From positions 1-24,802 of IMG/VR virus record IMGVR_UViG_3300030451_005413: a stretch of DNA of 24,802 nucleotides; one strand, given 5' to 3'. The stretch is from a virus. Positions 1 through 24,802 of this stretch are shown here, one piece after another. The first letter of the stretch is position 1. The number at the start of each line of letters is the position of its first letter. A program made the position numbers and the translations under genes. The notes beneath the pieces were generated by a model that saw only the letters and a list, made by a program, of their open reading frames with translations, was not told the DNA's origin and made no database searches.

Positions 1-90
1 AGGTGCAGGCTCAGGTGCAGGCTCAGGTGCAGGTGCAGGTGCAGGTGCAGGTGCCGGTGCGGGTGCGGGTGCCGGTGCAGGCGTAGGACT
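1..90. repeat. GGTGCA/GGTGCC hexamer tandem repeat encoding Pro-Ala/Pro-Glu
   Basis: The first 80 or so bases are near-perfect tandem hexamers (GGTGCA, GGTGCC, GGTGCG, GGCTCA variants). Read on the minus strand they encode alternating Pro-Ala and some Pro-Glu. Third-position variation keeps the amino acids constant, so selection on the protein is plausible. Such tracts also expand and contract by slippage. Confidence 0.8.
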
Positions 91-237
91 CATGGGCTGA
101 GCCAAGTCCGAGGACATATCACCTGTGGCCGGGTCTCGGTCCCCCTTGAGCTTATCCAACATGCGCTGAAACAACGGACGTCCCGTATTTGGTTCGTAGA
201 TGTCGGGCTGGGTTGTTCCCCCGGTTGACCGCTTCAT
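1..237 (-). CDS. Proline-alanine-rich protein, N-terminal part (runs off window)
   Basis: The visible 79 codons start at ATG (235-237), preceded by a GGTAGGAG ribosome-binding site. The frame stays open to the window edge, so the C-terminus is missing. Residues 1-50 are a polar, charged segment (MKRSTGGTTQPDIYEPNTGR at the start). From about residue 51 the protein becomes an almost pure Pro-Ala repeat that later includes Glu-Pro. At DNA level this is a run of GGTGCA-type hexamers. Pro-Ala tracts are usually stiff, extended linkers. The gene follows the 254-aa gene by 8 bases and is probably the next cistron of the late tail region. I do not recognise a family, and function is unknown. Confidence 0.75.
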   Translation of the reverse strand, partial: MKRSTGGTTQPDIYEPNTGRPLFQRMLDKLKGDRDPATGDMSSDLAQPMSPTPAPAPAPAPAPAPAPAPAPEPAPEPAP

Positions 238-245
238 ACTGGCTC

Positions 246-1010
246 CTACCTCAAGGGTGTGACGATTATGGCACCGCCATGCACCCGGATGGTTTGCCTC
301 CCACTAACACGTACAGAGACATTCTGCCACCCGCGGGCTACCAAGCCTGGGAAGGTCGCATTGTCCGCCGACGTGAAACGAAGCTTGAGGGAGTAAGTGC
401 GAAAATCAGGAGCCGTGCCCTTGTTGTAGAACTGCCTGTCGGACTTGATGTAGGGTTGAACTGTGGACGAACGCCCTGCAGCCAAGGGCGTGGCCGAGCC
501 TTCGACCAGGGTGTTGTTGACCCAGACGCCCAGGAACGCTCTCGTAATCGGATTGCTGTAGACAGCCGTCGCGTCATCGTCGGTGTTGTCTCTAAAGTTC
601 TGGTTCGACGCTACAGTGTAGTCGAGCGTGATATCCACCAAGATCGAACTGGGCGCGAACCCGTTACGCCAACTACAGCCCAGCACCGTACGCGCCTGAT
701 CGAGCATATCCGGCGTGTCTCTCTCCGCCAGCGAGGTGAACAACCTGTACCAGAAGTCTCGCGCCTGTCGGTAGCCCGACACCCAGGGCCCGTCGGTAAA
801 AGCCCCCCGCCGAACGTGCTTCTTGGTTATGGTCGGACTGCCCAGGTTGTTGGTGTAGTCCAACTGGCCGTTGATAATCTCCAGACCACCTGTAGTGCCC
901 CCGTCGTAGCCGTTTACTCTGCCGGGATGAAACAGGTCCTTGAGGAAGTTCTCGACGGTTAGCTGCTGGCCGTCCGCCCAGGGTCCTGTGACTCGTGTGA
1001 TGTCAGGCAT
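246..1010 (-). CDS. Phage structural-region protein of unknown function (254 aa)
   Basis: The ORF starts at ATG (1008-1010) and ends at TAG (246-248). It has 254 residues with no signal peptide or membrane segment. The N-terminal 70 residues contain polar motifs (NGYDGGTTGGLEIINGQLDY). The C-terminal 100 residues look beta-rich with alternating hydrophobics (DFRTYSLKLRF, NVSVRVSGRQTIRVHGGAIIV), as in phage tail, fibre or receptor-facing proteins. It lies 8 bases downstream of the 265-aa gene in the same orientation and belongs to the tail end of the morphogenesis block. The family is not recognised; a minor virion or tail appendage protein is the best guess from position. Confidence 0.8.
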   Translation of the reverse strand: MPDITRVTGPWADGQQLTVENFLKDLFHPGRVNGYDGGTTGGLEIINGQLDYTNNLGSPTITKKHVRRGAFTDGPWVSGYRQARDFWYRLFTSLAERDTPDMLDQARTVLGCSWRNGFAPSSILVDITLDYTVASNQNFRDNTDDDATAVYSNPITRAFLGVWVNNTLVEGSATPLAAGRSSTVQPYIKSDRQFYNKGTAPDFRTYSLKLRFTSADNATFPGLVARGWQNVSVRVSGRQTIRVHGGAIIVTPLR

Positions 1011-1018
1011 GTCGTGTC

Positions 1019-1816
1019 CTACGAGAGAGTGTCGAACTGCAAAGGCAGTTGCATGATGTTGTAAGGCCCCAACTCGATTCCACCCAACGCACGGATGTCC
1101 ACCCCCGCGTTGTTGATGTCGAACCGACCAAACACCATAGTCACATCGGCAACGTCGGCGTTACCTCCGTGGGAAGCCGCAGCCGCGACGAGGTCGGCCT
1201 GGGTGAGCATCGTTAGCAAGGAGACGCGCTCCCCCGGACTGGTCATACCACAAAACATCCGCACGGTGCGAGGAACCACGTAGAAGTTACCGGCGCTGTC
1301 TTGGATGGCAAAGGCCAGCGCAAAGCCGTGCGTGTCGTGAGTCAAGGGCTGCGCAGCGCTGGTGTGTCCGATGGCTACGGAACCAGCCACCATGTACCCC
1401 GGGTAGTCGTTGAACGTGCTGCCGGGAGCCCAGGACACCTTACACTCGGTGCCTACGCCACCCCCGTTAGAGATGCGCCGCCAGCCTGCACCGCCGCCTG
1501 GGCCCAGGCCCGCGATAGTCTGTAGGTTCTTGGGCCAGCCCCCAGCGGGAGCCAGTTCATTAGAATACACGTCGTATGCTACGCTCGCACCCATAGCAGA
1601 CTGAGTAACCCAGGGGCTGTGTGTCGAGGTAACATCCATACCGTCTGACTTCATTACATCAGTACCACGCTCCCCAGCCAATAAGCTCGGCAGGTGCTGC
1701 GCGTCGAAAGCTCGGGGGAGGACAGACGTCTCCAAGACTATGTTGTTGACACCGGCAAGTAGGGATTGGAGCAGAGCGTTTAGCGTGGCTGCGTTATAGG
1801 GTGAGCCTTCATTCAT
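1019..1816 (-). CDS. Phage structural-region protein of unknown function (265 aa)
   Basis: I chose the ATG at 1814-1816 over the in-frame ATG at 1831. The shorter form overlaps the upstream stop as ATGA and has GGGGGA just upstream. The longer one has no ribosome-binding site. The 265 residues start MNEGSPYNAATLNALLQSLL, a helix typical of virion assembly proteins. The rest is rich in Gly, Ala and short hydrophobic strands (GASVAYDVYSNELAPAGGWPKNLQT, GYMVAGSVAIGH). No catalytic motif is seen. The gene is translationally coupled to the 237-aa gene before it and probably encodes a tail or fibre-associated component. The family is not recognised. Confidence 0.8.
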   Translation of the reverse strand: MNEGSPYNAATLNALLQSLLAGVNNIVLETSVLPRAFDAQHLPSLLAGERGTDVMKSDGMDVTSTHSPWVTQSAMGASVAYDVYSNELAPAGGWPKNLQTIAGLGPGGGAGWRRISNGGGVGTECKVSWAPGSTFNDYPGYMVAGSVAIGHTSAAQPLTHDTHGFALAFAIQDSAGNFYVVPRTVRMFCGMTSPGERVSLLTMLTQADLVAAAASHGGNADVADVTMVFGRFDINNAGVDIRALGGIELGPYNIMQLPLQFDTLS

Positions 1817-2526
1817 CGGTGAATCCCCCATACAATAGCTTCAAACATGGGTACGTACGCCTTCAGGCCCGGTACAATAGCTCCTGTGGTAGGGCCAACC
1901 CGTAGAATCACCAGACGCAGTGTGTGGCTGCCTGGAGGCACATCTACAAACAAGGCGCTCACGTCCTGAGCGTTGTACTGACCCCCGAACCCTCGCTCCA
2001 TGTTGATGCCACTGGAGCCTGTGTCCAAGCTGCCGCGCACGTGTTCGGCGGGCATGTCCCCGTTTAGGACCCAGGCCAGTTGCAGGCTTGCTCCGTCGTA
2101 GTGGACAAAGCCAGTGTCAATATCTGCACTCCCGGCGTTGGCAACTGTGAGGCTACCGACCGTGTGGCCCGCTTGCACATTGGCCATCGCGTGGTACGTG
2201 GCTCGCTCCGTGGACTTCCACGAAGTCTCCCACACCGTCTTCCAGGTGTCGGTCTCTTGGAACACCAAGGCACTCGCTGCTGGGCTTGTCTCAGGATGGC
2301 CCGACAGGCAAGTCTGAACTATAGTGTCAGTGCCTCGGTAAGCGTGTGCCACTCGGTAGGCCACACCTGCGGCCATGTCCGACATGGTGACCTCACTGGC
2401 CATCCCACTGGAGAAGTTGTGCTCGCCTAAGCCCGTAAGTGCTAAGCCCAGGCTGTCTGTGGCCTTGCGCATGTCCTCGGGGCTGACGACGTCGCCCGTG
2501 TAGGGCCGTCGCTTGATCGTCCTCAT
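1813..2526 (-). CDS. Phage structural-region protein of unknown function (237 aa)
   Basis: The start ATG (2524-2526) overlaps the stop of the 800-aa gene as ATGA, and its own stop overlaps the next gene in the same way. The N-terminus is basic (MRTIKRRPYTGDVVSPEDM). The rest has beta-rich, Gly/Ser/Thr-rich segments (PPGSHTLRLVILRVGPTTGAIVPG) that resemble jelly-roll or fibre-head domains of phage adsorption proteins, but I cannot name a family. The coupling to both neighbours indicates that these tail proteins are made in matched amounts and may assemble together. Confidence 0.8.
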   Translation of the reverse strand: MRTIKRRPYTGDVVSPEDMRKATDSLGLALTGLGEHNFSSGMASEVTMSDMAAGVAYRVAHAYRGTDTIVQTCLSGHPETSPAASALVFQETDTWKTVWETSWKSTERATYHAMANVQAGHTVGSLTVANAGSADIDTGFVHYDGASLQLAWVLNGDMPAEHVRGSLDTGSSGINMERGFGGQYNAQDVSALFVDVPPGSHTLRLVILRVGPTTGAIVPGLKAYVPMFEAIVWGIHR

Positions 2527-4925
2527 CTCTTGCCTCCGGGCATGTTGTTTCCGCCGTGGTGCGCCTGGGGTGTCTCCAGGTATTGGAAGCCCAGGAACTC
2601 GAAGTCCCCTGTGCCTGTTAGCTCAAACGAGAACACCTCGCAGCTGGGAACCATGACCTCTACCTTGGACCAGTACGGCCGCCTGCGCCGGAAGGACGCG
2701 GGCTGATCCGAAGCAGTGCCTCGGGCTGTTCGTGTCAGCAGGGACCTAAACACCTCACCAAGTCTGGTCACACCCCAAAAGGCCGGAGGATCATCCGTCG
2801 CAAAGCGATCAGGGGCCTTGATGTCGGAAGAGTCCACGTTCATAACAGCCGGGGAATCCCGCCAGTCCCTGTACACCTTGACGCTCATGCGGGTGTTCTG
2901 GGACTCCCGAAGCCACAAGCGCAGTCTGACGGGCGAGCCTCTACGGTGAGCCCTGTCCCTGCGTAGCCAACCAGACCGGAACACCCATGTGGGCTTGTCT
3001 GGCACGGACTGAGCGGCGACCAAGCCCTGATAGGCGAACTCTCGCGTCCAAGGGGCTGGGCGGTCCAGAGTGTACAGGCTGGCTTGAGTGTCTACGCCAT
3101 TATTTGCCTTAGCAACCCCGGCTACGAGCACGGTAGGATCTTGTCCCTCGTAGACACAGGCAGCATCAACCACCATGTGGTCCATCTCTCGCCAGCCCTG
3201 ACCGTCGAACACCAGACACACGTTGTTCTCGTTGCTCTGGTCAAGAGGAACCCAACACCGATACTCACCCACGTCGGGGTCTACGATGGCCACAGCCCGA
3301 TGACGTCGGGCCGGGTTGATGCGCTTGGCTATCTCCTGCACATCGAGCCCGACCTCCTGCACCTTCTTCCCGTCGTACGCGAAGAAGCCCTTGCGGCTGA
3401 GCCAGACAACGGCCCCGTTGTCCATGGTGGCGATGCTGTCCGGGCTGACGCATCCGACCTTGTCACTGATCGTGGAGAACTTGTAGTCCTCGCCCGAGTC
3501 GTTGGGGGTCAAGGAGAACGTGGAGGTCTCCGTAAACACCAGCAAAGAGCCCTGGGACGCCACCAAACCGGTTATCGCAGCGCCCGTGGGGTCCGGGTAG
3601 TAGACATACTCGTCCTCAGGCAGTGTGCCCCAGCGCATGGGCAAAGACGCTCGGAGTAGGCCGGGGTCTCCGACCATGTTGGCGATCCAGAGACGGTTAC
3701 CAAACAGGCAGGCCAGCCGGAACAAGGGCATGGGGTCTACGGGCGTGTAGGGAGCGACAAGCCAGGACTCGGGCACGTTGTCTGGGTAGCCGTCGGTGAC
3801 GTTGTCGGGGATGGTGGCGAACTCGTGCGTGCCCGCGGCGGAGTTGGCCGGCACCTCGTAGTACACAGGGTCGCCGCTGTTGATCAGGTCCCGGGTCTTG
3901 GAAAAGACGCGCCCCACCGTGCCGTCCGGTCCTGGTGCGATGTTGTCCCACCATGCCTGAAGTCGCATGTCGGCCGCAAGCTCGTCCTCGGCCTTCTTGC
4001 GGTCCTTGCTGACGTTGTCTTCCTTGCTACAGGTCCAGGCGGTGCTGGGCGCGCTGGCGGGAGACAGGTCTCCGTCACGGTTGATCCACTGCAGTCGAGC
4101 CCGGATCATGCCCTCCTTGAGGACGCCTCCGTTGGGGTTGGAAAACGTCTTCTTGCCTGCCGGGGTGATACCTCCCAGATTGCCTGCGCCGTCCAAGACT
4201 TCGACTGTTCCCAGGCGACAACTACCAAATGACCATGGTAGTACGCGACCACTGAACCCCCAGCCCCCTGCGTTGGGATCGTGAGCCGTGTCACTATCAG
4301 CCGTAGAAGCTCCTCCGGAGTCTCGGAAGGGCCGAGGAAGAGGTAGGCGCGGCTGCGGCGCTCCCGGGCGGGAGTCGTAGCCCAAGTACATCACCTCTTG
4401 GCCGTCATACACGGCTGCTCGCGCGTTCTGCGGCACCATAAGGATGCCCGAGGGTAAGCGTACAAACTGCGTCAGGAACTGGTCGAGAGATGAGTCCTCA
4501 GGGAAAGGCAGACCGTAGCTGCTGGCGGTAAGCACCTTGTCCCCGTAGATGGCACTCCACTGTTGGTTGCCTGTGCCCCGCCAACCCGTGTAGCTCCAAA
4601 TGGTGCCTCGGAAGTGCCACAGCGTGACCTCGCGTGAGCCGAACTCGTCCAAGCGCGCGCTAAAAACACCGTTGTAGCGGTTATTGTCGTCCCGCAGTGT
4701 GGTCTGAGGCGTGATGGGGCCATGGACGTTCTGAGTGTAGCCAGAGGAGGTAAGCCGGTACCGAGGCGCAAACTCTCCGGGAGGCTGCACCGCACGTAGG
4801 GAGTTCTCGGGCGTGAGCCGCAGGTTGCGGATGGTCCGAGCCTTACTCTCCGGGGAGTCTATGGCATCCGACTGACCGCGGGGCTGTAACGTGCTCGACT
4901 GCGGCTGGTGGTAGTCGTGCGCCAA
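2523..4925 (-). CDS. Large tail protein, probable beta-propeller tail nozzle/hub (800 aa)
   Basis: The frame begins at a TTG (4923-4925) placed five bases after a perfect AGGAGG. There is no in-frame ATG for a long way, so TTG is very likely the true start. The 800-residue protein carries, in its middle, the stretch GNRLWIANMVGDPGLLRASL followed by ITGLVASQGSLLVFTETSTF and later AVVWLSRKGFFAYDGKKVQE. This pattern of blade-like repeats (NRLW, LLVFTE, GFFAYDG, NVCLVFDGQGW) is typical of beta-propeller tail-closing proteins such as the nozzle of short-tailed phages (P22 gp10-like). The C-terminal 150 residues are beta-rich and could form a second domain. It sits after the head-completion genes and before small tail genes, as expected. 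The exact family is an inference. Confidence 0.7.
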   Translation of the reverse strand: MAHDYHQPQSSTLQPRGQSDAIDSPESKARTIRNLRLTPENSLRAVQPPGEFAPRYRLTSSGYTQNVHGPITPQTTLRDDNNRYNGVFSARLDEFGSREVTLWHFRGTIWSYTGWRGTGNQQWSAIYGDKVLTASSYGLPFPEDSSLDQFLTQFVRLPSGILMVPQNARAAVYDGQEVMYLGYDSRPGAPQPRLPLPRPFRDSGGASTADSDTAHDPNAGGWGFSGRVLPWSFGSCRLGTVEVLDGAGNLGGITPAGKKTFSNPNGGVLKEGMIRARLQWINRDGDLSPASAPSTAWTCSKEDNVSKDRKKAEDELAADMRLQAWWDNIAPGPDGTVGRVFSKTRDLINSGDPVYYEVPANSAAGTHEFATIPDNVTDGYPDNVPESWLVAPYTPVDPMPLFRLACLFGNRLWIANMVGDPGLLRASLPMRWGTLPEDEYVYYPDPTGAAITGLVASQGSLLVFTETSTFSLTPNDSGEDYKFSTISDKVGCVSPDSIATMDNGAVVWLSRKGFFAYDGKKVQEVGLDVQEIAKRINPARRHRAVAIVDPDVGEYRCWVPLDQSNENNVCLVFDGQGWREMDHMVVDAACVYEGQDPTVLVAGVAKANNGVDTQASLYTLDRPAPWTREFAYQGLVAAQSVPDKPTWVFRSGWLRRDRAHRRGSPVRLRLWLRESQNTRMSVKVYRDWRDSPAVMNVDSSDIKAPDRFATDDPPAFWGVTRLGEVFRSLLTRTARGTASDQPASFRRRRPYWSKVEVMVPSCEVFSFELTGTGDFEFLGFQYLETPQAHHGGNNMPGGKR

Positions 4926-4934
4926 AGGTTCCTC

Positions 4935-5300
4935 CTACCGGGTACCCCCGGCTGTAATGCGCCGAATACGAAGCTCCTCAGCCTGTTTCAGCAGTTCACG
5001 TTGCTGGTTTCGCAGATCCCGCTCGGCCTCGAACTGCTCGAACAGCGCGCCCTTCTCCAGAATGTTGGGATTGTCGCGGTCGAGCACAGGAGTCTCGACC
5101 CGGGCGTAGAAGGAGAACAGCTGCCCGCCTTCCTTGACGTAGCGGGTGCCGTGGCTGTCCGTCAGGGCCGCTTCCCACACCCCGTTGGGGTCCTGCTCCA
5201 TGGAGGTGGGCGTGACGTAGACGGGGTGCATGTCGTCGTCGGACGTGTAAGTTACGTACCAACTGCCGGGGATAAGCCGGGGTGTCTCGTAGGTGCTCAC
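4935..5300 (-). CDS. Small protein with C-terminal coiled coil, unknown function (121 aa)
   Basis: The start is GTG (5298-5300), preceded by GGAGGGAAACA at good spacing, and by a sigma70-like promoter about 25 bases upstream. Residues 5-65 look like a small beta domain (GSWYVTYTSDDDMHPVYVTP). Residues 80-115 form an amphipathic, charged helix (EQFEAERDLRNQQRELLKQA) predicted as coiled coil. It is the first gene of a likely transcription unit that continues into the 800-aa tail protein 9 bases later. It could be a tail chaperone, adaptor or minor virion protein. The family is not recognised. Confidence 0.75.
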   Translation of the reverse strand: MSTYETPRLIPGSWYVTYTSDDDMHPVYVTPTSMEQDPNGVWEAALTDSHGTRYVKEGGQLFSFYARVETPVLDRDNPNILEKGALFEQFEAERDLRNQQRELLKQAEELRIRRITAGGTR

Positions 5301-5321
5301 TGTTTCCCTCCGTGTCGGTGC

Positions 5322-5350
5322 GGTATAACCTACGGCATGGTCGGAGTCAA
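5322..5350 (-). promoter_or_regulatory. Sigma70-like promoter upstream of the 121-aa gene
   Basis: On the minus strand there is TTGACT (5345-5350), a 17-base spacer and TATACC (5322-5327). The -35 overlaps the stop codon of the upstream 237-aa gene. The -10 lies about 22 bases before the GTG start. The same architecture occurs before the capsid, portal and 142-aa genes, which strengthens the call. Confidence 0.6.
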
Positions 5351-6060
5351 GCCGCCTGCACGAAGGGTAGGAGAGCGTCCACGTAAGCCCTGGAGATGAC
5401 CTTCTGGCCTTGATCGCTCAGGAGGAACCGGGCATCATCGATGTTGACGAAGAACAGCATCTCGGGCAGCACCCAGGTGCCCGCCGTTTTGGTGAGCATC
5501 GCGAATCGCGCCTCCATGTCGTGGTCCCCGTCCCGCAGGTCACCCTTGCGCATGAACACGGGCTGCTTAGCGAAGGCCCAGACGAACTCGATGTACAGCC
5601 ACTCTGCGATGATGTCGCTGTCCGTGTTGCCTGGAGAGGTGTACATCGTCGCGCCTCGCGCGGACAGGCTTGGCCCCTTATTGCTGTAGCCTACCGCGTT
5701 GCTGTGGAAGCTGATGCCCAGACCGTCTGGGTGCTTGTTCGCTCTTCGGCACCGGGCTGAGAGCGGGGGGTCGGAGGACTCCAGCTTCATCCAACTCCAG
5801 TCAGGCGCGTTGACGTCGTCCGCTTCCCAGTACCTGTCGGCCACCACGTCGAAGACCCGCCGTCCTGCGTTCACCATCGCCTTGATCACTCGCGCGGCCG
5901 TCATGCGGTTGGTGATCCACTCCCGACAGATAAGACCGCCGTGGTCGGTGAACTCGTAGTATTTACCTGGAGTCTCGCGGCCGTGTCCGTAGTCCACTAC
6001 GAGTTCGGTATACTCGCCCAGGAGGCGCGAAACTCCGCGCTGCAGTTCTTCTTTGGTCAC
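5347..6060 (-). CDS. Conserved-looking phage protein of unknown function (237 aa)
   Basis: The start is GTG (6058-6060), which overlaps the HNH gene stop as GTGA and has GGAGGAAGGA upstream. The N-terminal half is helical and charged. The middle contains RRVFDVVADRYWEADDVNAP and WSWMKLESSDPPLSARCRRA. The C-terminal half has a long hydrophobic-aromatic helix (DIIAEWLYIEFVWAFAKQPV) and ends with a strand-helix unit around MLFFVNIDDARFLLSDQGQK. No known motif is recognised. It is the last gene before the 5322-5350 promoter, so it belongs to the capsid transcription unit. A role in head-tail joining or tail assembly is suggested only by position. Confidence 0.75.
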   Translation of the reverse strand: MTKEELQRGVSRLLGEYTELVVDYGHGRETPGKYYEFTDHGGLICREWITNRMTAARVIKAMVNAGRRVFDVVADRYWEADDVNAPDWSWMKLESSDPPLSARCRRANKHPDGLGISFHSNAVGYSNKGPSLSARGATMYTSPGNTDSDIIAEWLYIEFVWAFAKQPVFMRKGDLRDGDHDMEARFAMLTKTAGTWVLPEMLFFVNIDDARFLLSDQGQKVISRAYVDALLPFVQAA

Positions 6061-6590
6061 TTATCCTTCCTCCGATCCCTCTTGAGTTTGCGGCGTCGGG
6101 CGCGACGTCGAACCCCAGGAGGCATGTCCACGTGGCACCACAGACGGCCCCACATCATGTCGCTGACCTGGGTGCGGTGCATCCCGAAACGCGCGGCGAT
6201 GGCGGTGGCCGTTTCGGTCTTGTTGTGAAACGCGACACGCGCCTCGTACACCATCTCCTCTGAGATGTCAGGCCGACGCATAGAGCCCCGAGCCTGGAGC
6301 CCTCGTTCGTAGGCGTCCTTGTTGTTGTCGCGCTTGGAGCCCAGGATGAGATGGTCAGGGTTGACACACTTCTTGTTGTCGCACCTGTGCCGGACGCACA
6401 TCCCTGGAGGTATCGGGCCCTTGAAGATGCGGTAGCTGTGTCGGTGGGCGTAGCGTTCGCCATACCTCCAACACAGACCGTAGCCTCCCTTCTCCAGAGT
6501 TCCCTGCCACTCGAAGCAAGCGTTGGGATCGTCAAGCTTGATGTCAACCTTGTCTAAGAAGGCATCAATCCATGATTGCGGGTATGACAT
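6057..6590 (-). CDS. HNH homing-type endonuclease with C-terminal HTH (177 aa)
   Basis: The protein has a Cys/His HNH core. Cys25 begins the block, followed by a strand with AHRHSYRIFKGPIPPGMCVR, then HRCDNKKCVNPDHL (residues 68-81) and GSKRDNN (85-90), which matches the zinc-binding HNH_3-type nucleases common in phages. Residues 110-155 (EEMVYEARVA ... AARFGMHRTQVSDMMWGRLW) form a helix-turn-helix of the kind that gives homing nucleases their DNA specificity. The tail is very basic. I chose the ATG at 6588-6590; an in-frame TTG seven codons upstream is the alternative, and neither has a strong ribosome-binding site. It sits between virion genes as a free-standing, probably mobile gene and not as a structural component. 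Confidence 0.88.
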   Translation of the reverse strand: MSYPQSWIDAFLDKVDIKLDDPNACFEWQGTLEKGGYGLCWRYGERYAHRHSYRIFKGPIPPGMCVRHRCDNKKCVNPDHLILGSKRDNNKDAYERGLQARGSMRRPDISEEMVYEARVAFHNKTETATAIAARFGMHRTQVSDMMWGRLWCHVDMPPGVRRRARRRKLKRDRRKDK

Positions 6591-6632
6591 GCAGGGCCCA
6601 TAACCCGTCAAGCATACCCGGGCCAGTTGACG

Positions 6633-6899
6633 CTATTTCATGGACTTCTTGCCTCGACACTTCCACTTCTTACGGCTCAGGTCGTTGGCGCACGGCGGGT
6701 TCTTGCACTTCTTGATGCCCGCAGAACGAGCACAGTAGGCGTCGCCCTTGCTTGTCCCTGGGCGGATTCGGTCGCCGCCATCCTTAGCCTTGCCAGCCTG
6801 CCCATAGCTGACCTTGCGTCCTGATGCTGTCTTGTGAACAAACCGCTTACCCTTGGAGGGTTTGCTTCCGCCGTACCCGGCCTTCTTACCTGCTGCCAT
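6633..6899 (-). CDS. Small basic Cys-containing phage protein (DUF6321-like, 88 aa)
   Basis: ATG at 6897-6899 follows GGAGTAAGAC, with the ribosome-binding site overlapping the end of the upstream gene. The 88 residues are strongly basic. The C-terminal part has the pattern RIRPGTSKGDAYCARSAGIK followed by a Cys-containing spacer and NDLSRKKWKCRGKKS. From memory this signature (RPGT.KGD.YCARS ... LSRKKWKC.GKKS) is shared by small proteins of many aquatic phages grouped as DUF6321. Function is unknown. Its charge and location between head-completion and tail genes suggest a DNA- or head-associated minor protein. Three or four Cys residues could bind a metal. Confidence 0.8.
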   Translation of the reverse strand: MAAGKKAGYGGSKPSKGKRFVHKTASGRKVSYGQAGKAKDGGDRIRPGTSKGDAYCARSAGIKKCKNPPCANDLSRKKWKCRGKKSMK

Positions 6900-6902
6900 G
6901 TC

Positions 6903-8462
6903 TTACTCCGCACTGGTGGTGTAGTTGTAGAGGCGACCCTTGCGACGGCGTCCGCGCAGTCTGATCTTGCGCGTCTGTCCCGGGGGGCGGATGTCAGCGT
7001 GGCGGCGCTTCAGGGCGTGGAGTGCCACCTCGTAGTCCGAGAACGCCGCCGCGGCCATGGACGGGTTGCCCGACGCCTCGTACAGGTAGCGCAGAGACAA
7101 GGAGATGAGGGTGTCGATGGCCCCTGGAGGCACCTCACAAGCATCCGCGTCGTCCTTCATCTCAAAGGGGCGGATTGCAGCGCGTACAGATAGCCTGTAG
7201 GGCTTGTCAGGCGCGTGAGAGAACCTCAGGGTCTTGTAGCCCCCGGAGCGTCTCAGGCGACGTCCTGGGACGGTTTCTCCATCGTCCGTGAAGAACACCA
7301 CCCCGTTGGCCAGAAAGCTCTGCGTGTCAATGTGCTGAAAGTGTTCGCTGGAGGGCCAGAGGGAGCCTCCGTAAGTCTTAATACGTCGTCGGTACAGGTT
7401 GGCCTTGATCCCCACCCGGCGGTACCGAGGCGTGCTGACATCGCCAAACCCGATAAGGTTGGGGAAGTTGGACGTGCTCACTACAATGTTGTTCCCTGAC
7501 GCTGCACCCTGCTCTAAAGTTCGTATAGGGCTGGGGGGTGACTCGATGTATGGCATGCGCCGACCGAGGTCGTTGGCTACACGGGAGGTGCTACTGAGCG
7601 GGGTAATGTCTTGGACTTCATCGTGTCTCTCCCCCAGAGACAGGGTGTATACGTACTCGAAGTCCCCCTCGGGCTCGGCGTAGGCGGTCGTAGACCACGT
7701 GCCAGACAAGGCGGCAACCAGAGGAGCGACATTCATATTGACCAGGGTCTCCACCGTGCCCTGCCAGCAGACCCAGGGCATAGAAGTAGAAGTCCTGTCC
7801 CAGTAAGCATACTCAAAGCCGAAGCGGTCGGCCTCCGACGCTGTGATGAAACGTATGCCTGTCGTATCGTTGACCGCGTCCTTGACCATAACGGACTGCA
7901 CCTCGATGACCTCGGGGGGCAGCGCGTACTGTTTCATGGTAATGCGCCAGTCCTTGATGGTGCCCAGACCCGAGCCGCCCGCGATGAACGCCGGGGCAGG
8001 GTATGGCACGGGCTCGAACAAGCTCATACGAACGCGGCCTGAGATGTCGTCAACCCACACCTCTCTAATCCTTAGTGACAGGATCTTCTGACCATCTGCA
8101 TCGGAGGGGTCCACAAACTCCATCCAACGCCCAGACAAAGGCCGCGCCGGGGACGTGTACCGGGCCGCAAGCAGGGGATGAGAGGCCGCCACCCAAGTGG
8201 TCTCCAGCACCCAAGGGTCAATGTCGGAGGACGGGGCTATGACCACGCTGCGCCATTCATCCGGCACGTTGGTGTTGTTCGGCAGGATATCAGGGTCCAG
8301 GTACAGGTCCACGTCGCGTTCAAACAGGAACGGCGCGTCCTGCGAGAGCTTCATCAGCGCTCGGTTGATGTACTCCTTGCTGCGCGCAATGCCCTCAGGC
8401 GAGTTGGCGGGGGCGTAGTCGGCAGCGCCCCACAAGCGGTTGAGCAGGTCAGACAGGTGCAT
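6903..8462 (-). CDS. Head-tail connector / tail tubular A-like candidate (519 aa)
   Basis: I start at the ATG 8460-8462, which has GGAGGGACAC directly upstream. An in-frame TTG four codons earlier would put that ribosome-binding site inside the gene. The N-terminus (MHLSDLLNRLWGAADYAPAN, then IARSKEYINRALMKLSQDAP) is a helical segment of the kind found in phage head-to-tail adaptors, where multi-helix rings dock on the portal. The middle 300 residues are beta-rich. The C-terminal 70 residues return to helices (DTLISLSLRYLYEASGNPSM, ALHALKRRHADIRP) and end in a very basic tail. Its place between capsid/decoration and tail genes supports a connector role. Named homology is an inference. Confidence 0.65.
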   Translation of the reverse strand: MHLSDLLNRLWGAADYAPANSPEGIARSKEYINRALMKLSQDAPFLFERDVDLYLDPDILPNNTNVPDEWRSVVIAPSSDIDPWVLETTWVAASHPLLAARYTSPARPLSGRWMEFVDPSDADGQKILSLRIREVWVDDISGRVRMSLFEPVPYPAPAFIAGGSGLGTIKDWRITMKQYALPPEVIEVQSVMVKDAVNDTTGIRFITASEADRFGFEYAYWDRTSTSMPWVCWQGTVETLVNMNVAPLVAALSGTWSTTAYAEPEGDFEYVYTLSLGERHDEVQDITPLSSTSRVANDLGRRMPYIESPPSPIRTLEQGAASGNNIVVSTSNFPNLIGFGDVSTPRYRRVGIKANLYRRRIKTYGGSLWPSSEHFQHIDTQSFLANGVVFFTDDGETVPGRRLRRSGGYKTLRFSHAPDKPYRLSVRAAIRPFEMKDDADACEVPPGAIDTLISLSLRYLYEASGNPSMAAAAFSDYEVALHALKRRHADIRPPGQTRKIRLRGRRRKGRLYNYTTSAE

Positions 8463-8472
8463 GTGTCCCTCC

Positions 8473-8529
8473 AAAAGAGTGCCCCCGCGCGCCCCCGCGG
8501 CTCAGTGCTCTGGGGTACGCGCGGGGGCG
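8473..8529 (-). terminator. GC-rich hairpin after the decoration gene (possible partial terminator)
   Basis: An 11-bp perfect inverted repeat pairs 8481-8491 with 8518-8528 (GCCCCCGCGCG arms). The 26-base loop can pair further. Read on the minus strand the stem is followed by ACTCTTTT, a short T tract. It lies between the decoration gene stop and the connector gene start. This position would lower expression of connector genes relative to capsid genes. The T tract is short, so termination is likely incomplete. Confidence 0.5.
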
Positions 8530-8548
8530 GGAGGGAAGGGTAGTAGGC

Positions 8549-9205
8549 TTAGCGGAAGGCAGGAGCCATGATGTAGGCGTCGATGAGAGCGTTGGACGCG
8601 CCGCCCGCGATAGCGTAGCCGATGGTGTCCTCACCGGTCGAGGCATCGACAACCTTGCTGCTGACTCCGGTCTTGATCTTGGCCAGTGCCGAGACAGTGG
8701 CTCCAGCGACAACGCGACCGACACCTTCCACCAGGATGAAAGCAGCCTTGCCTGTCGGAATATCGAACTGCGCGACACCGATGACCTTGGCCGTGTCAGC
8801 GGCTGCCGGCGTAACGGAGTACACGCCCGAAGTACCGTTGGCGGACTTGACCGGCGTGCCTGCAGAAATGACAGTACCAGTCTCGTTGGCCACGAAGACC
8901 CAGACCTGCTCGCCCACGTTGGCGGCCAGACCGATGCTCTCGTTCTTGGTTGCGTCGAAGGTGCTTCGCATGTCGAAGCGTGCGTCACCTGAGATGGGAC
9001 GGAACGCGCCGCCGGGGAAAGCTCCTGGGGTGGAGACAGCCCCAGCGTTTGCAACCTCGGTGTTGACAAACCCGTAGGTGAAGCCCGTACCAGTTGCAGG
9101 CATGCGCTGCTTCTGACCGAGAACGACTGGAGGACCCGCCACGTCTGGCTCGACGGACCCGGTGATGTTGTAGATCGCGGCGATGTCCGCAGCGTATGAA
9201 TCCAT
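8549..9205 (-). CDS. Capsid decoration/cement protein, DUF2190-like (218 aa)
   Basis: ATG (9203-9205) has GGAG eight bases upstream. The second half has the repeat-like beta pattern VWVFVANETGTVISAGTPVK, VIGVAQFDIPTGKAAFILVE and GVGRVVAGATVSALAKIKTG, ending ALIDAYIMAP. Short strands and turns with 'isaGtpV' and 'GvA..di..G..a.v...G.v' are characteristic of DUF2190-type decoration proteins, which trimerise on the outside of HK97-fold capsids. Residues 1-90 form a separate N-terminal domain without a clear match. It directly follows the major capsid gene in the transcript, 47 bases apart, the usual place for a cement protein. Confidence 0.75.
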   Translation of the reverse strand: MDSYAADIAAIYNITGSVEPDVAGPPVVLGQKQRMPATGTGFTYGFVNTEVANAGAVSTPGAFPGGAFRPISGDARFDMRSTFDATKNESIGLAANVGEQVWVFVANETGTVISAGTPVKSANGTSGVYSVTPAAADTAKVIGVAQFDIPTGKAAFILVEGVGRVVAGATVSALAKIKTGVSSKVVDASTGEDTIGYAIAGGASNALIDAYIMAPAFR

Positions 9206-9252
9206 TGATGACTCCGTAAGGGGTATCGAGGGGTGGGGCAGGCCCCGCAGCC

Positions 9253-10338
9253 TTACTCGACTGCGGTACCAGTAACGGTGAAGTTACGGCGAAGGTCAAA
9301 GCAGTACATGCCGACGTGGATGACGGTCTCGTAGATGAAGACCTCCTGGCGCTCTGCACGGTGCGGCTTGCGGTGAGCGAACCAACCATCCGTGGTCTTC
9401 TGGTTGTCGCCCTTGGTGTACATCTTGAAGGTGCGGGAGTTGAGCCCGTACATGACACCCGCCTTAGCACGAGCCGAGGAAAACTCGCTTGGGACGATGT
9501 GCTGCTCGGAGTAGATCCGGCAGTTACCACCCATGAAGAAGGGGATGCCTTCGCGGAAGCCGTTCTCGTCTGGGCCCGGGTCGCCAGAAAGCTTGGTGCG
9601 GTCCTGCACCAGGAAGCCTTCCAGGTCGTCAATGTAGTTGTCGTAGGAGATACGGTCTGCAAGGATGGTGTCCACCTTGCCGTAGAGAGCAGAACCCTGC
9701 TCCGCCGTGTCGTGGAAAGCCCGACGAATCTGGCGGCGGCCGTTGTTCGAGAAGCCGCTGACGTGGCGGTGCTGGTTGTGCCAGCCCTCAATGCTGTTCC
9801 GTGCAACGCCGTGTACAGAGCCGGTCTGGTCAGCCTTGTCCGCGAAAGCGAGGAGGCCGCTACGAGTTGCCCCGTTAGGCTTGTAGTTCGCTTCTGCGTT
9901 GAGAGTGACGAATCCTGGGAGGTCCGCGACGTTACCCATGACAAACTGCTTGGTCATCTTCTCGATGACGCCGAGCTTGGCGCGCATGGGGTACTTCTTG
10001 ATGATGCCGACGAGGTCCTGAGCCTCGCTGATGTCGGCAAGATCCTTGGCCGGGATGTCGTAGGCGTACACAATGCGAGTGGCAAAGGTGTTACCCTTGA
10101 CCGAGCCCTGACGGCGGCCTGCCTTCAGAGTTTCGGTGCCCTTCTCGACCGTGGTGATGGACTCCGGGCTGACAGGAACCAGACCGAACTCCTTGTAGAT
10201 CTCAGGCAGGGTCGGGGGCTTGCCCTGAGCGTTGATGATGCGGTTCCAGGCCGGGTGGTACAGGTCGAAGGTACTGCCCTCGGCCTCTTCGACCTTCTGG
10301 ATTCCCGCGACGATAACATCGGGGTTGAAAGACGTCAT
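9253..10338 (-). CDS. Major capsid protein, HK97-fold candidate (361 aa)
   Basis: Three starts are in frame. I chose the ATG at 10336-10338 because GGAGAAGTGC precedes it; the upstream TTG and ATG would absorb this site. The 361 residues begin MTSFNPDVIVAGIQKVEEAE. The order of features fits an HK97-type major capsid protein: N-terminal helix, long spine-like helix near DISEAQDLVGIIKKYPMRAK, P-domain-like YGKVDTILADRISYDNYIDD, and beta segments FMGGNCRIYSEQHIVPSEFS and AGVMYGLNSRTFKMYTKGDN. Flanking genes are scaffold upstream and decoration protein downstream. It has its own promoter (10403-10431) and a 5' UTR with a hairpin, which fits very high expression. Sequence identity to a named capsid family was not established. 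Confidence 0.85.
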   Translation of the reverse strand: MTSFNPDVIVAGIQKVEEAEGSTFDLYHPAWNRIINAQGKPPTLPEIYKEFGLVPVSPESITTVEKGTETLKAGRRQGSVKGNTFATRIVYAYDIPAKDLADISEAQDLVGIIKKYPMRAKLGVIEKMTKQFVMGNVADLPGFVTLNAEANYKPNGATRSGLLAFADKADQTGSVHGVARNSIEGWHNQHRHVSGFSNNGRRQIRRAFHDTAEQGSALYGKVDTILADRISYDNYIDDLEGFLVQDRTKLSGDPGPDENGFREGIPFFMGGNCRIYSEQHIVPSEFSSARAKAGVMYGLNSRTFKMYTKGDNQKTTDGWFAHRKPHRAERQEVFIYETVIHVGMYCFDLRRNFTVTGTAVE

Positions 10339-10402
10339 GCACTTCTCCATGCCCAACCGGGCGTCGGGTTAGTCAGGCGGCTCCCCGCCCCAGGTGGATT
10401 TT

Positions 10403-10431
10403 GGTATAACACGCCAAAGTATCCGATGCAA
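10403..10431 (-). promoter_or_regulatory. Sigma70-like promoter for the major capsid gene
   Basis: Minus-strand TTGCAT (10426-10431), 17-base spacer ending GTGT, and TATACC (10403-10408). The -10 is identical to that of the 121-aa gene promoter. Transcription would start near 10396, giving a leader of about 58 bases. That leader contains a GGCGG-GGAG-CCGCC hairpin. Confidence 0.55.
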
Positions 10432-10476
10432 CAGCACATGGCAAGTACACCCTGCACTATTAGTGTTTACCTCGGT

Positions 10477-11376
10477 TCAACGCCTAAAAGTCTTCATAGC
10501 TCCCTGAGCAAAGTCGCCCAGGATGCTGTCTAAAGAGGTGGGATCGGTCCACCGACGAGTACGAGGTTTTGCATTCTCAGGTGCAGGCGCGGGCGCTTCT
10601 CCTTCCACCACAGCGGCGGACGGGCTGTGAGCAGCCTGAGGCTCGGGCTCGGGCTCAGGTACCGGCTCCGGGGCTGGACGTAGTTTGTACAGGTCCTTGG
10701 CGGTCTTGAGCGCCGTCTCCGTGTCCAGGCCCTTGTGTACCAGTTCCGCAGCGACGGCCATGGTCTCCAGCCCACCATGACGAAAGCCCAACTCCAACGC
10801 CTCGTCGGGGTCGAAGCCCATCTCGGCAACCATGTCAATGGCTCCCTTGATGACGTCACCACCCTGCTCACGGTCAGCCTCCAGTTCCTTCTCCCACTTA
10901 CGTTCAACGTAAGTCAGGTACTGCTCGTTAGACCGGGTCGCGTGGTCCTCGAACTGCTCCTTGTACCCGTCCCGCTCCTTAGCCACCTCGTCAATGACCT
11001 TGGCCTTGTTCCGTAGCTCTGTTTGAAGCTGCTCGATGCGCGTCTCGAACTCCTGATACTTGTTCGGGTCGTCTTCGCGCAGCATCTGGTTCCAGAGCCT
11101 CTGGTGATGCTCCGCCTTGCTCTGCCAATCCGTGACAAGAGCCTGAAGCTCCTCGCGCTCCTTGCTGATGCGCTCAGCCGCGACCCGACCAAAGTTTCGA
11201 TGCTCCTCAGGCAGAGCGTCCACGTCATTGAAGTCCCAGGTGCCAAAGTCATAGGGCTCTGACGCCGGGGCTTCCGAGGCTTCCGAGGTCTCGGGCACCT
11301 CCACCTCAGGCACGGCGACCTCCGGTGCCTCCACCTCAGGTGCGGCTACCTCTTCGGTCTTGATCTCGTCTTCCAT
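10477..11376 (-). CDS. Capsid scaffolding protein (299 aa)
   Basis: ATG (11374-11376) has GAGGAGGGAAC upstream. Residues 1-45 are an acidic Glu/Pro/Val/Ala tract with VPEVEVPETSEAS-type repeats. Residues 65-165 are a long charged helix predicted as coiled coil (RIEQLQTELRNKAKVIDEVA). Residues 215-265 are a Pro/Glu/Ala linker. The C-terminus is basic (ENAKPRTRRW ... AQGAMKTFRR). Acidic N-terminus, coiled coil and basic capsid-binding tail are the hallmarks of scaffolding proteins such as those of P22 and T7. The gene lies immediately before the major capsid gene, as it usually does. No protease domain is visible, so scaffold removal would be by exit or by another protease. Confidence 0.88.
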   Translation of the reverse strand: MEDEIKTEEVAAPEVEAPEVAVPEVEVPETSEASEAPASEPYDFGTWDFNDVDALPEEHRNFGRVAAERISKEREELQALVTDWQSKAEHHQRLWNQMLREDDPNKYQEFETRIEQLQTELRNKAKVIDEVAKERDGYKEQFEDHATRSNEQYLTYVERKWEKELEADREQGGDVIKGAIDMVAEMGFDPDEALELGFRHGGLETMAVAAELVHKGLDTETALKTAKDLYKLRPAPEPVPEPEPEPQAAHSPSAAVVEGEAPAPAPENAKPRTRRWTDPTSLDSILGDFAQGAMKTFRR

Positions 11377-11392
11377 GTTCCCTCCTCAAAGG

Positions 11393-11704
11393 TCAGCTGG
11401 CGGTGCTGTCCCCGCCCATGTATTCACGCATCAAATCCTCGCCAATCTGGTCGAGGCTCATCGGCTCACCGGCAGATTCGGTATCGCCGCCCGTTCCCTC
11501 AGGGGGGTTGCGCTCGGGACGCATGTCAGGGTCCGACTCCGGGTCAGCACCCGGGCCTTCGCTGCTGATAATGCTGAAGCCCTTCTTCTCCAGGGCAGCG
11601 ACAATAGCATCAGGGTCCGTGGTCCCGGTTGCCAGAATGTCCTTGAGACAGGACTTGACGTCCTTGGGCTTCTTGGTGCCTGCCGAATCTTCGTCGTATG
11701 CCAT
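11393..11704 (-). CDS. Small acidic protein of unknown function (103 aa)
   Basis: ATG (11702-11704) has GGAGCAGAC upstream. The protein has a helical N-terminal half (VKSCLKDILATGTTDPDAIV then AALEKKGF), a disordered Pro/Gly/Glu/Asp-rich middle, and a short C-terminal helix (SLDQIGEDLMREYMGG). It lies between the zinc-ribbon gene and the scaffold gene with 9- and 16-base gaps. Small acidic proteins at this position often help capsid assembly, but that is only positional inference. The family is not recognised. Confidence 0.75.
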   Translation of the reverse strand: MAYDEDSAGTKKPKDVKSCLKDILATGTTDPDAIVAALEKKGFSIISSEGPGADPESDPDMRPERNPPEGTGGDTESAGEPMSLDQIGEDLMREYMGGDSTAS

Positions 11705-11713
11705 GTCTGCTCC

Positions 11714-12157
11714 TTAGTCGCGCTCGCGGCCTTGACGTTCCTTCGTCTCGTTGACCGCCTGCGCTATGTGGTAGGGATCCTTCATCTTCTCCTGGTACTG
11801 ACCCAGGCTACTGTAGCCCATTTCGGTGGCCAGGGCTTCCGCGTCCGCCTTCGACTTGTGCTTGGTCTTCTTGAACGAAGCGTCACCTGTGTGGCTGATG
11901 TCCATGTTAGCGGCGCGGCAGAACCTCTCCAGATGTCGATGTGACTTGAACGTGCCTTCGATGCCTGCAACCTGGAAGGGCTCCGCGTCCGCGGGCCCGT
12001 CTACGAAGCCGTTAGGAGCGGTCAAGAACTTCTGCACGGCCATCTGACCACACCGGCACCTGCGATGGGTGATGCCGTCGATCTTCTGGTAGTCGTTCAT
12101 GCGTCGCACGGTTGTGGTCAGTCCACACTCCGGGCAGTCGATGTCGTAGGTAGGCAT
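11714..12157 (-). CDS. Zinc-ribbon (FmdB-like) phage protein (147 aa)
   Basis: ATG (12155-12157) has AAGGAGGGAAC upstream. Residues 1-50 form a zinc ribbon: MPTYDIDCPECGLTTTVRRM followed by HRRCRCGQMAVQKFLTAP. Two CxxC-type pairs (Cys8/Cys11 and Cys34/Cys36) and the MPTY start match the FmdB-type ribbon also found near portal and terminase genes in many phages. The C-terminal half is charged and helical (KHKSKADAEALATEMGYSSL). It is encoded right after portal, so a role in portal or packaging assembly is possible. The function of the phage versions is unknown. Confidence 0.75.
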   Translation of the reverse strand: MPTYDIDCPECGLTTTVRRMNDYQKIDGITHRRCRCGQMAVQKFLTAPNGFVDGPADAEPFQVAGIEGTFKSHRHLERFCRAANMDISHTGDASFKKTKHKSKADAEALATEMGYSSLGQYQEKMKDPYHIAQAVNETKERQGRERD

Positions 12158-12173
12158 GTTCCCTCCTTATGCC

Positions 12174-14042
12174 TTAGCCACCCTGGCCGAGCAGGGGATT
12201 GGTGGTCGGATCAGGTGCGCCACCCAGTTGTGGGAACTGCGCTCCCAACTCCGTGGTAGCCTCCGCGCTGTCGTCAATGCCTTCAGGAGTGGCTTCGCCC
12301 TCCGCAGGAGGCGGCATCATGGCCTGCATCGCCTGCTTGGCCTCGTCCGGCGTGTTCAGCACCTTGCCCAGCTTCATCATGTCCAGCACCTCCGTCCAGA
12401 GGCGGCGCTGGTTGATCTCCGGGTTCTGCACGAGACTGGGCAACATCTCCATGAGGTTGCGAAGCCTGACCACGCGGTTGTCCTCATCGCCGTTGAAAGG
12501 CAGGGCCGAGAAGCTGTAGTCCCACGGGTCGTCGTCTTCGACACGGCCTTCGCCGTCGGGCATACCGAATCCGAACATGCGCCGGCCCACCAGCTGTTCT
12601 GGCGTGTCGTCCGTGACTCGAAGCGGGATGCTGGTGTCGTTGGGCATGAACTCGATGTACAGCCGAATGATGGCCTCGGCGATCCACTCAACCGAGAGGT
12701 ACAACACCTTCTGTCGCCGGGACTTGCGGGTACGGTCGGCATCGCCAGCGAGCGCGGCTTCCGTTGCCACGTCCGTGTTGCCCATCGAACCACGCGCGTA
12801 GCTCGGGATGCCCAGGGTGCGCTCTACTGACTCCAGCAACGCGGCGGTCATGCGGCTCCACTCTATTGGCATCTGAGCGACGGGGGTGTGTCCCATGATG
12901 TCGTTGATGGTGGCCCGCGGTTGCGCGGCCAGCGTAATGACGTCGTTGGGTCCCTCGGCGTTGCGAAGCTGCGTCATGAACTCCTGGGGATCATCCAGCA
13001 AGCTCTCCATGATCACGGGGATCGGGATGCCGGCGCGCAGCGCCCACATCATCAGCGTGTTCAGGGTGTTGACCTGCGTCAGCGGCGTACGCACGAGCTT
13101 CGCGTCGGACAGGCCGTTGTTGTTGCGCAGGTTGTCGTTGAACACCAGCATGTAGTACGGGTTCTTCAGCAACTGGTAAGGCAGTGGGGCCTCGTAGATC
13201 GGCTCCGACACGCCCTCGACGTAGTGGTAGAGGGTCTCGCTGACGAGGTCGTAGAACTCGTACACCGGGATCCAGTTGTAGGCCAGGGACGGCCGGCGGT
13301 CGGTGCGCTCGTACAGGCCCGATGAGTCGTGGTACCGCATCCACTGCTGGTGCTCGCCGAATGGCACCTTCTTCAGCTTGTCGGGCTCCAGGTAGTAGAT
13401 GCCTCGCCGAGACTTCTTGCTGGTCTTGACCTTGGCCATGAACTCGCCGCGGGTCATCATCTTGACCTCGCACACGTAGCGCACGTCGTCCCAGTCGGAC
13501 TGCATCTCGTCGTAGAAGATGAAGTGGGGGTTGATGACGCGCAGCCGGGGGCGGGCCTTCTTGTTGGACCACGTAACCTTGAAGAAGCACCGGGGAAACA
13601 CCCCGGCCCTCCCGGTGGCGCGCCAGAGCTTCACGGCCAGGGTCTCGCGCCGGAACACCTCATTGATGAGAGCCTGCCGAAACTTGGCAGGCCGCTCCAT
13701 GGCCTTGCGGTTGGCGCGCACCGTGACCTCGGGGTTCGGTGGGCAGACGGTGGCTACCAGCTGGTCGATGAAGGAGAACAACTCGTTGCGCTGCACGTCC
13801 TCTTCATCGGCGTCGTCCGGGTGATCGTACATGAGGACGGAGTCGTCCGTGTCCACGTCGTCCGGGCACTCCGAGCGGTACAACTGCGCATCGTGCTCCC
13901 AACCCTTCGCCTCTTCGTGGCGAGTGGTCTTGTGCATCTGGATGCAGTTGTGGATCCAGGCCCAACGCTCGTTGCGCGCCTTGCGCAGCGCTTCCTTGTC
14001 ACCCTGTTTGCGGGTGAGGATGTCTTCTACGTTCTTGCCCAC
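12174..14042 (-). CDS. Portal protein (622 aa)
   Basis: The start is GTG (14040-14042) with CTGGAGG upstream. The 622-residue length and layout fit a short-tailed-phage portal: N-terminal helices, a wing region with RLRVINPHFIFYDEMQSDWD, a stem-like region with LRNNNGLSDAKLVRTPLTQV, helices (TLNTLMMWALRAGIPIPVIM), then the typical RMTAALLESVERTLGIPSYA and TEAALAGDADRTRKSRR segments. The C-terminus is acidic and Pro/Gly-rich and likely disordered. It follows the large terminase directly and carries its own promoter, overlapping the terminase end. The portal forms the dodecameric DNA gate at one capsid vertex, to which the packaging motor and later the tail bind. Confidence 0.9.
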   Translation of the reverse strand: MGKNVEDILTRKQGDKEALRKARNERWAWIHNCIQMHKTTRHEEAKGWEHDAQLYRSECPDDVDTDDSVLMYDHPDDADEEDVQRNELFSFIDQLVATVCPPNPEVTVRANRKAMERPAKFRQALINEVFRRETLAVKLWRATGRAGVFPRCFFKVTWSNKKARPRLRVINPHFIFYDEMQSDWDDVRYVCEVKMMTRGEFMAKVKTSKKSRRGIYYLEPDKLKKVPFGEHQQWMRYHDSSGLYERTDRRPSLAYNWIPVYEFYDLVSETLYHYVEGVSEPIYEAPLPYQLLKNPYYMLVFNDNLRNNNGLSDAKLVRTPLTQVNTLNTLMMWALRAGIPIPVIMESLLDDPQEFMTQLRNAEGPNDVITLAAQPRATINDIMGHTPVAQMPIEWSRMTAALLESVERTLGIPSYARGSMGNTDVATEAALAGDADRTRKSRRQKVLYLSVEWIAEAIIRLYIEFMPNDTSIPLRVTDDTPEQLVGRRMFGFGMPDGEGRVEDDDPWDYSFSALPFNGDEDNRVVRLRNLMEMLPSLVQNPEINQRRLWTEVLDMMKLGKVLNTPDEAKQAMQAMMPPPAEGEATPEGIDDSAEATTELGAQFPQLGGAPDPTTNPLLGQGG

Positions 14043-14064
14043 GCGGAGCCTCCAGGGTCAGGGG

Positions 14065-14093
14065 GGTTTAACACGTTGACCGATGCCGGTCAA
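14065..14093 (-). promoter_or_regulatory. Sigma70-like promoter for the portal gene
   Basis: Minus-strand TTGACC (14088-14093), 17-base spacer ending CGTGT, and TAAACC (14065-14070). The -35 overlaps the terminase stop codon. The spacer end GTGT and the -10 3' end CC are shared with the other late promoters here. The GTG start lies 22 bases downstream of the -10. Confidence 0.5.
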
Positions 14094-16036
14094 GACTTGC
14101 GCTTGCGGGGAGCCCGCAGGCCACGGCGTCTTCGCACCCTCTTGGCAGTGCGTGCGCGCATCTTCTTGTCTCTCTCAGACAGGCGACGAAGCTCCTCGCG
14201 CTCCTCCCAGGTGAGAGGGCTCTGGTCTTGGAGCTTGAGCGCAGCCGTGGGGGAGTCGGTTGCTGCTACGATGTGGGCTGGTCTCTTCGGCGCTCTTGTG
14301 TGCTGCACCAGGAGACAGCCGAGCGCGAGCGCAGATGCACGGTCGTAGTGGCCCTTGGTTCGGCGGCCCTTGCCCACGTTACCCGGCTCCAGAATCTGGC
14401 GGCTGTCGGCTTGCTTCACGAGCTTGTCGTTGCGGTAATCGCCCAGCTGAGCGACAGTCTCGGCATCGAAGAGCCAGAGGCGCTCTTGCAGTTCGTCAAT
14501 CAAGGCACCGAGGCTCTCCTCGATAGACTGCTTGCTGGCGTGCCACCCGGGCTTGACCTTGGTGCCGCGTTTGTCGTAGTATAGGTTCTGAATCTCGCCC
14601 CGATCCAGGGAGCGCTCCAGAATGGCGAGCACTGCCAGACCAACGCCGTTGCGCTCGACCCCGATGAGGGCTTGGTTGTACTCCTTGGCCACCTCTACGA
14701 TCTTGTCGCTGAAGTCGTTCGGGGTGACGTTTGGGCAGGCGAACACGGCGGCCTGATAGACCGCGTCGCGCCACACCTCCAGCACCTGAAACGAAGCGTG
14801 GTCGTGGCCGTAGCCCGCGGGGTCCGCGGCGATAACGTAGTTAGCACCTGGGTTAGGTTTGCGATAGACCTTGTAGGTCTCGTGAGGGAGCCACGGCACC
14901 GTGATGCGGTCCTGGTGCCTCTTCAGCACGTCGCTCGGGATCACGCCACCGCCGCGCATCGCCCAGCAGCTGATGGGGTCCACCGGGTAGAACACGAAGA
15001 ACAGGTCGGGCCAGCGGCGGATTTCGGACACGTCGCGGATCGTCTGCCGCCGGAACGCGAGGTTCTCCAGCGTCAGGTAGTCCACGCAGCCCGGGTTCGA
15101 CGCCGGCATGTCGGCCCACCTCCCGTTGATCTGCGGGTGGGAGCCCCCAGGGCCGAACTTGTCGAGCAGTCGCTGCTCCTCTGTGTCGAGGGTCCACGCC
15201 GGGTCCCACTTCCTTTCGTTGAGGCGCGTCTCATAGAACGCGACGAAGGTGAACAACCAGCGACCGTGCCCTTTGCGTGCGTCGGCGCAGAGGTTCTTGA
15301 ACTCCTCGGACGAGGGCTCCGTCATGGGTGCCGGTGTGGCCTCCAGACTCAGGCGCGCCTCGGCGCGGTTCACCATCGCCGGGTAGAAGTTGAACCAGAA
15401 GCTCCCAAAGGCCGGGATGAACGGCACCTCGCTGATCTGGGTGACGTCCGGCGAGAGCCCGATGCCTTCGTTGGCGTTCTGACCCGAGAGACAGCGGACG
15501 CGACTGACCCCCTCGGGGTGGTCGTACGTGATCTGGTTGCTCTCCCGCACCGGCACGGTGGCGGGTCGCAGACGGCGCGGGCGGTTCTGGTGGCTGAGGG
15601 CAACGTAGCGGAACAGCGTCTTGGCGCGTCTGTCGTGATCTGCGATGATGAGCGCGGTCTGGCCTTCCAGCTGTGCGGCCACGTTGTCTACACAGAGCGC
15701 GTTGCACAGGCTCTTCCCGGACTGTCGCGGGCCGACAGTGATGGACCACTTGGCCATACCGTCCCCGTCGCGCGGCCCCTCGCCGAAGTACCAGAGCAGC
15801 TTGTTGTGCAGCTTCGGGCAGATAGAGTCGGGGTCGTACTTCATACGTCGGCCGGTGCGCTGGTCCACAATGGTAGCCTGCAAAGGCAGGGACACCCGGG
15901 GATCCAGTAGGTTAACGGCTCGCCGTTGTTGAGTGGTGAGCGGCGGCCGACCGTCGTCCTTCGGGCGTCCCAGGTTGTCCTTCTGGTACGCGGACTGGAT
16001 GCGTTTGCGGCTTCGACGGAGAAGGTCGTCGCTCAT
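14090..16036 (-). CDS. terL: Terminase large subunit, ATPase-nuclease (648 aa)
   Basis: I start at ATG 16034-16036, which overlaps the upstream stop as ATGA. The frame stays open further upstream but only as a shadow of the preceding gene. The N-terminal ATPase has Walker A GPRQSGKS (residues 102-109) and a Walker-B-like TQISE ending in Glu203. The C-terminal RuvC/RNase H-type nuclease has its acidic triad in AADPAGYGHDH (Asp405), GVERN (Glu461) and HYDRASALA (Asp565). The last 40 residues are very basic (RARTAKRVRRRRGLRAPRKR). All key residues are present, so the enzyme should translocate DNA into the prohead and cut it. It lies between a triple-HTH gene and portal. The packaging type (headful, cos or direct repeats) cannot be told from this. 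Confidence 0.95.
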   Translation of the reverse strand: MSDDLLRRSRKRIQSAYQKDNLGRPKDDGRPPLTTQQRRAVNLLDPRVSLPLQATIVDQRTGRRMKYDPDSICPKLHNKLLWYFGEGPRDGDGMAKWSITVGPRQSGKSLCNALCVDNVAAQLEGQTALIIADHDRRAKTLFRYVALSHQNRPRRLRPATVPVRESNQITYDHPEGVSRVRCLSGQNANEGIGLSPDVTQISEVPFIPAFGSFWFNFYPAMVNRAEARLSLEATPAPMTEPSSEEFKNLCADARKGHGRWLFTFVAFYETRLNERKWDPAWTLDTEEQRLLDKFGPGGSHPQINGRWADMPASNPGCVDYLTLENLAFRRQTIRDVSEIRRWPDLFFVFYPVDPISCWAMRGGGVIPSDVLKRHQDRITVPWLPHETYKVYRKPNPGANYVIAADPAGYGHDHASFQVLEVWRDAVYQAAVFACPNVTPNDFSDKIVEVAKEYNQALIGVERNGVGLAVLAILERSLDRGEIQNLYYDKRGTKVKPGWHASKQSIEESLGALIDELQERLWLFDAETVAQLGDYRNDKLVKQADSRQILEPGNVGKGRRTKGHYDRASALALGCLLVQHTRAPKRPAHIVAATDSPTAALKLQDQSPLTWEEREELRRLSERDKKMRARTAKRVRRRRGLRAPRKRKS

Positions 16037-16704
16037 GCGGGCTCCGTGTACGCGGAGATGAGAGGCTTGATGTGTTCTGCTTCGAGGTCCGTGGAGTCCG
16101 CTATGAACCCGAAGGTGGCTCCGTACACCCAGAGGCGCACCGCGTGTCCGACCGGCGTCTCCGCGTCCAAGGCCACGCCGTCCACGTTGAGCTTCTGCCC
16201 GTGTAGCGGAGTGTAGGTCTTGTTGGTCGCGACCCGATAAACGCCCTTGTAAGGCAAGAACAGGGCAGCGGCGATGAAGCCCACGCTCTGCTTGAGGACC
16301 TCGTGGCGGTACCGAATCTCGGCCGCGATGTCCTGGTTGATCTGGCCCTCCCGCACCGCCTTGCCTCTGCGCGTTCCGTTCTCCACCTTGGCCGTCCAGT
16401 TTTCCTTGATGTGCTGGATGGTGCGGAGGGTGACGTCGTGCTTCCGGGCAAGCTTCATAAGAGTCGCGCCGTAGCAGATGAGATGGGCGATCTTGACTCT
16501 CTGCTCGACAGTCAGCTTCCGATTCCGTGGCCGCCACGCTGTCTGGGTCACCACGCGGTTCTCGTTGAGGGGCACCAGATCACCGGAAACTATCCGGGTG
16601 ATGGTGGACACGGTGTAGCCGAAGTCCCGGCTGACCTCGTACAGGGGCTTCTTGTCGTTGAGAACGGCGTAACGCACATCGGCGGCGTCGTCGCGGCTAA
16701 TCAT
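16033..16704 (-). CDS. Triple helix-turn-helix protein, candidate terminase small subunit (223 aa)
   Basis: ATG (16702-16704) overlaps the upstream stop as ATGA with GGAG nearby. Three similar helix-turn-helix units are visible at residues 5-42 (VSRDFGYTVSTITRIVSGDL), 65-104 (LMKLARKHDVTLRTIQHIKE) and 125-166 (VGFIAAALFLPYKGVYRVAT). The remaining 55 residues are a C-terminal domain (HAVRLWVYGATFGFIADSTD). Its position directly before the large terminase is where the small terminase subunit normally lies, and small subunits recognise DNA through HTH domains. But a chain of three HTH units is also seen in regulators and in the DNA-binding parts of homing enzymes, so the call is tentative. Confidence 0.55.
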   Translation of the reverse strand: MISRDDAADVRYAVLNDKKPLYEVSRDFGYTVSTITRIVSGDLVPLNENRVVTQTAWRPRNRKLTVEQRVKIAHLICYGATLMKLARKHDVTLRTIQHIKENWTAKVENGTRRGKAVREGQINQDIAAEIRYRHEVLKQSVGFIAAALFLPYKGVYRVATNKTYTPLHGQKLNVDGVALDAETPVGHAVRLWVYGATFGFIADSTDLEAEHIKPLISAYTEPA

Positions 16705-16994
16705 CGGGACTCCGTGGGGTAGCGGCCAGTGTTCTGCACCGCGATGAGGTTTTGTGTGCTGATGGTTGTCAGAGGGGTGCTAAACACGGTGTCACTCATG
16801 TAGACGCCCTGCTTAACGGCCGCGGCCTGGGTCATTTTGTTGGTCGCACCTGCAATGTGAGCGCGCAGGAGCTTGTAGTGGTCGGCGTGAAGGTACACCT
16901 TCTTGGTAAACACGTCGGCCTTGGTGGGCAGGTCGTACACCAGATTCAGGATCAGGCATCCAGACAGGATTGAAGGGGGTCTACTCCGTGCCAC
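16701..16994 (-). CDS. Small protein of unknown function (97 aa)
   Basis: The best start is GTG at 16992-16994, six bases after GGGAGG, overlapping the end of the preceding gene by 14 bases. A TTG 12 codons further upstream lacks a ribosome-binding site. The protein starts MARSRPPSILSGCLILNLVY, whose hydrophobic stretch could be a short buried helix, and continues with KKVYLHADHYKLLRAHIAGA, a helical segment. The stop overlaps the triple-HTH gene start, so the two are translationally coupled. No family is recognised. The coupling makes a packaging-related role possible. Confidence 0.6.
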   Translation of the reverse strand: MARSRPPSILSGCLILNLVYDLPTKADVFTKKVYLHADHYKLLRAHIAGATNKMTQAAAVKQGVYMSDTVFSTPLTTISTQNLIAVQNTGRYPTESR

Positions 16995-17634
16995 GCGCGG
17001 CCTCCCAGGCGGCGTTCGACGCCGCGGCAATGTCGCCAGTGATGCTCAAGTAATCGGGGAAGCCCTTGGTGTCCTCGACTGCTCGCGTTAGGGCGGCCAG
17101 CCTACACGTCAGAGCTACAACGTACTCGGTCATCCACGCCACGAACTCGGTGATTTGGTCGGGGTGGACCACCTTGACGTCGTCGTCCCCCTCTTCCTGG
17201 CGCACGGCCTGATTCATGTACATGTTGATCATCTTGGGGATAGGAAGGTTGTAGCCTTCCTTGTGCTTGTGCAGGGTGTGGAAAGCCAGCACCGTGCTGA
17301 CGATGCGCCACCAGTCCTCCGCCTCTTGAACGGCCTCTTCGTCGGTCTGGTCGGCGCGGGACATGGTCACCAGCGTGTGCCACCAGGACCGCAGGGGATA
17401 GGGCTCGCTGTCTAACTCGTGCAAAGACTCAGGGTCTACGTTGAAGCGGCGCGTCAGATCGTCCCCGCAGACCCCGTGCTTGTCGAGGTAGTCTCGGACA
17501 GCCAACAATGTCATGAGGTGCACAAATGTCAGGTCGTGGGCAACCAGCGCGGGGTTTTGTGGGTCGAAGTTGGGGTCGCCCTCTTCGGGCTTGACCAGGA
17601 TGAACTGGACCTCGTCCAGAATCGCGCTACTCAT
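16981..17634 (-). CDS. Acidic helical protein of unknown function (217 aa)
   Basis: ATG (17632-17634) overlaps the upstream stop as ATGA with GGAGA just before it. The protein is acidic and mainly helical: LTFVHLMTLLAVRDYLDKHG, EAVQEAEDWWRIVSTVLAFH, KMINMYMNQAVRQEEGDDDV and ITEFVAWMTEYVVALTCRLA. No motif points to an enzyme, and there is no signal peptide. It belongs to the first operon of the late block, made from the 18083-18111 promoter together with the 142-aa gene. The family is not recognised. Confidence 0.78.
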   Translation of the reverse strand: MSSAILDEVQFILVKPEEGDPNFDPQNPALVAHDLTFVHLMTLLAVRDYLDKHGVCGDDLTRRFNVDPESLHELDSEPYPLRSWWHTLVTMSRADQTDEEAVQEAEDWWRIVSTVLAFHTLHKHKEGYNLPIPKMINMYMNQAVRQEEGDDDVKVVHPDQITEFVAWMTEYVVALTCRLAALTRAVEDTKGFPDYLSITGDIAAASNAAWEAARGTE

Positions 17635-18059
17635 TCTCCCTCCGGGGCGGGGATGTCCACCCGCACAATGTCGGTGGTGCGGCCGTCCGGCTCAAGCATC
17701 TGCAGCCCGAGGCTGGAGGCTCCGTTCTCCTCGATGAGGAGGTCTGGTCGTACCTTCCGGGCCCCTGCCTGCGCAGCCTTTAGCTGTTCGTACAGGGGAT
17801 CGCCGCCGTCGGTCTGGCTTTGCTGTATTTGCATCGCCATCAGGTTGGTGAACAGCAACTCGCACTGCTTGGTGAGCCACTCCGCCTGCTCAGGCGCGAC
17901 CTTGCCCGAAGCCGTGTAGGCCATGATGGTCAGGATGACGCGGTTGAACCCGGCGTGTCCTTGGACACTGGCATTGAGAAGTGCGCTGGCCAGGGCCTCT
18001 CGGACGTCAGCTGGGATAAGCTCGTGCTGAACGTATAAAACGTGCTGCTCGTCAGCCAT
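17631..18059 (-). CDS. Small helical protein of unknown function (142 aa)
   Basis: ATG (18057-18059) has a strong GGAGGAGGTGCC upstream and the best sigma70-like promoter of the window 24 bases further. The protein has two helical segments (PADVREALASALLNASVQGH, APEQAEWLTKQCELLFTNLM) and a likely disordered C-terminus ending in acidic residues. It is the first gene of the operon leading into terminase. Function is unknown. Its strong promoter and ribosome-binding site suggest high expression. Confidence 0.8.
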   Translation of the reverse strand: MADEQHVLYVQHELIPADVREALASALLNASVQGHAGFNRVILTIMAYTASGKVAPEQAEWLTKQCELLFTNLMAMQIQQSQTDGGDPLYEQLKAAQAGARKVRPDLLIEENGASSLGLQMLEPDGRTTDIVRVDIPAPEGE

Positions 18060-18082
18060 GGCACCTCCTCCGTTGGGCCTTA

Positions 18083-18111
18083 CTTATAACACTTAGGGGG
18101 GTCGGTGTCAA
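18083..18111 (-). promoter_or_regulatory. Strong sigma70-like promoter driving the terminase-side operon
   Basis: Minus-strand TTGACA (18106-18111, perfect -35), 17-base spacer ending GTGT, and TATAAG (18083-18088). It lies 24 bases before the start of the 142-aa gene. It is the closest of the four minus-strand promoters to the host consensus. Confidence 0.75.
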
Positions 18112-18123
18112 GAGCCTCCCCAA

Positions 18124-18177
18124 GCATCCACGCCGGCTGGCGGGTAACTCTCAGTACGTCAGTTCCGGTGTGGATGC
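18124..18177 (-). terminator. Hairpin at the end of the 266-aa gene (possible terminator)
   Basis: A 13-bp inverted repeat with one mismatch pairs 18124-18136 (GCATCCACGCCGG) with 18165-18177. The right arm lies inside the last codons of the 266-aa gene and the stop codon is in the loop. Read on the minus strand it is followed only by TTGG, so it is not a classical intrinsic terminator. It could protect a 3' end or limit read-through into the next promoter. Confidence 0.35.
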
Positions 18178-18951
18178 TCTATACCAGCCCTTGACACCAG
18201 AGGTCACCAGCGTGCGCTCCAATGGGGTGTAGGTCGAGCACGGCACCCACGGCAAGCGCGGTAGCTCTCGGAGTTTGTGCGCGGTCCATAGCCGAGGGTT
18301 CAGGGCTTGCCTCCACTGCCTACCGGACCTGCCCATCGGATCCCGCAGGAACTCCTCCCTCTGCACCACCCTCGACATGAGCGAATCTCCGGTGTACGGC
18401 AAGGCAACACCACGAAAGTCTGGGCGGCAGGCGTACACCACAAAGGGGATGTCCTCGCACAGATTACGGACGCCCTCCACGGCCAACTCCAACTCCTCGT
18501 CCTCCAGGTCGAAGCCGTGCGCGAGCGCTGTGAGTTCAGGCACGCCGGCCATCCGGCCGTACTTGCGCTCCGGGCGCGACACCTTAGGAAAACAGCCGTA
18601 GCAAAAGTCCAGCGGTGACAGAGTCACACCGTAAACCCTCCACTCCTCGTCCACGGCCGCGGGCCAGTAACGTGGAGCCCGCAACCCTTTGTCGCTGTGG
18701 AGCCAATCTTCGAGGGCTCGGTTGTGGTTGATCAGTCTCTCCCAGGCTCGCATGTTCTTGGGCCTGCTCACATTACTCTCCAGGCGACCCCCACCGCCCC
18801 TGCCGGTGCTGTGGGCAGGTTTGATCCGCCACCCCTGTGATTGCCAGAAGGGCATGAGACTCGTCGGCGTTACACCCGTCGTCATACCTGCCCTGCGGAT
18901 GGTGAACTGCGTCAGCGGGTCTCGTAAATCGCCTCTCTTGTCCTTCGGCAT
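18151..18951 (-). CDS. Protein of unknown function at the head of the late block (266 aa)
   Basis: I chose the ATG at 18949-18951, with GGGAGG nine bases upstream. A GTG at 19059 in the same frame lacks a ribosome-binding site. The protein is basic at its N-terminus (MPKDKRGDLRDPLTQFTIRR). The middle has EEWRVYGVTLSPLDFCYGCF, with two nearby Cys, then an acidic helix (FDLEDEELELAVEGVRNLCE) and IPFVVYACRPDFRGVALPYT. The C-terminus is basic and aromatic. No known motif is recognised. It is the gene next to the central non-coding region and is separated from the following genes by a hairpin and a promoter, so it probably forms its own transcription unit. Confidence 0.75.
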   Translation of the reverse strand: MPKDKRGDLRDPLTQFTIRRAGMTTGVTPTSLMPFWQSQGWRIKPAHSTGRGGGGRLESNVSRPKNMRAWERLINHNRALEDWLHSDKGLRAPRYWPAAVDEEWRVYGVTLSPLDFCYGCFPKVSRPERKYGRMAGVPELTALAHGFDLEDEELELAVEGVRNLCEDIPFVVYACRPDFRGVALPYTGDSLMSRVVQREEFLRDPMGRSGRQWRQALNPRLWTAHKLRELPRLPWVPCSTYTPLERTLVTSGVKGWYRASTPELTY

Positions 18952-19040
18952 GCCCTGCGTCCTCCCAGGCGCGAGCCTAACCCGCTGCGTAGCAGCGGAC
19001 CACCCACCGGAGTGTCTCCCCGCGACACGAGCGCAGGGCT

Positions 19041-19415
19041 TGTCACTCGTAAATGACACGCATATTCAGCCGCGAAGGTAGTAATATTTGCGTTTGTCCG
19101 CCCCGTGTCCGTCCCGTGTCACTTTTGACTGACACGCTAAACGCAGTTTGGCCGTGCATTAAATGCCATTTGTCCAAATGTCAGCCGATTTTGGAAACTC
19201 TATAGGGGTATATATATACACACTTTATTATTTACGATTTTTAGCCCTAATCTATTTTCTCGCGTGTAAAAGTTGAGAAGGGTGACAAATGGACAAACGC
19301 GAACTAACCCAGGTTCAAAGCCGAATAAGCGTGTCACCTTAGGTGACACGGGAAATGACAAATCGACTTACAACCTGCGTTTAGCGTGTCACTTGCATTT
19401 TGCAAAACTGACACG
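19041..19415. other. Candidate replication origin or multi-operator: TGTCA/TGACA inverted repeats around an AT-rich tract
   Basis: Four inverted repeats with half-site (CG)TGTCA/TGACA(CG) occur at 19041-19061 (8-base spacer), 19115-19137 (8), 19330-19350 (7) and 19385-19415 (17, itself holding a TTGCA-TTT-TGCAA-like dyad). The third has 10-base arms CGTGTCACCT around one central base. Between them, 19194-19259 is AT-rich (TATATATATACACAC, TTTATTATTTACG) and contains ATATACACA, one base from a DnaA box. Iteron-like sites, an AT-rich tract and a DnaA-like box together are typical of origins. They could equally be a cluster of operators for a phage repressor. No gene is supported here. Confidence 0.4.
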
Positions 19416-19441
19416 CCTCCGGCTCCGGTGGGCTATTCGCG

Positions 19442-19568
19442 ACGTATTAAGGTGTCCACTTCGGCTATGATGCCGCGGCGCTGCGCTCGGGGCGCTGGCC
19501 CTGGTGGGTACGAGGCGCATCTGACATACGGCTGCCCTAATAAGCTACATGACCCCACGTATTAAGGT
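19442..19568. repeat. Direct repeat ACGTATTAAGGT, two copies 115 bases apart
   Basis: ACGTATTAAGGT occurs at 19442-19453 and 19557-19568. The bases between and after them hold GC-rich stretches, a GGGGTACCCC palindrome near 19601 and A-runs, but no gene with a ribosome-binding site. Confidence 0.5.
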
Positions 19569-19682
19569 CTCAGGGCAAAAAAATAGCGCGTATTGTCGAT
19601 GGGGTACCCCTTCGGAAAAAAAATCCCAAAATCCCGAGACCGCCCTCTCCCCCCCTCGGGCCGCGGCGCGCGCGCGAAAACG

Positions 19683-19712
19683 CTTGCATGCTGCAAGTGA
19701 TAACGATTCTCA
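19683..19712. promoter_or_regulatory. TTGCA dyad plus Fur-box-like site, copy 1
   Basis: CTTGCATGCTGCAAG (19683-19697) is followed directly by TGATAACGATTCTCA (19698-19712). The second part differs from the Fur core TGATAATNATTATCA at two of 14 defined positions. A second copy lies 102 bases downstream. No gene start is adjacent. Confidence 0.5.
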
Positions 19713-19784
19713 CTTGAGGGGACTTCGTGTCTTCGTGACACCATGGGGGGGATAGTGTCGGCGTGACACCATGCCCCGTGATCC

Positions 19785-19814
19785 CTTGCATTATGCAAGT
19801 GATAATGATTCTCA
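19785..19814. promoter_or_regulatory. TTGCA dyad plus Fur-box-like site, copy 2
   Basis: CTTGCATTATGCAAG (19785-19799) is followed by TGATAATGATTCTCA (19800-19814). The latter differs from the Fur core at a single defined position. The two 30-base copies agree at 27 positions. Differences inside the TTGCA dyad fall at its centre, so the arms are conserved. CGTGACACCATG, itself present twice (near 19734 and 19763), lies between the copies. Confidence 0.55.
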
Positions 19815-19829
19815 ATACGGTGCGGGTCC

Positions 19830-19864
19830 GTGTCCCGTGTCCCGTGTCCCGTGTCCCGTGTCCC
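19830..19864. repeat. Five tandem copies of the heptamer GTGTCCC
   Basis: Five perfect GTGTCCC units in a row, preceded by a partial unit and followed by GTCC. The heptamer shares GTGTC with the half-sites found further left. It could be a protein-binding array or a slippage product. Confidence 0.9.
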
Positions 19865-19870
19865 GTCCTA

Positions 19871-19978
19871 TTGAACAGGGTTCAACAGTGGAGACATGGT
19901 CAACCGGGTTGACTATCCCCGGCCTATGCAAGAAGCATGCCACACCCCACCACGGGGGCAAGAACTACAGCTGTAGTT
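19871..19978. repeat. Cluster of short palindromes
   Basis: TTGAAC-AGG-GTTCAA (19871-19885), GTCAACCGGGTTGAC (19899-19913) and AACTACAGCTGTAGTT (19963-19978) are perfect dyads within 110 bases. Between 19979 and 20296 I see no further strong dyad and no credible gene. Confidence 0.6.
19899..19919 (+). repeat. Direct repeat copy 1: GTCAACCGGGTTGAC followed by TATCCC
   Basis: This 21-base element recurs identically at 20297-20317. Its first 15 bases are a perfect palindrome with one central base. It resembles a dimeric repressor operator. Confidence 0.7.
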
Positions 19979-20296
19979 TTGAGCCGTTTTCGCGTGTAGG
20001 CGACTTTCCAGGGTTCTGAATGGTACGGATCGCCTGCAAGGGTTCGGTGCTCTGGGGGTACCCTGACAGTCCAGCAAACCCTATATGTCGCAAGCCTGCA
20101 CGCTCTCTTCATTTACCCTATTCGCCGTTTCCGTCCCACTATTCACTAACCCCTGGCACGACTTTTGCATGGGGGCTTAGTGGTACGCTACCTCTAACCG
20201 GTACACACCATCTTTTGCCTCTGTTCGGTATCTTTCTGCTTGACAGTCTGGACGGAACGTGTAACGCGCGTGCCCTTTCCCCCCAAAAGAGAGGTA

Positions 20297-20317
20297 GTCA
20301 ACCGGGTTGACTATCCC
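20297..20317 (+). repeat. Direct repeat copy 2: GTCAACCGGGTTGAC followed by TATCCC
   Basis: Identical to 19899-19919, including the non-palindromic TATCCC tail, so the two copies have a defined orientation. Confidence 0.7.
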
Positions 20318-20349
20318 GGCCCGGCCGGACATGCGACATGGAATACACG

Positions 20350-20798
20350 ACAAAGATGTCGTCTACTTATGTGCTTGAAATCCCTCGGTTTTCACATCCC
20401 CTTGACATCTACACTTGTAGTAGACGACTACGAACGGCTTCGTAGTTGACCTGTCAAGGGCAGATAAGTGCGTGAAATCACCCGGTTTTCTGGTGTGTCC
20501 GGTGCCTCATCTCGTCTATTGTTCCGCGGTGGTCGATGTTGTAGACGAATCGCGACATGGATGTCACGGTTTCGAGGGGTCGAAACCTCGTCGGCCACCC
20601 CGATGAATACGACATGTCACGGACGAACGCCGACAATGACCGCGACATTGATGTCGCAGTTGGGGGGTCTGTCAAGACTTCATGCCACGTCGCCAGATGT
20701 TGGCGTTTGTCCTGCACTTTTGAGAAAGTCAGAGAAAGTTATCTACTCACGAGTAGACAAAAGGGCCGTTTTCGGGCCCCGGGCATGACATAGATGTC
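20350..20798. repeat. GACATNNATGTC dyads, four dispersed copies
   Basis: Copies are at 20350-20360 (one imperfect position), 20554-20565 (GACATGGATGTC), 20644-20655 (GACATTGATGTC) and 20787-20798 (GACATAGATGTC). Three of the four are preceded by CG or CGCG-type sequence. GACATGTC at 20611-20618 is a related palindrome without spacer. A GGTTTCGA-GGGG-TCGAAACC hairpin (20568-20587) lies among them. The last copy is five bases upstream of the -35 of the promoter proposed for the large RNA. Confidence 0.6.
20371..20490 (+). other. Three-way-junction-like fold flanked by direct repeats
   Basis: Arms CCCTTGACA (20399-20407) and TGTCAAGGG (20452-20460) enclose two hairpins: CTACA-CT-TGTAG and ACTACGAA-CGGC-TTCGTAGT. 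Together they can form a closed three-way junction. On either side lies a 23-base direct repeat with the core TGAAATC and CGGTTTTC (20371-20393 and 20468-20490; 20 of 23 bases identical). The unit could be a structured RNA, a cruciform replication signal or a recombination site. No protein is encoded. Confidence 0.5.
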
Positions 20799-20802
20799 CC
20801 GG

Positions 20803-20832
20803 TTGGCACGGTTTCACGGTGATCTATATCAC
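20803..20832 (+). promoter_or_regulatory. Promoter-like sequence with CRP-like dyad, upstream of the large RNA
   Basis: TTGGCA (20803-20808), a 16-base spacer and TATATC (20825-20830) resemble a sigma70 promoter. GTGATCTATATCAC (20819-20832) overlaps the -10 and differs from the CRP core GTGATCTAGATCAC at one base. A bound CRP-family protein here would be expected to block polymerase. An alternative -10, TATAAA at 20833, has no -35 at usable distance. Confidence 0.4.
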
Positions 20833-20836
20833 TATA

Positions 20837-22028
20837 AACGCCGATGAACACGGGGTGGCACGGGGGTGGTATGGCCCGTGCTATATGGGTTGGCATCACA
20901 CGACATACCCGGCTGCCTTCCTTGACACGCTCTCAAGCTGTCATCTGAGGAAATCTCTCAAGATTATTCTTGACGCTCTTCGGCAACCGGCATAGCTGTC
21001 CTTCATCAGACAGTGAACGCGGGCCTCTCCGGTGAGGGGCACAAAGCTCAGCCACACGATGCTGAGCAAGCCGTCCTAACAGGGCGCAGCGGTCCCGACG
21101 GGAACCGGACTTTGACAACCCCACCTTCTCATTCATGACCGGCCGGTCATGACCCCTCCTCAGGATGAACCTGAGACGCTGGGGACCCGGCCGGACAGGA
21201 TGGTCCGATGACTTAAAGTCACGGTCTATCCTTGGTTATTCGGATTCAAGACGAGCCCCGTAGCGACACGCTTTCACGCTGTCAAGCGGGGTAGTGATAG
21301 AACAGGATGAACCCGGGCTTACAAGCCCTTATGGCAGGGTTCGCGGTCGGTGACTTAGACCTTAGGGGGAGATGTCCCCTAACAATGTGGCTTTGTATCA
21401 CGTTGCAACGGGTCAACCGGCCATCTCGATTAACGCTGTAGCTCAGCGGGTTACGCTTTCAAGCTGACTTTTCGGGACATAAGAGTTAAACATCAGCGAC
21501 CTACGGTGTGCAAGCCGGACATGGGAGCGCTCAGAAGCAAGCATGCTTAGCAGCATGACGACGATCTATCCGACGGATTAACGGCCTCACCGACGCACCG
21601 CGTATACGGTCGGGATTCACAACATCTAAGGTCTATGTCAATGCCTCAGGCTTGACGGTGATACAGTGTTGCCCTTTCAGTGGATTGATGACGATAACCG
21701 AGGTTAGATGCTTGCAAAAGGGACGTTGGAAGGTGGGGTGTTGAGGTCGCGGTCTGCGGTCTTTGAAATCTTAGATGCTACGGGTACCGAGGGGGACGGC
21801 TAAGCCGCTTAACCTGAGGATGAGGCGGCTTAGTCGCTCGGTACGCTGATAGCTGAAACAGCCGGTCTGGTACCCGGCGCTGCAATCCCGCAGCAAACTC
21901 CCCACTAACACTCACCGAGCGTCACCGTCTAAGCTTGCTTATCAGCATGCTGCCAGCGCTTTCCAGCCTTGACGGTGACGCTCAACATCTACCGCACCGA
22001 CCGCGCTCTCTTGCCGGTCGGTGCTTTT
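20837..22028 (+). ncRNA. Candidate giant structured non-coding RNA (about 1.19 kb, GOLLD/ROOL-like)
   Basis: The stretch has no credible gene but is packed with perfect hairpins: TCAAGA-TTAT-TCTTGA (20958-20973), GCTCAGC/GCTGAGC (21046-21067), a 20-bp palindrome (21133-21152), CTCAGG-ATGAA-CCTGAG (21159-21175), a stacked GAACCC/GGGTTC plus GGGCT/AGCCC pair (21309-21342), TTAGGGG/CCCCTAA (21362-21382), CATGCT-TAGC-AGCATG (21542-21557), a two-stem hairpin GTACCGAG plus CTAAGCCGC (21784-21844), GCTGC-AATCCC-GCAGC (21879-21894) and a 13-bp stem (21917-21929 with 21971-21983). Long-range pairs also fit (21356-21365 with 21626-21635). One hairpin motif occurs three times. The region ends at a strong terminator and starts after a promoter-like site. 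Phages are known to carry large ornate RNAs such as GOLLD and ROOL; I cannot match this one to either. The 5' end is approximate. Confidence 0.6.
21994..22028 (+). terminator. Intrinsic terminator of the large RNA
   Basis: A 10-bp perfect stem pairs 21994-22003 (GCACCGACCG) with 22015-22024 (CGGTCGGTGC), loop of 11 bases, followed by TTTT. It closes the structured region and precedes the first plus-strand gene by 54 bases. Confidence 0.85.
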
Positions 22029-22082
22029 ACTTATGATTTCTGGCTGTGATTTACAGCATACAACCCTGACAATGGAGTGAAC
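22025..22082 (+). promoter_or_regulatory. Leader cassette A with hairpin, before the 127-aa gene
   Basis: After the terminator T tract come ATTTCTGGCT, a hairpin GCTGT-GATTT-ACAGC, CATACAACCC and a GGAG ribosome-binding site before GAACATG. The same order, with a changed but still paired hairpin, occurs before the 218-aa gene. A promoter may be embedded: TTTTAC, 17 bases, GATTTA is the best fit, but it is weak. Confidence 0.55.
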
Positions 22083-22466
22083 ATGCAAGGACGAACCAAG
22101 AAAGACGGCCGCGATACCCTCAACAAACGCGCTCAGCGGCGCGTCGCCGCCATAGCTGAGGCCCTGCTCGGCGAGCGTGACCCCTGGAATGAGATGTGGG
22201 CGGTGTCCGACTACACCGTCATCGTCACCGCCGACGATGCGTCGGTGAAGGCCACGCTCCCCTGGCTCATCGAGTGGTCCAAGGACCGTTCGAAGGAGGG
22301 CCGGATGGCCATGACCCGGGCGTCTACCCGTGTGCGGGTCCAGATTAGGGCACCCGGGTGCCCCACCAAGTGGTTGTTGCCGAAGGAGGCCGTGGCTGTA
22401 GCCACGGCCATCACGGCCGTGGCACCGGCCGAGCCGGACTTCTCGGGTGAGGGGGGTCAAGCTTGA
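22083..22466 (+). CDS. Small protein of unknown function (127 aa)
   Basis: I chose the ATG at 22083, placed after GGAGTGAAC exactly as the next gene's ATG follows GGAGGGAAC. A GTG two codons upstream is the alternative. The N-terminus is basic and helical (MQGRTKKDGRDTLNKRAQRR). The middle has a strand TVIVTADDASVKATLPWLIE, then VRVQIRAPGCPTKWLLPKEA and a C-terminal Ala/Val helix. No family is recognised. It is the first gene of the plus-strand block, lies between two terminators, and so probably has its own transcript. Confidence 0.75.
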   Translation: MQGRTKKDGRDTLNKRAQRRVAAIAEALLGERDPWNEMWAVSDYTVIVTADDASVKATLPWLIEWSKDRSKEGRMAMTRASTRVRVQIRAPGCPTKWLLPKEAVAVATAITAVAPAEPDFSGEGGQA

Positions 22467-22470
22467 CCCC
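22453..22470. repeat. Perfect 18-bp palindrome over the stop codon of the 127-aa gene
   Basis: GGGGTCAAGCTTGACCCC is a perfect palindrome that includes the TGA stop (22464-22466). It precedes the terminator and may bind a dimeric protein. Confidence 0.7.
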
Positions 22471-22484
22471 GTGCCGCCCATAGT

Positions 22485-22524
22485 CCCGCCCGTCGTCTCT
22501 ACTTTGCAGACGGGCGGGGCTTTT
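22485..22524 (+). terminator. Intrinsic terminator after the 127-aa gene
   Basis: A 10-bp perfect stem pairs 22485-22494 (CCCGCCCGTC) with 22509-22518 (GACGGGCGGG), loop of 14 bases, then GCTTTT. It ends the transcript of the 127-aa gene. Confidence 0.9.
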
Positions 22525-22576
22525 GATATACATTTCTGGCTATTATTAGCATACAACCCACACAACAGGAGGGAAC
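22521..22576 (+). promoter_or_regulatory. Leader cassette B with hairpin, before the 218-aa gene
   Basis: Same order as cassette A: T tract, ATTTCTGGCT, hairpin GCTA-TTAT-TAGC, CATACAACCC, ACAACAGGAGGGAACATG. Between A and B the hairpin keeps pairing although the fourth pair changes from G-C to A-T and the stem loses one pair. Best embedded promoter guess: TTTTGA, 17 bases, TATTAG. Confidence 0.55.
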
Positions 22577-23233
22577 ATGACCGCGAAAGACCGGTTCATG
22601 GACCTTGACAGCGACCTCTGTGAGGTCGTCACCGCCCGCTATGCGGGCTACCTCATCGACGGCTACGATGCCGTCGGATGGTACCAGCGTGAGGCAGGGG
22701 CGGTCGCCGCCCTTGCCAACCACGTCGGACTTGACCCGGTGTGGCTCGCCGGCCTCACGGCCGCGCTCAGCCCCGTCATCTCTGTCAAGGGGAACGCCTT
22801 ACGCGTTCTCCGGGCCATCCAGGCATGGCAGTCCGGTGCTACCTGGGAAGCCGCCGTGGCGGGGCTTCCCTGCACGCCAGGGTCGGTCAAGACCCATGCC
22901 TTGGCCTTCCTGGCCAAGGGCTGGCAGGGGCTCGGCCCCAAGACCGGCCCGTTCGGTCGAAACCTGTCCGGGCAGGGTGTCCACGTCACCGTGGACACCT
23001 GGATGTGCCAAGCGGCCGGTGTGCCGCACGCATCCGTCGCCCGCTCCTCATCACCGGAGCGGCTGGCATGCGAGGCGGCATGCGCTGCCCTTGCCGATGC
23101 CCTGGACATCCAGCCTGCAGCCGCTCAGGCGGCTGTCTGGTACGGCGTACGCCGTGCCAAGGGTGTGAAGGATAGCCGCGACAGCTTGGCTGAGGTCTTC
23201 GCCGCATGGATGGCGGGGACGTTGGCCCTCTGA
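22577..23233 (+). CDS. Phage protein resembling the DUF7178-type family (218 aa)
   Basis: ATG (22577) follows GGAGGGAAC. The protein is helical. Landmarks are ALSPVISVKGNALRVLRAI (residues 63-81), SVKTHALAFLAKG (103-115), VHVTVDTWMCQAAGVP (135-150) and AAQAAVWYGVRRAKG (182-196). From memory this pattern (ALSP with a following Asn, K..AF, VDTW or VDRW, QA.VW) is shared by uncharacterised phage proteins often labelled DUF7178; the helical layout with an 'aD.W' core recalls HhH-type DNA glycosylases. I cannot confirm either. It has its own leader and terminator upstream and is followed by the repeated three-hairpin leader. Confidence 0.7.
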   Translation: MTAKDRFMDLDSDLCEVVTARYAGYLIDGYDAVGWYQREAGAVAALANHVGLDPVWLAGLTAALSPVISVKGNALRVLRAIQAWQSGATWEAAVAGLPCTPGSVKTHALAFLAKGWQGLGPKTGPFGRNLSGQGVHVTVDTWMCQAAGVPHASVARSSSPERLACEAACAALADALDIQPAAAQAAVWYGVRRAKGVKDSRDSLAEVFAAWMAGTLAL

Positions 23234-23323
23234 CCCAAGGCCGAAACGCCGGCTATGCCGGTGTCGTAGGGTGAGACCCTGCCTGACGATGGCCGTCAGC
23301 AACAACGAAAAGCGAGGTACAAA
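23234..23323 (+). promoter_or_regulatory. Three-hairpin leader repeat, copy 1
   Basis: Hairpins: ACGCCGGC-TAT-GCCGGTGT (23246-23264), AGGGT-GAG-ACCCT (23268-23280) and CTGACG-ATGGC-CGTCAG (23283-23299). Then an unpaired A-rich stretch and GCGAGGTACAAA before the GTG start. Copy 2 is nearly identical, though the flanking genes are unrelated. Confidence 0.75.
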
Positions 23324-23644
23324 GTGGATATCATCAGCACCGTTTATCGTGGCACCTGCCGGGGACTGTTGGAAAGCCGGTTCCATCACGACGTTGGGTA
23401 TTTCCTGCCCTCCGTCGTCGTCATCAAGGGCGATGGCATGGAGGCCGACACATTGGAAGTCTTCAACAGCAACCTACACACCGGACTGCTGGATCGCCTT
23501 CACGCCTGCTGGGCGGGCGAACTCGACACCTGGGGTGTCGAGGTCATCGTCACGTACTCCTCCTTGCTGGGTGCGGACGTCGTCATCGTCACGATGACGG
23601 GCACCTGGGATGGTGAGGGGGAGGTGGCTTATGACGTGCTTTGA
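23324..23644 (+). CDS. Small acidic protein of unknown function (106 aa)
   Basis: The start is GTG (23324), in the context GAGGTACAAAGTGGA shared with two later genes. The protein reads MDIISTVYRGTCRGLLESRF, then alternating strands (YFLPSVVVIKGDGMEADTLE, VEVIVTYSSLLGADVVIVTM) and an acidic end. It looks like a compact alpha-beta protein with no motif I recognise. Its stop overlaps the next gene by 14 bases. Likely a small early or host-takeover protein. Confidence 0.75.
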   Translation: MDIISTVYRGTCRGLLESRFHHDVGYFLPSVVVIKGDGMEADTLEVFNSNLHTGLLDRLHACWAGELDTWGVEVIVTYSSLLGADVVIVTMTGTWDGEGEVAYDVL

Positions 23645-23855
23645 AAGGGCCAGCGATGGCCGCGCCCGTGTGGTCGGGTCTCACGACCCACGCGGGCAGA
23701 TGAACGGCTTTGGGGGCGTGGTGTACACGCTCGCCGTGGGTGAGGCGTGCTACCGCGATGCCCTGTCTGCCCTGGGGCGTCGGCACCGCCGACGTATCGA
23801 AGTAGTCACTGGCCCCTGCACCCATGAGTGTGAGTGGTGCGGAGGCATCGACTGA
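23631..23855 (+). CDS. Small protein with C-terminal Cys cluster (74 aa)
   Basis: ATG (23631) follows GGGGGAGGTGGCTT, which lies within the preceding gene's end. The frame is open further upstream, but without a site. The protein is basic, with GFGGVVYTLAVGEACYRDAL and RRHRRRIEVV, and ends in GPCTHECEWCGGID. The C-x3-C-x2-C cluster may bind zinc together with a nearby His. Family not recognised. It is co-transcribed and translationally coupled with the 106-aa gene. Confidence 0.7.
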   Translation: MTCFERASDGRARVVGSHDPRGQMNGFGGVVYTLAVGEACYRDALSALGRRHRRRIEVVTGPCTHECEWCGGID

Positions 23856-23944
23856 CCAAGGCCGAAACGCCGGCATAGCCGGTGTCGTAGGGTGAGACCC
23901 TGCCTGACGATGGCCGTCAGTAATCATGAAAAGTGAGGTACAAA
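23856..23944 (+). promoter_or_regulatory. Three-hairpin leader repeat, copy 2
   Basis: It keeps all three hairpins of copy 1. The loop of the first hairpin is ATA instead of TAT. Most other differences are in the unpaired stretch before the ribosome-binding region (TAATCAT versus CAACAAC). It ends in GTGAGGTACAAA before a GTG start. Confidence 0.75.
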
Positions 23945-24205
23945 GTGGAAAAGTTCAGCTTTGAGAAGAAGCTCGTCGAGCTTCACGGCGAGGATGTATG
24001 TCAGGCCCTGCGCTTCAAGGCGCAGGTCATCGACACCCTGGCGTCCCTGCCGGGGGGACGCGGCCACGTGTCCGTGTTCCTCGCCGCCTGGACGGAGGGG
24101 GGATGGGAGCACCTGTCCCCCTGGGGACACAGCTACACGACCGGCGCGTGGGGCCTTTTCAAGGCCGCAAACGCCTTCGTGCTTGGGAAGGAGGAGGAGG
24201 TATGA
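23945..24205 (+). CDS. Small protein of unknown function (86 aa)
   Basis: GTG (23945) is chosen because it sits in the repeated GAGGTACAAAGTGGA context. The protein starts MEKFSFEKKLVELHGEDVCQ, continues with a helix (LRFKAQVIDTLASLPGGRGH) and an aromatic second half (WTEGGWEHLSPWGHSYTTGA), and ends in an acidic stretch. Stop and next start overlap as ATGA. No family is recognised. Confidence 0.7.
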   Translation: MEKFSFEKKLVELHGEDVCQALRFKAQVIDTLASLPGGRGHVSVFLAAWTEGGWEHLSPWGHSYTTGAWGLFKAANAFVLGKEEEV

Positions 24206-24387
24206 AGTCCAAGGCATGGAGCCGTGCACGGCTCCACGTCGGGGATAACCCCGGCGGTCGGCGCTTCTTGAAGCGTCACCGGGCACGGTGGGCACGTCGT
24301 CGTGCCCGTCAGGCCCTTGCCTCCGGTCAGTGGGAGATGCTCGCCCCTCGGGAGCGCCTCCCGACGGGAGAGCGTGAGTTGTTCTGA
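24202..24387 (+). CDS. Very basic small protein (61 aa)
   Basis: ATG (24202) overlaps the previous stop (ATGA) and has GGAGGAGGAGGT directly upstream, a strong site. The protein is extremely rich in Arg and Lys (FLKRHRARWARRRARQALAS), which suggests nucleic-acid binding. It is too short to assign. It is coupled to the 86-aa gene. Confidence 0.65.
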   Translation: MKSKAWSRARLHVGDNPGGRRFLKRHRARWARRRARQALASGQWEMLAPRERLPTGERELF

Positions 24388-24424
24388 CCGTAGGCCGAAA
24401 CACCGACTAAAAGCGAGGTACAAA
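24388..24424 (+). promoter_or_regulatory. Short leader repeat, copy 3 (lacks the hairpins)
   Basis: It has AGGCCGAAAC, then ACCGACTAAAAGCGAGGTACAAA before GTG. Both ends match copies 1 and 2, but the roughly 50 bases with the three hairpins are missing, as after an internal deletion. Confidence 0.65.
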
Positions 24425-24718
24425 GTGGAAAACATGAAGTGTATCATGGAACCCCGCCCCATGTGGGGCGAAGAGCCAACCAACGGCGGACGGCCGGTGC
24501 CGTCGTTCTTGGCGACCGTCAAGGCCATAACTGAGGCCGTCATGGCCCACACGGGCATCCCCACCCGCTGCGAGGCGGGCGAGGTCACCATCATCCTCCG
24601 TGAGGAGGGTGAGGTGCCCAGGGTCATGACCCTGGACGACGCGGTCACCGAGTGTGACCTCACGGTCGCACTGTACGTTGACGGGTTTGGCACCGTCAAC
24701 ATGACCAACAACTACTGA
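24425..24718 (+). CDS. Small protein of unknown function (97 aa)
   Basis: GTG (24425) in the GAGGTACAAAGTGGA context gives MENMKCIMEPRPMWGEEPTN. An ATG three codons later is the alternative. The middle is a helix (FLATVKAITEAVMAHTGIPT), followed by strands (EVTIILREEGEVPRVMTLDD, LTVALYVDGFGTVNM). It is probably a small alpha-beta protein. No family is recognised. Confidence 0.7.
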   Translation: MENMKCIMEPRPMWGEEPTNGGRPVPSFLATVKAITEAVMAHTGIPTRCEAGEVTIILREEGEVPRVMTLDDAVTECDLTVALYVDGFGTVNMTNNY

Positions 24719-24734
24719 ACTACTGAACTACTGA
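24711..24734 (+). repeat. ACTACTGA tandem repeat, three copies at the gene end
   Basis: Three perfect ACTACTGA octamers start inside the last codons of the 97-aa gene. The first holds its stop; the others lie in the intergenic gap before the next ribosome-binding site. Confidence 0.85.
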
Positions 24735-24744
24735 GAGGGAAGTT

Positions 24745-24802
24745 ATGACCGATATCGATACCGTCTTCGGGCTCACGTCCGAAGTCGCGAGCCGAGCGGC
24801 TC
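24745..24802 (+). CDS. Start of a further gene (partial, N-terminus only)
   Basis: ATG (24745) follows GAGAGGGAAGTT. The visible residues are MTDIDTVFGLTSEVASRAA and the frame is open to the window end. Nothing can be said about function. Confidence 0.6.
   Translation, partial: MTDIDTVFGLTSEVASRAA

Follow-up and report, generated by a model that had tools for sequence, protein, structure and literature searches.

A gene-free region with a compact 3′ domain, a candidate non-coding RNA unit, beside hammerhead-type-II elements in a divergent phage

The locus and its relatives

The window, meaning the whole stretch of DNA that was analyzed, is a 24,802-nt fragment given by an IMG/VR virus record. 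Its left arm is transcribed leftward and carries the genes for the terminase (14090-16537), the portal (12174-14042), an amidase endolysin and an HNH endonuclease. The right arm is transcribed rightward from 22077 and holds small genes: the first of them (22077-22466, plus strand) encodes a 129-aa protein that belongs to no family, and the DUF7178 gene follows at 22577-23233. A gene for a 302-aa protein lies at 18151-19059, and the stretch 19060-22077 is devoid of credible genes. Judged by its proteins, the phage is divergent: among 50,697 records of a phage collection, the portal and the putative capsid protein had zero matches, and the terminase found matches of just ~21-28% identity.

Relatives were sought through the DUF7178 protein, the 302-aa protein, the terminase and the portal, and these protein searches led to two true kin only, L008 and L009. 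The latter (8,280 nt; terminase ~70% identical) was traced by aligning the terminases of the window and L008, and it is the sole relative that extends into the non-coding region. A third sequence, L003, was discarded as an unrelated long protein, and L004-L007 as chance matches to a 19-mer.

The non-coding DNA falls into two parts. The first, at 19060-20836, is structured alike on both strands and has an origin- or operator-like appearance, with an AT-rich tract and TGACA/GACAT dyads. At its beginning (19060-19420), the AT-rich TATATATA tract is flanked by repeated TGACA/TGTCA dyads, an origin-like arrangement, and L009 has an AT-rich tract with TGTCA repeats similar in kind at 1750-2110. Closer to its end (20553-20800), dyads of the GACAT-N-GATGTC type are repeated at 20553, 20641 and 20787 in an operator-like manner. 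In L009, the homologue of the 302-aa protein is followed by ~1.16 kb of dyad-rich DNA bearing an AT tract, and then by a rightward gene; the contig end of this relative (1-165) is a tandem array of the hairpin unit CCCCCCTACCGGGGGGCATCCTTGCGACCGCCCCG.

The second part, at 20837-22028 on the plus strand (the start is approximate), is the candidate non-coding RNA unit, so designated for its lack of genes, its fold energy and its strand asymmetry. The longest start-codon ORF lying mostly inside it has 67 aa, and neither an annotatable ORF nor a codon-phase GC signal was found there; this speaks against a hidden gene or pseudogene and bears out the preliminary description, which had seen no credible gene. 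No counterpart of the candidate was found in the syntenic L009, so that the candidate is either lineage-specific or was lost in that relative. The search for nucleotide homologues that had been proposed returned none in the phage and plasmid collections.

The right end of the candidate is well marked. A strong hairpin spans 21994-22024 (10 perfect pairs, loop of 11), with CTTTTACTT directly after it; together they form an intrinsic-terminator-like element that ends in CTTTT (21994-22028, plus strand), exactly where a terminator had been described. The automatic scan did not list this hairpin because its loop exceeds 8 nt. The tail of the terminator merges with a leader element (22024-22066, plus strand) composed of ATTTCTGGCT, a small hairpin and AGCATACAACCC. 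This terminator-leader cassette recurs at 22520-22559, after the gene at 22077 and before that at 22577, and its small hairpin differs between the two copies (GCTGT/ACAGC and GCTA/TAGC). Since the same cassette follows both the candidate and the gene at 22077, the candidate sits where a transcription unit would. An IMG/VR search with the exact leader element gave no match. As for the left end, the promoter-like start of the preliminary description was not confirmed: a scan for the sigma-70 consensus around 20837 found no promoter, and the TTGGCA/TATATC-like letters near this position are weak.

Folding and strand preference of the candidate

How structured is this region? Compared with dinucleotide shuffles, as had been proposed, its plus strand folds better than chance, at z -5.6 to -6.2 (-6.17 with 24 shuffles, -5.59 with 26); for the minus strand, z lies between -3.4 and -3.9. 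Perfect Watson-Crick stems are in excess as well: there are 8 of at least 6 bp vs 2.33 expected (reached by 1 of 200 shuffles), and 5 of at least 7 bp vs 0.61 in shuffles (reached by none of 200).

The structure is mostly in the last 260 nt of the candidate, near the terminator. The local z is -2.0 at 20837-21120 and -3.0 at 21100-21399, rises to +1.0 at 21400-21699, which is thus without structure above chance, and drops to -7.32 at 21770-22030 (MFE -124.3 vs a shuffle mean of -87.6, which none of 200 shuffles reach; z -5.86 on the minus strand). With a range from +1.0 to -7.3, the description of an RNA that is ornate throughout must be abandoned. By its energy relative to shuffles, the stretch 21770-22030 (plus strand) is a compact 3′ domain made of strong hairpins, a closing helix and the terminator. 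The partition function places in it an extended hairpin at 21777-21853 (plus strand) with two stacked segments of 15 and 14 bp (mean P 0.84 and 0.92), and a 13-bp stem devoid of G-U pairs at 21917-21983 (plus strand; inverted repeat I5), with a mean P of 1.00, encloses 41 nt.

Other elements of the candidate are less telling. Long-range complementarities, which had also been reported, are present: 59 bp are predicted with confidence (P>0.8, span of at least 300 nt), and one of the long-range helices of the predicted fold joins 21104-21129 to 21728-21753. They are no better than in shuffles, and these helices were rejected as evidence because 6 of 24 shuffles carry as many confident pairs of this span. 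A 21-nt hairpin with a bulged C, a GCU/AGC upper stem and a YUCA loop occurs in three plus-strand copies, at 20923-20943, at 21264-21284 (degenerate, with two mismatches) and at 21449-21469 (with a compensated lower stem). Two of its pairs are altered on both sides; 50 of 500 shuffles reach this covariation, and three sequences are too few to be given weight. Overall 8-mer repetition is high, although single frequent 6- and 7-mers such as AGGATG stay within the shuffle maximum.

A more informative property is the difference between the two strands. Watson-Crick dyads fold equally well on both of them, whereas selection on an RNA can exploit G-U pairs and so favor one strand. In the candidate, the plus-minus difference is -36.5 kcal/mol vs -9.6 ± 7.8 in shuffles (z -3.44; reached by none of 26). 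This asymmetry is absent from the adjoining 19640-20831 (z -0.06) and returns at 22080-23271 (z -2.69). In 600-nt windows, z is +1.47, -0.14 and +0.45 before ~20837, and -2.30 and -0.17 after it; the asymmetry of the candidate comes mainly from its first half (z -2.3), the second half alone giving -0.17. The change of sign at ~20837 supports a plus-strand RNA start roughly at the position that the preliminary description had given. As the preference for the plus strand is found in the candidate and is lacking in the DNA immediately upstream, a plus-strand RNA running to the 22.0-kb terminator is favored.

The same comparison bears on a different reading, in which the region would have no RNA function and would be made of DNA-level sites, such as palindromic operators or sites for replication or packaging, continuous with the dyad-rich 19.06-20.84 kb. 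Inverted 8-mers are indeed in excess over the whole of 19060-22028 (z 6 to 12), the origin-like AT-rich tract and repeats are common to L009, and the candidate contains a perfect 20-nt palindrome, TCATGACCGGCCGGTCATGA, at 21133-21152, which is assigned to no strand and for which an exact IMG/VR search gave no match. However, with such sites the two strands should fold equally well, which is true of the upstream DNA and not of the candidate, and the terminator and the 3′ domain have the orientation of an RNA. A purely DNA-level explanation is therefore considered improbable, and a plus-strand RNA remains the preferred one.

Hairpin-rich genes and hammerhead elements in the right arm

An excess of hairpins is also found outside the candidate, both upstream of it and downstream. 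In the coding right arm (22077-24802, plus strand), perfect stems of 7 bp or longer occur 21 times in 2.7 kb vs 2.15 expected, a density of 7.7 per kb vs ~0.8 per kb in shuffles, and pieces of 1.2 kb fold at z of about -9 to -12. The 19 kb of the left arm show no excess of such stems. With synonymous-codon shuffles, which preserve the protein and its codon use, z is -6.35 for the DUF7178 gene, -3.5 for the gene at 24428 and -2.85 for that at 23945; in the left arm, eight of the nine segments compared fall in the range of -1.3 to +1.8, the exception being the gene at 10480 with -2.4. The perfect hairpins of the preliminary description are thus real and above chance, but they are not specific to the candidate, the coding right arm having as many or more. 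It is the right half of the window that is dense in hairpins, and therefore this density cannot alone mark an RNA gene. The density may serve to protect early mRNAs or result from a mutational process.

The leaders of the genes at 23324 and 23945 contain a 104-nt repeat that matches the full Rfam model Hammerhead_II (RF02276) with 26.7 and 26.4 bits, scores that fall under the Rfam gathering score of 37. The two hammerhead-type-II elements are at 23239-23301 and 23860-23922 on the plus strand, 621 nt apart, and both have the core letters GAAA, GUC and CUGACGA. The same element is found between small genes in the Streptomyces phages Quantum and Frankenweenie and in the Burkholderia phage Maja. 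In a comparison of five copies of equal length, both partners are altered in 9 of 18 pairs; the covariation, which is strong in stems I and III, scores 0.611 vs 0.232, and none of 500 shuffles reach it. On this comparison of copies, the two predicted hammerheads are a firmer result than the non-coding RNA candidate.

The likeness to the type II hammerhead (RF02276; PMC3088659) includes the core GAAA, GUC and CUGANGA, the covarying hairpins I and III, and a position between phage genes like that described in prophages (PMC3088659). The elements differ from it by an extra U after A9, by a stem II fixed as GGCC/GGCC, by an invariant 3′ GUCA(G) able to pair with the core, and by scores below the gathering cut-off. 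The stretch CUGACGAUGGCCGUCA is kept in 7 of the 7 copies found, an invariance that is partly by construction because the search pattern required it, and its 3′ end might base-pair with the core. Similarly, CUGACGAUGGCCGUCAG, seen in the window at 23283-23299 and in L010, L011 and L012, is kept in the copies read, the later ones coming from a pattern that required it. Its 3′ GUCAG is outside the hammerhead consensus and can pair with the catalytic CUGAC, a pairing that might be an off switch. A third hammerhead copy, decayed to GGCCGAAAC only, lies at about 24392.

What would these elements do? Perreault et al. (2011) found that hammerheads flank prophage genes and proposed a role in transcript processing (PMC3088659). 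The predicted cleavage after 23265 and 23886 would free a 621-nt mRNA of two genes, which fits this proposal.

Known large RNAs and readings of the candidate

The preliminary description had linked the candidate to GOLLD, ROOL, OLE and HEARO, and this kinship was not recovered. Rfam covariance models gave no match at the gathering score, nor when the region was searched by itself with E values as high as 10, and the matches to PtaRNA1 and mir-999 were dismissed as chance. GOLLD RNAs are frequently, though not absolutely, located near phage tRNA genes; the 24.8-kb window, itself a fragment of a genome, has none. GOLLD, a large non-coding RNA carried by phages and prophages, is conserved in its 3′ region and more variable in its 5′ region, and the candidate resembles it in that its 3′ part is also the strongest (PMC12286853); it differs in having no covariance-model match, no nearby tRNAs, no relatives and no long-range architecture above chance. 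From ROOL, another large non-coding RNA found in phages (PMC12286853), it differs by the lack of a covariance-model match and of a tRNA island. A multimeric cage with intermolecular kissing loops is a further mark of ROOL. OLE and HEARO are likewise large structured bacterial RNAs, but again the candidate gives no match to their models. It does share with the general kind of the stand-alone, terminator-ended phage RNA that it is non-coding, structured above shuffles and closed by an intrinsic terminator.

What remains of the structured-RNA reading is a plus-strand transcript running to the terminator, which is best supported by the asymmetry and the 3′ domain. On these grounds, 20837-22028 is tentatively regarded as a lineage-specific non-coding transcription unit or RNA with a compact 3′ domain, matching no Rfam family, a reading whose probability is put a little short of even. 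The observations behind it are the absence of genes, the excess of hairpins, the plus-strand fold bias, the 3′ domain and the terminator-leader cassette, to which the three copies of the bulged-C hairpin may be added; the points against it are the non-specific hairpins, the chance-level long-range helices, the lack of a homologue, the lack of the region in L009, the lack of a recognized promoter, the strand asymmetry confined mostly to the first half and the hairpin-copy covariation that shuffles also reach. The candidate would be the first of the rightward units of the phage. Its plus strand would presumably be transcribed from the regulatory region around 20.8 kb, with a putative 5′ end there, and the transcript would be released at the 22.0-kb terminator. 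The resulting RNA, up to ~1.2 kb long, would be loosely structured in its 5′ part and compact in its 3′ domain, the latter probably stable and resistant to nucleases, and it may act in trans during early infection as a regulator, a decoy or a scaffold.

Might the region instead be a long structured 5′ leader, with read-through from ~20.8 kb and with the 22.0-kb terminator as a conditional attenuator or antitermination gate before the gene at 22077? It immediately precedes the first rightward gene, the terminator-leader cassette recurs ahead of the second unit, and strong structure runs on into the mRNA; yet a leader of 1.2 kb would be very long, and no Rfam leader or antitermination element is matched, so that this arrangement is judged unlikely. 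Less probable still is a functionless structure left by a mutational or selective hairpin-making process across the coding and non-coding right half, as suggested by the right-arm stems (21 vs 2.15), the 1.2-kb pieces folding at z -10 or below, the score of the DUF7178 gene (-6.35) and the left arm free of excess, since a mutational process would neither respect strand nor end at the left arm, and the 3′ domain is far stronger than the middle of the candidate and is placed at the terminator.

The lineage-specific transcription unit thus remains the preferred reading, and its consequences depend on the transcript. Should there be none, the case would be a caution that hairpin counts and shuffled-energy scores alone cannot single out a non-coding RNA beside higher-scoring coding sequence. 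If the transcript exists, it would be a large phage RNA outside the families described in Rfam, adjoining early genes whose unusually structured mRNAs seem to be cut by ribozymes. A bolder and doubtful proposal is that the candidate represents a new large phage RNA family, lineage-specific and with a compact 3′ domain, and that, together with a hairpin-dense rightward transcriptome partly cut by hammerheads, it would form an early program centered on RNA structure in a dsDNA phage. If true, this phage would offer a testable case for RNA structure organizing the early infection of a DNA phage.

Follow-up and report, generated by a model that had tools for sequence, protein, structure and literature searches.

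Putative type II hammerhead ribozymes with a core-complementary tail between small genes of a viral contig

In bacteriophage T7, the early polycistronic mRNA is punctuated by RNase III sites—long duplexes that are cut by a host protein. Natural type II hammerhead ribozymes clustered between prophage genes were described by Perreault et al. in 2011, and mRNA processing was proposed there as their role (PMC3088659). The same paper states that 4 of 18 hammerheads fitting the consensus failed to cleave in vitro, names Bcep176 among the phages with active core variants, and, for the haloviruses HF1 and HF2, places the 5' end of a transcript at most 3 nt from the site of a hammerhead that precedes an early helicase gene (PMC3088659). 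In a 2023 paper, the reason for the association of hammerheads with phages was still called unknown (PMC10085705). Trimming of tRNA was proposed for the Theta ribozymes of gut phages (PMC10879173).

Repeated leaders and their ribozyme anatomy

We analyzed a window of 24,802 nt, which is a whole virus record. Its leftward genes include those for the portal and the large terminase (PHROG matches), and a rightward block of small genes, starting at 22,077, holds three repeated leaders (Table 1). Searches of the annotated phage collection with the DNA and proteins of the window returned no relatives; a relative of its portal at 60% (L124) and a weak relative of the gene upstream of the first leader (L125) carried no hammerhead in the motif scan.

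The original prediction of two nearly identical leaders of about 90 bases and a third, shortened one was borne out: positions 23235–23338 and 23856–23959 are 88% identical over 104 nt, and a 52-nt repeat family ties these full copies to 24384–24435. As had been stated, all three leaders end in GAGGTACAAAGTGGA (exact at 23314, 23935, and 24415; the three share their final 15 bases) and precede GTG-start genes (starts at 23324, 23945, and 24425); GAGG is located 6 nt upstream of each start. Folding predictions for copies 1 and 2 contained the three hairpins that had been described (z of −1.9 and −3.3, respectively); no stable fold was predicted for copy 3 (z of +1.7). The gene products differ at the PHROG level: five small proteins of 60–106 residues had no common PHROG family. 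A search of the record itself for further leader copies returned the three known places only, and tolerating as many as 3 mismatches yielded no fourth GAGGTACAAAGTGGA place in the window (mean of 0.67 matches in shuffles). Many copies were found in other viral contigs, so the lack of further copies, named beforehand as a refutation, does not hold.

Table 1. Features of the window (positions in the 24,802-nt stretch; ribozyme parts and cleavage sites are predicted)
Feature	Position	Strand	Remarks
Window, whole IMG/VR virus record	1–24,802		linear, probably partial
Gene upstream of putative ribozyme 1	22577..23233	+	PHROG 3842, function unknown
Putative type II hammerhead, copy 1, with latch tail	23238..23299	+	R1 58.9 bits at 23238–23294; motif scan
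Stem II 5' strand GGCC, copy 1	23239..23242	+	pairs with 23291–23294; core GAAA next at 23243–23246
Stem-loop III, copy 1	23247..23263	+	7 bp, loop UAU, then UC; predicted cleavage after C23265
Stem-loop I, copy 1	23266..23282	+	6 bp, UGAGA pentaloop; 23266 is the first base of the predicted 3' product
Core CUGACGA, bulged U, and stem II 3' strand GGCC, copy 1	23283..23294	+	motif scan, R1
Latch tail GUCAG, copy 1	23295..23299	+	with C23294 complementary to CUGACG 23283–23288
Shine–Dalgarno GAGG and GTG start, copy 1 unit	23314..23326	+	106-residue gene 23324–23644
Putative type II hammerhead, copy 2	23859..23920	+	latch tail 23916–23920; predicted cleavage after C23886; R1 59.0 bits, 23859–23915
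Shine–Dalgarno GAGG and GTG start, copy 2 unit	23935..23947	+	gene 23945–24205
Decayed copy 3	24385..24427	+	AGGCCGAAAC, part of stem III, Shine–Dalgarno and GTG kept

Read as RNA, copy 1 consists of GGCC, GAAA, stem-loop III (CGCCGGC, UAU, GCCGGUG), UC with the predicted cut behind it, stem-loop I (GUAGGG, UGAGA, CCCUGC), CUGACGA, U, and GGCC, which is the order of a hammerhead with stem II open. The motif scan identified in both full copies the CUGACGA and GAAA core with the GUC cleavage triplet, as well as three stems of 7 (III), 7 (I), and 4 (II) pairs; the seventh pair of stem I is a U-A at the edge of the UGAGA pentaloop, and the stem otherwise has 6 bp. Stems I and III are closed and stem II (GGCC/GGCC) is open. 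We applied the N7 numbering and the hammerhead core consensus. By core, stems, and model match, both full leaders are assigned to the type II hammerhead ribozymes. The stop codon of the upstream gene ends 5 nt before stem II of ribozyme 1, and the predicted cut lies 58 nt from the GTG in both full copies. Copy 3 matches the 5' part of copy 1 in 21 of 25 nt and then has a gap of 53 nt—the cleavage site, stem I, core, and latch—in an alignment read by hand (MAFFT placed copy 3 wrongly). Judging by its sequence, copy 3 is a dead remnant.

No Rfam match at the gathering threshold was found in the window. RF02276 (Hammerhead_II) scored 26.7 bits on copy 1 (E 0.015) and did not reach its gathering cut-off of 37; this cut-off is a model threshold and not a chemical criterion, and relatives with complete anatomy also fail it. 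Other sub-threshold Rfam names in the window (sX13, MIR160, and others) were set aside as chance. R1 is a covariance model from 14 other phage sequences with the window left out, which was built from copies with the bulged U only because MAFFT misplaced the gap of the U-less ones. R1 matched the two full copies with 59.0 and 58.9 bits (E about 3e-15, a rough value), spanning all 54 positions, and its third-best place in the window had 14.0 bits. In the same 15 loci, 4 hammerheads were found at the Rfam gathering threshold versus 31 R1 matches. The best R1 match in phage PaP3 had 16.3 bits (E 0.043) and was not convincing: the PaP3 hammerhead of 2011 is either outside this sub-class or missed by R1. 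No R1 match was found in the stretches of L419 (Magia) and L421 (QDWS), and L362 had no annotated phage relative.

It had been proposed that the leaders are RNase processing sites, as between the early genes of T7. RNA processing between early genes is retained from this proposal; the anatomy is that of a hammerhead and not of an RNase III site. The hairpins are indeed repeated between early genes, as substrates of RNase III or another host RNase would be. An RNase III site, however, is a long duplex of about two turns, and the leaders have no long duplex: their separate predicted stems do not exceed 8 bp. Furthermore, it is the hammerhead core, rather than any duplex feature, that is conserved across relatives, the stems varying freely with compensation, and the leaders have the invariant hammerhead core letters and match a hammerhead model built without the window copies at 59 bits. 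Thus, we consider cutting by a host RNase highly improbable.

The second proposal was a common translational control element. It would make the hairpins and GAGGTACAAAGTGGA a control leader whose likeness to a ribozyme is decayed or inactive. The constant 58 nt between the predicted cut and GTG in both full copies and the Shine–Dalgarno region retained even in copy 3 agree with it, whereas the core, cleavage triplet, and all stems are intact in both full copies, and copy 3 is an example of what decay looks like. The start-associated sequences of mycobacteriophages, which had been offered as a comparison, are short conserved elements close to the starts of many genes in one phage. The short element near the starts in the window occurs in three exact copies in 24.8 kb, all within the duplicated ribozyme unit, and is explicable as a Shine–Dalgarno sequence and GTG start duplicated with the ribozyme; duplication of the unit can thus account for the common start region. 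No sign of a distinct start-associated system was found at the leaders. Such a leader is, in our estimate, very unlikely.

Upstream of the block, no convincing gene was seen in the roughly 3 kb (19100–22050) that separate the leftward structural genes from the rightward small ones. This stretch contains short repeats, including a 21-nt inverted pair (19130–19150 and 19371–19391); neither a tRNA nor an Rfam family was found there. By eye, the genes at 22077 and 22577 have a second short leader in common, TTTCTGGCT ... GCATACAACCC, at 22030–22085 and 22520–22576. The one before 22577 follows a terminator-like hairpin (22502–22519) and overlaps a sigma-70-like match (22523–22552), a possible promoter for the block that carries the ribozymes.

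Relatives in viral contigs and their position between genes

Two IMG/VR scans used core letters only (GGCCGAAAC, GTC, CTGANGA, and GGCC with or without U) and returned at least 119 and at least 120 stretches. Apart from stem II and the first pair of stem III, they left all stem letters free; added scans asked for N7 as A/G or T with TCAG and left N' free. The resulting sets of 274 and 331 matches are samples, and counts refer to the matches listed. The earliest search pattern, GGCCGAAACGCCGG, was too short (120 stretches) and was rejected; besides the window and its own copies (L001–L003), type II hammerheads whose stem II had 3 bp or more were found at the GGCCGAAACGCCGG loci L006, L098, L104, and L109. 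Those of L006 (693–745 and 1527–1579) are of another kind, with stem II GTC/GAC; the L006 tail AGGTC could pair with loop I and looks by eye like a classical pseudoknot, resembling that of the 2011 paper.

Stems are kept in the relatives: among the matches listed, 229 of 274 had both stems III and I (at least 4 bp), compared with a mean of 0.74 and a maximum of 2 when the stem letters were shuffled; real sequences with several GTC positions were judged by the best of them and shuffles by a single one, a bias that is small beside 229 versus 0.74. Pair counts in set A2 are biased, its rows having been picked for having stems, and stem II is uninformative on compensation because its GGCC was set by the search. 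Stem I had 7 pairs in 221 copies among the matches listed. Among the distinct copies listed there, A preceded GGCC in 207 of 208, and stem-loop I was 17 nt long in 185 of 208, with a pentaloop mostly of the form U...G. A pseudoknot between loop I and the tail showed no excess over shuffles among the matches listed, with 0.21 against 0.24 for tailed and 0.13 against 0.13 for tail-less copies; the fixed pentaloop suggests that another tertiary contact may join stems I and II.

The exact stem I/III stretch of the window was found in no viral contig. All 30 viral records scanned whole, which had been picked for having one copy, contained copies; the densest place, in a 67.6-kb viral contig (L251, G001:C1:2576-7559), had 11 type II matches in 5 kb. 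The same pattern gave 36 stretches in the bacterial genome collection, most of them without stems and therefore set aside as chance.

A copy was counted as placed at a stop codon if it began −12 to +20 nt from the stop of an open frame that was 60 codons or longer. This was the case for 205 of the 231 flanked copies among the matches listed (random places in the same loci: 14.7% of 1155), and 140 of 231 additionally had a start with a strong Shine–Dalgarno sequence within 60 nt downstream (random: 3.5% of 1155). Lying after the stop codon of one gene and before the ribosome-binding site of the next, the elements fit self-processing of phage mRNA. For the downstream genes, 20 of 57 eligible ones, chosen by hand from a shuffled list, were looked up in PHROGs: no virion gene was found among the 20. 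They included genes for an anti-restriction protein, RusA, an ATPase, a glutamine amidotransferase, and a T7-kinase-like protein; 6 had no PHROG match, and those without a named product were of unknown function. From position and sampled genes together, the elements are intergenic and tend to precede non-structural genes. At L165:685-1275, the downstream gene matches PHROG 15752, a T7-type protein kinase; the targets described for this kinase are host transcription, RNase III, and RNase E.

A tail complementary to the catalytic core

Directly after stem II, a tail N'UCAG is complementary to CUGAN7G of the core, and the two can form a 6-bp hairpin, CUGAN7G/CN'UCAG. Because its strands are taken from the catalytic core and from part of stem II, this hairpin is incompatible with the active fold; the third predicted hairpin of the full copies is a competitor of the catalytic fold. 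Among the distinct copies listed, TCAG followed stem II at offset 1 in 70 of 208 and at offset 2 in 7, and at each of the other offsets in 0 to 5 copies. No description of a core-complementary tail was found in the literature searched, PMC3088659 included, which covered few subscription papers and neither bioRxiv nor figures; we regard the tail as newly seen here, its novelty not being proven.

The tail changes with the core. Among the matches listed, N' was Watson–Crick complementary to N7 in all 90 stem-verified distinct tailed copies and, in a looser context, in all 109 distinct ones (71 C-G, 36 U-A, 1 A-U, and 1 G-C). The stem filter of at least 4 bp removed 78 of 331 matches, and the tails of these pair with N7 too (31/31 distinct, among the matches listed). 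Both C-G and U-A were present in 6 of 52 flank-similarity groups among the matches listed (L313 and L258, whose stem I is identical, are an example), and contig 3300048502_000104 has both latch kinds in one phage. N7 was C in 59 of 77 tailed versus 52 of 131 tail-less copies among the matches listed (Fisher p 3e-7). For a control pattern, CTGANGA...NTCAG spaced alike but lacking GGC in the loop, complementarity was seen in 10 of 25 cases, above the expected quarter; this small set may contain some ribozymes.

These changes bear on the reading that the ribozymes are active but have no function for the phage, being selfish or neutral repeats. Duplication and decay are seen in the window (copy 3), and some hammerheads are perhaps not functional according to PMC3088659. 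Against this, most copies among the matches listed are placed precisely between stop codon and Shine–Dalgarno sequence, and matched changes of core and tail point to selection on the element in place. We regard this reading as quite unlikely as a whole; selfish spread into gene borders is still conceivable.

The latch is not needed in general, since 139 of 229 distinct ribozymes among the matches listed have no tail; tailed and tail-less copies were mixed in 6 of the 23 loci with two or more copies, also among the matches listed. Mean probabilities among the matches listed were as follows: stem II in tailed copies fell from 0.57 in RNA ending at stem II to 0.16 with 30 more nt (tail-less: from 0.52 to 0.36), and the latch of tailed copies had 0.81, rising to 0.94 in the 3' product alone. 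For the window, the modeled 3' products had latch probabilities of 0.99 (copy 1) and 0.94 (copy 2), and the resting folds disagreed: the latch had 0.75 in copy 1 and 0.17 in copy 2, where stem II had 0.79.

Before cleavage, the latch might serve as an off-switch (timer or attenuator) rather than mainly locking the product afterwards; we hold this sub-reading, which is compatible with the best explanation, as a possibility short of even chances. The fall in stem II probability agrees with it, as does the nearest-neighbour model, in which the latch beats stem II in 83 of 90 tailed copies among the matches listed. Moreover, the upstream stop codon is placed so that a terminating ribosome, by the size of its footprint, could cover the stem II 5' strand. 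The energy gap, however, is small, with group means of −0.2 to −1.9 kcal/mol and one copy at −3.1, in energies that ignore the tertiary contacts stabilizing the active fold, and window copy 2 is predicted to keep stem II.

Proposed self-processing of the transcript and comparison with known systems

Very probably, both full leaders are type II hammerheads that would cut the phage transcript in cis, with the core-pairing tail as a latch and copy 3 dead. The ribozyme anatomy, the stems of the relatives, the place between genes, and the covariation of tail and core come from computation; from these we infer cleavage, protection of the mRNA, and the role of the latch as follows. A rightward polycistronic transcript would cut itself in cis between C23265 and G23266 and between C23886 and G23887. 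The upstream message would then carry stem III at its 3' end with a 2',3'-cyclic phosphate, and the downstream message would have a 5'-hydroxyl and open directly with stem-loop I, its first base lying 58 nt before the GTG. Such ends, with the cyclic phosphate behind one hairpin and the 5'-hydroxyl on another, should withstand exonucleases and 5'-end-dependent RNases, and both pieces of the message could gain protection through them. Once the 5' piece is gone, the tail would form a second hairpin at the new 5' end; the closed latch should favour product release and oppose re-ligation. In uncut RNA, the tail would compete with the active fold.

An attenuator timed by translation or transcription, which we think unlikely, would go further: a ribosome on the upstream stop codon would hide the GGCCGAAA strand, so that the latch forms and the message stays whole, and with no ribosome there the RNA would be cut. 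If so, many unrelated phages would choose separately at each gene whether their early mRNAs are split.

For the self-processing reading, a large sub-class of elements, mostly under the Rfam threshold and situated between a stop codon and a ribosome-binding site, argues for a role in the processing of phage mRNA. The latch would be a built-in competing fold in a natural RNA enzyme, and sister copies of the same phage without the tail would offer a direct test.

The elements are most similar to the type II hammerheads of bacteria and phages (RF02276; PMC3088659): stems I and III are closed and stem II is open, the core is CUGANGA/GAAA, they cluster between phage genes, and processing of phage mRNA was proposed for them. 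Unlike those, the relatives found here combine a stem I fixed at 6 bp, closed by a UNNNR pentaloop, and an A-GGCC stem II in which a U bulge is common; they have no loop I–tail pseudoknot above the level of shuffles and often carry the core-complementary tail. R1 found the hammerhead of Burkholderia phage Bcep176 (12167–12237 of NC_007497), located directly behind gp32. It has the same 17-nt stem-loop I, with a UUAUG loop, right after the stop codon of a gene, and differs in its core variant CUGCUGA and in a stem II that is not GGCC.

The HHphage elements of HF1 and HF2, likened here by their description in PMC3088659, have a hammerhead 13 nt upstream of an early-gene start; they belong to archaeal viruses and have a variant core. 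Theta ribozymes (PMC10879173) are also small phage ribozymes with proposed RNA processing independent of host RNases, but have an HDV-like fold and trim tRNA 3' ends. The RNase III sites of T7 resemble the elements in the punctuation of an early polycistronic mRNA and differ in the long duplex and in the cut made by a host protein.
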